Part shown: positions 1 to 64,000 of the stretch, piece after piece
Layout: each line of letters starts with the position of its first letter
How positions within the stretch are numbered: position 1 is the stretch's first letter
Assembly: GCA_035546775.1 (NCBI GenBank)
Contig: DASZWD010000057.1
Span: 62,001 to 126,000 of the forward strand
Direction of reading: 5' to 3'
Source of the DNA: Acidimicrobiales bacterium
Lineage (GTDB): Bacteria > Actinomycetota > Acidimicrobiia > Acidimicrobiales > JACCXE01
DNA length: 64,000 nucleotides
Translations under genes and position numbers: made by a program
Notes under the pieces: generated by a model
Told to the model about the DNA's origin: nothing
Databases searched by the model: none
What the model saw: only the letters and a program-made list of their open reading frames with translations

Positions 1-380
1 CCGTCATCCGCGCCGGTGCGCGGGGCTACATCACCAAGTCGGCCACGGGCGCCGAGATCGCCGAAGCGATCGAGCGCATCGCTGCGGGCGACGCCGCGTT
101 CTCACCGCGCTTGGCCGGCTTCGTGCTCGACGCGTTTTCGTCAGGAGTGCCGGCTTCGGTGGCCGAAGCACCGGTCGACGCCGAGCTGGAACAGCTCACG
201 CCGCGCGAACGCGAGGTGCTGCAACTCATCGCCCGTGGCTACGCGTACAAGGAAGTCGGGCGGCGGTTGAACGTTTCGGTGAAGACGGTCGAGACCCACG
301 TCAGTTCGGTGCTGCGCAAGCTGCAGCTCAGCAGTCGCCACGAGCTGGCGCGCTGGGCGACGGACCGCCGGCTGATCTAA
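1..380 (+). CDS. Response regulator, LuxR/NarL family (5' truncated)
   Basis: The gene is cut by the window edge; the readable frame begins at base 3 and gives 125 residues. The first residues (GARGYITK) match the end of a receiver domain, including the conserved lysine before the last strand. A LuxR-type helix-turn-helix follows in the last ~60 residues: LTPREREVLQLIARG, then KEVGRRLNVSVKTVETHVSSVLRKL. Family knowledge: such proteins are phosphorylated by a partner histidine kinase and bind DNA through the C-terminal HTH. The kinase and the phospho-acceptor Asp lie outside the window, so no regulon can be assigned. The next gene is convergent, 6 bp downstream. Confidence 0.93.
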   Translation, partial: VIRAGARGYITKSATGAEIAEAIERIAAGDAAFSPRLAGFVLDAFSSGVPASVAEAPVDAELEQLTPREREVLQLIARGYAYKEVGRRLNVSVKTVETHVSSVLRKLQLSSRHELARWATDRRLI

Positions 381-386
381 GGGGAA

Positions 387-1334
387 CTACTGCGGGGTGA
401 GCGACGTCAGCGTCTGGGTGACGTCGGAGGTCAGCTTCGACGAGAAGCCGTAGCCCGACGACGCCTTGGCGTTGATCACCTGGCGCTGGACAACGGGCAG
501 GCGCAGCGTATTCGACACCCACATGGTGAGGTCGGCGCTGCCGCTGATGTCGCCCGAGATGCTCAGCGAGGCCGTGATCTCGGTGACACTCACGCTCTGA
601 CCGGCAATCGTCATCGTCTTGGAATCGCCGACGCCGCCCGTGACGCTCACGTGTGTCGCCCCGTCGCTCGACGTCGCCGACCACGTCCACGACGAGCCCG
701 ACGGTGACGAGTACGGGATGAACAGCGCGGGGCTCGAGGGCGTGAACACCTTGGTGGTGTCGCCCGCCTTGAGCTGGAAGCTGACCAGGCGCGCCTCGTT
801 CTGCGAGAACCGCTGCGTGATCTTCACGTCGCCGGGCGTGTTCGGGCTGCTCTGGCGTAAGTCCGAACCGGTGGCGGTGAAGACCACCGATCCCGTCGAC
901 GGGACGGCCTGCGCCCGGCCGTTCACGCTGGCGCTGCCGGCGAACGTCGCCGCGTAGCTGCCGGCGCCCGGCGCGACGCGCGCAACCGGTGGCGGCGCGG
1001 CAGACGACACGATGCCGGTCATGTCGTCCACCGCGGCCGCCGGACGCGTCGTCGAGGTCCTTGTCGAGGAGGACGCATGCGACGACGTCGATGGCGAGGC
1101 GTGGGGTGCCTGGGGAGAGGGGGTTACGCCGGTGACACTTCTATCGGCAGCAGTGGTGTCGGTTGTGAGGGGATTAGTCGTCGTTGTCGGCTTCGGCCTG
1201 TGGTGCGCCCCGCCGGCGACGTGCGTGACATCGGTGACCGGAGCGTTGACGGTGACGAGCCCGACGACCGCGAACGCCGCGTTGGACGCGACACAGGCGA
1301 GCAGGATGCTGCGGACGCGCCGGGGGATGCTCAC
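387..1334 (-). CDS. Secreted/membrane-anchored Thr-Ser-rich protein, unknown function
   Basis: 315 residues starting at GTG. A hydrophobic segment near residues 8-33 looks like an uncleaved signal anchor or signal peptide after a short basic N-terminus. Residues ~45-110 form a low-complexity Thr/Ser/Pro linker (runs such as TTTTNPLTTDTTAADRS). Residues ~120-315 are beta-rich without a motif I recognise. The GTG start overlaps the TGA stop of the upstream ABC transporter by 4 bp (1331-1334), so the two are probably translationally coupled. The transporter ends in a similar Thr/Pro-rich tail, suggesting both act at the cell surface. The function is unknown and could be an envelope accessory protein of the exporter. 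Confidence 0.75.
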   Translation of the reverse strand: MSIPRRVRSILLACVASNAAFAVVGLVTVNAPVTDVTHVAGGAHHRPKPTTTTNPLTTDTTAADRSVTGVTPSPQAPHASPSTSSHASSSTRTSTTRPAAAVDDMTGIVSSAAPPPVARVAPGAGSYAATFAGSASVNGRAQAVPSTGSVVFTATGSDLRQSSPNTPGDVKITQRFSQNEARLVSFQLKAGDTTKVFTPSSPALFIPYSSPSGSSWTWSATSSDGATHVSVTGGVGDSKTMTIAGQSVSVTEITASLSISGDISGSADLTMWVSNTLRLPVVQRQVINAKASSGYGFSSKLTSDVTQTLTSLTPQ

Positions 1335-3409
1335 TTGCCGACCTTCGGCGTGAAGAACGTGAACAGCTTGAAGAAGTTGCTCATCGGCGACGGCGTCGGC
1401 GTGGCGTTCGTCGGCGTGACCGTCGGCGGCTGCGGCAGGACCGTCGGTGTCGTCGTCGGCGTCTCGGGCGTCACGATCTGCGCGTCCGAGGCGACGGGCG
1501 CCTCGGTGGTCGGTGTCTCCTGCGGCGCGGGCGTCGCGACGACACGCGGTGTGATGACCGGCGGAGTCGTGACGGCGGGTGCGGTGACCGGCGGCGTGGT
1601 GACCGGTGTTGCGACGGCGGGAGTCGTGACGTCGGTCGTGAGCGGCGCGGCCGCGAGCGGCGTGCTGCGGGGCGTGGGCGTCGTGGTGCCGTGGTGCAGA
1701 TGACCAAGGGCGAGCACGCCGGCGCCGGCGGACGTAAGGCTCAGCGCGACCGCGATGCCGGTCGCGGGCACGGCGGCGAAACCGAGACGGAGCCGGGGAA
1801 CGCGAAAGTCATGCGCGGCACCGGCGTCGGGGTGCAGCGTGCGGGAGACGGCGCGCACCGTGACGATCACCCCGAAGGCGCTCAGCGCGCAGAGGGCGAC
1901 GACGGCGTGGGTGCGCTCCGAGGTCGGACCGTTGAGCGTGGCGGCCATCGCCTCGAGCGCCCATCGGGTGCTGACGAGCCAGCGCGCCTGGTGCAACAGC
2001 GGCACGTGGGCACGCGCGGCCCACTCGCCCGCGAGCACGAGTTGAGCCACGAGGGTGACAGGCAGCAATGCGCCGGCGCGTTCGGTCGACTTCGACCACG
2101 CCGACAGCGACAGGCCGAGGGCCGTGGCGACGACACCGGCCACCGCGGTGAGCAGCACGAGTTCGATGCGATGGTTGGGATGCTGACGGCCCGTCGCCAG
2201 GAAGCCGACGAGCCCGCACTGGAGCGCGGCGATGACGCTCAGCGTCACGAACTTCGAGGCCACGTAAGCGCGGGCGGACAGGCCGCTACCCGCTTCCCAC
2301 TGGAGGATCTTGCGCTCGCGCACGACCTCGCGGATCGAGTTCGACACGCCGAGCCACGTGGCGCTGAGCACGATGAACAGCAGGACCACGCCGGCCTTCG
2401 AGCTGTACGAGCCGTCGGCGTTGGGCACGAGGCCGTTGCCCGGCAGTACCGCCCACAGCAGCGCGCCGACGAGGGGCGCTTGGAGGGCGAGCAGGACGAG
2501 GTGGCGGCTATCGGCGCGCAGCACGTCGACCTGACGACGCACCAGCAGCGCGAACTGTGACACCGCACCTACCGCGGCCCGCGGCGCGGTGTCGTCGATG
2601 GTCGCCGCGCTCGCGTGCAACTTGGCGTTGCGGTGGTTGCGAAACTTCTGCTGCCACAGGTCGGGTGCGGACTCGAGGGCGAGGAACACGTCGGCGGCGT
2701 CGGCCTTGCCGAAGTACCGCGTCGCCTCTTTGGGCGTGCCGAAGAACGCCACGCCGCCGCCGGCGAGGTAGAGCACGCGATCGGCCGAGTGCAGTGCGTC
2801 GACGCTGTGGGTAACGGCGATGATCGTGCGGCCGCTGCGGGCCAAGGCGCGCAGGGTGTCGAGTACGACCTTCTCGTAGCCGGGATCGAGGCCGGCGGTG
2901 GGTTCGTCGAGCACGAGCACGTCGGGGTCACCGAGGAGCTGCGCGGCGATGCTCGCCCGTTTGCGCTGACCGCCGGAAAGATCGCCGATCTTGGTGCGCG
3001 CGTGCGTCGCCAATCCGAGTTCGTCGAGGACGGCGTCGACGCGATCGGCGCGCGCGTCGGCCGACGCGTCGGCGATGCGCAAGCCGGCGGCGAAGTCGAG
3101 CGCTTGGCGCAGCGTGAGCCCCGCGTGGAAGGCGTCGACTTGAGGCACGAAAGCGACACTCCCGCTCAGACGCACGTCGCCGCTCTGGGCGGCGAGCGAC
3201 CCGGTGATGGCGCGGGCCAGTGAAGTCTTACCGGCACCCGTGGGTCCGACGACGGTGAGCACCTCGCCGCGGGCGGCGCGGAAGCTCACGTCGTCGAGGA
3301 GGCGAGTGCCATTGGGGGCGTAGGCGGTGACGCCGTGCACGTCGACCACGACGGCGTCACGTGAGCGAATAGACGCGTCAGCGTCACCCGCGAGGGCAAT
3401 TTCCGGCAT
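1331..3409 (-). CDS. ABCG-like ABC transporter, ATPase-permease fusion with Thr/Pro-rich C-terminal tail
   Basis: 692 residues. The N-terminal ATPase shows Walker A GPTGAGKTS (~55-63), signature LSGGQRKR (~144-151), Walker B VLVLDEP (~164-170) and the H-loop His (~201). Residues ~280-580 form an ABC-2 type permease with several hydrophobic helices. The order ATPase then permease is that of ABCG half-transporters, which dimerise and usually export lipids or hydrophobic compounds. Residues ~590-675 are an unusual Thr/Pro/Val-rich extension ending in an aromatic-basic segment (FFKLFTFFTPKVGK). ATG start at 3409, 52 bp from the divergent start of the hydrolase-ligase gene. The next gene overlaps its stop by 4 bp. 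Substrate unknown. Confidence 0.9.
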   Translation of the reverse strand: MPEIALAGDADASIRSRDAVVVDVHGVTAYAPNGTRLLDDVSFRAARGEVLTVVGPTGAGKTSLARAITGSLAAQSGDVRLSGSVAFVPQVDAFHAGLTLRQALDFAAGLRIADASADARADRVDAVLDELGLATHARTKIGDLSGGQRKRASIAAQLLGDPDVLVLDEPTAGLDPGYEKVVLDTLRALARSGRTIIAVTHSVDALHSADRVLYLAGGGVAFFGTPKEATRYFGKADAADVFLALESAPDLWQQKFRNHRNAKLHASAATIDDTAPRAAVGAVSQFALLVRRQVDVLRADSRHLVLLALQAPLVGALLWAVLPGNGLVPNADGSYSSKAGVVLLFIVLSATWLGVSNSIREVVRERKILQWEAGSGLSARAYVASKFVTLSVIAALQCGLVGFLATGRQHPNHRIELVLLTAVAGVVATALGLSLSAWSKSTERAGALLPVTLVAQLVLAGEWAARAHVPLLHQARWLVSTRWALEAMAATLNGPTSERTHAVVALCALSAFGVIVTVRAVSRTLHPDAGAAHDFRVPRLRLGFAAVPATGIAVALSLTSAGAGVLALGHLHHGTTTPTPRSTPLAAAPLTTDVTTPAVATPVTTPPVTAPAVTTPPVITPRVVATPAPQETPTTEAPVASDAQIVTPETPTTTPTVLPQPPTVTPTNATPTPSPMSNFFKLFTFFTPKVGK

Positions 3410-3461
3410 AGCGCCCTATCGGCGGGCTCCGCCCAAACATAAGACAAGGCACAATGTCGGC

Positions 3462-6422
3462 GTGGATCTCGGGCCCCGTGCGTGGGGCAAGGCGCTGAGT
3501 CGGTTGGGGGCCACCGCGCAGAACGCCCTCGAGGTGGCCCGCTTCGGCGGTTTGGACACCGGCGAGGAGCCCTCGCCCTACGACGTCGTGGTCACCCGTC
3601 CGGTCTATCGGCTGCGGCGCTACTTCCCCGAACGCGTGGGCGACGGGACCCGCCCAGCCCTTGTGCTGGTGCCGCCGCTGATGCTGTCGACGGAGGTGTA
3701 CGACGTCGCCCCGGCCACCAGCGCCGTGGCGCAGCTCGTGGACGACGGCGTCGACGTGTGGGTCGTCGACTTCGGTGCGCCCGAGAAAGAGGCGGGCGGT
3801 CTCGACCGGACGCTGACCGATCACGTGCTGGCCGTGAGCGACGCGGTCGACGAGGTGCGCCAGCAAACCGGACACGACACGGTGCATCTCGCCGGCTACT
3901 CGCAGGGCGGCATGTTCTGTTACCAAGCGGCGGCCTACCGCCGCACTGCCGGTCTCGCCAGCATCATCACGTTCGGCAGCCCGGTCGACACCAGCGAGAC
4001 GTCACCGATTCCCTTGCCCGAGGTGCAGGTGATCAACGCGGTATCGGGGATCACCGAGCGCCTGCTCGGCCGCAGCGGCGTGCCGGCGTGGGTGACGCGC
4101 ACCGGTTTCCAGATGCTCGACCCGGCGAAAGCGATCCGCTCCCGCGTCGACTTCCTCCGGCAACTACACGACCGCGAGTCGTTGCTCGAACGCGAAGGCC
4201 AGCGGCGCTTCCTCGAAGCCGACGGCTGGGTGGCGTATCCAGCCCCGGCGATCGCCGAGTTGCTCGACCAGTTCGTGGCCCACAACCGCATGCTCATGGG
4301 CGGCTTCGTGATCGACGGGCGCCTCGTCACCCTCGCCGACATCGACTGCCCGGTGCTGTGCTTCGTCGGCGAGGTCGACGAGATCGCCGCTCCCAAGGCG
4401 GTGCGCGCCATCCGCCGGGCGACGCCGCGCGCCGAGATCTGGGAGCACACGATGCGCGCCGGTCACTTCGGCCTCGTCGTGGGGTCCAAGGCGATGGACG
4501 AGACGTGGCCGACCGTCGCGTCGTGGGTGAAGTGGCGCGACGGCCTCGGCGAGCAACCGGCGTCGATCGTGACGCTGCGCGAGTCCGACGACGCCGGCAG
4601 TGTCGACTGGCTCACCCGTGTCGGCCACGCCGCCAACCTCGTCACCGACGTCGCTCTCGCCGGCGCGCGCTCGACCCTCGACGCGTCGGTGCGCAGCGGC
4701 GACGCGCTGCGCCGCGCCGTGGGCGACGCCATCGACCAGTTGCCCCGCATCAACCGCCTCGAGTCGATCCGTCCCCAGACGCGCATCTCGCTCGGCCTGC
4801 TCCTCGACGAGCAGGCGCGGCGCGCGCCCGACCAGGTGTTCTTTCTCTACGACGGCCGCGGCCATACCTACGGCGACGCCAAGCGGCGCGTCGACAACAT
4901 CGTGCGCGGTCTGATCTCGGTGGGCGTGCGCCAGGGCGAACACGTCGGCGTGCTCATGGGGACGCGTCCGAGCGCGCTGGCGGTCGTCGCCGCCTTGAGC
5001 CGGCTCGGCGCGGTGACGGTGTTGATGCGCGTCGACGGTTCACCGGCGCGCGAGGCCGAACTCGGCCACGTGTCGCGCATCATTGCCGACCCCGAGTCAG
5101 CCGACGTGGCGAGGGCCATCGGGCCGCCGGTCCTCGTGCTCGGTGGCGGCGGCGAGCCGCGTGAACTCGGCTTCGGACTCACCGACATGGAGCGCATCGA
5201 TCCCGACGCCATCGCCGAGCCGGCGTGGTACGCGCCCAACCCGGGGCGCGGGCGCGATCTCGCGTTCATGCTCTTCGCCGGTGAAGGCGAACAGACGCGC
5301 GTCAACCGCATCACCAACAAGCGCTGGGCGCTCTCGGCGTTCGGCACCGCGTCGTCCGCCGCGCTCTCGGGCGCCGACACCGTCTACTGCGTCACGCCGA
5401 TCAGCCATCCTTCGGGCCTGCTGACGTCGATCGGCGGCGCCATCGCCGGTGGGGCGCGCCTGGCGCTCACGTCGAGCTTCGAGCCCGAGACGTTCTGGGA
5501 CGAGGTGCGCCGCTACGGCATCACGGTGGTGTCCTACACGTGGGCGATGTGCCGCGTGCTCGTCGACGCGCCCGTCGACCCCTTCGAGCGCGACCACCCG
5601 ATCCGCCTGTTCATGGGCTCGGGCATGCCGACGGGCTTGTGGCGCCGCGTCCTCGACCGCTTCGACCCGGCGAAGATCGTCGAGTTCTACGCGTCGACCG
5701 AAGGCGAGGCGGTCCTCGTCAACCTGGGTGGGCAGAAGGTCGGCGCCAAGGGCCGACCGCTGCCGGGCAGCGCGCCGGTGCGCATCGCGGCGTGGGACGT
5801 CGCGGCGGGCAAGCTGGTCGAGCGCGAGGACGGGTTCGCCCGCCCGTGCGGGCGCGGCGAGGTCGGCATGCTGCTGGTGGCGTCGCGCGAGGACCGCGGC
5901 GGGCTGCTGGCGGCGCCGGTGCGCGGCGTGTTCGCCAAAGACGACGAATGGCTCATCACCGGCGACCTGTTCCGGCGCGATCGCGACGGCGACTACTGGA
6001 TCGTCGACCACGTCAGCGGCCTGATCGCCACGCCCCACGGGCCGGTGGCGTCGTACCCGATCGCCGAAGACCTCGAGGCGCTGCCGGCGGTCGACCTCGC
6101 CGTCGCCTACGCGGTGCAGGGGTCGAAGGGGCCCGTCGTCGTCGCTGCGGTTGCGCCCCGAGCCGGCTTCGCGATCCGCGCCGACGAGTTGTCCGACGCG
6201 GTGCGCGATCTCGCACCGACGAGTCGGCCGGCGGTGGTGCGCGTCGTCGCCGCCATCCCGCTCACGACGTGGTACCGGCCGGTGTCGGCACCGCTGCGGG
6301 CCGCGGGTGTGCCGGCCAACGACTGCGCCTACGCGTGGGACGCCGCGACCCAGGCGTACGCGCCCATCACCGACGACCGGCGCGCCGACCTCGGCCTCGA
6401 CGTCCCACCCTCGCTGTTCTGA
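3462..6422 (+). CDS. Alpha/beta hydrolase fused to degenerate AMP-binding (acyl-CoA synthetase-like) domain
   Basis: 986 residues from GTG 3462, chosen because longer versions run into the divergent exporter start. Residues ~1-400 form an alpha/beta hydrolase with nucleophile motif GYSQGG (Ser ~147), similar to PhaC-like hydrolases. Residues ~445-986 resemble the ANL adenylating family: YASTEGE is the A5-like motif, and ITGDLFRRDRDGDYWIVD is the A7/A8 region. The phosphate-binding loop that normally reads like YTSGTTG is replaced by LFAGEGEQTRVNRITNKRW, and the hinge/A10 lysine region is not obvious. Adenylation may therefore be altered or lost. A role in acyl chain handling is inferred. The methyltransferase gene starts 2 bp after its stop. 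Confidence 0.85.
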   Translation: MDLGPRAWGKALSRLGATAQNALEVARFGGLDTGEEPSPYDVVVTRPVYRLRRYFPERVGDGTRPALVLVPPLMLSTEVYDVAPATSAVAQLVDDGVDVWVVDFGAPEKEAGGLDRTLTDHVLAVSDAVDEVRQQTGHDTVHLAGYSQGGMFCYQAAAYRRTAGLASIITFGSPVDTSETSPIPLPEVQVINAVSGITERLLGRSGVPAWVTRTGFQMLDPAKAIRSRVDFLRQLHDRESLLEREGQRRFLEADGWVAYPAPAIAELLDQFVAHNRMLMGGFVIDGRLVTLADIDCPVLCFVGEVDEIAAPKAVRAIRRATPRAEIWEHTMRAGHFGLVVGSKAMDETWPTVASWVKWRDGLGEQPASIVTLRESDDAGSVDWLTRVGHAANLVTDVALAGARSTLDASVRSGDALRRAVGDAIDQLPRINRLESIRPQTRISLGLLLDEQARRAPDQVFFLYDGRGHTYGDAKRRVDNIVRGLISVGVRQGEHVGVLMGTRPSALAVVAALSRLGAVTVLMRVDGSPAREAELGHVSRIIADPESADVARAIGPPVLVLGGGGEPRELGFGLTDMERIDPDAIAEPAWYAPNPGRGRDLAFMLFAGEGEQTRVNRITNKRWALSAFGTASSAALSGADTVYCVTPISHPSGLLTSIGGAIAGGARLALTSSFEPETFWDEVRRYGITVVSYTWAMCRVLVDAPVDPFERDHPIRLFMGSGMPTGLWRRVLDRFDPAKIVEFYASTEGEAVLVNLGGQKVGAKGRPLPGSAPVRIAAWDVAAGKLVEREDGFARPCGRGEVGMLLVASREDRGGLLAAPVRGVFAKDDEWLITGDLFRRDRDGDYWIVDHVSGLIATPHGPVASYPIAEDLEALPAVDLAVAYAVQGSKGPVVVAAVAPRAGFAIRADELSDAVRDLAPTSRPAVVRVVAAIPLTTWYRPVSAPLRAAGVPANDCAYAWDAATQAYAPITDDRRADLGLDVPPSLF

Positions 6423-6424
6423 GC

Positions 6425-7057
6425 GTGGCCGACGCGTTCCCCGCCGGGTTCTTCGACCGCGTCGACCCGTCCGCCGACGCCCGGTTCTACGCCGAGCCGC
6501 GCTTGGTCACCCACATCGACGACGGTGCGATCGCCGCGGTCGGCGCGCTCTACGACGAACTCGGCCTCGGCGGCACCGACGTGCTCGACGTGATGAGTTC
6601 GTGGATCTCGCACTTCCGTCCGCACGCCGCGCCGCGGCGGCTCACCGTGCTCGGCATGAACGCCGCCGAACTGTCGGCCAACGCGATGGCGGACGAGGTG
6701 GTCGTGCACGACCTCAACGCCGACCCGCGGTTGCCCTTCGTCGACGCGTCGTTCGACCACGCCACTTGCTGCGTGTCTGTCGACTACCTCACGCAGCCCG
6801 TGGCCGTGTTCCGCGACGTGGCCCGCGTGCTGCGCCGCGACGGGTTGTTCGTGGTCATGTTCTCCAACCGGTTGTTCCCGACCAAGGCGATTCGGGGGTG
6901 GCTGGCCAACGACAGCGAGGGGCACTGCGAGATCGTGCGGCGCTACTTCGAGTTGTCGGGCGCGTTCACGCCGGCAACCGTGGAACTCCGCACGGCGCTG
7001 GCCGATCGGGGAGACCCGCTGTATGCCGTCTACGCGCGGGTACGGTCCCCCGAGTGA
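6425..7057 (+). CDS. Class I SAM-dependent methyltransferase (type 11-like)
   Basis: 210 residues from GTG 6425, two bases after the preceding stop. The fold is recognisable from VLDVMSSWISHFRP (a degenerate motif I with no GxGxG), LPFVDASFDHATCCVSVDYL (motif IV region) and FRDVARVLRRDGLFVVMFSNR (post-motif region). The MSSWxSH variant of motif I occurs in a known subset of small methyltransferases, but its substrate is unknown. Its stop overlaps the start of the pyrophosphatase gene (GTGA, 7054-7057), so hydrolase-ligase, methyltransferase and pyrophosphatase look like one operon. Confidence 0.85.
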   Translation: MADAFPAGFFDRVDPSADARFYAEPRLVTHIDDGAIAAVGALYDELGLGGTDVLDVMSSWISHFRPHAAPRRLTVLGMNAAELSANAMADEVVVHDLNADPRLPFVDASFDHATCCVSVDYLTQPVAVFRDVARVLRRDGLFVVMFSNRLFPTKAIRGWLANDSEGHCEIVRRYFELSGAFTPATVELRTALADRGDPLYAVYARVRSPE

Positions 7058-7548
7058 GTGAAGCCATCGACGTCGTGGTCGAGATCCCCCGCGGGTCACG
7101 CAACAAGTACGAGTACGACCACGAGCGCCACGTGATGCGCCTCGACCGCCGGCTCTTCACCGCGACGGCCTATCCCGCCGACTACGGGTTCATCCCCGAC
7201 ACGCTGTCCGAAGACGGTGACCCACTCGACGCCATGGTCGTGCTCGACGACCCGACGTTCCCGGGCTGCTGGGTCAACGCCCGGCCCGTCGGCGTGTTCT
7301 GGATGACCGACGACAAAGGCCCCGACGCCAAGATCCTGTGCGTACCGGCCCACGACCCGCGCTGGCACGACGTCGCCGACCTCGAAGGCCTGCCGCCGTT
7401 TCTCACCGACGAGATCAGCCACTTCTTCGACGTGTACAAGGAACTCGAGCCGGGCAAGTCGACGAGCGTGCGCGGCTGGGAGGGTGCGGCCGCGGCGTGG
7501 ATCGAGATCGAATCGTGCCGCGAGCGCTACCGCTCGGCGACGGCGTAG
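7054..7548 (+). CDS. ppa: Inorganic pyrophosphatase, family I
   Basis: 164 residues. It hydrolyses PPi to phosphate in the cytoplasm and pulls PPi-releasing reactions forward. Diagnostic motifs are EIPRGSRNKYEYD near the N-terminus, DYGFIP, and the family signature DGDPLDAMVVL holding the metal-binding Asp residues. KILCVPAHDPRW and the FFDVYKELEPGK segment also fit. Length is normal for a bacterial family I enzyme. GTG start at 7054 overlaps the upstream stop by 4 bp. Being cotranscribed with an AMP-ligase-like protein is suggestive, because ligases release PPi, but this is inference. Confidence 0.96.
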   Translation: MSEAIDVVVEIPRGSRNKYEYDHERHVMRLDRRLFTATAYPADYGFIPDTLSEDGDPLDAMVVLDDPTFPGCWVNARPVGVFWMTDDKGPDAKILCVPAHDPRWHDVADLEGLPPFLTDEISHFFDVYKELEPGKSTSVRGWEGAAAAWIEIESCRERYRSATA

Positions 7549-8391
7549 CTACTTCGTACCGACGATGCAGCGCGCCGCGCCGGGGACGTGCACCGCGCCG
7601 TCGCGCGCGTAAGGCGCCACCGCCGCGATGGCGTTGGCGCGCATGCGGGCGCGGGTGGCGTCGTCGGCCTCGGCCAGTGCGGCGACCGCGAGCGACACGT
7701 GCTCGCTCATCACGTCCCAGTACTCGTCCGCTGACCGGGTGACGAGGTCGACGGCGACGTCGGTCTCGGCGACGTCTTGGAGGCCCGCGTCGCGGAACAG
7801 CGCGCTGACGAAGCCGTCGCCGGCGCAGCGGTACATGTTGGGACCGTTGGGGTCGGGTGGCGACAGCTCGACTTCGGCGCCGATGGCTTGCATCAGGATC
7901 GACGTCCACGGGTTGTCGGCCGCGTTCACCCACACCGATGCCGCCAGGCGCCCGCCGGGCCTGAGGACGCGCACGAACTCGGCGGTGGCGCGCGCCATGT
8001 CGGGGAAGAACATGTAGCCGAAGCGCACCGACACGGCGTCGAACGATTCGTCGGCGAAAGGCAGGTCATCCGCGCTGCACACCTGCGTGGCGATGTTGGC
8101 GATGCCGCCGGCGTCGGCGCGGCGCTGCGCCACCGCGAGCATCTCGGCCGACAGGTCGGTGAGTATGACGGTGGCTTTCGGGTTGGCTGCCGCGATGGTG
8201 AGGCCGGGTTCGCCGGTGCCCGACGCGATGTCGAGCACGCGCTGGCCGTCGCTGACCGCCAGGCCGTTGACGATGGCGGCCGACACCGGCGCCATCTGGT
8301 CCATGATCACCGCGTCCCACTTCTCCCATCCCGCCGACAGCCGCGCCCACGTGGCGCGCTGGGCGGTGCGGATCTCGTCGGCGGTCGGCAT
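7549..8391 (-). CDS. SAM-dependent methyltransferase (UbiE/type 11-like)
   Basis: 280 residues from ATG 8391. A longer reading would overlap the upstream VOC gene; ATG 8391 lies 11 bp past that gene's stop. Motif I is VLDIASGTGEPGL, followed by acidic residue in VILTDLSAEML, motif II in SADDLPFADESFDAVSVRFG and motif III in FVRVLRPGGRLAASVW. The C-terminal third is a cap region without recognised motif. Substrate unknown; small-molecule C- or O-methylation is likely from family resemblance. Same strand as the VOC gene, hence probably in one transcript controlled by the MarR-type site at 8776-8790. Confidence 0.9.
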   Translation of the reverse strand: MPTADEIRTAQRATWARLSAGWEKWDAVIMDQMAPVSAAIVNGLAVSDGQRVLDIASGTGEPGLTIAAANPKATVILTDLSAEMLAVAQRRADAGGIANIATQVCSADDLPFADESFDAVSVRFGYMFFPDMARATAEFVRVLRPGGRLAASVWVNAADNPWTSILMQAIGAEVELSPPDPNGPNMYRCAGDGFVSALFRDAGLQDVAETDVAVDLVTRSADEYWDVMSEHVSLAVAALAEADDATRARMRANAIAAVAPYARDGAVHVPGAARCIVGTK

Positions 8392-8402
8392 CGCGTCGGA
8401 CT

Positions 8403-8774
8403 CTACGACGGCGCCCGCAACTCGCACAGGGCGACGAGGTTGCCCTCCGAATCGTGGAAGAACGTCATCCACTCCTCGGTGCCGGCCGCTTGGCCGAGTT
8501 GGCCTTCGTGCACGTGGATGCGATGGATCTCGTCGACGAAGGCGACGCCGGCCGCCTCCATGGCGGCCCGTCGCGCCGCGATGTCGTCGACGCCGATGTA
8601 GAGCAGCGCGGACGAGCCGCGGCCCTCGAGCAGCAGGCGCGTCCCGCCGCCGAGGCCGAAGAACGACAACCCTGGCGGGTCGTACTCACCGAGCAACGGC
8701 AAGCCCACGACGTCGCGGTAGAACGCGACGGCGCGGGCGCGATCCTCGACATGCTGCGCAACCTGTACCAACAT
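8403..8774 (-). CDS. VOC (glyoxalase/bleomycin resistance/dioxygenase) family protein
   Basis: 123 residues from ATG 8774. An upstream in-frame TTG (8783) would start inside the palindrome and is less likely. The sequence opens with QVAQHVEDRARAVAFYRDVVGLPL, the usual first beta-alpha-beta unit of a VOC module, and ends with a second unit containing FFHDSEGNLVALCEL, where the Glu is a typical metal ligand. One paired VOC module, so probably a dimeric metalloenzyme acting on a small electrophile or aromatic compound. Divergent from the MarR gene with only 8 bp between the start codons. Likely repressed by it. Confidence 0.9.
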   Translation of the reverse strand: MLVQVAQHVEDRARAVAFYRDVVGLPLLGEYDPPGLSFFGLGGGTRLLLEGRGSSALLYIGVDDIAARRAAMEAAGVAFVDEIHRIHVHEGQLGQAAGTEEWMTFFHDSEGNLVALCELRAPS

Positions 8775-8775
8775 G

Positions 8776-8790
8776 CTTAGCAATGCTAAG
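8776..8790. promoter_or_regulatory. Palindromic operator candidate between VOC and MarR genes
   Basis: CTTAGCAATGCTAAG is a palindrome with 7-bp arms around one central A. It abuts the VOC ATG (8774) and contains the MarR ATG (8783-8785). MarR family dimers bind such palindromes and typically repress both divergent genes, so this is the obvious site for the adjacent regulator. Neither gene has room for a ribosome binding site, implying leaderless mRNAs or alternative starts. Confidence 0.7.
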
Positions 8791-9208
8791 TAAGTTGGCG
8801 CTCGAACTCAATAGCCTGTCGATCCACCTGACGCGCCACGCCCGGGTCGCCGACGCGCAGCTCGGCGTGCCGCCGGCGCGCCTGTCCGCGTTGTCGGTGC
8901 TCGTCTTCGGCGGCGACCGCACCATGGGCCAGCTGGCGGCGGCCGAACTGGTGACGCAGGCGACGATGTCGCGCATCGTCGACGGCCTCGAGGCCAGCGG
9001 CCTCGCCGCGCGGCGACGCAATCCCGAGGACGCCCGCTCGTGGGTCGTGCGCGCCACGCCGAAGGGTCGCCGGCTGATGGAGCGCGGCCGCGCCGCCCGC
9101 GCCGAGCGCATGGCGGCGGTGCTGGCCGCGGTTCCGCCTGCGGATCGCCCCGCGGTCGAGCAGGCGCTGAAAGCCCTGCGTAGGGCGCTTACGGAGGTCT
9201 CGTCTTAG
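8783..9208 (+). CDS. MarR family transcriptional regulator
   Basis: 141 residues from ATG 8783. The winged helix is clear: MGQLAAAELVTQATMSRIVDGLEASGLAARRR, then the wing NPEDARSWVVRATPKGRRLM. Flanking helices would form the dimer interface. MarR proteins are ligand-responsive dimeric repressors often encoded divergently from the genes they control; here these are a VOC protein and a methyltransferase. The start codon lies inside the palindrome 8776-8790, which would make it autoregulatory. The inducing ligand cannot be deduced. Confidence 0.92.
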   Translation: MLSKLALELNSLSIHLTRHARVADAQLGVPPARLSALSVLVFGGDRTMGQLAAAELVTQATMSRIVDGLEASGLAARRRNPEDARSWVVRATPKGRRLMERGRAARAERMAAVLAAVPPADRPAVEQALKALRRALTEVSS

Positions 9209-9282
9209 GCCCCAGAATGCCCCATGTGCTACCTTGATCTGCCCTTGACCGACGGCAAACCCGCAGGTCAGAGGCACAATCA

Positions 9283-9355
9283 GCGCTCGTAGCTCAACGG
9301 ATAGAGCATCTGACTACGGATCAGAAGGTTAGGGGTTCGAATCCCTTCGAGCGCG
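9283..9355 (+). tRNA. tRNA-Arg (anticodon ACG)
   Basis: A complete cloverleaf can be folded. Acceptor arms are GCGCTCG (9283-9289) and CGAGCGC (9348-9354) with discriminator G at 9355. The D stem is gctc/gagc, the anticodon loop CTACGGA carries ACG, and the T arm has the loop TTCGAAT. No CCA is encoded. A34 would be deaminated to inosine to read CGN codons. Its 3' half is repeated at 16388-16436, marking the gene as an integration site. Confidence 0.96.
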
Positions 9356-9356
9356 C
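9308..9356 (+). repeat. Left attachment repeat (attL) in the tRNA-Arg 3' half
   Basis: These 49 bases, from the start of the anticodon stem to just past the discriminator base, recur in direct orientation at 16388-16436 with one mismatch (G at 9335, A at 16415). Tyrosine recombinases of genomic islands commonly use tRNA 3' halves as att sites. The left copy is part of the intact tRNA, so the integration preserved tRNA function. Confidence 0.9.
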
Positions 9357-9384
9357 TGGCTCCGCCAAATCGATCGCCCAGGGT

Positions 9385-9627
9385 CAGACGACAAGTTCTG
9401 ACGACGTCACCGATCGGATTTCATCGACGCTCGATGCAAGGTGGGCCCGCGTTGCCAGATGAAGCCATTTCTCGACGTTCGAGGTCTGGTGCCTGAACCG
9501 CGAGATCCCCTTGGACCGCCGGCAAACCGTCAACATGGTTCTGAGGCGGCTCGGATGTCGCATCGAGGAGCGAGGACGCCGCAATGTCAACCAGTTCTAC
9601 GGCGGCGCGCCGGGACGGTCCGACTAG
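9385..9627 (+). pseudogene. Decayed coding remnant with in-frame stop
   Basis: Reading from 9385 gives protein-like sequence interrupted by TGA at 9460-9462, then continues in the same frame to TAG at 9625-9627. The second part contains TFEVWCLNREIPLDRR, then VNMVLRRLGCRIEERGRRN, which looks like the C-terminal end of a real protein rather than a chance frame. I cannot name the family; a C-terminal DNA-binding module of a phage or plasmid replication protein is one possibility. It starts just inside the left att repeat and overlaps the 3' end of the convergent Fic gene by 41 bp. Confidence 0.45.
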
Positions 9628-10873
9628 GAGGCGACGACTTTGTGTCGCCCGTTGGGCTCGCGAGACCGCGTTCGAAGTCGGTGAATGCTTCGATGATGCT
9701 TGGAACTTCGAACGCCCGGTTTCGACTCTTGCCGATGTTCACCTGTTCGATGATGCCAGCGTCGATGAGAACCTTGAACGCTTCGTTCGTTGCTTGAGTC
9801 GTCCGATCGATCAGCGCCGCGGCGCTTGTGACCGTAACAATCGGAGCGCCAGGCAGAGCACCTATAAGCCGATCCGTCGCGGAGTTCGCTCGAACCCTGC
9901 CGAGTGTTTGTCGCCAACTCTCTTGGATTGCTCGAATGCGGGTCTCGAATGAGAGAGCCTCGGTAGCAGCCCTCCTAGCGGCTGATGCGAAGGTTGCAAG
10001 CCACCGGTTGAGTCCCTGGCGCGCCTCGTCTGACCGGGGCTCCCCGAGGTAGCGATAGGCCGTCAATCCGCCGATGTATTGAGCGGCCTCCGTCGCCAAG
10101 ATCAGCGAAATCGGTGGCGTCGCCCGGTCAATTAACCCGCGCCTCTTCAATACGACGTAAATCAGCGCACGTCCCGTTCGGCCGTTTCCGTCGGCGAAGG
10201 GATGGATCGTTTCGAACTGCGCGTGCACGAGAGCTGCCTGGACGAGGGCAGGCAATTCGTCCTCGTTAATGAACGCGCACAGATCGTCCATCAGCCGAGG
10301 AACGTCGTCCGGCGGTGGTGGCACAAAGGTTGCGGAACAAGGGTTGTAGTCGCTTCCACCGATCCAATTTTGTGTCGTTCGAGGCTGTCCTCCGATGCGC
10401 TCGTGCTGAGTTCCCTCCAAGAGCCTGCGATGGACCTCGCAGATTCCCTCGACGTCGACGGAGGTTTCGAGAGCGAGCGTCTCGATCGCCCATCGCATCG
10501 CTGTGATGTTTCCGAGTACTTCGGTTGACGTCACGTCTCTCGAGTCGTCGCCAACATCGTGAGCCAACTCAGCCCTGAGAAGTCGTCTGCCTCCGACCTC
10601 AAGTCCCTCGATTCGCGACGACGCGACCGCCTCTGCTCGCAGGAGTAGTCGGGCGAGCGCTTCAGTGTTAGCCAGTGCTTTCGCGGACTCGCTAAGCCGC
10701 CTGATCGCTGCTTCCGCATCTGAGATGTCTGCTGCGACGTCGCCTTCGATCGTGTAGGAGCGCTTTCGCAGAGGGTCCGGGAGGTAGGCCTCGTAGTCGC
10801 AGGATTTGCGGTCGCGACGAGACAGGCCTTTGTCCACTCTGCTTTCCCAGTTGGCGGGAACAACCTTGGCCAA
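9587..10873 (-). CDS. Fic family protein (class II, AMPylase type) with C-terminal winged helix
   Basis: 428 residues from TTG 10873, selected because an ideal AGGAGG lies 5 bases upstream (10879-10884). Domains: Fic N-terminal helical region; inhibitory helix SSRIEG (~85-90) matching the (S/T)xxxE(G/N) rule of class II Fic proteins; catalytic loop HPFADGNGRTGR (~224-235), fully canonical with the catalytic His; a predicted winged-helix near ~330-405. Family: transfers AMP (or another NMP) from a nucleotide to a target hydroxyl, with autoinhibition by the Glu of the inhibitory helix. The wHTH could bind the operator array directly upstream. It may act as a toxin, a regulator or a defence component. 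Lies inside the tRNA-Arg island. Confidence 0.93.
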   Translation of the reverse strand: MAKVVPANWESRVDKGLSRRDRKSCDYEAYLPDPLRKRSYTIEGDVAADISDAEAAIRRLSESAKALANTEALARLLLRAEAVASSRIEGLEVGGRRLLRAELAHDVGDDSRDVTSTEVLGNITAMRWAIETLALETSVDVEGICEVHRRLLEGTQHERIGGQPRTTQNWIGGSDYNPCSATFVPPPPDDVPRLMDDLCAFINEDELPALVQAALVHAQFETIHPFADGNGRTGRALIYVVLKRRGLIDRATPPISLILATEAAQYIGGLTAYRYLGEPRSDEARQGLNRWLATFASAARRAATEALSFETRIRAIQESWRQTLGRVRANSATDRLIGALPGAPIVTVTSAAALIDRTTQATNEAFKVLIDAGIIEQVNIGKSRNRAFEVPSIIEAFTDFERGLASPTGDTKSSPPSRTVPARRRRTG

Positions 10874-10978
10874 TGGAGCCTCCTGGTCAAGGTTGCGGAA
10901 GAACCTTGACCAAACTCTGAGTTCGGAAACCTTGCCTTACAAGGTTTGTTAGTCAAGTTTACCGCATAACCTTGACTA
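10862..10978. promoter_or_regulatory. Array of CAAGGTT/AACCTTG operator half-sites upstream of fic
   Basis: Six exact copies of CAAGGTT or its complement occur at 10862-10868, 10888-10894, 10902-10908, 10928-10934, 10940-10946 and 10968-10974, plus one near-copy (CAAGTT, 10954-10959). They form three inverted repeats: 10885-10894/10902-10911 (10-bp perfect arms, 7-nt spacer), 10927-10934/10940-10947 (8-bp arms), and 10950-10959/10968-10978 (one base gap). The first repeat abuts the Fic ribosome binding site, so occupancy would block both transcription and translation initiation. Probable ligand: Fic winged helix or the RHH protein (inference). Confidence 0.75.
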
Positions 10979-10987
10979 CCAAGAGTC

Positions 10988-11035
10988 GAAACTCAAAGGC
11001 GCCTATTCCCCTCGGTAGCGGGGGGACTGAGTTTC
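10988..11035 (-). terminator. Hairpin between RHH gene and fic
   Basis: GAAACTCA (10988-10995) and TGAGTTTC (11028-11035) are perfect 8-bp arms. Inside them CCCC and GGGG segments can form a nested stem. The hairpin lies downstream of the RHH gene on the same strand and just before the operator array of fic, so it may terminate the RHH transcript or act as an attenuator. There is no clear U-tract. Confidence 0.35.
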
Positions 11036-11143
11036 AGACCTGGAGTCTGGCCCCTCGCGCTGATCCGCCAGGCGGCATCTAACAGAACAGTTTGTTACAC
11101 CCGGACGGACAAGTCCGCGGTACCGAGACCGTCAGATGGCGTC
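11036..11143. other. Non-coding stretch downstream of the RHH gene
   Basis: No gene is visible. It contains a partly symmetrical AT-rich patch near 11080-11097 (taacagaacagtttgtta) that could be a regulator or recombinase site, but the symmetry is imperfect. Confidence 0.3.
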
Positions 11144-11335
11144 TTAACTCGCTTTCAGAGTTGCTTCCACCTGCTCACGCGAGGGAAGGCCCGCCAAGAA
11201 CTGCTCGACAGCCCGCGTAACGAGCCAGTTAACCGACACGTCTCGCATCTCTGCATGTTCCTGGAGTCGGGTGTGGAGTTCCGCGGGCAACCGCACAGCG
11301 GTCGCTACACGCCTCTTTGAGCCAGTCGTTGCCAT
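11144..11335 (-). CDS. Ribbon-helix-helix (CopG/Arc-like) small protein
   Basis: 63 residues from ATG 11335; longer readings extend into the divergent promoter region and have unlikely composition. The N-terminal strand RVATAVRLPAEL, helix ARLQEHAEMR-like region and the second helix VSVNWLVTRAVEQFL fit the RHH fold of CopG/Arc type repressors and antitoxins. No toxin gene overlaps it, so it is not a conventional toxin-antitoxin pair. It sits divergent from the Argonaute operon (219 bp between starts) and upstream of fic on the same strand, a good position to regulate either. Part of the island. Confidence 0.75.
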   Translation of the reverse strand: MATTGSKRRVATAVRLPAELHTRLQEHAEMRDVSVNWLVTRAVEQFLAGLPSREQVEATLKAS

Positions 11336-11361
11336 AGAGCGAACGTAGATCCAAAGCGCGC

Positions 11362-11471
11362 GCAGTTGGTGGATGCCCGAGCACCTCATGCACGCGCGCG
11401 CTGTGGTTCGTTCAGCGCGCATGCGAGCAAACCTCGCGCGTTCTGGAGAAGCGCGCGGATCCACCAGTTGC
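11362..11471. promoter_or_regulatory. Divergent regulatory region with paired 13-mer sites
   Basis: GCAGTTGGTGGAT (11362-11374) and the complement of ATCCACCAGTTGC (11459-11471) match at 11 of 13 positions in inverted orientation. Each lies on the side facing one of the divergent genes (RHH to the left, DREN-APAZ to the right). Between them, GCGCGCT (11396-11402) and AGCGCGC (11414-11420) form another inverted repeat. A shared regulator such as the RHH protein is a possible ligand. The full gap 11336-11553 holds no gene. Confidence 0.4.
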
Positions 11472-11553
11472 GAGCACTGCCTTCGTATGGTCGAAATCGG
11501 GCGCCGAATTCGGCGTCACACCCCATCCGTAAGGTCGCCGAATCGAGGATCAA

Positions 11554-12858
11554 ATGGCGAAGCGATACACCAAGCAGGCGCAAAGCGGCGAGGGCGGGAT
11601 GGCCCTCATCAGCATGCGAGTAACGGCAATGGGACTCATCTGGCATGCGCGCCGGACGGACCACGGAATCGACGGCGAGATCGAACTCGTCGCTCCGACT
11701 GATCGACGGCCTTTGAACCGGGTGATCGCTGTCCAGAGCAAGGCGCGCGAGCGCTTCCCAGGCGAGGACGAGCAGTCCTTCCATTTCGACTGTGACCGCG
11801 ACGACCTCGCCTACTGGGCAGAGGCCAACGTGCCAGTGATCGTTGTCTTTTCGCATCCGAAAACGGGCGAGGCATGGTGGGCCTCGATCACTGCCATGTT
11901 GCGAGACCCGATGCGGCGGGCGAGCCGCCGCCTCCACATCGACAAACAACGCGACCGGTTTGACGCGAGTGCGACAGCGCGATTGCTCGACCTGGCGATT
12001 CCGCCTTCGGGTGGTCTCTATGTGCCGACGCCGAGGAAGCGTGAAACGCTGACCTCGAACCTTCTGGCAGTCGACCGTCTGCCTCAAACGATTTGGGCGG
12101 CGCCATCGACGGTGCCCGGAAATCGCGAAGCCAGAGAAGTCCTTCGTCGCCACCATGTTCACTCGGTCAACTGGATGGTTCTCGACGGAACTGTTTTCTC
12201 GTTCGACCGTACCGCCGACGGACTTCCACTCATCAGCGACGGTCCGCCAGAGGAGATCGACTCCGCCGAATGGGCACTCACCAAGTCCTCTGACGTGTAC
12301 AGGCACTTCGTTCGACTCCTCAATCAGACACTGATCGAGATGCATCACCGCGAGCTCCGTCGGCATCCGAAGGGCCGTTACCTCTATTTCCGGCCGACGT
12401 CTGACCTACGGCCACGCAACCTGTCGACAGGCAAGTCGAAGTCGGGCCGAGTTGTCTTCCGCGCTTACCCACACGCTCACGCCGTTTCCGAAGCCAAACA
12501 CTTCCGGCATCACGCAGTGGACCATCAGTTCGTGCGGCTGGATGGGCAGTGGTTTCTGGAACTGAACCCGACGTATCACTTCACGACGAACGGCTACCAG
12601 GACCTCCCGTGGGGCGCCGACTACGTGAAGGGAATGAAGCGCCTTGAGAAGAATTCGGCGGTGTGTTCGCTTGTCGAGATGTGGGCTCACTATTTCCGGG
12701 GAACCAATGAGCTCTTGGCGGGCCAAGCCTCAGAGCTCAGCTTTGGAAACCTCCAGGCGTTCGAGGTAGCCAATGGCCTCGACGATCGGTCTTGGCGTTC
12801 GTCGGACAGCGACAAGGCGCCAACCTCAGACGCTCCTGCTCTGTTTGAGGCGTCGTGA
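11554..12858 (+). CDS. DREN-APAZ effector: DUF4365 nuclease fused to APAZ domain (short Argonaute partner)
   Basis: 434 residues; ATG 11554 preceded by GAGGA at suitable distance. Residues ~1-120 match DUF4365: GMALI, then HGIDGEIEL (Asp ~40, Glu ~42/44) and AVQSKA (Gln ~61, Lys ~63), a D...QxK arrangement of the PD-(D/E)xK nuclease fold. Residues ~170-430 resemble APAZ, the domain homologous to the N/L1/L2 parts of long Argonautes, e.g. YLYFRPTSDLRPRN and NPTYHFTTNGYQDLPWG. Known DREN-APAZ proteins form heterodimers with short Argonautes and, when the guide finds target DNA, unleash collateral DNase/RNase activity that aborts infection (SPARDA). The Argonaute gene overlaps its stop codon, indicating coupled synthesis. 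Confidence 0.88.
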   Translation: MAKRYTKQAQSGEGGMALISMRVTAMGLIWHARRTDHGIDGEIELVAPTDRRPLNRVIAVQSKARERFPGEDEQSFHFDCDRDDLAYWAEANVPVIVVFSHPKTGEAWWASITAMLRDPMRRASRRLHIDKQRDRFDASATARLLDLAIPPSGGLYVPTPRKRETLTSNLLAVDRLPQTIWAAPSTVPGNREAREVLRRHHVHSVNWMVLDGTVFSFDRTADGLPLISDGPPEEIDSAEWALTKSSDVYRHFVRLLNQTLIEMHHRELRRHPKGRYLYFRPTSDLRPRNLSTGKSKSGRVVFRAYPHAHAVSEAKHFRHHAVDHQFVRLDGQWFLELNPTYHFTTNGYQDLPWGADYVKGMKRLEKNSAVCSLVEMWAHYFRGTNELLAGQASELSFGNLQAFEVANGLDDRSWRSSDSDKAPTSDAPALFEAS

Positions 12859-14318
12859 TGCGCGCGGTCGTGTTCGATGAGCCCCCGGTCGAGTTCGCCG
12901 GCGGAAGCCAACACGTCGATCCACGCTTTGGCGTCGCCGACTATGGCCCAGTCGACCTCGGCACCCAATCCGCACCGAGCGAGATTCGAGTCGGAGTGGT
13001 GGGCCCTGCTGACGGCATCGATGGCGCGCGCCGCTGGCTCGAGAGTTGTCGCGAACCAATCCCCGCGAAGCAGAGCGACCGCGGATCGCGTCTCTTTCGA
13101 GATTTTCCGGGGTTTGACAACGACACGACCTTCAGGTCGCGCCTCACATTCGACGAAGCGCTCACCCGTACGCTGTCGAGCCGCACCCTGGCGCGCGCCG
13201 CCTCGAGGCCTGGCGCTCTCGGAGTCGTTGACGTCGTGGACCTGTACGCCGCGGAGGTTGCGGACCTTGCAGCCACGAACCGTTGTGACGTGATCCTTTG
13301 CGCTCGACCGGATGGGCTTGAAGAGGAGGATGCCGGAGCCGCCTCGGAGGACGGCGCGCTCGACGGCCCGAGCGTGGAGGTCGACGCGCGACGAGTGGAC
13401 TTTCGCGATCTACTCAAAGCAAAGACGCTTCACGCGACGCCACCCCTCCAGCTCATTCGGTCATCGACGTGGGATCCAACTCGCGCAAAGGTTCGGAAAG
13501 CCGGACGGCGTCGTGGAACACCAGGTCAGTTACAAGACGAGGCAACGCGGGCGTGGAACATCCACACCGCTCTCTATTACAAAGCGGGCGGAGTGCCGTG
13601 GCGTCTCGTGCGAGCAGCGACGGACCTCTCGACTCTCTTCGTCGGTGTGTCCTTCTTTCACACGCCTGAGCGGGACTCGGTCCACACCTCCGTTGCGCAA
13701 GTTTTCAACGATCGCGGTGACGGGGTCGTCGTACGCGGAGGACCGGCCGCGCGCCGGAAGGACGATCGCCAGCCTCATCTCAGCGGGGCCGATGCGCAAT
13801 CCCTTCTCGGCGACGCCTTGGCCGTGTATCGCAGGACACATCACAACTTTCCCGCTCGCGTCGTTCTTCATAAGACCTCCGAGTTTGATGACGCAGAAGT
13901 GCGCGGTTTTGAGGCAGCCATCGATGCTCTCGGCATCGAACACCTCGACCTTGTCTGGGTGCAAGCGAGCGAGCGCATACGGCTGTTTCGAAACGGCGAC
14001 AACGCCGTGGCCCGTGGGACCTTCGTTCAGTTGGAAGAGCGTCGTGGCGCGCTGTTCACCCGCGGCACGATCGACTTCTACCGGCTGTACCCGGGCATGT
14101 ACGTGCCGGTCCCGATCGGACTGCGGGTCGCCGTAGCCGAGCGCTCCGTGGAAGAACTGGCGAGGGAGATTCTGGCGCTCTCGAAGATGAACTGGAATCA
14201 GAGCCAGCTCGACGGCCGGCTTCCGATCACGCTTCGAGCCTCGGCACGGGTAGCGAACGTTCTCAAGCACGTGGCGATAGATGACCGCGTCGCGCCGCGC
14301 TACGCGCACTACATGTGA
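12858..14318 (+). CDS. Short prokaryotic Argonaute (MID-PIWI, catalytically inactive)
   Basis: 486 residues from ATG 12858, overlapping the DREN-APAZ stop as TGATG; GTG 12855 is an alternative giving one more residue. MID covers roughly the first 200 residues, ending with QLIRSSTWDP. PIWI begins at ATRAWNIHTALYYKAGGVPWRL-like sequence and ends with SKMNWNQSQLDGRLPITLRAS, both hallmarks of short pAgos. The first catalytic Asp position reads FVGVSFFH (Ser instead of Asp) and the second reads VLHKTSEF, so the DEDX slicer tetrad is lost. No PAZ or N domain, as expected for this class; those functions come from APAZ in the partner. It would bind a guide and detect invader nucleic acid, then activate the effector. 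Confidence 0.93.
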   Translation: MRAVVFDEPPVEFAGGSQHVDPRFGVADYGPVDLGTQSAPSEIRVGVVGPADGIDGARRWLESCREPIPAKQSDRGSRLFRDFPGFDNDTTFRSRLTFDEALTRTLSSRTLARAASRPGALGVVDVVDLYAAEVADLAATNRCDVILCARPDGLEEEDAGAASEDGALDGPSVEVDARRVDFRDLLKAKTLHATPPLQLIRSSTWDPTRAKVRKAGRRRGTPGQLQDEATRAWNIHTALYYKAGGVPWRLVRAATDLSTLFVGVSFFHTPERDSVHTSVAQVFNDRGDGVVVRGGPAARRKDDRQPHLSGADAQSLLGDALAVYRRTHHNFPARVVLHKTSEFDDAEVRGFEAAIDALGIEHLDLVWVQASERIRLFRNGDNAVARGTFVQLEERRGALFTRGTIDFYRLYPGMYVPVPIGLRVAVAERSVEELAREILALSKMNWNQSQLDGRLPITLRASARVANVLKHVAIDDRVAPRYAHYM

Positions 14319-14329
14319 GCGATGACTAT

Positions 14330-14527
14330 TCAGTAGACGGCCCGCGCCTGCGTGACGGACTCGGCGCTTCCTCGGAGAGCTGACAAGGTGACGTTCTCCT
14401 TTCGGGAGCCGACTTCCAGCTGCCGAATAGTGATGCAGTTCCTGGCATTCCAGGTGTGGTCGAGTTCCATGCCGGGCGGAATCGCCCCGACGTGACTTTC
14501 GAAGCAGGACCTTGCATCCAATGACAG
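14330..14527 (-). pseudogene. HNH endonuclease remnant
   Basis: The minus-strand frame shows GAIPPGMELDHTWNARNC followed by LEVGSRKENV, which aligns by eye with the HNH core that normally reads like IPxGxxLDHLCxNxxCxNPxHLExVTxxEN. The second histidine segment is changed to TIRQL, and no start codon with a ribosome binding site precedes it. It is probably a decayed mobile HNH gene. It lies between the Argonaute gene and the lipoprotein gene and explains the otherwise empty interval 14319-14520. Confidence 0.5.
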
Positions 14528-15297
14528 GATTGCTCGTGTGCACAGAGCGTGGCCGGTTAGCGAAGGCGTGCGCGCTCGCGCTTGCAGCACTTTTACTGTC
14601 GGCAGCAGGGTGCGACTCCTCTCGTGAGACTCAGAGCGCAGCAAACGGGACTGATGCGGATCGGAGTTGCCCACTGCCGATCAACGATCCAGGTATCAAG
14701 TCGACCGAACCCTGGATACGAGCAGGCGGTCCGGGCTGCTACGGCGCGTACGGCCGCTTACAACGCTGCGGGGACGGATACCGCGATGGGCCTGGGGACA
14801 TCGCGACCGGCGACAATTGGCTCGGCGATTGCTACGAGCGGGGAATTGCGGATTCGCCCGTGTCCTCGCTCCCAGCGGACTACTGCTTCGTACGCGCCGT
14901 GATAACGCACGTGGAGAAACGCTTCGGCGTTTGGTACGAGACGACCTTCGATTTGCTGAACCGGTATCCAGAAGCTGGCACTCTCGACGTTCAGTTCGAC
15001 ACGAACAACGAAGTGGTCCGTCTGCACAATCAAGTCGGTGTCGCGAAAGAGCTTGATGTGCCCGCCTCGTCAGCAACCGTGTCAACGCGTGTTGAACTCA
15101 CCCTTGGCGATGGAGCGCCGACGAGAGTTACTTCCTTGCGTTTCGTCGGACGAGGCGGGCGTGGGCACACGTTCGACTGTGATCCGTACACCACGGGTTC
15201 TGCGACTGTGACGACCGCCGATCCGATCACGCCGAACATCCCCGCCCCTCCGCGTCAAAGCCTCTGTTCGCCCGGCATCCCGGAGTGTGGTTCTTAG
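14521..15297 (+). CDS. Putative secreted lipoprotein, unknown function
   Basis: 258 residues from ATG 14521 (TTG 14512 is also in frame). The N-terminus has basic residues then the hydrophobic run ACALALAALLLSAAGC; the Cys (~31) could be lipidated, although the lipobox is weak. The mature part has several Cys residues and a beta-sandwich-like segment (VRAVITHVEKRFGVWYETTFDL, then VDVPA-like strands), but I recognise no family. It follows the Argonaute gene on the same strand about 200 bp downstream with a decayed HNH gene between, so membership of the defence operon is doubtful. Confidence 0.65.
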   Translation: MTGLLVCTERGRLAKACALALAALLLSAAGCDSSRETQSAANGTDADRSCPLPINDPGIKSTEPWIRAGGPGCYGAYGRLQRCGDGYRDGPGDIATGDNWLGDCYERGIADSPVSSLPADYCFVRAVITHVEKRFGVWYETTFDLLNRYPEAGTLDVQFDTNNEVVRLHNQVGVAKELDVPASSATVSTRVELTLGDGAPTRVTSLRFVGRGGRGHTFDCDPYTTGSATVTTADPITPNIPAPPRQSLCSPGIPECGS

Positions 15298-15530
15298 CCC
15301 CTGAACTGCTCGGAGTCCGAAGCTACGTTCAAGGGGAGTAGGTCTCTCATCAGCCGTAGGGCAGCACTCTGATGGGCCGAGGCGACTACGACGATGTTCT
15401 TCACGCTGATGTTGCGCTCGCCCATTTGAACGGAGCCAGGATAAGGCCCGTGCAGTCCAACCTCTTCGGCCAGTCGCTCGATGGACCAACCAAGCTCTCG
15501 GCGATGTGACCGGTTCCCGGTGAGATGCAT
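15294..15530 (-). pseudogene. XRE-type HTH gene, probably decayed
   Basis: 78 residues from ATG 15530. RRELGWSIERLAEEVGLHG and GERNISVKNIVVVA clearly match a small XRE/Cro helix-turn-helix regulator. Two residues appear deleted near the start (GNRSHRREL where GNRIRRLRxEL is usual). The segment AHQSAALRLMRDL reads closer to the family if two compensating frameshifts are assumed (ALRVLPYGL in the neighbouring frame). It could still be expressed. It is the only HTH regulator of this type in the island. Confidence 0.5.
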
Positions 15531-15687
15531 TGCGCGTCGAAGAGTTGTAAGGCGTAGGACAGCTTCGAGATGCGCTTCAGAGGTTCGCGATCTTGACGCC
15601 GCGCGGTTCTGCTGGATGTCCTCAGCTGACGGGCGTCGCGCTCAGCGGCGTACGCTGATGGTGCAGGAGCGCAAACTGGAGGTCTGC

Positions 15688-15870
15688 GTGGCGAAGAACA
15701 CAGGTCATGGATCTCGGACCGGAGCCGTGCGTGACCGGTTCCAGCTGTTCGACTTCGCCACCGGCCTGTTCGTGGTGTTCTGCACTAGCACGGGCAAATT
15801 ACTGAGGGTCAAGAAGTCACCGGGCCCAGCCAAGGGGATCAGCGTCAGGCTCCCAAAGCGGTACCGGTAG
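15688..15870 (+). CDS. Small NTG-motif protein, unknown function
   Basis: 60 residues from GTG 15688, preceded by GGAGG five bases upstream (15678-15682). The start KNTGHGSRTGAVRDRFQL, then STGKLLRVKKS and a C-terminal KGI segment, resemble a widespread family of small basic proteins beginning with NTGxGxRxGxVxxRSQ. Function is unknown; they are frequent in variable regions. Upstream sequence in the same frame (15481-15687) extends without a convincing start. Confidence 0.65.
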   Translation: MAKNTGHGSRTGAVRDRFQLFDFATGLFVVFCTSTGKLLRVKKSPGPAKGISVRLPKRYR

Positions 15871-15919
15871 GAGCGCTCGCCGAGCGCGGCAGCGACGTGC
15901 CGTTGAAGTAGGGGACCGT

Positions 15920-16144
15920 ATGGCGAAGATGACCAACGCGACGACGTGGTCGAAGGTGGGCCCTGATGATGGGACCGGGTCCCTCATCGATCTCAACTAC
16001 ACCTGCCCGCACTGCGATTGCCCTACCGGCGACCTGATCTTCATCGGACCGGGCAAGGATCTCGACCATGGGTGGGAGACCGATCAAGTCTGCGGCGTGT
16101 GCGACAAACAGGTGACAGTCATGGTCCGAGTAGCCGCCTCCTGA
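15920..16144 (+). CDS. Small zinc-ribbon-like protein, unknown function
   Basis: 74 residues from ATG 15920, with AGGGG nine bases upstream. Two Cys pairs, CPHC (~29-32) and CGVC (~58-61), would bind one zinc; a further Cys at ~34 is present. No other domain. It lies 49 bp after the NTG-motif gene on the same strand, perhaps cotranscribed. Island cargo of unknown function. Confidence 0.65.
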   Translation: MAKMTNATTWSKVGPDDGTGSLIDLNYTCPHCDCPTGDLIFIGPGKDLDHGWETDQVCGVCDKQVTVMVRVAAS

Positions 16145-16387
16145 CCGTGATCCGGTTCGGCGTTGACGCAATTCACTCGCGTCCGTGGTCCACAACAGCG
16201 ACCAACTGAGATGAGGTCGATGGCGGGTCACCGAGGTGCCGTTGGACAGCCGAGACGGTCTGGCTGTAAGTCCCTGCAAGTCCCCGAGTTGGGCGCCGTG
16301 AATCGATGGACGCGATGGACGGTAGAGCCAACTGGTCCACGGGTCCAGCGTGTGGTGGAAGCCGTGGACGCATCGGACGCCTCCATA
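16145..16387. other. Non-coding right end of the island with inverted repeats
   Basis: No gene is supported. GTCCACGG (16335-16342) and CCGTGGAC (16362-16369) are perfect 8-bp arms with a 19-nt spacer, 19 bp before the right att repeat. TGGTCCAC also occurs near 16186-16193 and 16333-16340. Such arms near att sites can bind recombinase or excisionase, but here that is only a guess. Confidence 0.35.
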
Positions 16388-16436
16388 ATCTGACTACGGA
16401 TCAGAAGGTTAGGGATTCGAATCCCTTCGAGCGCGC
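16388..16436 (+). repeat. Right attachment repeat (attR), partial tRNA-Arg copy
   Basis: A direct copy of 9308-9356 with one difference (A at 16415 for G at 9335). It has the anticodon arm, T arm and 3' acceptor strand of the tRNA but no 5' half, so it is not a gene. The mismatch removes the conserved G53-C61 pair of the T stem, as expected for a copy free of selection. 16437-16549 beyond it shows no gene. Confidence 0.9.
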
Positions 16437-16549
16437 CACGTAGCCATGCCCCCATCTGGTGGACCAGCTCGAGCCCGTTCGCAGCCGTTGGCGCTTACGA
16501 TCGGCTCGGAAGCGCGACAGCCACACTGACAGCCAGTTGCATTGTCGCC

Positions 16550-17668
16550 CTAGCCGTCGACCCGCAGCGCAGTGCGCAGGAACGCGACGACGCGACGTTC
16601 CCACTCCATGCCGGCGACGCGCATGCCGGCGGTGTGGCCCGCACCCGGGATCGTCCAGATCTGTGTGCGGGTGGGCGCGCCGCTGGCGATGTAGTCGGCG
16701 GCGTAGCGTTCGTCGGCGACGCGCCCGCCGGTGATGAGGAGGTACTTGGTGCCTGCGCTGGCTGCGGCCGCGGCGCGCAGTGTCTGTGGACGGGGCGCAT
16801 CCGTGAGGAGGCCCGTCACCCAATCGCGCGGGCGTGCGAGCAGTTCGGTGACCGTGCCCCGAACGCCGTACGCGTCGGAGAGCCACGCGTGATCGCCGGC
16901 AACGCGGCCGGTGGCGCCCTCGGCGACGACGGCGCGGATCGCGTCGTTCGAGCCGCTGGCACCGATGGCCTCCTCTCCGCCCATGGACAGGCCGACGACG
17001 CCGAGGCGGCTGGGGTCGACGTCGGCGCGATGCGCGAGGTAGTTCAGCGCGGCAGCGACGTCGGCGTCGCCATGCCAGCCGAAGTCCATGGCGCGTCCGC
17101 CGCTGGCGCCGTGGCCGCGGGCGTCGATCATGAGCACGCCGAATCCGCCGCGTGACAGCGCAGCTGCTTGCTGCAACACGTTCGAGCGTGTGGATCCCGC
17201 GCCGTGCAGCAGCACAACGGCGGCGCGGTTGGTCGATGCCACGTACCAAGCCGCAAGCTGCACGCCGTCGTCGGTCTTCAAGCGCGTCGCCGACATCGCC
17301 AAGCCGACGCTCGACGGCGTCGCGCCCACCAACGGCCGTGGCACGTGGGTGGCGGCGACGGCGGGGGCGGCGACGAAGGCAGCAGTCGCCGCCGAAATCA
17401 GCGCGAGGGCGACGAGGTCGAGACGCCAAATCACTCCGCGCTTTCGGCCGAGACGGATGACGCCGAGGGCACCCAACAAAAGCCCAACGGTCGTCCACGC
17501 CACCGCGGCGACCTGCATCGTCAGCGGCCCGTGCTTCCACAGGTGCGGCGCAAGCCCGGCGCCGACGGCGACACAGGCCACGCCGGCCGGGACGTCCATG
17601 ACCGCGGTGATCTTGCGGAGACGCAGCCGGGGGAGAGACGGCGCGACCCTTGCAACTCGATATTCCAT
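16550..17668 (-). CDS. Membrane-anchored alpha/beta hydrolase
   Basis: 372 residues. Two to three hydrophobic segments lie in residues ~24-110 and a hydrolase domain follows: VVLLHGAGSTRSN (oxyanion region), DARGHGASGG, nucleophile elbow GLSMGG, and the final His in IPGAGHTAG. These are features of a serine hydrolase of the dienelactone/lysophospholipase type. Start taken at 17668; a methionine at residue ~24 is possible but would lose the basic N-terminus. Same strand as the next hydrolase but separated by 111 bp. Substrate unknown. It is the first host gene beyond the island. Confidence 0.82.
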   Translation of the reverse strand: MEYRVARVAPSLPRLRLRKITAVMDVPAGVACVAVGAGLAPHLWKHGPLTMQVAAVAWTTVGLLLGALGVIRLGRKRGVIWRLDLVALALISAATAAFVAAPAVAATHVPRPLVGATPSSVGLAMSATRLKTDDGVQLAAWYVASTNRAAVVLLHGAGSTRSNVLQQAAALSRGGFGVLMIDARGHGASGGRAMDFGWHGDADVAAALNYLAHRADVDPSRLGVVGLSMGGEEAIGASGSNDAIRAVVAEGATGRVAGDHAWLSDAYGVRGTVTELLARPRDWVTGLLTDAPRPQTLRAAAAASAGTKYLLITGGRVADERYAADYIASGAPTRTQIWTIPGAGHTAGMRVAGMEWERRVVAFLRTALRVDG

Positions 17669-17779
17669 CTCCCAAGCGTGAAGGGTGCTGGTGCGCCGGT
17701 GGCAGAGGCGAAGGTCCCCGCCAAACAGCGGATGCGCGTACCGGTCAATCGGCGGACCCCACGATGGCGGCCGCCGCGC

Positions 17780-18850
17780 TTAGGACGTCGCCGACCTCAC
17801 CGAACAGGGCTGGCTGGGCGGAAGCGTTGCCGTCGCCCCGACCCGCCGGGCGATCCAGTCGGCGACCTGGGCGTACCAGGCGGGGGCGTTGCGGTGCAGG
17901 TTGATGTCATGTCCTGCGCCCGGCACGATGACCGACTCGAGACACGCCGCGGGCGAGAAGAGCAACGGCGACAGCGACGCGGTCGGGTTCAGCGTGCTCG
18001 TGCAGGCAATGTCGCAGAAGAAGCGGTCGTGCTCGCCGTAGACCGAGAAGACCGGGACCCGCACGGTGCGCGTCGCCAGGTAGTCGACGAGGACGGTTGC
18101 CTCGCCCGCGGGGAACAAGTCCTTGAGCGCCTCGTCGGCCGCGACGACCGCGGGGTCGGCGTGGTCGAAGAAGAGGTGCTGGCGCGTGCCGGGCCGGGTC
18201 GTCGTGTAACCGAGCGGAATGTGCGCGCCGGAGAACGCCGGGTCGAGTTGCGCCGCGGTGAGGCTGGCGAACGTGAGCGGCGCGCTCGAACCGATCGGCA
18301 CACCGGGCAGCCCGGTGTCGATCAGGCCGTTCACGTCGTGGTACGTCTCGGCCTCGAGCAGCACGATCGCCGAGCCTTGCGAGTGCCCGATGCTCACCAC
18401 GCGGGGAAACGCCACGCCACCGAACGCACCGGAACGCAACCGGCGCACGAGGGTGTGCATGACCCATGCATTGGCCTGCCCGGTCGACGCGAGCGCCGCG
18501 GGATGATCGCTCTCACCGATGCCGATGCGGTCGAAGTTCAACACCGCATAGCCCGCCGCGGTCAGGGCGCGGACAAACGAGTAGCGGCCTGGATCCACGG
18601 GAAAGTCCCAGTAGGTGTGGTTGTACGTCGTGCCCGACACGCTGACGATCACAGTTCGCCCCGGCGCGGCCCCGCACAGCCACGCGACGACGCGGTAGGT
18701 GGCGCGAGCGTGCGTTCCGAGAGAGACCGGCACGGTCTGCTTCACGCACGACGGATCGGCGTAGTCGCGCGAGATCGCCGCGGAAGCGGACGCGGGAAAG
18801 ACGCCGCCGGCTACGAGTGCGAGCGCGACAACGATCAGCAGGCGACGCAT
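17780..18850 (-). CDS. Secreted alpha/beta hydrolase
   Basis: 356 residues. A clear Sec signal peptide (MRRLLIVVALALVAGGVFPASASA, cleaved near residue 24). Hydrolase motifs: NFDRIGIGESD, nucleophile elbow GHSQGS, acidic VYGEHDRFF and the His in VPGAGHDIN. Four Cys residues in the mature part could form disulfides, fitting an exported enzyme. A GGAGG lies 5 bases before the ATG. The palindrome at 18869-18880 upstream suggests control by a TetR-type repressor not encoded next to it. Confidence 0.85.
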   Translation of the reverse strand: MRRLLIVVALALVAGGVFPASASAAISRDYADPSCVKQTVPVSLGTHARATYRVVAWLCGAAPGRTVIVSVSGTTYNHTYWDFPVDPGRYSFVRALTAAGYAVLNFDRIGIGESDHPAALASTGQANAWVMHTLVRRLRSGAFGGVAFPRVVSIGHSQGSAIVLLEAETYHDVNGLIDTGLPGVPIGSSAPLTFASLTAAQLDPAFSGAHIPLGYTTTRPGTRQHLFFDHADPAVVAADEALKDLFPAGEATVLVDYLATRTVRVPVFSVYGEHDRFFCDIACTSTLNPTASLSPLLFSPAACLESVIVPGAGHDINLHRNAPAWYAQVADWIARRVGATATLPPSQPCSVRSATS

Positions 18851-18868
18851 GACGACCTCCGAGATTGA

Positions 18869-18880
18869 TAACGACCGTTA
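18869..18880. promoter_or_regulatory. TAACG-N2-CGTTA operator candidate upstream of the secreted hydrolase
   Basis: TAACGACCGTTA has perfect 5-bp arms around a 2-bp centre and is followed directly by another AACG. It lies 19 bp upstream of the hydrolase start codon, a usual position for a TetR-family operator. The cognate regulator is not adjacent. Confidence 0.45.
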
Positions 18881-18890
18881 ACGCACCTTA

Positions 18891-19125
18891 GCGATGACCG
18901 CGATGTCGACGGACAGATGCCGCTGGCGCGAAGAGTACGAGGGCAACGGTGCTCACTGAGATTGGCGATCTGCTTGACGAGGGATTGCCGGCGAACAAAG
19001 GCACGGTGAGCAAGACCAAGCTCGTGGTGGCGGCGGTTTGATGCGAACGCGTTTTGGGCGGACGAAGAGTTAACACAGGGCTTGTGACCCTATTTCGCGG
19101 CCTGCGCTGGGCTTACCGTCGACTT
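18891..19125. other. Intergenic region with a possible transposase-start remnant
   Basis: No intact gene is seen. From GTG 19006 the frame reads VSKTKLVVAAV then TGA (19039-19041), reminiscent of the first residues of IS481-type transposases, but it is far too short to prove. TACCGT (19116-19121), four bases before GTG 19126, could be a -10 element for a leaderless transcript of the next gene. Confidence 0.25.
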
Positions 19126-20889
19126 GTGGCAGCAGACGTACCGCCGACACTCATCGACTACTTCGAGCGCAACGTGCGGACCAACGGTGCCGCGATCGCG
19201 ATGCGGTTCCGGGTGGGGACGCAGTGGCGCGACATCAGCTGGGCCGATTACGGCCGCGCCGTCGAGGAGATCGCGGCGGGCCTCATCGCGCTCGGTGTTG
19301 CGGTGGACGATTCCGTAGGCGTGCTCTCGGGCAATCGTCCTGAATGGCACGAAGCCGATCTCGCGGTCATGCGCGCTGCAGGACGGACCGTTCCCGTCTA
19401 CCCCACCAACACGGCGTCGCAGACGGCCTACGTGCTGCGTCACTCCGGCGCCCGGGTCTGCTTTGTGGACGGGGCGGGCCAAGCGGCCAAAGTGCTGCTC
19501 GAGCGCGACACGCTGCCGGCGGTGGAGCGTCTCGTGATCATGGGCGAGGACGGGGGTCTCGACGATCCGTTCGTGATGTCGCTCGAGGACCTACGCGAGC
19601 TCGGCCGCGGACTGCTCGCCGACACACCCTCGGCCGTCGCCGAACGCAGCGGCGACATCACACCGGAGACGGTGGCGACCATCGTCTACACGAGCGGGAC
19701 GACCGGGCCGCCCAAGGGGACCTTGATCACCCATGGGAATATCACGGCCACGATCGCCGGGATCACCCTCGCGATCCACATCGGGCCCGAAGACCGGTTC
19801 TTGTCCTTCCTGCCGTTGTCGCACATCGCGGAGCGAGTCGTCAGCCACTTCGGTCAGGTCGTCTCCGGCGGCCAAACCTGGTTCGCCCAGAGCCTCGCCA
19901 CCGTTCCCGATGATCTCAGGGCGTGCCGGCCCACGATCTTCTTCGCCGTGCCCCGCGTGTGGCAGAAGCTGCGGACCGCGATCCTCGCCGACGTCGAGCG
20001 TTCGGCTGCGCCGATCCGCAGCGCCGTCGAGAGGTATCTGACCCTCGCCGTCGAACAAGGGCCGCGCTCGGCGTCGCACGAGCGCATGTTCCGGGTGCTC
20101 GACCGTGTCATTGGACGCTCGATTCGCCGGCAACTGGGACTCGACTGTGCCGCCGTCCTCATTTCCGGTGCCGCCCCGATCGCCCCGGAGATCCTCTCGT
20201 GGCTGCACGGCATCGGTCTGCCCGTCGGCGAGGTGTACGGCCAGACGGAGGACTGCGGGCCGACCACGCTCACCGTGCCCGGGCACGGCCGGATCGGAAC
20301 GGTCGGCCGGCCACTGCCGGGCCTCGAGGTCCGCGTGGCCGACGACGGCGAGATCCTGGCGCGGGGACCGAGCGTGTGCGTCGGCTACCTGAACGATCCG
20401 GAGCGCACCGCGGAACTCCTCGACGCCGACGGGTGGATGCACTCGGGTGACCTCGGCGCATTCGACGTCGATGGCTATCTCACGATTACCGGGCGCAAGA
20501 AGGACCTGATCGTGACCTCGAGCGGCAAGAACGTCGCGCCACAGAATCTCGAGACGGCGCTGTGCGCGTCGCCGCTGATCTCGCAAGCAGTCGTCGTGGG
20601 CGACAACCGCGCCTATCTGACCGCGCTCATCGCACTTGACAGCGACGAGGTCGCCGCCTTGCGCGAGACCGAGGGCGACGACGCCGTCGAGGCGGCCTTG
20701 CGTGCCGCCGTCGAGGACGTCAACAGGGTGCGTGCACCGATCGAGCAGATCAAGACGTGGCGGGTGCTGCCCCATGAACTGGCGCTCGAAGACGGCGAGA
20801 TCACGCCTACGCTGAAGGTCAAGCGCGACGTCGTCGCCGCCCACTACCGCGCTCTGATCGAGGAGATGTACGCGACCGAAGCCGCGTAG
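19126..20889 (+). CDS. Long-chain acyl-CoA synthetase / fatty acid-CoA ligase (AMP-binding)
   Basis: 587 residues from GTG 19126; GTG 19084 is an alternative. All ANL motifs are intact: A3 P-loop YTSGTTGPPKG, A5 YGQTEDCG, A7 MHSGDLGAFDVDGYLTITGRKKD and a final Lys in TPTLKVKRD. The length and the ISGAAPIAPEIL segment fit the long-chain FAA1/FadD15-like group. It activates a fatty acid to acyl-AMP then acyl-CoA at the membrane face. A TACCGT hexamer 4 bp upstream suggests a leaderless mRNA. It contrasts with the degenerate ligase domain at 3462-6422. Confidence 0.9.
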   Translation: MAADVPPTLIDYFERNVRTNGAAIAMRFRVGTQWRDISWADYGRAVEEIAAGLIALGVAVDDSVGVLSGNRPEWHEADLAVMRAAGRTVPVYPTNTASQTAYVLRHSGARVCFVDGAGQAAKVLLERDTLPAVERLVIMGEDGGLDDPFVMSLEDLRELGRGLLADTPSAVAERSGDITPETVATIVYTSGTTGPPKGTLITHGNITATIAGITLAIHIGPEDRFLSFLPLSHIAERVVSHFGQVVSGGQTWFAQSLATVPDDLRACRPTIFFAVPRVWQKLRTAILADVERSAAPIRSAVERYLTLAVEQGPRSASHERMFRVLDRVIGRSIRRQLGLDCAAVLISGAAPIAPEILSWLHGIGLPVGEVYGQTEDCGPTTLTVPGHGRIGTVGRPLPGLEVRVADDGEILARGPSVCVGYLNDPERTAELLDADGWMHSGDLGAFDVDGYLTITGRKKDLIVTSSGKNVAPQNLETALCASPLISQAVVVGDNRAYLTALIALDSDEVAALRETEGDDAVEAALRAAVEDVNRVRAPIEQIKTWRVLPHELALEDGEITPTLKVKRDVVAAHYRALIEEMYATEAA

Positions 20890-20896
20890 CCGACGT

Positions 20897-21496
20897 CTAG
20901 GCCCGGGCGGTTGCGAGGAAAATGCCGTACGTCGCGCCGTCTTTGACCATCGTCGTGCAGTCGCTGAACGCGACATCGCGGAAACCAGCGCGGGTGACGT
21001 CCTGCCCGAGCGCGTCGCGCGCGAAGCCGTGGTGACCGTCGAAATCGGCGCCGTGGAACGAGCCATCCTCGCGCTCGAGGTCGGCGATGCACAGGTAGCC
21101 GCCGGGCGGGAGTAACCGCCGGAACGCGCCGAGCACCCGGGTGAGATCGGGAATGTGATGCAGCGTCATCACGGTCACAATCAGGTCGAACTGCTCGTCG
21201 GGTGGCGGGTCGGTCGCGAGGTCGAGCGCCCACACGCGGGCGTCGACGAGTTGTCCCGCGGCGATCTTGGCGTGCATCACGTCGCGCATGCCGCTCGACG
21301 AGTCGGCCAGCGTGACGGGGCCCACCGCAGGCCGCAGCGCCTGGGTGACGAGTCCGGTGCCGGCGCCGTATTCGAGCAGGCGCGTCGTGGGTGCGAGCGG
21401 GACGGCGGCCTCGATGCACCGAGCGACCGCCTCGGCGCGCGCGATTTTCGTCGGATCGGCGTCCCACGTAGCAGCCTTGTCGTCGAACCGGTTCAC
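20897..21496 (-). CDS. Class I SAM-dependent methyltransferase
   Basis: 199 residues from GTG 21496. Motif I LLEYGAGTGLVTQAL, the Asp of VTLADSSSGM, motif II FDLIVTVMTLHHIPD and motif III LPPGGYLCIADLE are all plain. Length fits a minimal UbiE-like small-molecule methyltransferase. It is convergent with the acyl-CoA synthetase gene 7 bp away and divergent from the ABC exporter. No substrate clue. Confidence 0.92.
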   Translation of the reverse strand: MNRFDDKAATWDADPTKIARAEAVARCIEAAVPLAPTTRLLEYGAGTGLVTQALRPAVGPVTLADSSSGMRDVMHAKIAAGQLVDARVWALDLATDPPPDEQFDLIVTVMTLHHIPDLTRVLGAFRRLLPPGGYLCIADLEREDGSFHGADFDGHHGFARDALGQDVTRAGFRDVAFSDCTTMVKDGATYGIFLATARA

Positions 21497-21619
21497 GGAT
21501 GCATCTTGGCGCTGTTCCGAGCTATCCGCTGTTCGGTCGACATTGGGCCCGAGAAGGTGCCGTTGGTCCGTGCCCTAAGCCTCTGATGGTGCGGATAGGA
21601 GGAGGCGCAGACTGCCGCA

Positions 21620-22561
21620 GTGGAGGCTCCGGTGGCGACGCTGCGTTGTGAGGGACTCGTCAAGCGCTTTGGCGAGCGCACCGCCGTCGACGGCGTGTCC
21701 TTCACCGTGTCCACCGGCGAGATCTACGGCTTGCTCGGGCCCAATGGTGCCGGCAAGACCACGACGATCAAGCTCGCCTGCGGCCTGCTCGAACCCGACG
21801 CCGGAGTAGCGACGGTCGACGGCATGGAAAGCCGCGACCTCGCCGCCAAAGCGGTGGTTGGCTACGTCCCGCAGGACATCGCGCTGTACCCCGACCTGAC
21901 GGCGCGCGAGAACCTGGCTTTCATCGGGCGGCTGTACGGCCTCCGCCGCGCCGGCCTGCGCGAGCGCGTCGACGAGGCCCTCGAGCTGACGGACCTTGCC
22001 GAACGCGGCGGCGATCGTGTCGACACCTTCTCCGGGGGTATGAAACGCCGGCTCAACATCGCGGCCGGACTGCTGAACCACCCGCGGCTGCTGGTGCTCG
22101 ACGAGCCCACCGTCGGCGTCGATCCGCAGAGCCGCCACGCCATCCTTGAGCGTGTGCACGAACTTGGCCGTTCGGGCATGGCCGTGCTCTATACGACCCA
22201 CTACATGGAGGAGGCCGAGAAGGTCTGCCACCGGGTGGGGATCATGGATCAGGGCCGCATGATCGCCGAGGGCTCCCGGCGAGAACTCGTGGCGCGCCTG
22301 GGTGAAAAGGACCGCATCGACCTTGTCGCCGCGGGTGATCTGCGATCGCTCGCCGAGGCCTGCCGCAAGGTCGACGGCGTCGAGGCGGCGGCCACGACCG
22401 ACGGCCGGGTGCAGCTCGTCGCCACCGACGGCCGCCACGCCCTCCCGGCGGTGCTCGAAGCCGCCGAGCACGCGCACGTCGCGGTGACCAGCGTCGAGGT
22501 CGTCGAGCCCGACCTCGAGTCGGTGTTCATGCACCTCACCGGCACTGCGCTGCGGGAGTAG
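21620..22561 (+). CDS. ABC-2 type exporter ATP-binding protein
   Basis: 313 residues from GTG 21620; a strong GGAGGAGG lies 14 bases upstream, so GTG 21632 is a poorer choice. Walker A GPNGAGKTT, Q-loop YVPQDI, signature FSGGMKRR (an altered LSGGQ usual in the DrrA/NatA group), Walker B LLVLDEPTVGVD and H-loop TTHYMEEAE. The C-terminal ~90 residues form the extra domain of drug/lipid exporter ATPases. It energises the two permeases that follow (2 bp gap, then GTGA overlap). Confidence 0.95.
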   Translation: MEAPVATLRCEGLVKRFGERTAVDGVSFTVSTGEIYGLLGPNGAGKTTTIKLACGLLEPDAGVATVDGMESRDLAAKAVVGYVPQDIALYPDLTARENLAFIGRLYGLRRAGLRERVDEALELTDLAERGGDRVDTFSGGMKRRLNIAAGLLNHPRLLVLDEPTVGVDPQSRHAILERVHELGRSGMAVLYTTHYMEEAEKVCHRVGIMDQGRMIAEGSRRELVARLGEKDRIDLVAAGDLRSLAEACRKVDGVEAAATTDGRVQLVATDGRHALPAVLEAAEHAHVAVTSVEVVEPDLESVFMHLTGTALRE

Positions 22562-22563
22562 CG

Positions 22564-23724
22564 GTGAAGGCTGCGTTCGTCATCGCTGCCAAAGACCTGC
22601 GTCAGCGCGTCCGCGACCGGTCCGCACTCGTGATCGGGATCATCGCGCCGGTGGTGATCGCCGGTGTCATGGCGCTCGCCTTCGGATCGTCGGCGTCGTT
22701 TCACTACACGCTGGCCGTCGTCGACCAAGACCACGGGATCGTGTCGGCCGGTGTGATCCAAGCGCTGCGCCAGCCGGCGCTCGCGGACGTGGTCTCCTTG
22801 CGGCCCTACTCGAGCGCCGACGCGGCGTCGGCCGCGGTCAAGTCGGGCAAGGTGCAGGCCGGCCTCGTCATCCCCCCGGGGTTCTCGGCGTCGATGACCG
22901 GCGCAAGCCCGCTCGGCATGACGACGCTGAGCAGTGTCGACCAGGTAATGGCAGCCAGCGTGACGACGTCGCTGGTGCGCTCCTTCGCCGCCCAACTCAA
23001 CGCCGACCGGCTGGCTTTCACCACCGCGGTGGCCGCCGGTGCGTTACCGAGTCCGGCGCTCCAGGCGGCGGTCGCCAAACTCACCATTCCGCTGCAAGTC
23101 GTGCAGCAACCACTCGGCGCGCGAGCGGTAAGCGCCATCGGCTACTTCAGCCCGGCGATGGCCACGTTCTTCCTGCTGTTCATCATCAGCTACACGGCGC
23201 GCAGCTTCTTCGTCGAGCGCAGCCAGGGGACCGTCGAGCGGATGCGCGCCAGCCCGGTACGGCCCCTCGCCATCGTCGCCGGCAAGGCGTTGTCGGTCCT
23301 CGTGTTCGGCGGCGTGTCGCTGGCGACGGTCGCCGTGATCACGTCGGCGGCCTTCGGCGCGTACTGGGGCAGTCCGCTTCCGGTGGCGACGGTGTGCCTG
23401 GCGCTCGTCGTAGCCGTCATGTGCCTGACCACCCTGGTGATAGGCCTGGCGCGAACGCAGCGCCAAGCCGAGGGCGTGGCATCGCTGATCGTGTTCGGCC
23501 TCGCGTTGCTCGGCGGCAACTTCATGTACGTGTCAGCGGCGCCGAGCATCATGCGCCGCCTGGCACTGCTGACGCCCAACGGCTGGGCCATGCGCGCCTT
23601 CATGGACCTGTCGACGACCGGCGGCGGCTTCCGCACCATCGCCGAGCCCGTGCTGGCCATCGCGGTGTTCAGCGCCATCGTCGGCGCGCTCGCCGTCGCG
23701 CTGGCGCCGCGGGCGGTGGCGTGA
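22564..23724 (+). CDS. ABC-2 type exporter permease
   Basis: 386 residues from GTG 22564. One helix near the N-terminus (~20-40), a ~140-residue extracytoplasmic loop, then five hydrophobic segments; the typical MRASPVRPLAIVAGKALSVL motif precedes the second. This is the ABC2_membrane_3 (YhgE/NatB-like) arrangement. Partner of the ATPase upstream and of the second permease downstream, giving a heterodimeric exporter. Substrate unknown; candidates are lipids or hydrophobic toxins. Confidence 0.92.
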   Translation: MKAAFVIAAKDLRQRVRDRSALVIGIIAPVVIAGVMALAFGSSASFHYTLAVVDQDHGIVSAGVIQALRQPALADVVSLRPYSSADAASAAVKSGKVQAGLVIPPGFSASMTGASPLGMTTLSSVDQVMAASVTTSLVRSFAAQLNADRLAFTTAVAAGALPSPALQAAVAKLTIPLQVVQQPLGARAVSAIGYFSPAMATFFLLFIISYTARSFFVERSQGTVERMRASPVRPLAIVAGKALSVLVFGGVSLATVAVITSAAFGAYWGSPLPVATVCLALVVAVMCLTTLVIGLARTQRQAEGVASLIVFGLALLGGNFMYVSAAPSIMRRLALLTPNGWAMRAFMDLSTTGGGFRTIAEPVLAIAVFSAIVGALAVALAPRAVA

Positions 23725-24878
23725 CGCGTCGCGCCCTCGCCGTCACGCGGGTCGCCCTCGGGCGTTACCTCGCCGACCGCCGCGCCCTGCTGTTCATGCT
23801 CGTGCTACCGGTCGCCGTGATCCTCATCGTCGGCGCGACCGTTTCGGGCGTCACGAAGTTCCGTGTCGGAGTGGTCAACCTCGGCGCCGGGGCGGCCGGC
23901 GCCGACCTGTCCGCGTCCTTGCACGGTTCGGCCCTGCTCAAGGTCACCGACTACCACAGCATCGCCGACGCGCGCACGGCGCTGACGCGCGGCGAGATCC
24001 TGGCCGCCGCGATCATCCCCGTCGGCCTCGACGCCACCCTCGCGCGCGGTGACAGCGCGCAGGTCGCGGTCATGACCGAGCCGAACAGCAGCGACGGCCA
24101 GGCCGCCCTCGCCGACATCGGCTCGATCGTTTCGGACCTCGGCAGCCAGGTGCAGGCCGCAGCGTTCGCCACCGTGCACGGACACGGCACCTACGCGGCC
24201 AACCTGGCCTTGGCGCGCTCGCGCGACGTCGCGCTCGTCACCGTGGGCGACAAGATCGTGCAGGCGCACGAGAAAGTCCTCCCGCAAGGATTCAGCTACA
24301 GCGCGCCCACTGAACTGGTGCTGTTCGTGTTTCTCAACACCCTCGCCGCCGGTGCGTTCATCATCGACACCCGTCGCCTGGGCATGTACGAGCGCATGGC
24401 GGCGGCGCCGCTGCGGCCCGTCGCGATCGTCGCCGGCGAGACCCTCACCTACGTCGCCATCGCGCTGGTGCAGTCGGCGCTCATCGTGTTCGTGGGCACG
24501 ATCGTCTTCGGGGTCTCGTGGGGTGATCCGCTGGCCGCGCTCGCCCTCGTCGTCACCTGGGCGTTCGTCGGAGCGGGAGCCGGGATGCTGTCGGGCACGC
24601 TGTTCCGCACGCCCGAACAGGCGACGGCGGTCGGTCCCGCGCTGGGCATCGCGCTCGCCATGCTCGGCGGGTGCATGTGGCCGCTGGCGATCACGACCAA
24701 GGTCATGCAGACGGCCGGCCACTTCACACCCCATGCGTGGGCGGTCGACGCCTGGACGGCGTTGCTGTCGCGCCACGGCACGTTGCTGACGATCGGCCGC
24801 GAAATCGGAGTGCTCGTGCTGTTCGCCGCCGGCTTGCTCTGTCTCGCCACCATCAGGCTGCGGCGGCTACTGGCCTAG
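23721..24878 (+). CDS. ABC-2 type exporter permease (second subunit)
   Basis: 385 residues; GTG 23721 overlaps the preceding TGA by 4 bp. Same topology as its neighbour: one N-terminal helix (LLFMLVLPVAVILIVG), a large loop, then five helices with MAAAPLRPVAIVAGETLTYV before the second. The two subunits share the RPxAIVAG motif, showing ancient duplication. Together they would make the channel of one exporter. Confidence 0.92.
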   Translation: MTRRALAVTRVALGRYLADRRALLFMLVLPVAVILIVGATVSGVTKFRVGVVNLGAGAAGADLSASLHGSALLKVTDYHSIADARTALTRGEILAAAIIPVGLDATLARGDSAQVAVMTEPNSSDGQAALADIGSIVSDLGSQVQAAAFATVHGHGTYAANLALARSRDVALVTVGDKIVQAHEKVLPQGFSYSAPTELVLFVFLNTLAAGAFIIDTRRLGMYERMAAAPLRPVAIVAGETLTYVAIALVQSALIVFVGTIVFGVSWGDPLAALALVVTWAFVGAGAGMLSGTLFRTPEQATAVGPALGIALAMLGGCMWPLAITTKVMQTAGHFTPHAWAVDAWTALLSRHGTLLTIGREIGVLVLFAAGLLCLATIRLRRLLA

Positions 24879-24979
24879 CCGCGCGAAGCGGCGCGCCAAC
24901 GCCGAATACCGCCACTGGCGAACGTCCAGTACCCTCCGCAGCAGGCTCGTGTCCGTCTGGGACATGCCTGAAAGGCGCA

Positions 24980-26023
24980 ATGTCCCGCACCCTGACGCGG
25001 GTGGCTGACGAAAAGATCAACTGGCTGTCGTCGCTGCCGTTCCTGCTGTTCCATCTCGTTCCGCTGTTCGCGTTCATCACCGGCGTGACGTGGCGGGCAG
25101 TGGCGATCTTCGTCGTGCTCTACGCAACGCGGATGTTTGCCGTCACTGCCGGCTACCACCGGTACTTCTCGCACCGGTCGTACCGGGCGAGCCGGCCCGT
25201 CCAGTTCCTGCTCGCCTTCGTCGGCACGACCGCCTCGCAGAAGGGCCCGCTGTGGTGGGCGGCCCATCACCGGGCGCATCACCGCTATTCGGACACCGAG
25301 GACGACGTGCACTCGCCGCAGAAGGGCTTCTGGTGGAGCCACGTCGGCTGGATCCTGTGCGATCGCTATAGCGGCACGGATCTGGACGCCGTGCGCGACT
25401 TGGCGGCGTTCCCGGAGTTGCGGTTCATCGATCGGTACAACTTCATCGGGCCGTGGTTCGTCGCCCTCGTCGCGTTCATGCTCGGCGGGTGGAGCGGGCT
25501 CGTGGTCGGGTTCTTCGGCTCGACGGTCGCGCTGTGGCACGCCACCTTCACGGTGAACTCGCTCAACCACACGATCGGCACCCGGCGCTACGCCACGCCC
25601 GACACCAGCCGCAACAACCCGGTACTCGCCGTGTTGACCATGGGCGAGGGATGGCACAACAACCATCACCACTACCAGGCGTCGGCGCGTCAGGGGTTCT
25701 TCTGGTGGGAGTTCGACATGTCGTGGTACGGGTTGCGCGCCCTCTGCGCGTTGCGACTTGTGCGTGACCTGCGGCAACCGACGCCGGAGGCGCTGCGCCG
25801 CAACCGCGTGCGCGACGGTGCCTTCGACCTCGGCATGTTCCGCGCCGCGTGGCGTCGCGCCGGCACGGCGGTGGGCGAGGCGCGTGACCGGCGCGCCGGC
25901 GAGGTGTCGGCCGCGGTGCACGCCAAGCGCGTCGCGCTCGAAGAGGCAGTGACGGCCTCACTCAAGGCCGCCGAGGATCTCACCCGCGCCGCCAGTCACG
26001 CGGCGCGCATCCAGCCGAGCTAG
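24980..26023 (+). CDS. Acyl-CoA/fatty acid delta-9 desaturase
   Basis: 347 residues from ATG 24980 with AAAGG 6 bases upstream. The three histidine boxes are clear: HRYFSH, HHRAHH and HNNHHHY, which hold the di-iron centre of membrane acyl-CoA desaturases. At least four hydrophobic segments. Introduces a cis double bond into saturated acyl chains using O2 and an electron donor. A C-terminal ~90-residue extension is helical and charged, unlike the core, and could be a scaffold or coiled coil. Its stop overlaps the convergent small membrane gene by 4 bp. Confidence 0.93.
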   Translation: MSRTLTRVADEKINWLSSLPFLLFHLVPLFAFITGVTWRAVAIFVVLYATRMFAVTAGYHRYFSHRSYRASRPVQFLLAFVGTTASQKGPLWWAAHHRAHHRYSDTEDDVHSPQKGFWWSHVGWILCDRYSGTDLDAVRDLAAFPELRFIDRYNFIGPWFVALVAFMLGGWSGLVVGFFGSTVALWHATFTVNSLNHTIGTRRYATPDTSRNNPVLAVLTMGEGWHNNHHHYQASARQGFFWWEFDMSWYGLRALCALRLVRDLRQPTPEALRRNRVRDGAFDLGMFRAAWRRAGTAVGEARDRRAGEVSAAVHAKRVALEEAVTASLKAAEDLTRAASHAARIQPS

Positions 26024-26259
26024 TCGCGGCGATGGCGGATCGTCCGCCGGGCCAGCACCAGCCAACAGACGATCGCGACCGAGGACAGCACGGCCGGAAC
26101 GACGTGGCCGAGCAACGTCGAGGCGGCCACGGCGCAGCCGAAGGCGGTCAGGTTGGCGACCACGTCGTAGACCGGCGCGACGAATTTCCGATTGACGACG
26201 TGGGCGATCGCGATCACGACACCGCACGCGAACGTGACCGACAGGAGAAAGCTGACCAC
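26020..26259 (-). CDS. Small membrane protein, unknown function
   Basis: 79 residues from GTG 26259 (an in-frame start at 26310 would add 17 charged residues). Two hydrophobic helices, ~3-25 and ~38-68, with an Arg-rich end (RRTIRHRRD). No family recognised. It is convergent with the desaturase (4-bp overlap of 3' ends) and divergent from the M20 peptidase. Confidence 0.55.
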   Translation of the reverse strand: MVSFLLSVTFACGVVIAIAHVVNRKFVAPVYDVVANLTAFGCAVAASTLLGHVVPAVLSSVAIVCWLVLARRTIRHRRD

Positions 26260-26317
26260 GCCGCAGTCTCGCCCGTGGCGTGACCCCGCTCGGCCCGGGC
26301 GTGCCAACATCGCGCCG

Positions 26318-27712
26318 ATGACGCAGGCCTACGTCGACGAGTGCTGGACCGGCATCGTGCCGGTGATCGAGGACTACATCCGCATCCCCAACAAGTCGCC
26401 GGCGTTCGATCCCGACTGGGAAGCGCACGGGCACATGGAGCGGGCGGTCACGCTCGTCACCGACTGGCTGGGGGCGCAGGGCGTCGACGGGCTGACCGTG
26501 TCGGTGCACCGCCTGCCGGGGCGCACACCGGTGATCGTCGCCGAGATCCCGGCGACCGACCCAGCGGCCGCGGGCACGGTGCTCCTCTACGGCCATCTCG
26601 ACAAGCAGCCGGAGATGACGGGCTGGAAAGACGGGTTCGGTCCGTGGGAGCCGCGCCGCATCGGCGACCGGCTCTACGGCCGCGGCGGCGCCGACGACGG
26701 ATACGCGGCGTTCGCCGCGCTCACCGCAGTCAGAGCCGTGCGCGAGCGCGGCGGCGCGCACGCCCGCTGCGTCATTCTCATCGAGGCGTCGGAGGAGAGC
26801 GGCAGTCCCGACCTGCCGGCCCACATCGAAGCGCTCGACGACTTCCTCGGCGACGTCGAGTTGGTGGTGTGCCTCGACTCGTCCTGCGCCGACTACGACC
26901 GGCTGTGGACCTCGACGTCGCTGCGGGGCCTCGTCGGCCTCGACCTGCGCGTCGACGTGTTGACCGAAGGCGTCCACTCCGGGGCGAGCGGCGTGATCCC
27001 GTCGTCGTTCCGCATCCTGCGGGCGCTGCTGTCGCGCGTTGAAGACGAAGCCACCGGCCGCCTGCTGCTGCCGTCTATGCAGGCGGAGATTCCCGCGGAG
27101 CGCGTCGCCCAGGCGGAGCGCGTGGGCGCGTTGCTCGACATCGCGGCGGACTATCCCTTCGCCGGCGACACCCGACCGATGACGACCGATGGCGCCGATG
27201 CGATCCTCGCCCACACGTGGCGCCCGGCGCTGTCGGTTACGGGACTGGCCGGCGCGCCGGCGCCCGTCGATGCCGGCAACGTGCTGCGCCCGTACACGAC
27301 GGCAAAGCTGTCGTTGCGCCTGCCGCCGACGGTGGACGCCGAGCGGGCCATGGCCGACATGATCAGCGCCCTCACCACCGATCCGCCGTACGGCGCCGCG
27401 ATCTCGGTGTCGGACACCGAATGCGCCGACGGCTGGAACGCCCCCGCCACCGCCGACTGGCTCGCCGCCGCGGTTGACGACGCGTCGGTGCGCGCCTTCG
27501 GCCAGCCCGCGGGCGCGACGGGCATCGGCGGCTCGATCCCGTTCATGGCCATGCTCGGGCGCCGGTACCCGCAGGCGCAGTTCGTCGTGACGGGCGTGCT
27601 CGGGCCCGAGTCGAACGCGCACGGGCCGAACGAGTTCCTCGACCTGCCGACGGCGCGCCGCGTCACGGCATGCGTCGCCGACATCGTCGCCGCCCACGCG
27701 GCCTCCGCTTAG
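26318..27712 (+). CDS. M20 family metallopeptidase
   Basis: 464 residues from ATG 26318. Zinc ligands are visible: YGHLDKQPE (His and Asp), GRGGADDGYA (bridging Asp) and the catalytic Glu in EASEESGS, and the last His in ESNAHGPNE. The ~200-residue dimerisation insert lies between. Fits the dipeptidase/CNDP-like branch of M20. Hydrolyses small peptides or amino-acid amides in the cytoplasm. No operon partner is evident. Confidence 0.93.
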   Translation: MTQAYVDECWTGIVPVIEDYIRIPNKSPAFDPDWEAHGHMERAVTLVTDWLGAQGVDGLTVSVHRLPGRTPVIVAEIPATDPAAAGTVLLYGHLDKQPEMTGWKDGFGPWEPRRIGDRLYGRGGADDGYAAFAALTAVRAVRERGGAHARCVILIEASEESGSPDLPAHIEALDDFLGDVELVVCLDSSCADYDRLWTSTSLRGLVGLDLRVDVLTEGVHSGASGVIPSSFRILRALLSRVEDEATGRLLLPSMQAEIPAERVAQAERVGALLDIAADYPFAGDTRPMTTDGADAILAHTWRPALSVTGLAGAPAPVDAGNVLRPYTTAKLSLRLPPTVDAERAMADMISALTTDPPYGAAISVSDTECADGWNAPATADWLAAAVDDASVRAFGQPAGATGIGGSIPFMAMLGRRYPQAQFVVTGVLGPESNAHGPNEFLDLPTARRVTACVADIVAAHAASA

Positions 27713-27745
27713 CCGAGGGAGTCCCGGCGAACCTGCCGGACTCGC

Positions 27746-28615
27746 CTATCGCGGCCGGGCGAGCGCCAGCGCCACGAAGGCGCTGGCCCCGGGCGACAGC
27801 GGACCGCGCCGATGCACGACGCCGACTCGGCGTCGCAACGGTGGGTTGAGTGCACACACCACCGCGCCCTGCTCACGTGCGCGGCGGGCGAGCGGGCCGG
27901 GGAGAAAGCACGTGCCGGCGCCCGCCAGCACGAGGGGCAGGATCGCCTCGCGTTGGCCGGTCTCGACCGCGATGTTGGGCACGACGTCGGCGCCCGCGAA
28001 GGCTTCATCGATGAGGTTGCGTGTTGACGTACCGCGCGGCGTGGTGACGAGCGGCAGGCGCGCCGCGGCGGTGGCGTCGAGCGTCTTACGCGCCCGCGTA
28101 CCGGGCGGGCTCACGGCGAACAGCTCCTGCACGCCGAGTTCGTTCACGACGAGATCGGAGCGCACCGGAAGCTGTGCGAGGCCGACTTCGCACCGGCCGT
28201 CGCGCACCATCTCGATCACTTCGGATGCGCTGTCAGGTTCGGCAAGCCTGACCGTCACCTCTGGGTGCTTGGCGCGGAACCGCCCGATGAGTGCGGCCAG
28301 TGGGTCCACGGCGAGCGTCGGCAGTGACACGACGTCGAGACGGCCAGCGGCGTTACCCGCGACTTGGCGCACGGTGTCACGCGCGGTGAGGGCGTCGCGC
28401 AGCACTTGTCGCGCCGGCTCGAGGAACGCGGCGCCAGCCGACGTCAGTTGAACGCGGCGGCCGAGGCGGTGAAACAGCGCCACGCCGAGTTCGCGTTCGA
28501 GCGCGCCGATGGCCTGCGAGACGCTGGGTTGCGATACCCCGAGCGCTTCGGCGGCGCGGCCGAACCCGCCGTGCTCGACGGCGGCCACGACGTACTCGAC
28601 CTGGCGTAATTCCAC
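27746..28615 (-). CDS. LysR family transcriptional regulator
   Basis: 289 residues from GTG 28615, the start that gives the standard VELRQVEYVVAAVEHGG N-terminus. The HTH is FGRAAEALGVSQPSVSQAIGALERELGV. The remainder is the two-lobed LysR substrate domain (LPLVTTPRGTSTRNLI). The gene lies 22 bp downstream of a TauE/SafE permease gene on the same strand, so the two are probably cotranscribed and the regulator likely acts on the operators at 29411-29451. The effector is unknown; a sulfur or organosulfonate ligand would be consistent. Confidence 0.93.
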   Translation of the reverse strand: MELRQVEYVVAAVEHGGFGRAAEALGVSQPSVSQAIGALERELGVALFHRLGRRVQLTSAGAAFLEPARQVLRDALTARDTVRQVAGNAAGRLDVVSLPTLAVDPLAALIGRFRAKHPEVTVRLAEPDSASEVIEMVRDGRCEVGLAQLPVRSDLVVNELGVQELFAVSPPGTRARKTLDATAAARLPLVTTPRGTSTRNLIDEAFAGADVVPNIAVETGQREAILPLVLAGAGTCFLPGPLARRAREQGAVVCALNPPLRRRVGVVHRRGPLSPGASAFVALALARPR

Positions 28616-28637
28616 GGCTAGCGCGGCGCCGACGTGC

Positions 28638-29387
28638 TCAAAGCAGGCCGTGCGCCAGGAACGCGCCACCGAGCGCGACGAGAACGACGGCATACATCCG
28701 CTCCAGGCGGGCCGACTGGGTCGTCACCGCGACGCGCGAACCGACGATCGACAGCGGAACCGAGGTGGCGGCGAGCACGGCCACGATGGTCCAGTCGATG
28801 TGGCCGAGGAGCACGTGGACGATCGTGGCCGGGATCGCGAGCACAGTCGCCGCGCTCAACGACGTGGCGAACGTGCGCTTGATGGGCAGACGAAGCACAG
28901 TGAGGTACAGCGGCGCGAGGAGTGCACCTCCGCTGTTTGCCAGCAGGCCCGCCGAGAACCCGACACCGAGGCCGATCCACATCGCCGAGCGCGTCGGGGC
29001 CGGCCGCGGGTCTCCGTCGTTGGTGGAGTGGCTGAACAACAGGCGCACGCCGATCGCCGCAATGACCGCGTCGGTGACGAGCACCAGGGTATGGCCTGCG
29101 ATCCAATTCGTGACGACAGCGCCAGCGATGGTCGCGGGAACTCCGAACACCAGCGTCGTCTGCAGGACGCGCCGGTCGAGCCATCCCTGTCGCCAGTAGA
29201 CGGCCGCGGCCGCGATCGTGGTCGGAATCGTCGCCGGCAATGGCGACGCCACCGCGATCACGGAGGGAATACCGGCTGCGCTCAGCAAGGGCGTGGCAAC
29301 GGCGGAGCCGCCCTTGCCAAACATGCCCGACAGAAACCCGACGCCAGCGCCGATCAGGCCCAGCACTGCGAAGGTCGACGCGGTCAT
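28638..29387 (-). CDS. TauE/SafE family permease (sulfite/sulfonate exporter-like)
   Basis: 249 residues with about eight hydrophobic segments. The N-terminal GFLSGMFGKGGSAVATPLL and the internal repeat GFSAGLLANSGGALLAPLY are the two halves of the TauE/SafE pseudo-repeat. Family members export sulfite, sulfoacetate or related organic anions. The adjacent LysR gene and the T-N11-A box upstream indicate ligand-dependent control. Confidence 0.92.
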   Translation of the reverse strand: MTASTFAVLGLIGAGVGFLSGMFGKGGSAVATPLLSAAGIPSVIAVASPLPATIPTTIAAAAVYWRQGWLDRRVLQTTLVFGVPATIAGAVVTNWIAGHTLVLVTDAVIAAIGVRLLFSHSTNDGDPRPAPTRSAMWIGLGVGFSAGLLANSGGALLAPLYLTVLRLPIKRTFATSLSAATVLAIPATIVHVLLGHIDWTIVAVLAATSVPLSIVGSRVAVTTQSARLERMYAVVLVALGGAFLAHGLL

Positions 29388-29410
29388 GCGCCCATGGAAT
29401 CACCACATAA

Positions 29411-29451
29411 GAAGTATCACAACTTCCGCCAGATCCATAGGACATCCCTAT
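29411..29451. promoter_or_regulatory. LysR-type operator candidates upstream of tauE-like gene
   Basis: ATAGGACATCCCTAT (29437-29451) has perfect 5-bp arms and the T-N11-A spacing of LysR boxes (T 29438, A 29450). GAAGTATCACAACTTC (29411-29426) is a second inverted repeat nearer to the start codon at 29387. An upstream recognition site plus a promoter-proximal activation site is the usual LysR arrangement. Confidence 0.5.
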
Positions 29452-29515
29452 CAATGCTGATCGCGCGCTCGCAGGCAGTCCGAACGCGCGCGGCTCGCCC
29501 GTTAGGTTCGGTGGC

Positions 29516-30301
29516 GTGACCGCCACCCATGCAGAGAACCGGCCGGGCATTCGCCGCCTGGCTCTCGAACAACGCATTCCCTTCGAGGTCGGCGCGTTCG
29601 TCGCCGCGTCGCCGCTGCTGCGCACGCTCGGGCGCGGCGATCGCCATCCCGTGCTTGTGCTGCCGGGCTTCTCGGCGTCGGACTTCTCCACGGTGCCCCT
29701 GCGCGGCGTCATCCGCAGCCAGGGCTACTGGGTGCACGCCTGGGGGCTCGGGCGCAACATCGGCCCGACGCCCGAGATCGTCGGCGGCATGGTCGAGCGC
29801 CTGCACATGCTCCACGACCGGCACTCGGCGAAGGTGAGCCTCATCGGCTGGAGCCTCGGCGGCATCTACGCCCGGGCGATGGCGCGCATGTTTCCCGACA
29901 TGGTGCGCCAGGTCATCACGCTCGGCAGCCCGTACCGCCTGCGCGACGCGTCGAGCACGCCGGTGGGCCGGCTGTATCGCAGTTACGCGGCGCGCCACGT
30001 CGTGGCCGCGACCGATGGCATCGACCTGCCGCCGGAAGAAGAGTTGCCCCCGCTGCTCGTGCCGGCCACGTCGATCTACACGCGTACCGACGGGATCGTG
30101 CACTGGTCGTCGTGCATCGACGCCGAAGGACCACTGCGCGAGAACATCGAAGTCGACAGCTCGCACATCGGCCTCGGCGTGAACCCAGCCGCCATCGGCG
30201 CCATCAGCGATCGCCTGGCGCAACCCGAAGGCGAGTGGAAGCCGTTCGTGCCGCCCAAGCTGTTCCGCGGGCTGTACCCCAAGCCGGTGTGGTGGAAATA
30301 G
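29516..30301 (+). CDS. Alpha/beta hydrolase (lipase-like)
   Basis: 261 residues from GTG 29516. HPVLVLPGFSASDF (oxyanion region), nucleophile elbow GWSLGG, and a downstream acidic/His region (YTRTDGIVHW, SSHIGLG). Resembles actinobacterial triacylglycerol-lipase-like cytoplasmic hydrolases of similar length. No signal peptide. Next gene begins 22 bp downstream, possibly the same transcript. Confidence 0.88.
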   Translation: MTATHAENRPGIRRLALEQRIPFEVGAFVAASPLLRTLGRGDRHPVLVLPGFSASDFSTVPLRGVIRSQGYWVHAWGLGRNIGPTPEIVGGMVERLHMLHDRHSAKVSLIGWSLGGIYARAMARMFPDMVRQVITLGSPYRLRDASSTPVGRLYRSYAARHVVAATDGIDLPPEEELPPLLVPATSIYTRTDGIVHWSSCIDAEGPLRENIEVDSSHIGLGVNPAAIGAISDRLAQPEGEWKPFVPPKLFRGLYPKPVWWK

Positions 30302-30323
30302 CACAAGGCGAAAGAGCGTTGAG

Positions 30324-30692
30324 ATGCCTATGAGCACCGTTGCCCTGAGCGCCGAAACCTTCGAACCGACTATTCGCGACAACGACATCGTTCTGGTCGA
30401 CTGGTGGGCGTCGTGGTGCGGGCCGTGCCGCATGTTTGCTCCCGTGTTCGAAGCCGCTGCCGTGAAGAACGACGACATCGTCTTCGGCAAGATCGACACC
30501 GAAGCCGAACAGGCGCTCGCCGGCGCCGCCGGCATCCGCTCGATCCCCACGTTGATGCTCTTCCGCGAAGGCGTCCTCCTCTTCTCCCAGCCGGGGGCGC
30601 TGCCCGCCGCCGCCCTCGACGACCTCATCGCCCAGGCGCGGGCGCTCGACATGGAAGAAGTCCACCGGGCGATCGCCGCGCGAAGCAGCTAG
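30324..30692 (+). CDS. Thioredoxin
   Basis: 122 residues from ATG 30324 (ATG 30330 also possible). VLVDWWASWCGPCRMFAPVFEA carries the WCGPC redox site, and SIPTLMLF the conserved cis-Pro. Length is close to classical thioredoxins with a short C-terminal helix added. Cytoplasmic dithiol-disulfide reductant; no thioredoxin reductase in the window. A haem-binding protein gene follows 26 bp later. Confidence 0.95.
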   Translation: MPMSTVALSAETFEPTIRDNDIVLVDWWASWCGPCRMFAPVFEAAAVKNDDIVFGKIDTEAEQALAGAAGIRSIPTLMLFREGVLLFSQPGALPAAALDDLIAQARALDMEEVHRAIAARSS

Positions 30693-30718
30693 CTCGCCCG
30701 CGCGCGAGGCTCTGCGTC

Positions 30719-31156
30719 GTGACGCGCCTCGCCAAGCTGGTGCTACTCGCTGTCGCGCTGTTCGCGCTGGCGCAGCTGGTGCCGTTTCGCGTGAAGAATC
30801 ACCCCGTTGTCTCCGAGCCGAACTGGGACTCGGCGCGCACGAAGCAACTCTTCGCCGCCGCCTGCGCTGACTGCCACAGCAATCAGACGCGGCCGCGCTG
30901 GTACGAGAAAGTGGCGCCGGTGTCGTGGTGGATCAACCACCACGTCGAGGACGGGCGCGCCGCGTTGAACGTGTCGGAGTGTGGGCGCGGTCGGGAGGGC
31001 GGCCACGAAGGACCCGAAACGGTCCGCGAGGGCTCGATGCCGCCGTCGTATTACACGTGGTTCGGCCTGCACCCCGACGCCAAGCTGACGGCCACGGAAC
31101 GCCAGCAACTCGCCGACGGCCTCACCGCCACGGCGCGCCTCGGCTGCACGAAGTAG
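30719..31156 (+). CDS. Haem-binding domain protein, membrane-anchored
   Basis: 145 residues from GTG 30719. A hydrophobic anchor at ~5-22, then CADCH (a CxxCH c-type haem site) followed by SNQTRPRWYEKVAPVSWWI and HVEDGRAALN, the pattern of the Haem_bd family. An insert GRGREGGHEG interrupts the usual region before MPPSYYTWFGLHP. It should sit on the outer face of the membrane with covalent haem. Role unknown; redox sensing or electron transfer. Confidence 0.88.
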   Translation: MTRLAKLVLLAVALFALAQLVPFRVKNHPVVSEPNWDSARTKQLFAAACADCHSNQTRPRWYEKVAPVSWWINHHVEDGRAALNVSECGRGREGGHEGPETVREGSMPPSYYTWFGLHPDAKLTATERQQLADGLTATARLGCTK

Positions 31157-31216
31157 GTCGGTCGGCCGGGACCTTCAGCCCTACCGGCGGGGGGTCCGAC
31201 GGCGTTCGCTGGTCCG

Positions 31217-31783
31217 GTGGAGAACCCGTTGCCTCTGCGTGACGCCGTCCGGGCGCTGGCGCGGTGTGTCACGCAGACGTTCGTATTGCTGGTGCGGCGC
31301 GAGATCGTGCAACCCAGCGACAACGTCGGCGCGCAGCTTCACTTCGCCGACGGCACCACCGGCCGCGTGTACCGCGAGACGCAAGTTCAGGGTGCGGCGG
31401 GCGACGACGTGGTGCAACTCGTCGTCGGGTTCCGCCTGCGGGGCGTGCGCGGTTGGGGCCACGCGTTGTTCCGGGCGGAGAGCTTGCTCAACACGCCGTT
31501 GTTCGTCGGCTTCCCCGGCTTTGTGTCGAAGCTGTGGGTCGCCGCGGACGAGAACGGCCTATACCGCGGCGTCTACGAGTGGAACGGCGCCGCGCTCGCG
31601 CTTGCATACGTGCGGGCGCTGTGGTGGGTGCTGGCGCTGGTGAGCTACCGCTCGTCGATCGATTACGCGGTCGTGCCCGGCGTGCGACGCGCCGCCGTGC
31701 TCGCCGGCGACGAAGTGCGGGGCGCGACCGCGGCGTGGTGGCGGGTCACCGGCGTTGCGTCCTACGCGCGCCAAACCCGATAG
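31217..31783 (+). CDS. Conserved-looking protein of unknown function
   Basis: 188 residues from GTG 31217. I recognise no family. It starts polar, has a mixed alpha/beta middle (TTGRVYRETQVQ, then LVVGFRLRG) and a hydrophobic helix around ALALAYVRALWWVLALVSY (~125-145), so it may be membrane-associated. The following gene starts 11 bp after its stop. Confidence 0.65.
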   Translation: MENPLPLRDAVRALARCVTQTFVLLVRREIVQPSDNVGAQLHFADGTTGRVYRETQVQGAAGDDVVQLVVGFRLRGVRGWGHALFRAESLLNTPLFVGFPGFVSKLWVAADENGLYRGVYEWNGAALALAYVRALWWVLALVSYRSSIDYAVVPGVRRAAVLAGDEVRGATAAWWRVTGVASYARQTR

Positions 31784-31794
31784 GAGTGCAGACC

Positions 31795-32028
31795 ATGGAG
31801 TCACCCGGCGAAACAAAGGGCGACAAGTCCGTCGTCAACGGCACACGCATCAATGTGGCGTTCCCCTTCTCGCACATCAAGGTCGACGAGCCGTCGGAGG
31901 AGGTGCGGCGTCTCGCAGCGTTGGTGGCCGATCTGGCGGAGGCGGTGGCGCCGCTCGTCGCCGATGACATCGCGGCGGGCTTGCGGCGGCGCGCCCACGA
32001 ATTGCTGGTGGCCCTGGGCGGCGCCTAG
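31795..32028 (+). CDS. Small protein of unknown function
   Basis: 77 residues from ATG 31795, with AGGAG 7 bases upstream. The core [19 protein letters not shown] is followed by a helix rich in Ala/Leu. No Cys or membrane segment. Probably an adaptor or regulatory protein cotranscribed with the preceding gene; function unknown. It is convergent with recQ, with a 4-bp overlap of stop codons. Confidence 0.65.
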
Positions 32029-33671
32029 CGCGACTCGTCGAGCGGTGTGAGCAGCCCTCCGGCGAGCACCAGCTCGAGCGACAGGTTCCGGTAGCCCGCC
32101 TCGTCGAACAACACGACGAGCACGTCGGCCTCGGCGCGGATGATCTGGCCTTCGCCCCACTGGGCGTGGGCCACGCGAGCTCCGGCGCGGAAGGGGCTTC
32201 GAACCGCGGCCGCCTCCTGTTGGCTGCGGCCCGACACACAGTTGTCGCAGCGCCCGCACAGCTTGTCGAAGGTCTCGCCGAAGTACGTGAGCACGAAGCG
32301 GACGCGACAGCCGCGGGCCTCGGCGTAGTTGCGCATCATCTCGATGCGCGACCGGTCGAAGTCCTGCCGCGCCGCTTCGAGGTCGTCGACGGCCTTGGCC
32401 GCCGCGGGCGCCGACAGCCCGCGGCGCAGTTTCACTGTGCCAGAGGTGTCGACGGTCGCGGCATTCACGTCGGCCAGCTTGTTGAGCACGCGCGTCACTC
32501 GCCGGGCGGACATATCGGTGCGCGCCGCGATGTCTTCGACCGTCACGCGTCCGCGCTGCTTGGCGGCGTGGACGACTACCAGCACGTCTGCGGCGCGAAC
32601 CGAACCACTCGCCCCGAAGTAGCGCCGCAACGACAAGTCCTCGGGGCGATAGAACAGCACCGCCTCCGCCGGCTTGCCGTCGCGGCCGGCGCGGCCGATC
32701 TCCTGGTAGTACGAGTCGACGGACTCGGCGATGTCGGCGTGCAGCACGAAACGCACGTCGGGCTTGTCGATGCCCATACCGAATGCGGTAGTAGCGACGA
32801 CGACGTCGATGCGGCCGTCGAGGAACGCGTGATGCGCCAGGTCACGGCGTCGCCGCGAGAGCCCGGCGTGGTACGGCGCCGCCGGCGTCCCGGCATCCGT
32901 GAGTGCGGCGGCGACTTCCTCGGTGCGCTTCTGCGTGGCGACGTACACGATCCCGGCGCGGCCACTCTCGGCCAGCTCGCCGGTGCGGGTGATGACGCTC
33001 GCGTCCTTGTCGTCGCCGTCGCGGAAGTGCTCGACGGACAGCGCGATGTTGGGACGCCCGAAGCCGTGCACGACGACTTCGGGATCGCGCATGTGCAGCC
33101 GCTCGACGATCTCGGCGCGCACCGGGGGCGCCGCCGTCGCCGTGAGCGCGATGACGACGGGATGGTCGAGCGCGTCGATGACGTCGCCGAGGCGCTGGTA
33201 GTCGGGACGAAAGTCGTGACCCCACGCGCTGATGCAGTGCGCCTCGTCGACCACGAACACCGACGGCTGGGCGGCGCGCAACGCGTCGAGCGTGTCCGGC
33301 CGGGCGAGTTGTTCGGGCGCGAGGAACACGAACTCGAGTTCGTCGCGTGCCAGGCGGTCGAAGATGCGCACCCGCTCGCTCTCGCTCACGTTGGCGTTCA
33401 CCTCGGCCGCCGCACCGGCCGCCTCGGTCGCGAGGGCGGTCACCTGGTCGTGCTGGAGCGCCACGAGCGGCGAGATGACGACGGTGCACCCGTCGATCGC
33501 CGCCGCGGCCAGCTTGTACACCGCCGACTTGCCGTAGCCCGTTGGCATCACCGCCAGCACGTCACGACCGGCGATCGCCGCGGCCGCGGCGCGGCGCTGC
33601 CCGGCGCGCAGCCGGTCGAGGTCGAGCGCGGCGCGCGCGAGCTCGTCGAGGTCGACGTCGCTGACGGCCAC
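32025..33671 (-). CDS. recQ: ATP-dependent DNA helicase RecQ
   Basis: 548 residues. Helicase motifs: [33 protein letters not shown] (including the RecQ aromatic loop), [30 protein letters not shown] and [14 protein letters not shown]. The zinc-binding cysteines lie in [12 protein letters not shown] and CGRCDNC. There is no HRDC domain; instead the last ~50 residues ([17 protein letters not shown]) resemble the Tudor-like C-terminal module of PcrA/UvrD-type helicases. Unwinds DNA 3'-5' in recombination repair. Convergent with the gene at 31795. Confidence 0.95.
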
Positions 33672-33680
33672 GACGAGCGT

Positions 33681-34484
33681 TCAGCGCCCGGGGATCTCGG
33701 GAGGCAGATCGGTGTGATGCGCTGCGGGCTCCGCGCGGCCCGGTGTCGGCGGGTCGTCGTCGCGTAGGGAAACGACCACCAGCCCGGCGATCGCCGCGGC
33801 GGCTACCAACCAGGCGATGGCGGAACGCGCCGGCGGTCGCCGTCGCGTCGCGAGCGGCGACGCCGGAACCGGCGCTTCCATCGTGGCGGTCGTCTGCGTT
33901 GCGGCGATGGGCATCGTCAACTGAGCCGCCAGGGCGCGGCGATCGCCCTCGACGCTCGGCGGTTCCGTCTGGGCCAGCGGCGACCGCGGCACAACCCCGG
34001 CGAACGCGGGATAGATGCCGGCGTCGGCCAGCTTGCCGGTGCCGTCGTCGTCCACGAGCAATGCGGTGTCGTCGATGGCGCCGTGGACGAGTCCCGCGGC
34101 GTGGGCGGCGCGCAACCCCGCTTCGAAGTCGGCAGCGACGCGCGCCAGTTCGTCGGGTGACAGCGAGCGCCGCGCTTCGGAGAGTCGCTGCGTCGGTGCT
34201 TCGGTGACGATGCACGTACGCCCGCCGATCTCGCCGCTGTCGTACACGGCCACGAGGTGCGGATCGACGACCGCCGCTGCCCTTCGTGCCGCCGCGAGGA
34301 AGCGCGCCGCGGCGTCAGGACTGCGCTTGACGACCGGCTTCAGCAGCCGCACCTGAACGGGACGGTCAAGGCGCAGGTCGCGTCCGTCGTAGACGTCGAC
34401 GATCGGCGTGTCGAAGCGCCACGCTCCGAGCCGGAACCGATCGCCGAGGTCCTCAGTCGCCGGGTGGTCGTCCGTCGAGACCAA
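33681..34484 (-). CDS. Pseudokinase-like membrane protein
   Basis: 267 residues from TTG 34484, the first possible start after an in-frame stop; it overlaps the upstream small gene by 32 bp. The N-terminal ~200 residues follow the outline of a Ser/Thr kinase: DPHLVAVYDSG (hinge-proximal), HAAGLVHGAIDDTALLVDDDGTGKLAD (catalytic loop and activation-site position). But the catalytic HRD Asp is absent (HGAI), the Gly-rich loop is missing and the activation Asp is Ala-Asp. A single TM helix near ~220-238 anchors it with a short acidic outer tail. Likely a signalling scaffold (inference). Confidence 0.7.
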   Translation of the reverse strand: MVSTDDHPATEDLGDRFRLGAWRFDTPIVDVYDGRDLRLDRPVQVRLLKPVVKRSPDAAARFLAAARRAAAVVDPHLVAVYDSGEIGGRTCIVTEAPTQRLSEARRSLSPDELARVAADFEAGLRAAHAAGLVHGAIDDTALLVDDDGTGKLADAGIYPAFAGVVPRSPLAQTEPPSVEGDRRALAAQLTMPIAATQTTATMEAPVPASPLATRRRPPARSAIAWLVAAAAIAGLVVVSLRDDDPPTPGRAEPAAHHTDLPPEIPGR

Positions 34485-34704
34485 ATTCGTTCACCAACAT
34501 CGAGCCGGAGAGACAGGCGAGACCGATCATCGCGACGTCGAAGGCGTTCGCGTCGAGGATGACGGCGAGCACGAACATGAAGATCGCCACGATCAGAAGG
34601 ACGGCGCGCAACCCGAAGCGGAGTTCGACGCCGCGGCGGGTCGTTCCTGATGTGGTTCCAGGTGTGGTTTCCACCCTGGACGAGTACCCGTCGCGCGGCG
34701 GCAT
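34453..34704 (-). CDS. Small membrane protein, unknown function
   Basis: 83 residues from ATG 34704. A polar N-terminus is followed by two hydrophobic stretches (~31-50 and ~53-70): LRAVLLIVAIFMFVLAVIL and AFDVAMIGLACLSGSMLV. Its 3' end overlaps the pseudokinase start by 32 bp on the same strand, so they are probably one transcript and may cooperate at the membrane. Divergent from the carboxylesterase. Confidence 0.7.
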   Translation of the reverse strand: MPPRDGYSSRVETTPGTTSGTTRRGVELRFGLRAVLLIVAIFMFVLAVILDANAFDVAMIGLACLSGSMLVNEFGLDGRPPGD

Positions 34705-34735
34705 GTAACGCGTGACATCGACTACACCTACGCGA

Positions 34736-36241
34736 ATGATTACGACGACGACGGCCGGGAAGATCGAAGGGCGCGAGCTCACCGAGCGGGGACCGGCAGT
34801 TCTCCAGTTCCGTGGGGTGCCGTTCGCGGCGAGTACCGCCGGCGCCAACCGTTTCCTGCCCGCCCAGCCCGTCGATCCGTGGGACGGCGTGCGCGACGCC
34901 ACGCGCCGCGGCCCCGCTGCGCCGCAGCCGCCGTCGCCGCTCGAGTCGGCGCTCGGCGGCCAGATGGGTGGTCAAGGCGAGGACTGCCTGAGCCTGAACA
35001 TCACGACGCCCGGCCTCGACGGTGCCCGTCCCGTGCTCGTGTGGATCCACGGCGGTGCGTTCGTCGGCGGGTCGGGGAGCGTGCCGTGGTACGACGGCGA
35101 GTCGTTCGCCCGCAACGGCGACGTCGTGGTGGTGTCGTTGAACTACCGCCTCGGCGCCCTTGGGTTCATGGACGTCAGCGGTCTGCTCGGCGATGCGTAC
35201 GCCGACTCGGGCAGCGCCGGCATCGGCGATCAGATCACCGCCCTGGAGTGGGTGCGCGACAACATCTCGGCGTTCGGCGGCGACCCGCAGCGCGTCACGA
35301 TCTTCGGCGAGTCGGCGGGCGGCATGAGCATTGGCTGCATCCTCGGCTCACCCCGCGCCCGCGGCCTGTTCACCACCGCGATCGCGCAAAGTGGTGCGGC
35401 GCAGAACGCGTCGAGCCGCGACCACGCGGCCGAGATCACGAACCTCGTGCTCGCCGAACTCGGCACGACCGACCCCGCCGCGCTGCTGTCCGTCGACGTC
35501 GACACGTTGATGGCGGCGCAGGCGGCGGTGAACCTACGGGCGCAGAGCGGTGGCGTGGGTCTCTCGAGCGCCGGGCTGCCGTTCCAGCCAGTGATCGACA
35601 CGCCGACCATTCCCGTCGCGCCGATCGAGGCCATCCGCGGCGGCAACGCGGCGGACGTGCGCGTCGTCACCGGCACGACGACTGACGAGTTCAAGCTGTT
35701 CGGGGCGATGCTGCGCGCCGCCAGCCAGCCGCTCGACACCGACGCGCTGCGCACGCGGGCCCAGGGCGCGCTCGGCGACCGCGGCGCGGACATCGTCGAC
35801 GCCTACACCGCCAACCGTCCGGGTCAGTCGCCCGACGACGTGTGGAGCGCCATCGTCACCGACTTCATCTTCCGCATTCCCGCGATCCGCATGCTCGAGG
35901 CACAAGCGACGCAACGCGACGACGTCTACCTGTACGAGTTCGGCCACAAGTCGACGGCATTCGGCGGCGCGCTCGGCGCTTGTCATGCCATCGAGATCCC
36001 GTTCGTGTTCGACAACGTGCACAAGCGCGGCGTCGACGGTCTCGTGGGTGAGATCGGTGAGCGCGAGCGCGCCCTCGCGAAGGAAACGAACGGGGCGTGG
36101 ATCGACATCGCGGCCGGCAAGGAGCCCTGGGAGCGCTACGACCTCGACCGTCGCGCCACGCGGCGCTTTGGCAGCGACACCCCCGGGCTGCTCGACGATC
36201 CGGCGGGCGACGAACGCGCCTTGTGGGAGGGCATTCGCTAG
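34736..36241 (+). CDS. Type B carboxylesterase
   Basis: 501 residues from ATG 34736. Family hallmarks: EDCLSLNITTP, the oxyanion motif VWIHGGAFVGGSG, and the nucleophile in FGESAGG. The catalytic His is in ACHAIEIPFVF. The Glu/Asp of the triad lies in TTTDEFKLF. No signal peptide, so cytoplasmic. Hydrolyses carboxyl esters; physiological substrate unknown. Confidence 0.94.
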   Translation: MITTTTAGKIEGRELTERGPAVLQFRGVPFAASTAGANRFLPAQPVDPWDGVRDATRRGPAAPQPPSPLESALGGQMGGQGEDCLSLNITTPGLDGARPVLVWIHGGAFVGGSGSVPWYDGESFARNGDVVVVSLNYRLGALGFMDVSGLLGDAYADSGSAGIGDQITALEWVRDNISAFGGDPQRVTIFGESAGGMSIGCILGSPRARGLFTTAIAQSGAAQNASSRDHAAEITNLVLAELGTTDPAALLSVDVDTLMAAQAAVNLRAQSGGVGLSSAGLPFQPVIDTPTIPVAPIEAIRGGNAADVRVVTGTTTDEFKLFGAMLRAASQPLDTDALRTRAQGALGDRGADIVDAYTANRPGQSPDDVWSAIVTDFIFRIPAIRMLEAQATQRDDVYLYEFGHKSTAFGGALGACHAIEIPFVFDNVHKRGVDGLVGEIGERERALAKETNGAWIDIAAGKEPWERYDLDRRATRRFGSDTPGLLDDPAGDERALWEGIR

Positions 36242-36283
36242 CCGGCGGACTGCGGCAGGCCCCGCCCGGGCACGACAGAACGT

Positions 36284-36982
36284 ATGGGCCTACCCGATGA
36301 AGCGTTCGAGCAGTTAGCCGCGCTCAGCGGGGTCGTGCTCCGGCACGAAAACCTGCCGTCCGCCCTCGACGAGATCTGCTCCATCGCGGTGCAGAGCGTT
36401 CCCGGCGCGGAGGGCGCCTCGCTTACTTCCTTTTCCGAGGCCGGCCCGCACGCGGCCGCCGCCAGCGACGAGTGGGCCCGCACGCTCGACGAGACACAGT
36501 TCGTCGAACGAGAAGGACCCTGCCTCGACGCCGCCCGCAGCGGTTTCGTGTTCCGCGTGCGCGACGCCACCGCCGAGGCGCGATGGCCGTCGTACATGCC
36601 GCGAGCCGCCAAGCTCGGCCTCCGCAGCATGCTGTCGGTGCCGTTGACGTCGGAGGCGAAGCTCATCGGCGCGCTGAACCTGTACTCACGCCAAACGGAC
36701 CGGTTCGAATCCGAGGACGTGTCCCTCGCCGAGGTCATCGCCGGGCACGCCAGCCTGGCGGGCCAGGTGGCTGCCGCTCTTTTCCAACACAAGGCACTCG
36801 CCGACCAGCTGCGCGAGGCGATGGCGTCGCGGGCCACGATCGAACAGGCCAAGGGCATCATCATGGTGACGCGGCAGTGCAATCCCGACGACGCCTTCAA
36901 GACGCTCGTCGAGCAGTCGCAGCACGAGAACCGCAAGCTGCGCGACGTCGCCACCGACATCGTGCGGCGCTACACGGCCTGA
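36284..36982 (+). CDS. GAF-ANTAR domain transcription antitermination regulator
   Basis: 232 residues. A GAF sensor domain occupies ~10-165 (DEICSIAVQSVPGAEGASLT, then LRSMLSVPLTSE). The C-terminal ~60 residues are an ANTAR domain: LADQLREAMASRATIEQAKGIIM, then FKTLVEQSQHENRKLRDVA. ANTAR proteins bind paired RNA hairpins and prevent transcription termination; here the GAF would sense a small ligand. Common in actinobacteria. The controlled operon is unknown; a DHA2 exporter gene follows 18 bp downstream. Confidence 0.95.
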   Translation: MGLPDEAFEQLAALSGVVLRHENLPSALDEICSIAVQSVPGAEGASLTSFSEAGPHAAAASDEWARTLDETQFVEREGPCLDAARSGFVFRVRDATAEARWPSYMPRAAKLGLRSMLSVPLTSEAKLIGALNLYSRQTDRFESEDVSLAEVIAGHASLAGQVAAALFQHKALADQLREAMASRATIEQAKGIIMVTRQCNPDDAFKTLVEQSQHENRKLRDVATDIVRRYTA

Positions 36983-37000
36983 CCCGGCGCGCCTGACAGG

Positions 37001-38617
37001 ATGCCGGGCATGAGTTGGCCCGGAGCTACCGACGCGCCGCCCGATCCGAAGCGGTGGATCGCGCTGTTCGTGTTGTCGATGTCGCTGTTCATCATCGTGC
37101 TGGACAACACCATCGTGAACGTCGCCGTGCCGACGATCGTGCGCGAGCTGCACACCAGCGTCTCGGCGTTGCAGTGGGTGATCTCGGGCTACGCGCTCGC
37201 GTTCGCGTCGCTGCTGATCAGCTTCGGTCGCGTCGGCGACGTCATCGGCCGCCGGAAGCTGTTCTTCATCGGCGCCTTGCTCTTCGCCGGCGGCTCCGCG
37301 TTCGCGTCGGTGTCGCACTCGGCGTTGCAGTTGTTCATCGGCGAGTCGCTGATCGAAGGCGTCGGCGCGGCGATGATGCTGCCCGCCACCCTCGCCATCA
37401 TCTCGGCGACGTTCCAGGGACGCGAGCGCGGCCTGGCGTTCGCGGTGTGGGGCGCAGTCGCCGGCGGCGCCGGAGCGCTCGGCCCCTACATCGGCGGCAT
37501 CCTCACCAGTGACTACTCCTGGCGCTGGGCGTTCCGGGTCAACGTGATCATCGCTCCGGCCGCGGTGCTCGCCGCCGTGTTCGTCGTACGCGAGTCGAGG
37601 GACGACCGCGGCGGCGGGATCGACATACCGGGGCTGATCGTCGTCACGCTCGGGCTCCTCGGTGTCGTGTTCGGCATCATCGAGGCGGCGCGCTACGGCG
37701 CGGTGAAGGCGATCACATCGACGCGCGTCTTGGGTTTGTCACCGGTGCCGTGGTCGATCCTCGCCGGCGCGGCGTTCCTCGCCTTCTTCGTGGTGCTGGA
37801 GGACAGCCGAGCCGAGCAGGGCAAGCCCGTCATCTTCGACTTCCGTGACCTCGTGCACCGCGGGTTCCGCTACGGGCTGATCAACACGCTCGTGCTGGCG
37901 ATGGGCGAATTCGGTGCCTTCTTCATCCTGCCGATCTTCATGCAGGCGTCTTTGCACCTGTCGGCCATCCGCACCGGGACGTGGCTGTTGCCCGCGGGTG
38001 CGTGCGCCTTCGGCGGCGGCTGGATCGGTGGTCTGCTGAGCCGCAGGTACGGGCCGAAGTATGTCATCACCGTCGGTCTGTTCTTCGAGGCGGCTGGCAT
38101 CGTCGGCTACGCCATCGCGTTCGGTCCGCACACGACGTTCCTGTCGCTGCTGCCGGCGCTGGTTCTCCACGGCATCGGCATCGGGTTCGCCACCAGCCAG
38201 TTGACCAACGTCGTGCTGAGCGACATCCCGCCGCAGAAAGCGGGTTCGGCGTCAGGCGCGGCCGGCATGGTGCGCCAGGTCGGCACGTCCCTCGGCATCG
38301 CGGTGATCGGCGCCATCCTGCTTTCGCAGGCGGGATCGCACATCCGCGGCGACCTCAAGTCCGTGCCGGGCCTGTCACCGCAGGCGCAGGCCGGCATCGT
38401 CGACAACGTCAGCAACTTCGATTCCGCTGCTACCCGCTCCGGAGCGAACCCGGAGATCGGCGGCATCGTCAGCCGTGGCATCGCCGACGGCTCGGTGCCC
38501 GCCGCCGGCTTCGCCGCCACCGTCGTGTTCATCGGCGCGCTGCTGTCGATGCTGGTGCCCAACATCCCGCCTGACGCCCACCCCGGCCAGCTGGCGCAGC
38601 CGAGTGCGGCCTCTTAA
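37001..38617 (+). CDS. MFS transporter, DHA2 (14-TM) drug exporter family
   Basis: 538 residues with about 14 hydrophobic helices. LDNTIVNVAVPTIVRELH and the motif GRVGDVIGRRKLFFIG (motif A) identify a DHA2 proton-coupled multidrug exporter. Motif C-like ALGPYIGGIL lies in TM5. It follows the GAF-ANTAR gene closely and could be controlled by it through antitermination (inference). Its stop overlaps that of the convergent PIG-L gene by 4 bp. Confidence 0.93.
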   Translation: MPGMSWPGATDAPPDPKRWIALFVLSMSLFIIVLDNTIVNVAVPTIVRELHTSVSALQWVISGYALAFASLLISFGRVGDVIGRRKLFFIGALLFAGGSAFASVSHSALQLFIGESLIEGVGAAMMLPATLAIISATFQGRERGLAFAVWGAVAGGAGALGPYIGGILTSDYSWRWAFRVNVIIAPAAVLAAVFVVRESRDDRGGGIDIPGLIVVTLGLLGVVFGIIEAARYGAVKAITSTRVLGLSPVPWSILAGAAFLAFFVVLEDSRAEQGKPVIFDFRDLVHRGFRYGLINTLVLAMGEFGAFFILPIFMQASLHLSAIRTGTWLLPAGACAFGGGWIGGLLSRRYGPKYVITVGLFFEAAGIVGYAIAFGPHTTFLSLLPALVLHGIGIGFATSQLTNVVLSDIPPQKAGSASGAAGMVRQVGTSLGIAVIGAILLSQAGSHIRGDLKSVPGLSPQAQAGIVDNVSNFDSAATRSGANPEIGGIVSRGIADGSVPAAGFAATVVFIGALLSMLVPNIPPDAHPGQLAQPSAAS

Positions 38618-39378
38618 CCCGGGAGTTCGCTCAGCCCTTCCCATCCTGCGAGCGGGCGAGCGAGGCGCCAGTGCTGCTCGCCGAGGTTGGCGTCGAGGCG
38701 GTCGTCGAGCAGGTGGTCTCGTTGGAGGGGCGGAATCTGCGAGGCGTACGCCTGCAGGGCGCGGGTGCGGCGGGCGAGGTCGTCGTCGATCGGCACGACC
38801 GCCGGTGTGGGCCACCAACCCGAGCGGAACAGCGCGCTGATGCGCCACGCCAGCAGCCCGGGGATGTGTTTGTAGCCGGCGTCTTCGTAGCAGTACCACG
38901 CGACGTCGCCGAACTCGTCGAGGAGCAAGCGCGCCGCGGCGTGCGTGAGGTCGTGATCGGGATTGCCGAGGCCGAAGGGCACGAAGATCGCGGTGGGCGC
39001 CAGGTCCGTGAGGGCGACGCGCAGCGCGGCGGCTACGTCGTCGGCGGTCGCGCGCGCCGCGGCGTCGAGGTACTGATGGTCGACGAAATCGAGCCAGCGC
39101 GGCGCCGCACCGACCACCGCCAACGCCGCGACGTCTTCGTCGCGCCGGAGCGCCACGACGTCGTCGCCCGACGCGAATCCGCCGAGCGCATCCCACTCCG
39201 AGGGCGGATCGGGGTACGCGGCAGGAGGGCCGCCGAAGACGGTGAGCACCGTCGCGCCCGGATGCCGCGCCAGCAGCAAGCCAGCCCCCTGCACGGCGTC
39301 GTCGAAGTGCGGCGACACGACGACGATGCGTTGGAGGACGTCGTCACCCGGCAGATCGGCCCAGTCGGCGAAGCTCAT
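38614..39378 (-). CDS. PIG-L family deacetylase
   Basis: 254 residues from ATG 39378. Zinc-binding motif VVSPHFDDAVQG (a PHxDD variant of AHPDD) and the second His in NPDHDLTHAA. These place it in the LmbE/PIG-L family of N-acetylglucosaminyl deacetylases. In actinobacteria, members act on mycothiol precursors or on sugar-containing metabolites; which applies is undetermined here. 130 bp separate its start from the divergent VOC gene. Confidence 0.9.
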   Translation of the reverse strand: MSFADWADLPGDDVLQRIVVVSPHFDDAVQGAGLLLARHPGATVLTVFGGPPAAYPDPPSEWDALGGFASGDDVVALRRDEDVAALAVVGAAPRWLDFVDHQYLDAAARATADDVAAALRVALTDLAPTAIFVPFGLGNPDHDLTHAAARLLLDEFGDVAWYCYEDAGYKHIPGLLAWRISALFRSGWWPTPAVVPIDDDLARRTRALQAYASQIPPLQRDHLLDDRLDANLGEQHWRLARPLAGWEGLSELPG

Positions 39379-39508
39379 CGCCGTCAGGTTGCCACGCGCG
39401 GCGACTGACGATGTCGCCGGAAAGACCATCGCATTTCTCGTCGCCAACGAAGGCATCGAGCAGGATGAGCAGCCCGTCGCGATGCGCTGAGTCGCTACCG
39501 TCGCGTGC

Positions 39509-39919
39509 ATGCCGATCACGCGAGGGTTCAACCACGTTGCGACGCTGACCACCGACATGAACCTGACGGTGCGCTTCTACGAGCAGGCGTTCGGCGCCAC
39601 TGTCACCTACGAGGTGGAGAAGAGTGACAACCACCCGTGGATGAAAATCGTCGACCTCGGTGGCGGCGCCGCGCTCAACATCTTCCAAGTCGCGGCCGAC
39701 GACATCATCGGTGAGCGCCGGAGGCAGGGCCACCGCGGCGCCGTCGACCACTTCGGCCTCGCCGTCGACTCAAAGGCGACACTCGAAGAGGTGCAGCAGC
39801 GCCTCAAGGACGCCGGCGCCCAGGAAGTCGGGGAGATCCAGCAGTTGGGTCACGAGTGGTCGCTGTTCTTCCGCGACCCCGACGGGATGGAACTCGAGGT
39901 GTGCTGTCCGGCCGACTGA
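39509..39919 (+). CDS. VOC family (glyoxalase/dioxygenase-like) protein
   Basis: 136 residues from ATG 39509. The two beta-alpha-beta units are clear: FNHVATLTTDMNLTVRFYEQAFG and VDHFGLAVDSK, ending with FFRDPDGMELEV where Glu is the conserved metal ligand. His near residue 8 and 76 would complete the site. Probable metal-dependent enzyme; substrate unknown. Confidence 0.92.
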   Translation: MPITRGFNHVATLTTDMNLTVRFYEQAFGATVTYEVEKSDNHPWMKIVDLGGGAALNIFQVAADDIIGERRRQGHRGAVDHFGLAVDSKATLEEVQQRLKDAGAQEVGEIQQLGHEWSLFFRDPDGMELEVCCPAD

Positions 39920-39925
39920 GCGGAC

Positions 39926-40459
39926 TCACGCCGCGCGGCGTCCGGTGTAGGCGAGAAGTTTCGTCTGGATGTCGGCGTCGGGGGCGACGGGGATCTCCGG
40001 TTTGAACACGCCCTGCCGGTTCTCGGCGGTGAACTGCCCGTAGACGAAATTGAAGACGCCCTCGGCGAGGTCGGGCGGCATGGTGGCGTCCTGCTGGGTG
40101 GCGCGCGCGACGTCCCAGCCGTGGATGAGGAAGTCGCCGGCAGCGGCGCCGAGTCCGAAGCCCTTGTTCGCGAGCACGTCGGCGTCGGCGTAGCTCGCAA
40201 CGATCGCATCGCGCACCGCCGTCAGATCGGCAGCCGGGTCGTCGCTGATCTGCGCCGGTGGCGTGGGCGCCGGCGGCGAGGCCTCGCGGCCCTCCGCGGT
40301 GGCGGCGAAGTACTGCTGGGTTTCGAGCATGTGGTCGAGGAGCGTGCGCAGGTTCCACTCGTCGCACGGGGTGGCGGCGTCGAGATCGTGGGCGCCGTTG
40401 ACCTTCTCGATGGCCCACACCGACGCCTTTCGATAGAGATCGAGCAGTTCTGGTGGCAT
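39926..40459 (-). CDS. TIGR03086-type / maleylpyruvate isomerase N-terminal (DinB-like) protein
   Basis: 177 residues. ATPCDEWNLRTLLDHMLETQQYF and later DFLIHGWDVARAT give the conserved His positions of the mycothiol-dependent DinB-like four-helix bundle (TIGR03086). Such proteins bind a divalent metal and probably mycothiol. Very common in actinobacteria, usually with unknown substrate. Convergent with the VOC gene (6 bp apart). Confidence 0.9.
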   Translation of the reverse strand: MPPELLDLYRKASVWAIEKVNGAHDLDAATPCDEWNLRTLLDHMLETQQYFAATAEGREASPPAPTPPAQISDDPAADLTAVRDAIVASYADADVLANKGFGLGAAAGDFLIHGWDVARATQQDATMPPDLAEGVFNFVYGQFTAENRQGVFKPEIPVAPDADIQTKLLAYTGRRAA

Positions 40460-40554
40460 GCAGAGGTTTTACCCGCGCGCAATGGGAGCCAACGGGCGAA
40501 ATCTGGCGTATGAGTTGCGCGTCAAAATCGCCGTGAACTCGTTGAACTAGTCCA

Positions 40555-41202
40555 GTGAGGAGCGACACGACGACGCGGCGGATTTGTCTCAGACACGTAC
40601 TTATCGGCGTAACGGCCGGTCTGTTCTTGCTTTTGGGCGCGGTGACGCCCGCGGCGGCCCAGACCAACTATCCGTTGACCTCGAGCATCGAGTTGCGCGA
40701 TGCCAACGGCAACCTCGTCACGTCGACCACACCGACCTGCCCGCGCGACGGAATCACCGTGCATTCGACGGGTTGGCTGCCGCTGAGCTCGGTCCACGCC
40801 ACGTTCCACTCCGACCCCGTCGACCTCGGATCCCATCCCGTCGACGCCAATGGCAATCTCGACTTCACTTTCCGCGTGCCGAACGTCGAGAACGGGCTGC
40901 ACACGCTGATTCTCGAAGGCGTCGGTGCCGACGGGCAGCCGCGGACAGTCCAAGCCTCGATCGTGTGTAACTGCAACCCGACGACGACGCCCACGGTGGC
41001 GGTGCTCGGTCAGACGCTCGACGCCACTGGCGGGTCGTCTGGGGCATCGTCGGCCACGGGGTCGTCCACCAACGGCAGCGTGTTCGCGACGACGGGTGCG
41101 GATATCGCCGGCCTGCTCGCGATCGCCGTCGACCTCATCCTCGTGGGCGTCGTCCTGCGCCTCGTCAAACAACACCGCACGCTGTTCCCTTCGCGCCGCT
41201 AG
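40555..41202 (+). CDS. Secreted cell-surface protein with C-terminal sorting-like tail
   Basis: 215 residues from GTG 40555 with a signal peptide (cleavage after TPAAAQ, ~36). The mature part is an Ig-like beta-sandwich (GITVHSTGWLPLSSV, VENGLHTLIL). The C-terminus has a Ser/Gly/Thr linker, the sequence VFATTGADI, a hydrophobic helix of ~22 residues and the basic end KQHRTLFPSRR, i.e. the layout of a sortase substrate with ATTG in place of LPxTG. Directly upstream of the glgX operon; no functional link is visible. Confidence 0.75.
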   Translation: MRSDTTTRRICLRHVLIGVTAGLFLLLGAVTPAAAQTNYPLTSSIELRDANGNLVTSTTPTCPRDGITVHSTGWLPLSSVHATFHSDPVDLGSHPVDANGNLDFTFRVPNVENGLHTLILEGVGADGQPRTVQASIVCNCNPTTTPTVAVLGQTLDATGGSSGASSATGSSTNGSVFATTGADIAGLLAIAVDLILVGVVLRLVKQHRTLFPSRR

Positions 41203-41240
41203 CGGGTACGCCCCAAAAAAACGGGTAACCCTCCTCCGCC

Positions 41241-43355
41241 ATGCGGGTCGCACCAGGACTGCCCTATCCCCTTGGCGCGAGCTACGACGGGGCCGGCACC
41301 AACTTCTCCGTCTTTTCCCGCGTCGCCGAGCGCGTCGAGCTGTGTCTATTCGACGAGCACAACAAAGAAACGCGCTACGTCCTCCCCGAGGTCGACGCCT
41401 ACTGCTGGCACGGCTACCTCTACGGCGTGGCGCCGGGCCAGCGCTACGGGTTCCGCGTGTACGGACCGCACGACCCGGCGCAGGGGCATCGCTGCAACCC
41501 GGCCAAACTCCTGCTCGACCCGTACGCCCGAGCCATCGAGGGGCAGGTCACGTGGAACCGCGCCGTGTTCGGTTACGACACCACGGGCCGGCGCCAGAAC
41601 CGCGCGGACAGTGCGCGCTTCGTGCCGCGCTCGGTCGTGGTCAACCCGTTCTTCAGTTGGGACAATGACCGCCACCCGCGCACGCCGCTGCACGAGACGG
41701 TCATCTACGAGACCCACGTCAAGGGTCTGACCCAGCTCCACCCCGACGTGCCCGAGGAACTGCGCGGCACCTACGCCGGCTTGGCCACTCCCGCCGTGAT
41801 CCGGTACCTCCAGGACCTCGGCGTGACCGCGGTCGAGCTGTTGCCCGTCCATCAGTTCGTGCCCGAAGGAGCCACCCTCGAGCGCGGCCTCACCAACTAC
41901 TGGGGCTACAACTCGATCGGCTACTTCGCGCCGCACAACGCGTACTCCGCCAGCGGCCAGCGCGGCCAGCAGGTGCAGGAGTTCAAGTTAATGGTCAAAG
42001 CGCTGCACGCCGCCGGCATCGAGGTGATCCTCGACGTCGTCTACAACCACACCGCCGAAGGCAACCACCTCGGGCCGGTGTTGGCGTTCAAGGGCTACGA
42101 CAACGAGGCGTACTACCGCCTCACGCCCGAGGACGCTCGGTACTACCTCGACTACACCGGCTGCGGCAACAGCCTCAACATGCGCAACCCGCACGTGCTG
42201 CAGCTGATCATGGACAGCCTGCGCTACTGGGTGAGCGAGATGCACGTCGACGGGTTCCGCTTCGACCTCGCGTCGACGCTCGCCCGCGAACTCCACGACG
42301 TCGACCGCCTGTCCGCGTTCTTCGACCTCATCCAGCAGGACCCGATCGTGAGCCGCGTGAAGCTCATCGCCGAGCCGTGGGACGTCGGCGAGGGTGGCTA
42401 TCAGGTGGGCAACTTCCCGCCGATGTGGTCCGAGTGGAACGGCAAGTACCGCGACTGGATCCGCGACTACTGGCGCGGTGACGAACAGAAGCTCGGCGAG
42501 CTTGGGTACCGGCTCACCGGCAGCTCCGACCTGTACGAATGGGGTGGACGGCGCCCGTCGGCGTCGGTGAACTTCGTAACCGCCCACGACGGGTTCACCC
42601 TCGCGGACCTCGTCAGTTACAACGAGAAGCACAACGAGGCGAACGGCGAGGACAACAACGACGGCGACAACACGAACCGTTCGTGGAACCATGGCGTCGA
42701 GGGGCCGACCGACGACGACGCCATCAACGCGCTGCGGCGCAAGCAGCAACGCAACTTCCTTGCCACGCTGTTCTTGTCAGCGGGCGTGCCGATGTTGCTC
42801 GGCGGCGACGAGTTCGGTCGCACCCAGCAGGGCAACAACAACGGCTACGCCCAGGACAACGAGATCTCGTGGTTCGACTGGAACCTGCTGCGCGACAACG
42901 CCGATCTCCACGATTTCGTGCGCCGCCTCATCCGATTCCGGCGCGAGCAGCCCGTCCTGCAGCGCCGACGCTGGTACCAGGGCCGCCAAATCCACGGTGT
43001 CGCCGTCACCGACATTGCCTGGTTCCGGCCCGACGGGAACCCGATGTCCGAGGACGACTGGTCGCAGGGTTACGCCCGCGCCGTCGCCGTGTTCCTGAAC
43101 GGCGAGCACATCACCGAGCCTGACGATCGCGGCGATCCGATACGCGGTGACAGCCTGCTGCTGTTGCTCAACGCCCACGACGGCCCGCTCGACTTCGTGC
43201 TGCCCGACGACAGCTTCGGCGACGCGTGGCACACCGTGGTCGACACCGCTGACCCCGGCGTGAATTTCCATACCGGCAGCGAGCACAAGGCGGGTACGAC
43301 GGTCACCGTGACCGATCGTTCCCTCCGGGTGCTGCTGCATGAACGCAACCGCTGA
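41241..43355 (+). CDS. glgX: Glycogen debranching enzyme GlgX (isoamylase type)
   Basis: 704 residues from ATG 41241. N-terminal CBM48 (GASYDGAGTNFSVFSRVAE), then a GH13 barrel: VVYNHTAEGNHLGP, the nucleophile in VDGFRFDLAST, acid/base Glu in LIAEPWDVGEGGYQ, and FVTAHDGFTLADLVSYNEKHN as the stabiliser region. It removes alpha-1,6 branches from glycogen limit dextrins, feeding linear chains to TreY. First gene of the eight-gene operon; the next gene overlaps it by 17 bp. Confidence 0.96.
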   Translation: MRVAPGLPYPLGASYDGAGTNFSVFSRVAERVELCLFDEHNKETRYVLPEVDAYCWHGYLYGVAPGQRYGFRVYGPHDPAQGHRCNPAKLLLDPYARAIEGQVTWNRAVFGYDTTGRRQNRADSARFVPRSVVVNPFFSWDNDRHPRTPLHETVIYETHVKGLTQLHPDVPEELRGTYAGLATPAVIRYLQDLGVTAVELLPVHQFVPEGATLERGLTNYWGYNSIGYFAPHNAYSASGQRGQQVQEFKLMVKALHAAGIEVILDVVYNHTAEGNHLGPVLAFKGYDNEAYYRLTPEDARYYLDYTGCGNSLNMRNPHVLQLIMDSLRYWVSEMHVDGFRFDLASTLARELHDVDRLSAFFDLIQQDPIVSRVKLIAEPWDVGEGGYQVGNFPPMWSEWNGKYRDWIRDYWRGDEQKLGELGYRLTGSSDLYEWGGRRPSASVNFVTAHDGFTLADLVSYNEKHNEANGEDNNDGDNTNRSWNHGVEGPTDDDAINALRRKQQRNFLATLFLSAGVPMLLGGDEFGRTQQGNNNGYAQDNEISWFDWNLLRDNADLHDFVRRLIRFRREQPVLQRRRWYQGRQIHGVAVTDIAWFRPDGNPMSEDDWSQGYARAVAVFLNGEHITEPDDRGDPIRGDSLLLLLNAHDGPLDFVLPDDSFGDAWHTVVDTADPGVNFHTGSEHKAGTTVTVTDRSLRVLLHERNR

Positions 43356-45309
43356 CGAACGCCGCGCGGCGTCCACCTACCGCCTTCAGCTGACGCCGTC
43401 GTTCGGTTTCGCCGCCGCGGCGTCGGTCGTGCCGTATCTCGCTGCCCTCGGCATCACCGACGTGTACCTGTCGCCGATCTTCGAGGCGCGGCCCGGTAGC
43501 ACGCACGGCTACGACGTCGTCGATCCGACGCGCGTACGCGCCGAGCTCGGCGGCGACGACGGCTTCGCCCACCTGCGCGACACCGTGGACGCGGCCGGGC
43601 TGCGCTTGCTCGTCGACATCGTGCCCAACCACATGGCCGCCGCCGACGCCAACCGCTGGTGGCGCGATCCGGCCTACGCGTACGTGTTCGACCGCGACCG
43701 GGAGACGGGAAGGTACCGGCGTTTCTTCGACTACGACGAGCTCGCGGCGGTGCGCCAGGAAGAGCCCCGCGTCTTCCAGCTGACGCACCGGCGCATCGCC
43801 GAGCTGGCCGTCGAAGGGATGCGGGTCGACCACGTCGACGGACTGCGCGACCCGCGCGGGTATCTCGAACGGCTGCGGGCGATGGCCCCCGAGCGGTACG
43901 TCGTGGTCGAGAAGATCCTTGAAGGCGACGAGGCGTTGCCCCGTACGTGGCCGGTTGCGGGCACCACGGGATACGAATTCGCGTCGCGGGTGCTCGGCTT
44001 GTTCGTCGACCCCGCCGCGCTCCCCGCACTCGACGCTCTCTACGTCGACCTGACCGGCGACCGCCGCACGTGGAGCGACGCCGTGCGCGCCGGCAAGGCG
44101 CACGCCCTCGATGCCGGCTTACGCCAGGATGTCGCCCGGGTGGCGCGCGCCTTCGGCGACGCCTCGCTGGCCGACGTGATTCGCGCACTGGCGATCGAGT
44201 GGCCGGTGTACCGCACCTACACGCGCCGCGGTGACGTGTCGCCCGCCGACGTCGCCGTGATCGAGGCGACGTGTGCTCGCGTGCGGACGCTGATGCCCGA
44301 CCGCGTCGACGCCATCGACCGCGTGGAACGAGCGCTGCTGCGCGTCGGCGGCGGTGACGAGGGTGCTGACCGCTTCCAGATGCTGACCGGCCCGGCGATG
44401 GCGAAGGGCGTCGAGGATCGCGCCTTCTACGACTACACCCGCTTCGTGGCCCTCAACGAAGTGGGTGGCAACCCGGACGCGTTCGGTGTGTCCGTCGCGG
44501 AGTGGCACGCGGCGTGCGCGCGTGCGGCCGAATTGCATCCGGCCGGCATGCTCACGACGGCGACGCACGACACCAAGCGCGGCGAGGACGTGCGCGCCCG
44601 GCTGGCGGCGATCACGGCGCGGCCCGGCTGGTGGGCGGACCACGCCGCAAAGTGGATGGTCAGCCACGACGGTATCGACGGGCCGACCGCCTATCTCTTG
44701 CTCCAGACCGTCGTCGGCGCGTGGCCGATCAACGAGGAGCGGTTGGCGGCCTACATGCGCAAGGCAGTGCGCGAGGCCGGTACGCACACGTCGTGGGGGG
44801 AGCCCGACGACGCCTACGAGCGCGCCGTCGACGCCGCGGCGCGCGCCGCGGCGAGCGACGCGGCGCTGCCTGAACTGGTCGAGTCGCTGGCCCCGGCGGG
44901 AAACGTAAACGCGCTGGCGCAGACGTTGCTGCGGCTGACGGCGCCCGGCGTGCCTGATACGTACCAGGGCACCGAGTTCTGGGATCTGTCGCTCGTCGAT
45001 CCCGACAACCGTCGCCCGGTCGACTTCGACCTGCGGGCCAGGACGCTGGCGAGTCGCGGCGGCGACGGCTGGGCCAAGATGGCGGTGATCGCCGCCGCGC
45101 TCGAAGCGCGCCGTGCGTTCCCGCAGGCCTTCGCTGGCGCGTATCGCCCGATCGAAAGCGACGAAGGCGTGGTGGCCTTCGCCCGCGGCGACGACGTCGT
45201 GGTTGTCGTGCCGGTGCGCCCCGGTGCCGACGTGGCGCGGGTGGCGCTGCCCGCAGGCGGGTGGACGAACCGACTCGAGGGCTCGCCCGTAGCCCTCTTC
45301 ACCCGTTGA
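43339..45309 (+). CDS. treY: Malto-oligosyltrehalose synthase TreY
   Basis: 656 residues from ATG 43339. STYRLQLTPSFGF and SPIFEARPGSTHGYDV at the N-terminus, IVPNHMA, the catalytic Asp in GMRVDHVDGLRDP, the Glu in VVEKILEGDE and ATHDTKRGEDVRAR in the C-terminal half identify TreY. It converts the reducing-end alpha-1,4 glucose of a glucan to an alpha,alpha-1,1 (trehalosyl) linkage by intramolecular transglycosylation. Shorter than most homologues (usually above 700 residues), but the catalytic motifs are complete. Overlaps glgX by 17 bp and treZ by 4 bp. Confidence 0.95.
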   Translation: MNATADERRAASTYRLQLTPSFGFAAAASVVPYLAALGITDVYLSPIFEARPGSTHGYDVVDPTRVRAELGGDDGFAHLRDTVDAAGLRLLVDIVPNHMAAADANRWWRDPAYAYVFDRDRETGRYRRFFDYDELAAVRQEEPRVFQLTHRRIAELAVEGMRVDHVDGLRDPRGYLERLRAMAPERYVVVEKILEGDEALPRTWPVAGTTGYEFASRVLGLFVDPAALPALDALYVDLTGDRRTWSDAVRAGKAHALDAGLRQDVARVARAFGDASLADVIRALAIEWPVYRTYTRRGDVSPADVAVIEATCARVRTLMPDRVDAIDRVERALLRVGGGDEGADRFQMLTGPAMAKGVEDRAFYDYTRFVALNEVGGNPDAFGVSVAEWHAACARAAELHPAGMLTTATHDTKRGEDVRARLAAITARPGWWADHAAKWMVSHDGIDGPTAYLLLQTVVGAWPINEERLAAYMRKAVREAGTHTSWGEPDDAYERAVDAAARAAASDAALPELVESLAPAGNVNALAQTLLRLTAPGVPDTYQGTEFWDLSLVDPDNRRPVDFDLRARTLASRGGDGWAKMAVIAAALEARRAFPQAFAGAYRPIESDEGVVAFARGDDVVVVVPVRPGADVARVALPAGGWTNRLEGSPVALFTR

Positions 45310-46823
45310 CCCGCCCGCGGGTGTGGGCGCCGGACGCGTCGAGCGTCGTCCTCGACCGCAACGGCGCGCCCGTACCCATGACGCGGGCGGGCGAGTGGTG
45401 GGAAGCGCCGTGTGAGCTCGGCGACGGCGACCGGTACACCTTCGCGCTCGATGGTGGCGCGCCGATGCCCGACCCGCGCAGCGCGCGCCAGCCCGACGGC
45501 GTACACGATGCCTCGGCCGTGGTGACGCTTGTTCCGCCACCGTCCTTCACGCCGCCGCCGCTGGCGGACTCGATCGTCTACGAACTCCACGTCGGGACCT
45601 TCACCGAAGGTGGCACCTTCACGTCCGCGATCGATCGGCTCGACGACCTGGTCGACCTCGGCGTCACGACGGTCGAGGTGATGCCGATCGCCGCCTTTCC
45701 GGGCACCCGCGGGTGGGGCTACGACGGCGTCGACCTCTACGCGCCGCACGAGCACTACGGCGGCCCGGCGGGTTTCCGCGCCTTCGTCGACGGCTGCCAC
45801 CGCCGCGGTCTCGCCGTCATCCTCGACGTCGTCTACAACCACCTCGGACCAGACGGGAACTACCTGCCGGCATTCGGCCCGTACTTCACCGACCGTTACG
45901 AGACGCCGTGGGGCCCGGCGCTGAACCTCGACGGTCCCGGCAGCGCCGAAGTCCGCGCCTTCATCGTCGACAACGCGCTCCAGTGGCTGCGCGACTACGC
46001 CGTCGACGGCCTGCGGCTCGACGCGGTGCACGCACTGTACGACCAGTCGCCGACCCACGTTCTCGAGGAGCTGGCCGACGCGGCGCACGGCCTCGACACG
46101 CCCAAGCTCGTGATCGCCGAGCACGAAACCCTCGAACCGCGCTTGGTCGACGACTATGGCCTCGACGGCCAGTGGTTCGACGCGTTCCACCACGCGTTGC
46201 ACTCGCTGCTCACCGGCGAGCAGGGCGGCTACTACAAGGGCTTCGGCACGCTCGACCGCTTGGTGGCCGCGCTAGCCGTCGGCGACGTCGACCCGAGTCG
46301 CCTCGTGGGCTTCGCCCAGAACCACGACCAGATTGGCAATCGTGCCCGCGGCGAGCGGCTGTGCCACCTTGTCGGGCCAGAGAAGCAACGGATCGCCGCC
46401 GCCCTCGTAGTGCTCGGCCCGTTCACGCCGCTGCTGTTCATGGGCGAGGAGTGGGCGGCGTCGACGCCGTTCCAGTACTTCACGGATCACCAGAACCCGG
46501 CGCTGGGGCAGGCGGTGCGCGACGGCCGCCGGAGCGAGTTCGCCGCGTTCGGTTGGAAGCCCGAGGACGTCCCGGATCCACAAAATCCCGACACCTTCGC
46601 CGCGTCCGCGCTGCGATGGGACGAGCGTGAAACGCCGCCGCACGCCCGCATGCTGGCGTTTCACCGTGACCTCATCGCGCTACGCAAAGCGAACCCGGGG
46701 CCGGTCACGGTTACGTCGCCGGCCCCGAACCGCCTCGAGATGCATCGAGGCAGCCTCGAAGTCCGTGTCGATCTGGTGAACAACGCATTGGAGATCGGCG
46801 GCAGCGGGTACGGCCATCCCTGA
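45306..46823 (+). CDS. treZ: Malto-oligosyltrehalose trehalohydrolase TreZ
   Basis: 505 residues from TTG 45306, which overlaps the treY stop as TTGA; this start puts RVWAPDA at the N-terminus as expected, and GTG 45321 is the only near alternative. GH13 motifs: YDGVDLYAPHEHYGGP, VVYNHLGPDGN, nucleophile in GLRLDAVHAL, and FAQNHDQIGNRARGERL. The usual acid/base region reads VIAEHETLEPR. Cleaves trehalose from the end made by TreY. Its stop overlaps the glgE start (TGATG). Confidence 0.94.
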   Translation: MTRPRVWAPDASSVVLDRNGAPVPMTRAGEWWEAPCELGDGDRYTFALDGGAPMPDPRSARQPDGVHDASAVVTLVPPPSFTPPPLADSIVYELHVGTFTEGGTFTSAIDRLDDLVDLGVTTVEVMPIAAFPGTRGWGYDGVDLYAPHEHYGGPAGFRAFVDGCHRRGLAVILDVVYNHLGPDGNYLPAFGPYFTDRYETPWGPALNLDGPGSAEVRAFIVDNALQWLRDYAVDGLRLDAVHALYDQSPTHVLEELADAAHGLDTPKLVIAEHETLEPRLVDDYGLDGQWFDAFHHALHSLLTGEQGGYYKGFGTLDRLVAALAVGDVDPSRLVGFAQNHDQIGNRARGERLCHLVGPEKQRIAAALVVLGPFTPLLFMGEEWAASTPFQYFTDHQNPALGQAVRDGRRSEFAAFGWKPEDVPDPQNPDTFAASALRWDERETPPHARMLAFHRDLIALRKANPGPVTVTSPAPNRLEMHRGSLEVRVDLVNNALEIGGSGYGHP

Positions 46824-48744
46824 TGAAGCGCGGGATCGTCGTCGACAACGTGCGTCCACGCACGCCCACCGGTCTGCCGGCGAAGGGAGTCGTCGGCCGC
46901 CGCTTGCGCGTGTCGGCCGACATCTTCCGCGACGGCCACCATGTGCTGGCGGCGCGGGTGGCATGGCGGGTGGCGGGCAGCAAGAAGTGGCAGGTCACGC
47001 CCATGGCGGCTGGAGTGAACGACGCCTGGGCCGCCAGCCTCGAGCCGACCGAACTCGGGCTGCACGAGTTCTACGTCGAAGCGTGGACCGACGCCTTTGG
47101 GACGTGGCGCCACGACACCGCGGCGAAGTTGCACGCCAACGCGGACGTCGATCTCGAACTGGAAGAGGGGGCTCGCCTGCTCGAGAGCCGGACGCGCCGG
47201 CTGCACCGGGTCGACCGCGAGCACGTGCGCTACGCCCTCGAAGCGCTGCGGGACCCGCAGCGCCCGGCGCAGGAACGATTCGACGCGGCGCTCACGCCCG
47301 AGCTCGTCGGGGCGCTGTCGGAGCTGTCGGGCAGCGACGCCACCAAGTCGCCGGTCCAGCGCGTGTGGATCGACCGCGAGCGCGCCGCGGTGGGCGCGTG
47401 GTACGAGCTGTTTCCGCGTTCCTACGGCGGCTTGCGCGGCGCCACGGCGCGCCTCGACGCCGTGGCCGCCATGGGCTTCGACGTGGTGTACTTACCGCCG
47501 GTCCACCCGATCGGCAGCAGCTTTCGCAAGGGTCGCGACAACTCGCTGACGCCCGACGACTCCGATCCCGGGAGCCCGTGGGCCATCGGCAACGCGTCGG
47601 GCGGCCACACCGCGATCGAGCCCGCGCTGGGCGACATCGCCGACTTCGACGCCTTCGTAGCCCGCGCCGACGAACTGCACCTCGACGTCGCGCTCGACTA
47701 CGCCCTGCAGTGCTCGCCGGATCATCCGTGGGTCGCGGAACACCCCGAGTGGTTCCACCAGCGGCCCGATGGGTCGATCCAGTATGCCGAGAACCCGCCG
47801 AAGAAGTACCAGGACATCTACCCGATCAACTTCTGGCCCGACGAGGAGTCGGACCGGCGGGCGCTGTGGGACGCATGCAAGGAAGTCGTCGACTTCTGGA
47901 TCGGCCACGGCGTGCGCATCTTCCGCGTCGACAACCCGCACACGAAACCCCTCACGTTCTGGGAGTGGCTGATCGCCCAGGTGCACGCCGACCACCCCGA
48001 CATCGTCTTCCTGTCCGAGGCGTTCACGCGGCCGAAGATGATGGCCAAGCTCGCCGAAGTCGGCTTCAGCCAGAGCTATACGTACTTCACGTGGCGGACG
48101 TCGAAGCACGAGTTGCGCGACTACGTCGAGGAACTCGCGTACGGCCCGACGGTCGATTACATGCGCCCGAACTTCTGGCCGACGACGCCCGACATCCTCA
48201 GTGGGCCGCTGCGCAACGGTCATCCCGGTGTGTTCAAGCAACGCCTGGTGCTGGCGGCGACGCTGAGCCCGTCCTACGGCGTCTACAGCGGGTACGAACT
48301 GTGTGAGAACGAACCATTCTCCGACGGCAACGAAGAGTTCCTGCATTCGGAGAAGTACGAGATCAAGCACCGAGACTTCGACCGACCGGACTCGCTGGCG
48401 CCGTTCCTGACGCGGCTCAACGAGATCCGCCGACACCACCCAGCGCTGACCGAGCTCGACAACGTCACCTTTCACCACAGCGGCAACGACGAGATGCTCG
48501 TGTACTCGAAGGCGACGGCTGACGGCAGTGACGTCGTGCTCGTCGTCGTCAACCTCGACCCCCACAACCCGCAGGAGGACACGCTGGGCCTCGACGTGTG
48601 GGCCCTCGGCGTCGGCGACCGCGGGCGTTATGAGGCCCACGACGAGATCACCGACACCACCTTTGTCTGGTACGGCGCCAACCCGTACGTGCGCTTGTCG
48701 CCGGCCGAGCCGGCGCACATCCTCCACATTCGCGAGGCGCATCC

Positions 48745-48748
<4 letters not shown>
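46823..48748 (+). CDS. glgE: Alpha-1,4-glucan:maltose-1-phosphate maltosyltransferase GlgE
   Basis: 641 residues from ATG 46823. An N-terminal beta domain, then a GH13_3 barrel: PPVHPIGSSFRKGRDN, LDVALDYALQCSPDHPWV, the nucleophile in IFRVDNPHTKPLTFWEW and the acid Glu in VFLSEAFTRPKMM. These are diagnostic of GlgE, which transfers maltose from maltose-1-phosphate to the non-reducing end of a glucan. The substrate is made by TreS plus Mak in the next two genes, so the gene order reflects the pathway. Confidence 0.97.
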
Positions 48749-50426
<1,678 letters not shown>

Positions 50427-50430
<4 letters not shown>

Positions 50431-51572
50431 TCTCCGACGAGCGCGTCCGCGAACTGCTTGACGGTCGCCGGTGGTTCGCCGGCAACGCCGCGACCGCCGA
50501 GGTGCTCGCGCGCACGGAGTTGGCCGGCGACCCGCCGCTGACCCAAGTGTTCGTGGCGAGCGACGGCCACCGCTATCAACTCGTGGTCGACCCCGACGGC
50601 GTCGAGGTCGACGACAACGTGAACGACGCGTACGCGTTGCTCCACGTCGTCGCGCCCGACGAGCGGGTGTCGTCGGTGCGGCACCTCGCGGCCGAGCAGT
50701 CCAACACCTCGTTCGTGTTCGACGAACGTGTGCTGCTCAAGTTGTTCCGCAAGGTGGGCGACGGGCCGAACCCCGACGTCGACGTCCCCCAGGCGCTGCG
50801 CCGCGTCGGCTTCGCCCACGTGCCCGACGTGCTGGCGCGTTGGCAGCGCGACGGGCGCGACCTCGCCGTGCTGCAACCGTTCCTCGCCGGCGCCACCGAC
50901 GGCTGGACGCTGGCGCTTACGTCGCTGCGCCAGTTGTTCGCCGAAGGCGCCGAACCTGAGTCCGCCGGCGGCGACTTCGCCCCCGACGCCCGCCGGCTCG
51001 GCGCCATCACCGCTGAGATGCACGTCGCCCTCGCCGACGCGTTCGGTACCGAGCGCGCCAACGCCGAACTCCTGGCGAAATCGGTGGCCGGTGGCGAGAC
51101 GGCGTCGAAGCTCGCCGTGCTCGAAGACGGTGGCGCGCTGATCCGCGTGCATGGCGATTATCACCTCGGTCAGGTGATGCGCACCGACGAGTCCTGGTTC
51201 GTGTGCGACTTCGAAGGCGAGCCCGCGCGCCGCGAGATCGAGCGCATCGCCCCGAACTCGCCGCTCAAAGACGTGGCCGGGATGGTGCGCTCGTTTGATT
51301 ACGCGGCGTCGATCGCGGCGCGCGAGCAAGACGAAGACGTACGCGGCTTGGCGCGCGCGTGGGAACGGCACAACCGCGTCGAGTTCCTGGAGAGCTACTG
51401 GGAAGCGATCCACGGCCACGACCTCGTGCCGCGCAACCACGCCGATGCCGTTGCGTTGATGGAGGCGTTCGAATTGGAAAAGGCCCTGTACGAAGTTGCC
51501 TACGAGCGGGCGCACCGCCCGGCGTGGGTCGAGATTCCGGAGGCCGCCGTGGCGCGGCTGCGTGTGGCATGA
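50427..51572 (+). CDS. mak: Maltokinase (Mak/Pep2)
   Basis: 381 residues from GTG 50427 (4-bp overlap with treS). It has the aminoglycoside-kinase-like C-lobe motif RVHGDYHLGQVMRTD (catalytic Asp) and FVCDFEGEPAR (metal-binding Asp), and N-terminal RRWFAGN typical of Mak. It phosphorylates maltose with ATP to alpha-maltose-1-phosphate, the GlgE donor. Shorter than the commonly described ~450 residues, the difference lying in the N-terminal cap. Confidence 0.94.
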
Positions 51573-53746
51573 CCGTCACCGTCAGCGACGAACTGGCGCG
51601 GGTGACACGCGGTGAACACCGCGATCCCCACCGCGTGCTCGGCCCGCACGCCGAGGGCAACCAGGTAATCGTGCGCGTGCTGCGCCCCGACGCCACTGCC
51701 GTCGACATCGTGACGGCCGAGGGTGTCACCGCAGCGCGCCCGGTGCAGCCCGACGGCCTCTACGAAGCGGCCCTGCCCGGCCCGCAGGTGCCCGACTACC
51801 AACTGCGGATCACGCGGCGCGACGGCGCGTCGTTCACCGTCGAGGACCCGTACCGCTTCTGGCCCACCATCGGCGAGCTCGACTTGCACCTTTTCGGTGA
51901 GGGGCGGCATCACGCGCTGTGGCGGGTGCTCGGCGCCCGGCCTATGCAGCATCAGGGCGTGACGGGGACGGCCTTCGCCGTGTGGGCGCCCAACGCCCGC
52001 AGCGTGCGCGTGGTGGGCGACTTCAACAGCTGGGACGACCGCGTCCATCCAATGCGCCAACTCGGCTCGTCGGGCGTGTGGGAGCTGTTCGTTCCTCACG
52101 CCGGCAGCGGCGATCACTACAAGTACGTCGTCGTCGACGCCTGGGGCCAGCGCCGCCCGAAGGCCGACCCCATGGCGACGGCCACGGAGTTGCCGCCCGG
52201 AACCGCCAGCCGCGTGTACGCCAGCGCCCACGAGTGGCACGACGAGGACTGGATGCAGCAGCGCCGCGGGTGGGACCGCCTGCACGCGCCGATCTCGACC
52301 TACGAGGTGCATCTCGGATCGTGGCGGCGCTGCCCTGAAGAGGGCGACCGCCCGCTCAGCTACCGCGAGGCGGCGGACGCGCTCGCCGATCACGCGCTGT
52401 CGCTCGGGTTCTCCCACGTCGAACTACTGCCTGTCGCCGAGCACCCCTTCGGTGGGTCGTGGGGCTACCAGGTCACGTCGTACTACGCGCCCACGTCGCG
52501 CTTCGGCGAGCCCGACGACTTCCGCGCCTTCGTCGACACGCTGCACCAGCGCGGCCTCGGCGTCATCGTCGACTGGGTGCCGGCGCACTTCCCCCGCGAC
52601 GACTGGGCGCTGGCCAACTTCGACGGCACCGCGCTGTACGAGCACGCCGACCCGCGCCGGGGCGCGCACCCCGACTGGGGCACGTTGGTGTTCAACTTCG
52701 GCCGCCACGAAGTGCGCAACTTCCTCGTGGCCAACGCGCTGTATTGGTGCCAGGAGTTCCACGTCGACGGGCTGCGCGTCGACGCCGTCGCGTCGATGCT
52801 GTACCTCGACTACTCGCGTAAGGACGGCGAGTGGCTGCCCAACCGCCACGGTGGTCGGGAGAACCTCGAGGCCATCGACTTCCTGCGCGAGGTCAACGAG
52901 CTCGTGCACGGCCAGCACCCCGGTGCCATGGTGATCGCCGAAGAGTCGACGGCGTGGCCGTCGGTGTCACGGCCCACGTATTTGGGCGGGCTCGGCTTCA
53001 CCTTCAAGTGGAATATGGGCTGGATGCACGACACGCTCACGTACTTCTCGAAGGATCCGATCCATCGGCGCTATCACCACAACCAGCTCACCTTCGGGCT
53101 GCTGTACGCCTTCAGCGAGAACTTCGTGCTGCCGCTGAGCCACGACGAAGTCGTGCACGGCAAGGGCTCGCTGCTCAACAAGATGCCGGGCGATCGCTGG
53201 CAGCAGCTGGCGAACCTGCGGGCGCTGTACGGCTGGATGTGGGCGCACCCCGGCAAGAAGCTGCTGTTCATGGGCGGCGAGATCGCGCAGGAACGCGAGT
53301 GGTCCCACGACCGCAGCATCGACTGGCACCTGCTCAACCTGCCGGAGCACGCGGGCGTACAGGCCCTCGTCGGCACGCTCAACGAGGTCTTCCGGCGCGA
53401 ACCGGCGCTGCACCAGCGCGACGTCGACGAGGCGGGCTTCCGCTGGATCGACGCCAGCGACGTCGACAACAACGTGCTGTCGTTCATGCGAGTGGGCGGA
53501 GACGACGCCCGCCCCGTCGTGTGCATCGCCAATCTGTCGCCGGTGGTGCACCACGACTACCGCGTCGGCTTGCCGCAGGGCGGCGAGTGGGTCGAGGTCG
53601 TCAACACCGACGACACCCGCTTCGGCGGCAGCGGCGTACTGAACGGCTCCGTCATTGCCGACGATGCACCGTGGCACGGGCTGGCGTACTCGGCGGGCTT
53701 CACGCTGCCGCCGCTCGGCGTCTGCTGGTTCGCGCCGACCACCTGA
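51569..53746 (+). CDS. glgB: 1,4-alpha-glucan branching enzyme GlgB
   Basis: 725 residues; ATG 51569 overlaps the mak stop (ATGA). Two N-terminal carbohydrate modules; CBM48 reads FAVWAPNARSVRVVGDFNSWD. Barrel motifs: EHPFGGSWGYQVTSYYAPTSRFG, nucleophile in VDGLRVDAVASMLYLDYSR, acid/base in MVIAEESTAWP and LSHDEVVHGKGS. Introduces alpha-1,6 branches in the glucan made by GlgE. Confidence 0.97.
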   Translation: MTVTVSDELARVTRGEHRDPHRVLGPHAEGNQVIVRVLRPDATAVDIVTAEGVTAARPVQPDGLYEAALPGPQVPDYQLRITRRDGASFTVEDPYRFWPTIGELDLHLFGEGRHHALWRVLGARPMQHQGVTGTAFAVWAPNARSVRVVGDFNSWDDRVHPMRQLGSSGVWELFVPHAGSGDHYKYVVVDAWGQRRPKADPMATATELPPGTASRVYASAHEWHDEDWMQQRRGWDRLHAPISTYEVHLGSWRRCPEEGDRPLSYREAADALADHALSLGFSHVELLPVAEHPFGGSWGYQVTSYYAPTSRFGEPDDFRAFVDTLHQRGLGVIVDWVPAHFPRDDWALANFDGTALYEHADPRRGAHPDWGTLVFNFGRHEVRNFLVANALYWCQEFHVDGLRVDAVASMLYLDYSRKDGEWLPNRHGGRENLEAIDFLREVNELVHGQHPGAMVIAEESTAWPSVSRPTYLGGLGFTFKWNMGWMHDTLTYFSKDPIHRRYHHNQLTFGLLYAFSENFVLPLSHDEVVHGKGSLLNKMPGDRWQQLANLRALYGWMWAHPGKKLLFMGGEIAQEREWSHDRSIDWHLLNLPEHAGVQALVGTLNEVFRREPALHQRDVDEAGFRWIDASDVDNNVLSFMRVGGDDARPVVCIANLSPVVHHDYRVGLPQGGEWVEVVNTDDTRFGGSGVLNGSVIADDAPWHGLAYSAGFTLPPLGVCWFAPTT

Positions 53747-53751
53747 CGGCG

Positions 53752-55119
53752 GTGATCGTCGAGCCGCGCTACCGGGACTGGAAGGGTGAGTGGCGCGACG
53801 TCAACCCCGACACGCTCAAGCTCGTGCGCGACCTGGTCGACGAGCATCCGGCGAACGAAGCGGCCTACGAGATTGCCAACGCGTCGCCGCGCTACGCGCG
53901 CCGCTGCGTTGTTCCCGGCGAGCGGCGCCTCGGCCTGGCGGTGCAGGTGTACTCGCTGTGGTCGGAGCGCAGCGCCGGTATCGGCGATCTCGCCGACGTG
54001 GCGTCGCTGGCGCGAACCAGCGGCGCCGACTTCCTGCTGCTGAGCCCGCTGCACGCGCCGGCGCCGGGTTTTCCGCAGTCGGCGAGCCCGTACTTTCCGA
54101 GCTCGCGCCAGTACCGCAATCCGTTGCACCTGCGCGTCGACGGCTTGCGTCTGCCGAACGATCCGGCGACGCCGATCGACCGCGACGCCGTGTGGCGCGC
54201 CAAGCTCGCGGCGCTCGAGGCGGAGTTCGTTGCCTTTGCCGGTGACCCCGCCTTCGAGAGCTACTGCGCCCTCGAGGGCGACGACCTCATGCGCTACGCG
54301 ACGTTCGTCGACCCGCACAACGTCCGGTTTCAGCAGTGGATCCAGTGGCGCATCGACGAGCAGTTGCGCGCCGCCGCGGCCGCCGGCGCCAGTCTCGTGC
54401 ACGACATCGCGGTGGGCTTCGATCCCGCGGGTGCCGACGCGTGGATGTGGCGCGGGCAACTGGCGAGCGGCTGGCACATCGGCGCGCCGCCCGACGAGTT
54501 CAACACCGCGGGCCAAGACTGGGGCCTGCCGCCGTTCGTGCCCGACAAGCTCGCGGCGGTGAACTACCGCCCGATCGAAGCCGCGCTCGAGGCGGCGGCG
54601 GCCCACGGTGCGGGACTGCGCATCGACCACGTGATGGGCCTGTTCCGGCTGTTCTGGATTCCCGAGGGCGCCGGGCCGGCCGACGGCGTGTACGTGCGCT
54701 ACCCGGCGACCGAACTGCTCGACGTCGTCGCCACGGTGAGCCAGCGCCACGGCGTGTTCGTGGTGGGCGAGGATCTCGGCACGGTCGAGCCCGGGGTGCG
54801 CGAAGCGCTGGTGGCGCGCGGCATCCTGTCCTACAAGGTGCTGTCGTTCGAAGACGACGCGCCGCGCGCGTGGCCGCGCCTCTCGCTGGCGTCGGCGGGT
54901 ACCCATGACCTGCCGACGCTCGCGGCGAAGGGCGAGGACGTCGACGCGGTGCACGCGCGGCTGCGCAATGCCAACTCGGTGCTCGTCGTCTTCACCGCCG
55001 AAGACGTGCTGGCGATGACCGACCAGCCGAACCGTCCCGGCACCGACGATCCGTGGAACTGGTCGCGGCGGCTACCCGTCCCCGTCGAGGGGCTCGCCGC
55101 TCGCTTTGCCGAGCAGTGA
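53752..55119 (+). CDS. malQ: 4-alpha-glucanotransferase MalQ (amylomaltase)
   Basis: 455 residues from GTG 53752, 5 bp after glgB. GH77 motifs: GDLADVASLA with SPLHAPAPGFPQSASPYFPSS, nucleophile Asp in GLRIDHVMGLFRLFWIP, acid/base Glu in VVGEDLGTVEPGVRE and stabilising GTHDLPT. Disproportionates malto-oligosaccharides. Somewhat shorter than E. coli MalQ and lacking its N-terminal extension. Last gene of the operon; its 3' end overlaps the convergent FABP-like gene by 48 bp. Confidence 0.95.
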   Translation: MIVEPRYRDWKGEWRDVNPDTLKLVRDLVDEHPANEAAYEIANASPRYARRCVVPGERRLGLAVQVYSLWSERSAGIGDLADVASLARTSGADFLLLSPLHAPAPGFPQSASPYFPSSRQYRNPLHLRVDGLRLPNDPATPIDRDAVWRAKLAALEAEFVAFAGDPAFESYCALEGDDLMRYATFVDPHNVRFQQWIQWRIDEQLRAAAAAGASLVHDIAVGFDPAGADAWMWRGQLASGWHIGAPPDEFNTAGQDWGLPPFVPDKLAAVNYRPIEAALEAAAAHGAGLRIDHVMGLFRLFWIPEGAGPADGVYVRYPATELLDVVATVSQRHGVFVVGEDLGTVEPGVREALVARGILSYKVLSFEDDAPRAWPRLSLASAGTHDLPTLAAKGEDVDAVHARLRNANSVLVVFTAEDVLAMTDQPNRPGTDDPWNWSRRLPVPVEGLAARFAEQ

Positions 55120-55467
55120 CTGTTTCCACGAGCGGAACCGGGTGTGGTGCGAGCCGTCCGGGCCGAACCCGTCGGCCGAACCATCGGGGTACAGGCGCAG
55201 CGTCACCTGCCGCGTGAGGTCGGTGGCGAAGTAGCGCGCGTCACCGCCGCTCGCCGGACCCGATCGCCACAGCAGCCAGTCGCCGATGCGCCGCTTGTAG
55301 TCGGCCACGGGCGTGCCCGGCAGGTCGTCGCCGAGGTGGAGCAGTTCGGGCGGCGCCTCGATCCACGCCGTCGCCTTGATGTTGCGGTCGCGCACCGGCG
55401 TGGCGGGCAACTCGGCGGTCGAGATCGGCGTGTTGTCGTCCGGTCGCTCGTCGTACCGCAGTGCCAT
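55072..55467 (-). CDS. Hypothetical protein, beta-rich, possibly lipocalin/FABP-like
   Basis: 131 residues from ATG 55467. Sequence is polar with several strands (IGDWLLWRSGPASGGDARYFATDLTR, then VTLRLYPDG). The end SHHTRFRSWKQSLLG is conserved-looking. A small beta-barrel (nitrobindin/FABP-like) is a guess. The 48-bp overlap with malQ is at convergent 3' ends. No catalytic motif recognised. Confidence 0.65.
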   Translation of the reverse strand: MALRYDERPDDNTPISTAELPATPVRDRNIKATAWIEAPPELLHLGDDLPGTPVADYKRRIGDWLLWRSGPASGGDARYFATDLTRQVTLRLYPDGSADGFGPDGSHHTRFRSWKQSLLGKASGEPLDGDG

Positions 55468-55476
55468 CGCTCGACC

Positions 55477-56697
55477 CTAGGGGCTGTCGGCGACGTAGGA
55501 GGCGAAGCCGGGGACGAGTCCACCGAAGGCAATTGCCGCGACGACGCAGGCGATACCACCCGACACGATGGCGAAGGGCACGCTCACGAGTCCGCCCACG
55601 ACGCCGGCTTCGACGTCGCCGAGCACCGGTCCGCCGGCGTAGACCGCGAACTCGACGCCGCTCACGCGGCCGCGCAACTCGTCGGGTGTGACGGCGGCGG
55701 CGATGGTCGAGCGGTAGACACCCGAGATCATGTCGGCGCCGCCGGCGACGAGGAGGGCCAGCAGCACGATCGCGGGCGTCCGGACCAACCCGGCGACGGC
55801 GATGGCCGCGCCCCAGCCACACACCGACAGCACGACGGCGCGGCCGTAGCGCCGAATGCGCGCCGTCCATCCACTCGTGAGCGACGCCACGAAGGCACCG
55901 GCGGCGACCGACGACAGCAACAGGCCATACAGCAGCGGACCGCCCCCGAGGCGCTCGCTCAGCGCCGGGAACAGCGCCCGCGGCATGCCGAAGATCATCG
56001 CCAGCAGGTCGATGCCGAAGATGCTCATGACCAGCGAGTGGCCGCGCAGGAAGCGGAGCCCTTCGACGATCGACGTACGGCTCGCGCCGACGACGGCCAC
56101 GGGCGGCGACGGCGCGATGCGCGTGTACACGAACAGCGCCACGACGTAGGTGACGACGTCGACGGCGTACGCCGACTTGAGGCCGAACGCGCCGATGAGC
56201 AACCCACCGACGGCGGGTCCCGCCATCATCCCGAACGAGCCGTACGTCGCCTGGAGGGTGAACGCCGCCGGCCGCTGGTCGGGCTCGAGCAGCAGTGGCA
56301 ACAGCGACCGCATGACGGGGAACAGGAGTGCCCCGATCGACGTGCTGGCGACGCCGAGCACGTAGATCGCCCAGATCTGGGGGTGGGACAGCGCGGCGTT
56401 GAGCGCCAGTAACCCGGACGTCGCCATCGCCGAGACGCCGAGGACAAGCAGCAGCGTGCGCTTGTCGATGGCGTCGGCGAGCGCACCGCCGAGCAGACCG
56501 CACACCAGCATCGGTCCGAGCTGCGCCAACCCGAGCAGTCCCACGTCGACCGACGAATTGGTGGCGTGGAACACCTGGTAGGGCAGCGCCGCCATCGTGA
56601 TCATGCCGCCGAGATACGAGATGGCTTGGCCGATGAACAGGAGCCGGAAGTCGCGCGACACGCGCAGCGGTCCGGTGTCGATGAGTAGGCCCGGCAT
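55477..56697 (-). CDS. MFS transporter (12-TM exporter)
   Basis: 406 residues from ATG 56697. About 12 hydrophobic segments. The N-terminal FRLLFIGQAISYLGGMITMAALPYQVF and the loop GALADAIDKRTLL (motif A) resemble the MFS_3/EntS-like exporters. 13 bp separate it from the fructosamine-kinase-like gene upstream on the same strand, suggesting one transcript. Substrate unknown. Confidence 0.92.
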   Translation of the reverse strand: MPGLLIDTGPLRVSRDFRLLFIGQAISYLGGMITMAALPYQVFHATNSSVDVGLLGLAQLGPMLVCGLLGGALADAIDKRTLLLVLGVSAMATSGLLALNAALSHPQIWAIYVLGVASTSIGALLFPVMRSLLPLLLEPDQRPAAFTLQATYGSFGMMAGPAVGGLLIGAFGLKSAYAVDVVTYVVALFVYTRIAPSPPVAVVGASRTSIVEGLRFLRGHSLVMSIFGIDLLAMIFGMPRALFPALSERLGGGPLLYGLLLSSVAAGAFVASLTSGWTARIRRYGRAVVLSVCGWGAAIAVAGLVRTPAIVLLALLVAGGADMISGVYRSTIAAAVTPDELRGRVSGVEFAVYAGGPVLGDVEAGVVGGLVSVPFAIVSGGIACVVAAIAFGGLVPGFASYVADSP

Positions 56698-56710
56698 CGG
56701 ACCGCCGAAC

Positions 56711-57574
56711 CTACGCCCCGAGGGAGCGCAGCGCTCGATCAATTCCGGCCACGTAGCCGCCGCCGAATTTGACGGCGTGGATGGCCAGCGGCGCCAGCTG
56801 ATGCAGCGCCACGCGCGCCTTCCACCCCTCTGCGAGCGGGAGCGCGTCGTTGTAGGCGTCGAAGGCGGCGTCGGCGAAACCGCCGAAGAGGCGCATCATC
56901 GCGAGGTCGAACTCGCGGTGACCGCCGAAGCACGCCGGGTCGATCAGCCACGACCTGCCGGCGGTGTCGACCAAGCGGTTGCCGGCCCACAGGTCACCGT
57001 GCAGGCGCGCCGGTGGTTCCGCGGGCCCGGCGAGTTCGGGCATGCGCATCGCGACGGCGTCGAGACGGGTCGCCAGCGCAGCGTCGAGGTGGGTGGTGGC
57101 GCGCACGATGCGCGCGATTGGCGCGAGCCGTTGCGTGGCGTAGAACTCGGCCCAGGACCCGCACGGTTCGTTTGGCAGCGCGCGGCTACCCGTGGTGCGC
57201 CGGTCCTCACGTCCGAAGCACGTTGCCCCGGCGCGATGGAGCGCCGCGAGTTGGTGCCCGAACGCGTAGTCGTCCGGACGCCGGGTGCGCTCCTCGATCC
57301 ACTCGAGCACGAGCATCGGCGGCGAGGCGTCGGTGCCGCCGTCGTCGACGGCGAGCACGGCGGGGACGGGCAGCGCGTCGGCCTCGCGTAACCAGCGCAG
57401 ACCGGCGGCCTCGGTCGTGAAGAAACCCGGCGGTGGGGCCCGGTGCGTCTTGGCGAACACAACGGTGCCGTCGGCCAACGTCACGCGGTAGCTGTCGGCG
57501 ACGTCGCCGCCGCGCAGCGAGACCATCTCGACCACCTCGGCGTCGAGCGCGGCGCCGATGGCGTCAGCGAGCAC
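56711..57574 (-). CDS. Fructosamine kinase family protein
   Basis: 287 residues from GTG 57574. The APH-like fold shows VFAKTHRAPPPGFFTTEAAGLRWL (Lys and Glu of the ATP site), VLEWIEE, GHQLAALHR, and the catalytic segment RLHGDLWAGNRLVD with WLIDPACFGGHREFDLAMM (metal Asp). The HGDLWxGN form is typical of fructosamine-3-kinases/ribulosamine kinases, which phosphorylate glycated amines for repair. Functional assignment by motif only. Confidence 0.9.
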   Translation of the reverse strand: MLADAIGAALDAEVVEMVSLRGGDVADSYRVTLADGTVVFAKTHRAPPPGFFTTEAAGLRWLREADALPVPAVLAVDDGGTDASPPMLVLEWIEERTRRPDDYAFGHQLAALHRAGATCFGREDRRTTGSRALPNEPCGSWAEFYATQRLAPIARIVRATTHLDAALATRLDAVAMRMPELAGPAEPPARLHGDLWAGNRLVDTAGRSWLIDPACFGGHREFDLAMMRLFGGFADAAFDAYNDALPLAEGWKARVALHQLAPLAIHAVKFGGGYVAGIDRALRSLGA

Positions 57575-57664
57575 GCCGTAGTTCTAGATCACCGAAGGCT
57601 CAACGTTTGCTCCACAACTGCCACGGTGTTCAAGTCGAGCATGAACTTGGTCGATGGAGCACCG

Positions 57665-58900
57665 ATGGCGTTGACATTCGCCGAGGGTGCTGACCGTCTC
57701 GCCGCTGATCGCCTGATCATCGCGGTGCGGGCGCTCGCGTCGGCGCGTCGCATGGACGACATCGTCGAGGTTGTGCGCCATGCCGCGCGCGAACTGGTGG
57801 ACGCCGACGGCGCCACGTTCGTGTTGCGCGACGAAGGCTGCTGCTTTTACGTCGACGAGGACGCGATCGCGCCGCTGTGGCGCGGTCAACGATTCCCGCT
57901 CGAAGCCTGCATCAGCGGCTGGTCGATGCTGCACGCGCAGCAGGTCGTCATCCCCGACATCTACCTCGACGATCGCATCCCGCATGACGCGTACCGGCCG
58001 ACCTTCGTCCGCAGCCTGGTGATGACTCCGGTCCGTGCCGAAGAGTCGGTGGCCGCCATCGGTACGTACTGGGCCGACAACCACGTCGCTACGGAGAGCG
58101 AACTCGACGTACTCCAGGCGCTCGCTGATTCGACGGCGGTCGCCATCGAAAGCGTGCGGGTGCTCACCTCGCTCGAGCAGCGCGTGCAGGAGCGCACGGC
58201 GGAGTTGGCCGCGGCGAATCGCGATCTCAAGGCGTTCGCGCACCTCGCGGCGCACGATCTGCGCAACCCGCTGCTCACCGCTGGCGCCTACGTCGAGCTG
58301 GCGCTACGCACCGACGGCGACAACCTGACCGAAGAGGGCATCGAAGCGCTCGAAGAGGCGCAAGCCGCGCATCAGCGCATGACGGAACTCGTGAGCGCCA
58401 TCCTCGAATACAGCACGGTCGCCCAAGCCGACATGCATCGCGAGCGAGTGGATCTCGACACGGTCGTCGCCCGTGCCTGCGCCGACCTCGACGCCCTGAT
58501 CAAGCAGCGCCACGCGGTGGTGACGGTGCGGTCCCCGCTACCCAGCACGTTCGGCAACGAACCGCTGCTCGAGCGCGCTGTGCAGAACGTCATCGCCAAC
58601 GCGATCAACTACGGCGACCCGGTCGCCCCCCACGTGATCGTCGAAGGTGCATGCCACGACGACGGCTGGGTGACCCTGGCGATTTCGGATAACGGTGCGG
58701 GCGTCTCCGCGGCCGAACGCGACACCATCTTCGCCATGTTCACGCGGGGCAAGTCCGGGCGGGATGGAGCCGACGGGTTCGGCCTCGGCTTGGCGCTGGT
58801 CGACCGCGTGATGGAGAAGCACCGCGGTGCTGTCACCGTTGGAGAGGGCCCCGAAGGCGGGGCGCAGTTCACGCTCAGCTTGCCGCCTCCGCCCGCGTAG
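57665..58900 (+). CDS. GAF domain sensor histidine kinase
   Basis: 411 residues from ATG 57665, which has GGAG five bases upstream (57656-57659); ATG 57641 is also in frame. A GAF domain covers ~20-170. The H-box is FAHLAAHDLRNPL, N-box VQNVIANAINYG, G1 DNGAGV, F-box FTRGKSG and G2 GFGLGLALV. No TM helix, so a soluble kinase sensing an intracellular or diffusible signal. A short coiled coil (LEQRVQERTAELAAANRDL) links sensor and kinase. No response regulator adjoins it. Confidence 0.93.
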   Translation: MALTFAEGADRLAADRLIIAVRALASARRMDDIVEVVRHAARELVDADGATFVLRDEGCCFYVDEDAIAPLWRGQRFPLEACISGWSMLHAQQVVIPDIYLDDRIPHDAYRPTFVRSLVMTPVRAEESVAAIGTYWADNHVATESELDVLQALADSTAVAIESVRVLTSLEQRVQERTAELAAANRDLKAFAHLAAHDLRNPLLTAGAYVELALRTDGDNLTEEGIEALEEAQAAHQRMTELVSAILEYSTVAQADMHRERVDLDTVVARACADLDALIKQRHAVVTVRSPLPSTFGNEPLLERAVQNVIANAINYGDPVAPHVIVEGACHDDGWVTLAISDNGAGVSAAERDTIFAMFTRGKSGRDGADGFGLGLALVDRVMEKHRGAVTVGEGPEGGAQFTLSLPPPPA

Positions 58901-58938
58901 CTCCGGCGCTGACCCGGCAGACGCGCGAAAGTCGCGGC

Positions 58939-60102
58939 GTGCCCGTTCCAGTGCCGCCCGACGACGCAGCGGTCCACGGCCTGCCGACGACCGAGGAGGC
59001 GCAAGCCCTTGCCGACGGCGTCGCGTCCGCCGCGGCTCCGCCCAGCGGGCTCACGCACCTCCAGCGCGTCCTGATCGAGGCGTTGTTCAAGGAGATGACG
59101 AGCCGCGTCGTCGACGTGAGCACACCGCGGCCGACCACACCCGCGGAGTTCGCGCGGCTGCTCGCGCACCGAAACCTCGCCACCCGCGAACGCATGGTGC
59201 AGGTGATCCTGCTGACGGCGCTCGTGTTGCGCCCGTTGCCGAAGGACGTCGCCGACCGGATCGACGCCTTCGCCGCGGAGCTGTGCGTGGACGACGGCAT
59301 GGCGCGTGTCGCCCACGACTTCGGCAAGCACGCGTACGCGCTCGCTGCCAAGGACTTCGACCGCAACGGCTACGTCGAAACGTGGCATCCCGACGCGGCC
59401 GCCGAGTTGCATACCGCCGCCGCGCTGGAGTCGCCGTGGGCCGAAGACGTCGACGACCCCGGTTTGGCCGCCCGCTGGGCGGCGCTCGAACAGCTGCCGG
59501 GTGGCACGCTCGGCCGCGGTGTGTGGGAGATGTACCAGGCCCGCGGCTTCCAGTTCCCGGGCCGGCCGGGGTCCGCGCCGCCGCTGCTGGCCCAGCACGA
59601 CTGGGTGCATGTGCTCGCCGACTACGGCACGACCGTCGAGTCCGAACTCGAAGTGTTCGGCTTCATCGCCCGCGCCAATGACGACATGCACGCCTTCTCG
59701 CTACTCGCGATGGTCGTCTCACTGTTCGAGACCGGAGCGCTCAAGCACGGCGCCGGCTTGTTCGACGCCGATCGCGGGCACCTGTCGCGCAACGAGTCGG
59801 TCGCCATCCGACTCGCCGACGCCATGCGTCGCGGCGCCGAGTGCCACGACACCGTCACGGGATCGCACAGCGTCGACTTCCTGCGCATCGACTGGTTCGA
59901 CGTCGCCGCGCTGACCCTCGACGAGGCGCGCACCCGCTTCGCCATTCCGGCCAAGTCGGGCGACGCGTGTGCCGCCGGATCAGTCGGGCCGTGGGATGTG
60001 GGCGGCATCAGCCCGTATCAGCTCAGCGCCGGTCAGAAGTTGGCGGCTGAGAACGGCCGCTCCTACGACTCCTACGGCGCCGCGGTGGCGACCGCGCCTT
60101 AG
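58939..60102 (+). CDS. COQ4-like zinc-motif protein
   Basis: 387 residues from GTG 58939. The motif HDWVH followed 11 residues later by Glu (HDxxH-x11-E) and then EVFGFIARAND matches the ligand set of COQ4, the quinone-biosynthesis scaffold. Residues before and after are helical; AYQAR-like segments and an extra N-terminal ~150 residues exceed the usual COQ4 length (~220-260). In actinobacteria, which make menaquinone, a COQ4-like protein is unexpected, so its role is open; lipid or polyprenyl binding is plausible. Confidence 0.7.
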   Translation: MPVPVPPDDAAVHGLPTTEEAQALADGVASAAAPPSGLTHLQRVLIEALFKEMTSRVVDVSTPRPTTPAEFARLLAHRNLATRERMVQVILLTALVLRPLPKDVADRIDAFAAELCVDDGMARVAHDFGKHAYALAAKDFDRNGYVETWHPDAAAELHTAAALESPWAEDVDDPGLAARWAALEQLPGGTLGRGVWEMYQARGFQFPGRPGSAPPLLAQHDWVHVLADYGTTVESELEVFGFIARANDDMHAFSLLAMVVSLFETGALKHGAGLFDADRGHLSRNESVAIRLADAMRRGAECHDTVTGSHSVDFLRIDWFDVAALTLDEARTRFAIPAKSGDACAAGSVGPWDVGGISPYQLSAGQKLAAENGRSYDSYGAAVATAP

Positions 60103-60121
60103 CCGCCGGACAGCTCCAGGC

Positions 60122-61042
60122 TCAGGCCGTGAAGTTCCGCGGGTGGAGGATCTGAGCACTGACGACCAGCGTGGCCCCGATCAGCAGCAGGGAGGCGCCG
60201 AGGAGGAAGGTCCACCAGCGGGGGCCACCGGTACGAGCCAGATTCGACCCGAGCACTGCGATCGTCGTGGACGTCGTGGGTGCGATCGTCGTCGACGTCG
60301 CGGGTGCGATGGAACTGGTCGTGGCCGGCACCGCCGTGGTCGACGTCGGTGCGACGGACGTGGTCGTCGCGGGCACCGTGGTCGTGGTCGGCGCGACTGA
60401 CGTGGTCGTCGTGCCCGGCGCCGCCGTCGTCGTGGTCGACGGATGCATCGTGGTCGACGTGGTCGTGGTCGGCGCGGCGGTGGTTGTCGAACTCGGCGTC
60501 GAGGTCGACGTCGTCGATGTGGAAGTCGTTGTAGTCGTGGGAGGTTCCGGCGGGTGGCAGGCGCCGCGCACCTGGAGCGTGCGGCGGCCGGCGATCACGT
60601 GCAGCGTCCAGTAGAGCGGTGACGTCTTGGAGTAGCCGGCCTTCACGAGGTCGACCGTGTAGAGCGTGCCGCTCTGGCTGTAGCTCACGTGATGGCCGTG
60701 GACGCCGGCGCACACGTTGGCGCCGACGGCGAACGGACCGCTCGCCTGCATGCAGATCTGCACCTCCGTGACCTTGTCGTTGGCCTGGATGTCGAAGCTC
60801 ATCGGGGTGGCGGAACGGAGGTAGGTGACGATGCCGTGGACGGCGGGGTTCTTACCGGCGGGCTCGTCGAGCACGCACACGCCGCCGCTGGACGTGCCCA
60901 CGCAGTCCCCCTGGAACACGTGCGGGACTGCGGAAGCCCCGGCTTTGGGCACGATGAGCGCCAGGATGACGAGGATCAGACCGAGGGCGACCAAGGCGAC
61001 GCCGCTGCGGTGCAAGGCGGTGTGGCGGGGATGCGATTCCAT
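60122..61042 (-). CDS. Surface protein with Thr-rich stalk and LARTG sorting signal
   Basis: 306 residues from ATG 61042. A hydrophobic signal segment (~14-36). The ~130-residue CHRD-like globular part has four Cys and VHGIVTYL, VQICMQASGPF. A ~110-residue Thr/Ser/Pro stalk follows (mostly TTTT, APTT and VPATT units). The C-terminus is LARTGGPRW, a hydrophobic helix (WTFLLGASLLLIGATLVV) and a polar tail, i.e. an LPxTG-type sortase signal with LARTG. The stalk DNA is low complexity and may vary in length between strains. Function of the head domain unknown. Confidence 0.85.
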   Translation of the reverse strand: MESHPRHTALHRSGVALVALGLILVILALIVPKAGASAVPHVFQGDCVGTSSGGVCVLDEPAGKNPAVHGIVTYLRSATPMSFDIQANDKVTEVQICMQASGPFAVGANVCAGVHGHHVSYSQSGTLYTVDLVKAGYSKTSPLYWTLHVIAGRRTLQVRGACHPPEPPTTTTTSTSTTSTSTPSSTTTAAPTTTTSTTMHPSTTTTAAPGTTTTSVAPTTTTVPATTTSVAPTSTTAVPATTSSIAPATSTTIAPTTSTTIAVLGSNLARTGGPRWWTFLLGASLLLIGATLVVSAQILHPRNFTA

Positions 61043-61119
61043 GCACCCGACGATCGCCCAACGTGGACCCACCAAATAGAGGCAAAAGTCCCAACCGGGG
61101 GCCCAGAAGTCAGGTCAAG

Positions 61120-61533
61120 TCAGGTGAGGGCGGTGGTGATGGGCGTGCCGGCGCGCACCGCTTTGGTGACCGGCGTCTTCTCCGCGATCTCGGCCATCCG
61201 CGCCCGCTGATCCGCGTCGAGCCCGGGTGGCAGCGTGATGATGCGCGCGATCGTCCGCTCGCCCGTATCGGAAACGTCGTAGCGGGCGTCGACCGTCAGC
61301 GGCTCGTACGCCCACCCCTTGCGCTGGGCGTACATGCGCAACGTGATGGCGGTGCACGACACCAGGCCGCTGAGCAAGAACCCGAACGGCGACGGCCCGG
61401 CGTTGGCGCCGCCGTTGTCGGGCGGCTCGTCGGCGACGAACTCGTGGCCCGCGGAGCGGATGGCGACGCGGTAGTCAGGCGAGCCCGCCTCGACGGCGGC
61501 GAAGGCGCGGGCGACGTGGGTTTCGGTCGTCAT
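61120..61533 (-). CDS. OsmC family protein
   Basis: 137 residues from ATG 61533, overlapping the upstream gene's stop (61530-61533). SGLVSCTAITLRMYAQRKGW carries the second conserved Cys and the helix of OsmC proteins. The first catalytic Cys is not obvious in the N-terminal part, where the EAGSPDYRVAIRSAGHEFVADEP loop lies. OsmC/Ohr proteins reduce organic hydroperoxides; with one Cys only, this may be a related non-peroxidase. Cotranscribed with the UBP zinc-finger gene. Confidence 0.88.
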   Translation of the reverse strand: MTTETHVARAFAAVEAGSPDYRVAIRSAGHEFVADEPPDNGGANAGPSPFGFLLSGLVSCTAITLRMYAQRKGWAYEPLTVDARYDVSDTGERTIARIITLPPGLDADQRARMAEIAEKTPVTKAVRAGTPITTALT

Positions 61534-61820
61534 GGATGGGCGAAGCTCGGCGCGTTCGGCACCTCGAACGCGGCGTCGTCGAGGTAGCAGTACCACCAGT
61601 CCTCACCCGGTTCGTACGACTGGATGATGGGGTGGTGATCGGCGTTGAAGTGGCCGGTGGCGTGTCGGCCCGGTGACTGATCACAACAGCCCACGTGACC
61701 ACAGATCATGCACATGCGCAGGTGCAGCCACTGGCCACCGCTCTGGAGACACTCCTCGCAGCCCGTGTTGCTCGGCGACACGTCGTGCACCTGGTCGAGA
61801 TGCGAGCAGACGGCGTCCAT
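61530..61820 (-). CDS. UBP-type zinc finger protein
   Basis: 96 residues from ATG 61820. Cys/His ligands in order: CSHL, GCEECL, MCMICGHVGCCDQS, then HATGHF and HHPIIQSYEPGEDWWYCYLDD. This is the zf-UBP fold found alone in actinobacteria without a deubiquitinase. In eukaryotes it binds free ubiquitin C-termini; the bacterial role is unknown. Overlaps the OsmC gene start by 4 bp; homologues are often neighbours of redox or glutaredoxin-like genes. Confidence 0.92.
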   Translation of the reverse strand: MDAVCSHLDQVHDVSPSNTGCEECLQSGGQWLHLRMCMICGHVGCCDQSPGRHATGHFNADHHPIIQSYEPGEDWWYCYLDDAAFEVPNAPSFAHP

Positions 61821-61929
61821 GCCGCCGAGGCTAGCGATGATCACCGAACGCGCACGGCGGCCGCGACGCGATCTTCACGCGCAGGGTCGCGCGGCCACGT
61901 CGGGAATTCTACGAGTACGTTGCCGACCC

Positions 61930-62793
61930 ATGGCACCGCACCCCGTTCGCCGGCTCGGCACGCTCGTCGAACCGCTCGCCGCCGCCGTCTACTTCGCCCC
62001 CGAAGCGCACGCCGCCTACGCCGAGCTGGGTGACTGCGGTGACTTCTGGGCGCCGTACTACGCCAGTCGCGGCGCCTGCCTGGGAGAGACGCCCGGCCTC
62101 GTCGTCGCCGCGGCCTTCGGCGTATTCAACCCGGCGCACATCGCCGAGCAACTCGAGGTGGCGTGGAAGGTGGCGACGCCGGCGCAGTGGTGGACGGCGC
62201 GCGTACAAGGGGCCACCGCGCAACTCGAACGGCTGCTGGGTCCGTCGCCTGAGGGCGCCGAACGCGCCACCGAGTTACTGCGCCGCATCGCGGATGCGAG
62301 CCCGATCTCGGGCCATCCCTTTTTCGCCGGGCTCGTCAGCCAGCCCTGGCCCGGCACCGTCGTCGGTGACCTCTGGCACGCGGCCGACCTCGTGCGCGAG
62401 CACCGCGGCGACACCCACACCGGCGCGTACAACACTCTCGGGTTCACCGCCGTCGACATGATGATCATGACGGAGCTGTGGTGGGGTCTGCCGCATGGCC
62501 TGTACCTCGCCAGCCGGCACTGGGACGACGCATCGATTGCCACCAGCGTCGAGCGCCTGCGCGCCCTCGGATACGTCGACGGCGATCCGATCAGCCTTAC
62601 CGCGGCGGGCGTCACCGCACGCGTCGCCGTCGAAGACGCCACTGATGTCGGCGAAGCGGCGGTGCTCGACGCCCTAACTGACGCCGAGCGCGACGAGTTG
62701 TTCACTGTCCTCAAGCCGATGGCGGCCTCGATCGTCGCCGGCGGTGGTTACCCCGCCGACCCCGACGAGCGGGACTTGCCTGGGGTCGGCTGA
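61930..62793 (+). CDS. SCO6745-type protein
   Basis: 287 residues from ATG 61930; TACGTT about 8 bp upstream could be the -10 of a leaderless transcript. LGTLVEPLAAAVYFAPEAHAAYAELG and GDFWAPYYASRGACLGET are typical of a helical actinobacterial family named after SCO6745, with a winged-helix-like C-terminus. Function unknown. The 3' end overlaps the convergent SRPBCC gene by 46 bp. Confidence 0.82.
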   Translation: MAPHPVRRLGTLVEPLAAAVYFAPEAHAAYAELGDCGDFWAPYYASRGACLGETPGLVVAAAFGVFNPAHIAEQLEVAWKVATPAQWWTARVQGATAQLERLLGPSPEGAERATELLRRIADASPISGHPFFAGLVSQPWPGTVVGDLWHAADLVREHRGDTHTGAYNTLGFTAVDMMIMTELWWGLPHGLYLASRHWDDASIATSVERLRALGYVDGDPISLTAAGVTARVAVEDATDVGEAAVLDALTDAERDELFTVLKPMAASIVAGGGYPADPDERDLPGVG

Positions 62794-63230
62794 GCCAACA
62801 ACCCGTGAAGGCGCCGCATCGAGGTGGCGTTGTTGCGCTTGAGGTAGGCGCGCGTGAACGGGGCGGTAAGGCGGTCCAGTAGGGGCGCCACGATCCAGCG
62901 GTATTCGAAGGTGACGCGCGTGCCGCCGTCGGGCAGCGGCGCCAGGGTGTAGGTGCCCTCGCCGACGCGGCCGGCTTTCTGCGCACGGTTCCGCTCCACG
63001 ATGCGCGTCGGGGACTCGGCGTCGATCACCTCGATGTCGATGACGTCGGCGACGCCCAGCGCCTTCGTGCGAACGCGCGCCTTCGAGCCGACGCCGCGCG
63101 CCGGGCCCGACAATTCCCAGTCCCGCATCAGGTGGTCGTTGAACGGCTCGTGGTTCGCCATCACGTCGAGGAAGTCGTAGACGCGAATTTGCTCGACGGG
63201 GACGTCCACGGAAACGGTGACCGGCTTCAT
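62748..63230 (-). CDS. SRPBCC family (START-like) protein
   Basis: 160 residues from ATG 63230. VSVDVPVEQIRVYDFLDVMANHEPFND opens a Bet v1-like fold; LSGPARGVGSKARVRTK and PDGGTRVTFEYRWIV complete the strands. These bind hydrophobic ligands in a cavity. Divergent from the TetR gene with 14 bp between start codons, so likely repressed by it and perhaps induced by its own ligand. No room for a Shine-Dalgarno sequence outside the palindrome. Confidence 0.9.
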   Translation of the reverse strand: MKPVTVSVDVPVEQIRVYDFLDVMANHEPFNDHLMRDWELSGPARGVGSKARVRTKALGVADVIDIEVIDAESPTRIVERNRAQKAGRVGEGTYTLAPLPDGGTRVTFEYRWIVAPLLDRLTAPFTRAYLKRNNATSMRRLHGLLAQPTPGKSRSSGSAG

Positions 63231-63247
63231 GTACCATATGGTACATG
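63228..63247. promoter_or_regulatory. Perfect 20-bp palindrome joining two divergent start codons
   Basis: CATGTACCATATGGTACATG reads the same on both strands. Its first three bases are the complement of the SRPBCC ATG and its last three are the TetR ATG. A TetR dimer bound here would cover the start of both genes. The site also contains two GTACC arms and the NdeI-like centre CATATG. Confidence 0.85.
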
Positions 63248-63781
63248 TCCGGCGACCCGAGGCAAACGCTGCTCGACGCCGCCATCGACTACGTCGCCGA
63301 CAACGGCCTCACCGATTTGTCGCTGCGCAGCCTGGCCGCGGAGCTCGGAACGAGCCACCGCATGCTCATCCACCACTTCGGCTCCAAGGAGGCGTTGTGG
63401 GTGGCGATTGTGCAGGCCGTCGAAGCGCGCGAGCGCGCCGGGCTCGCCGGGTTGCTCCCCGACCCAGAGTTGCCCTTCGACGAACAGATGCGGGCGTGGT
63501 GGCGCCACATCTCGCACAAGTCGCTGTGGCCCAACGAGCGGCTGTTCTTCGAGATCTACGCCCAGGCGCTGCGGGGCGGGCCGACGGCGCACTTCCTCGA
63601 CGACATCGTCGACGCGTGGGTGGAGCCGATCGCCGCGGCCTCGGGATCTGCAGCCTTCGCCCGGTTGTGCGTGGCCGTGACCCGCGGCTTGTTGCTCGAC
63701 CTTCTCGCCACGCAGGACCGCAAGGCGGTCGACGCGGCGATGGACTACTTCATTGCCCGGGTGCAGCCTTCCGTTCGATGA
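63245..63781 (+). CDS. TetR family transcriptional regulator
   Basis: 178 residues from ATG 63245. The HTH is LSLRSLAAELGTSHRMLIHHFGSKEALW at ~25-52. The C-terminal ~120 residues form the ligand-binding/dimer domain (TetR_N followed by WWRHISHKSLWPNERLFFEIYAQAL). Its ATG is one end of the 20-bp palindrome, so it should repress itself and the divergent SRPBCC gene. Overlaps the convergent gene at the 3' end by 32 bp. Confidence 0.93.
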   Translation: MSGDPRQTLLDAAIDYVADNGLTDLSLRSLAAELGTSHRMLIHHFGSKEALWVAIVQAVEARERAGLAGLLPDPELPFDEQMRAWWRHISHKSLWPNERLFFEIYAQALRGGPTAHFLDDIVDAWVEPIAAASGSAAFARLCVAVTRGLLLDLLATQDRKAVDAAMDYFIARVQPSVR

Positions 63782-64000
63782 CCTCGAAGGCGAGCAGTTC
63801 GGCGCCGTGGGCGACCGGGGCGCCGCCGCCTTCCGTCGCCGACTGATCGGTGGCCACGTGGGCGTGTGCCTTCGCGAAGTCCTGGCTCGACAGCCATGCC
63901 TGGTACGCGTCTTCGGATGCCCAACGGGTGTAGACGAAATAGCGCGTGGCGCCACCCGTGGGCCGTAGCAGTTCGAAGGCCTCGAAGCCGTCGGTGTGCT
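63750..64000 (-). CDS. Antibiotic biosynthesis monooxygenase-like (HmoA-type) protein, 5' truncated
   Basis: Only the last 82 residues are in the window. HTDGFEAFELLRPTGG followed by RYFVYTRWASEDAYQAWLSS is the typical second half of a ferredoxin-like ABM/Dyp-like small monooxygenase or haem-degrading protein. Ends at TGA 63750-63752. The start lies beyond the window. Confidence 0.85.
   Translation of the reverse strand, partial: HTDGFEAFELLRPTGGATRYFVYTRWASEDAYQAWLSSQDFAKAHAHVATDQSATEGGGAPVAHGAELLAFEVIERKAAPGQ

What the first reader, a model, noticed from the sequence alone, without database searches (positions are those of the whole stretch)
63228..63247. Perfect 20-bp palindrome whose ends are the two start codons
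The whole space between divergent SRPBCC and TetR genes is one palindrome, CATGTACCATATGGTACATG. No space is left for ribosome binding sites or for separate promoters, so both mRNAs are probably leaderless and each promoter lies inside the other gene. The operator is at the same time the initiation region of both genes.
Basis: partly seen in the sequence, partly recalled or inferred. Interest (0 to 1): 0.6.

Follow-up and report, generated by a model that had tools for sequence, protein, structure and literature searches.

The report
Operator, promoters and start codons fused
In an actinobacterial genome, one perfectly symmetric 20-base DNA element between two back-to-back genes appears to be at once the repressor's binding site, the core of both promoters and both start codons; comparison with relatives supports this, but each ingredient is already known.

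Summary
CATGTACCATATGGTACATG (63228-63247) is a perfect palindrome, unique in the genome. Its two ends are the only usable start codons of a SRPBCC gene (- strand) and a TetR-family gene (+ strand). The core TGTACCnnnnGGTACA is a conserved operator: it occurs at 43 of 49 distinct loci with this TetR, across Actinomycetota, and the divergent or co-directional partner is almost always SRPBCC.

The leaderless reading is well supported from sequence. In this genome TAnnnT (-10) boxes are enriched only 6-10 nt before start codons, mode exactly 7. The window has TACCAT + 7 nt + ATG on both strands and no Shine-Dalgarno. In homologues, a start codon inside the operator arm goes with TACCnT in 19 of 20 cases, against 13 of 50 otherwise.

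They abut in the palindrome core (TACCAT|ATGGTA); only the -35 regions lie in the other gene. Two abutting -10s also explain why the site is perfectly symmetric.

Each ingredient is known (TetR operators, leaderless genes, bidirectional promoters). The complete two-sided fusion was seen only here among 395 genomes of the class. No transcript or binding data exist.

The parts
63228..63247 (.). Perfect 20-bp palindrome CATGTACCATATGGTACATG; predicted TetR operator, shared promoter core and both start codons
   Evidence: core TGTACCnnnnGGTACA at 43/49 homologous loci
63228..63230 (-). ATG start codon of the SRPBCC gene, predicted transcript +1 at 63230
   Evidence: only in-frame start; -10 at gap 7
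63245..63247 (+). ATG start codon of the TetR gene, predicted transcript +1 at 63245
   Evidence: only in-frame start upstream of the HTH; -10 at gap 7
63232..63237 (+). TACCAT, predicted -10 box (TAnnnT) of the TetR gene
   Evidence: gap of 7 nt to ATG, the genome's modal gap
63238..63243 (-). TACCAT, predicted -10 box (TAnnnT) of the SRPBCC gene, abutting the other -10
   Evidence: gap of 7 nt to ATG
63245..63781 (+). TetR-family regulator, 178 aa (HTH 9-54)
   Evidence: PF00440 E 9.1e-10; AF2 model pLDDT 90, TetR folds in PDB; recognition helix TSHRMLIHHFGS nearly invariant
62748..63230 (-). SRPBCC (START-like) protein, 160 aa
   Evidence: PF10604 E 1.2e-07; AF2 model pLDDT 91, best PDB match MSMEG_5634 7wa9, TM 0.78

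Best explanation
The palindrome is the operator of the adjacent TetR-family autorepressor, fused with a bidirectional leaderless promoter. Two abutting TAnnnT -10 boxes (TACCAT|ATGGTA) form its core, and RNA polymerase in either orientation starts RNA at the A of the ATG at the opposite end, the two starts being 15 bp apart. Both mRNAs begin at AUG and are translated without a Shine-Dalgarno sequence. When the TetR dimer binds TGTACC-N4-GGTACA it covers both -10 boxes and both +1 sites, so it shuts off its own gene and the SRPBCC gene together. A small hydrophobic ligand, perhaps the one handled by the SRPBCC pocket, is proposed to release it. Perfect symmetry follows from two demands: a dimer operator, and a T at -10 position 6 on both strands. 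Shown by sequence: palindrome, forced starts, -10 spacing, conservation, no SD. Inferred: binding by this TetR, the transcription starts, repression and the ligand.
For: Operator: GTACCnnnnGGTAC lies at 43 of 49 distinct loci with this TetR; the recognition helix is nearly invariant. The 20-mer class CATGTACCNNNNGGTACATG occurs in 4 of 395 class genomes, all at this locus, with 0 control hits; two more in the phylum both lie at a SRPBCC start. Own genome: one exact core, next best a 1-mismatch site. Leaderless: in 478 kb of this genome TAnnnT before candidate starts peaks only at gap 6-10, mode 7 (32/702 against about 0.3% per gap elsewhere); 67 of 413 genes at gap 6-8 against 7 in the control. 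32 of 36 homologous TetR starts have TAnnnT at gap 5-9, nearly all without SD. Coupling: start inside the operator arm with inner TACCnT 19/20, against 13/50 elsewhere, Fisher 8e-8; starts 8-12 nt beyond the core with outer TAC[A/G]nT 29/32. The window needs T on both strands and has TACCAT on both. Precedent for the method: TAnnnT near -12 marks leaderless genes in Actinobacteria (PMC3160421; PMC3898074).
Against: No transcript, binding or expression data. -35 matches are poor on both sides and the sigma-70 scan finds nothing, although high-GC actinobacteria often lack a -35 consensus (PMC3898074). Homologous loci are phylogenetically related, so the Fisher values overstate independence, and the start-to-operator distances were tabulated by hand. 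One in-arm start (L045) has TACCAC, and a few relatives (L038, L043, L050, L052) look leadered with an SD on one side.
Confidence: 0.8

Rival explanations
1. The palindrome is the TetR operator, but one or both transcripts start deeper inside the opposite gene and carry a leader that is antisense to it; the ATG overlap merely reflects gene compaction.
For: No good -35 at the expected distance; some relatives have SD-led starts on one side (L038, L043, L050, L052).
Against: No SD upstream of either ATG; -10 at the genome's modal 7-nt gap on both strands; the in-arm start goes with TACCnT.
Confidence: 0.1
2. Only the SRPBCC side is truly leaderless from the palindrome; TetR transcription starts elsewhere, as in the closest relative L037, where TetR has its own second degenerate operator and -10.
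For: In L037 (same order) SRPBCC starts in the arm, while the TetR start lies 34 nt away behind TACAGT+8.
Against: In the window no second operator or other start exists, and TACCAT+7+ATG is present on the TetR strand too; other relatives (L025, L041, L044) also start TetR in the arm with TACCAT.
Confidence: 0.08
3. The palindrome is a chance sequence or serves something else (restriction site, hairpin, site for another regulator).
For: 20-bp perfect palindromes are not extremely rare in this genome.
Against: The same core sits at the same place in 43 of 49 homologous loci and tracks this TetR.
Confidence: 0.02

Closest known systems
Leaderless tetR of Tn1721 (Baumeister et al. 1991, cited in PMC7148126 and PMC4681348)
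   Same: TetR repressor whose mRNA lacks a 5' leader
   Different: From general knowledge, its divergent target is not leaderless and there are two separate operators between the genes; here both genes look leaderless and share one operator
Bidirectional promoters by -10 symmetry (PMC10268837, PMC12825309), e.g. acrR/acrA
   Same: Divergent starts within 7-25 bp on shared promoter DNA; a TetR autorepressor gene is a studied case
   Different: Those -10s overlap (commonest start distance 18 bp) and the 2026 paper does not mention leaderless RNAs; here the -10s abut, predicted distance is 15 bp, and starts coincide with start codons
Rv1129c/prpD of M. tuberculosis (PMC3898074)
   Same: Divergent regulator/target pair, both with mapped leaderless mRNAs
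   Different: Starts about 120 bp apart by the paper's coordinates
Mycobacterial divergent TetR regulators with palindromic motifs (PMC4482099)
   Same: Conserved palindrome between TetR and divergent target
   Different: Start codons and leaderless starts are not discussed there

Membership tests
TetR family of transcriptional regulators | N-terminal TetR_N HTH domain | tested here: met
   PF00440 38.6 bits, cutoff 24
TetR family of transcriptional regulators | All-helical fold of about nine helices | tested here: met
   AF2 model pLDDT 90; PDB TetR matches, TM up to 0.75
TetR family of transcriptional regulators | Dimer binding to a palindromic operator near its gene | tested here: inconclusive
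   Conserved palindrome present; binding itself not testable here
Leaderless genes of Actinobacteria | TAnnnT 6-8 nt upstream of the start codon, no SD | tested here: met
   TACCAT+7 on both strands, no SD; genome-wide peak at gap 7
Leaderless genes of Actinobacteria | Mapped transcription start at the start codon | not testable with these tools
   no RNA data
Bidirectional promoters | Divergent transcription starts 7-25 bp apart sharing -10 DNA (definition in PMC10268837) | tested here: inconclusive
   Predicted starts 63230 and 63245 are 15 bp apart, but starts are inferred and the -10s abut rather than overlap
SRPBCC / Polyketide_cyc2 | START-like helix-grip fold | tested here: met
   PF10604 32.6 bits, cutoff 27.4; 7wa9 TM 0.78

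The most novel reading that the evidence does not exclude
A fully two-fold symmetric control element in which operator, two abutting -10 boxes, two transcription starts and two start codons share the same 20 bp. Nearly every base then has at least two duties, and neither gene can change its start, promoter or repression alone. It would be the end point of a compaction series visible across a conserved SRPBCC-TetR module of Actinomycetota.
Probability: 0.7. Interest if true: 0.5.

Novelty: new variant of a known kind. Interest (0 to 1): 0.42.

Why it matters
If true it is about the smallest possible regulated divergent gene pair: transcription initiation, translation initiation and repression of two genes in 20 bp. 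It gives a natural test of competition between RNA polymerases at a symmetric promoter and of leaderless translation under one repressor. The comparative series also shows how -10 boxes can be embedded in a dimeric operator in two registers (inner TACCnT or outer TAC[A/G]nT).

Tried and rejected
Chance palindrome: rejected because of conservation. Alternative start codons: excluded by in-frame stops and absence of other starts. Multi-site regulon: no second exact site in the genome (2-mismatch hits are fewer than in the control pattern). Consensus sigma-70 promoters or terminators: none found. A named family for this TetR: only generic TetR matches in NCBIfam and PDB, all below cut-offs or weak. 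Literature search for the operator sequence gave only unrelated papers, and none was found on this SRPBCC-TetR pair.

Full report
Observation. The sequence at 63228-63247 is exactly CATGTACCATATGGTACATG, a perfect palindrome, unique in the window and genome. The G of each ATG is the last base of the palindrome on its side. The strict intergenic space is 14 bp. The + strand gene 63245-63781 is a TetR-family regulator (PF00440, 38.6 bits), the - strand gene 62748-63230 a SRPBCC protein (PF10604). Both start codons are forced: each is the first possible start after an in-frame stop, and for TetR no other start precedes the HTH. Perfect 20-bp palindromes are not exceptionally rare here (2 in the window, 9 in another 400 kb), so palindromicity alone is not the argument.

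Operator. A search for TetR relatives gave 30 loci from named genomes and 20 further genomes of the same class. After removing duplicates, 43 of 49 loci carry GTACCnnnnGGTAC close to the TetR gene or in front of the SRPBCC-TetR unit. The loci come from Solirubrobacterales, Streptomyces, Micromonospora, Acidimicrobiales and others. The six without it are one Streptomyces with two one-mismatch copies and five more distant Nocardia/Streptomyces proteins. The neighbour is SRPBCC in nearly all. The recognition helix (TSHRMLIHHFGS and close variants) is nearly invariant. The longer form CATGTACCNNNNGGTACATG exists in 4 of 395 class genomes, always at this locus, with no control hit, and in two further genomes of the phylum, both at a SRPBCC start. 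In its own genome the exact core occurs once, so the likely regulon is just this gene pair.

Leaderless starts. I called genes crudely by codon usage in 478 kb of this genome (413 genes) and counted TAnnnT before candidate start codons at every gap. Enrichment is confined to gaps 6-10 nt with the maximum at 7 (32 of 702 against about 0.3% elsewhere); 67 genes have it at gaps 6-8 against 7 for a control gap. This is the signature used to recognise leaderless genes in Actinobacteria (PMC3160421), and TANNNT is the mapped -10 of M. tuberculosis, where about a quarter of genes with a primary start are leaderless and no -35 consensus was found (PMC3898074). The window has TACCAT, 7 nt, ATG on both strands and no SD.

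Coupling between start codon and operator. Two registers appear across homologues. If the start codon is the ATG of the operator arm, the inner half of the operator reads TACC[A/G]T on that strand, a -10 at gap 7 (19 of 20; 13 of 50 for other sides; Fisher 8e-8). If the start lies 8-12 nt beyond the core, the outer arm reads TAC[A/G]nT, mostly TACACT or TACAGT, a -10 at gap 5-9 (29 of 32) (values tabulated by hand). 32 of 36 TetR starts have a TAnnnT at gap 5-9. The window uses the inner register on both sides. That demands T at the sixth position on both strands and hence the self-complementary centre AT|AT, which explains why this copy is perfectly symmetric. Relatedness of loci means the P values overstate independence.

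Promoters do fit: both -10s lie inside the palindrome and abut at its centre. Only the upstream RNAP contacts reach into codons 1-10 of the other gene. No consensus -35 is present on either side.

Mechanism. Predicted +1 positions are 63230 (-) and 63245 (+), 15 bp apart, inside the 7-25 bp range that defines bidirectional promoters (PMC10268837). RNA polymerases in the two orientations would compete for the same DNA, and a bound TetR dimer would block both. The SRPBCC protein has the START-like fold (AF2 model, best PDB match MSMEG_5634), suggesting that regulator and target handle the same small molecule; this last step is only a guess. TetR identity beyond the family is unknown.

Evolution. 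The closest relative of the same order, L037 (TetR 64-66% identical, SRPBCC 78%), has the same kind of operator with SRPBCC starting in its arm, then a second degenerate site and a separate TetR -10 and start. Other relatives start only TetR in an arm (L025, L041, L044) or only SRPBCC (for example L004, L008, L013, L017, L018, L020-L023, L026). The window is the only case found with both, so it looks like the compact end of a series.

Novelty. TetR operators, leaderless repressor mRNAs (Tn1721 tetR), divergent doubly leaderless pairs (Rv1129c/prpD) and bidirectional promoters are all known. What is new is the complete fusion, and a conserved SRPBCC-TetR module with its operator, which I could not find in the papers searched. 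The literature searched is open-access only.

Noticed in passing
G000:C30:312060/312080 (L073:12060-12080), C30:298429/298462 (L072), C30:135532/135597: Other divergent gene pairs in the same genome in which both starts have TAnnnT at gap 6-9 (probably both leaderless), without palindromes.
   Followed up: partly
G000:C30:84549-84572 (L062): Near-perfect palindrome GTTACTTGTCAGCTGACAAGTAAA in a 71-bp divergent intergenic space, probably an operator of another regulator.
   Followed up: no
L025, L038, L039, L040, L042, L043: Two copies of the operator core exactly 16 bp apart, back to back (GGTACATGTACC or GGTACGTGTACC at the junction); suggests binding of two dimers in register.
   Followed up: no
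L018, L020-L023, L026, L045: Rearranged version: operator, SRPBCC and TetR on one strand as an operon, SRPBCC ATG still inside the operator arm.
   Followed up: partly
window 62748-62793 and 63750-63781: SRPBCC and TetR genes each overlap the 3' end of a convergent neighbour (SCO6745-family HTH_67 gene; ABM-domain gene), so the whole region is extremely compact.
   Followed up: no
window 61820 (-) and 61930 (+): Another divergent pair whose candidate starts both have a TAnnnT at leaderless spacing.
   Followed up: no
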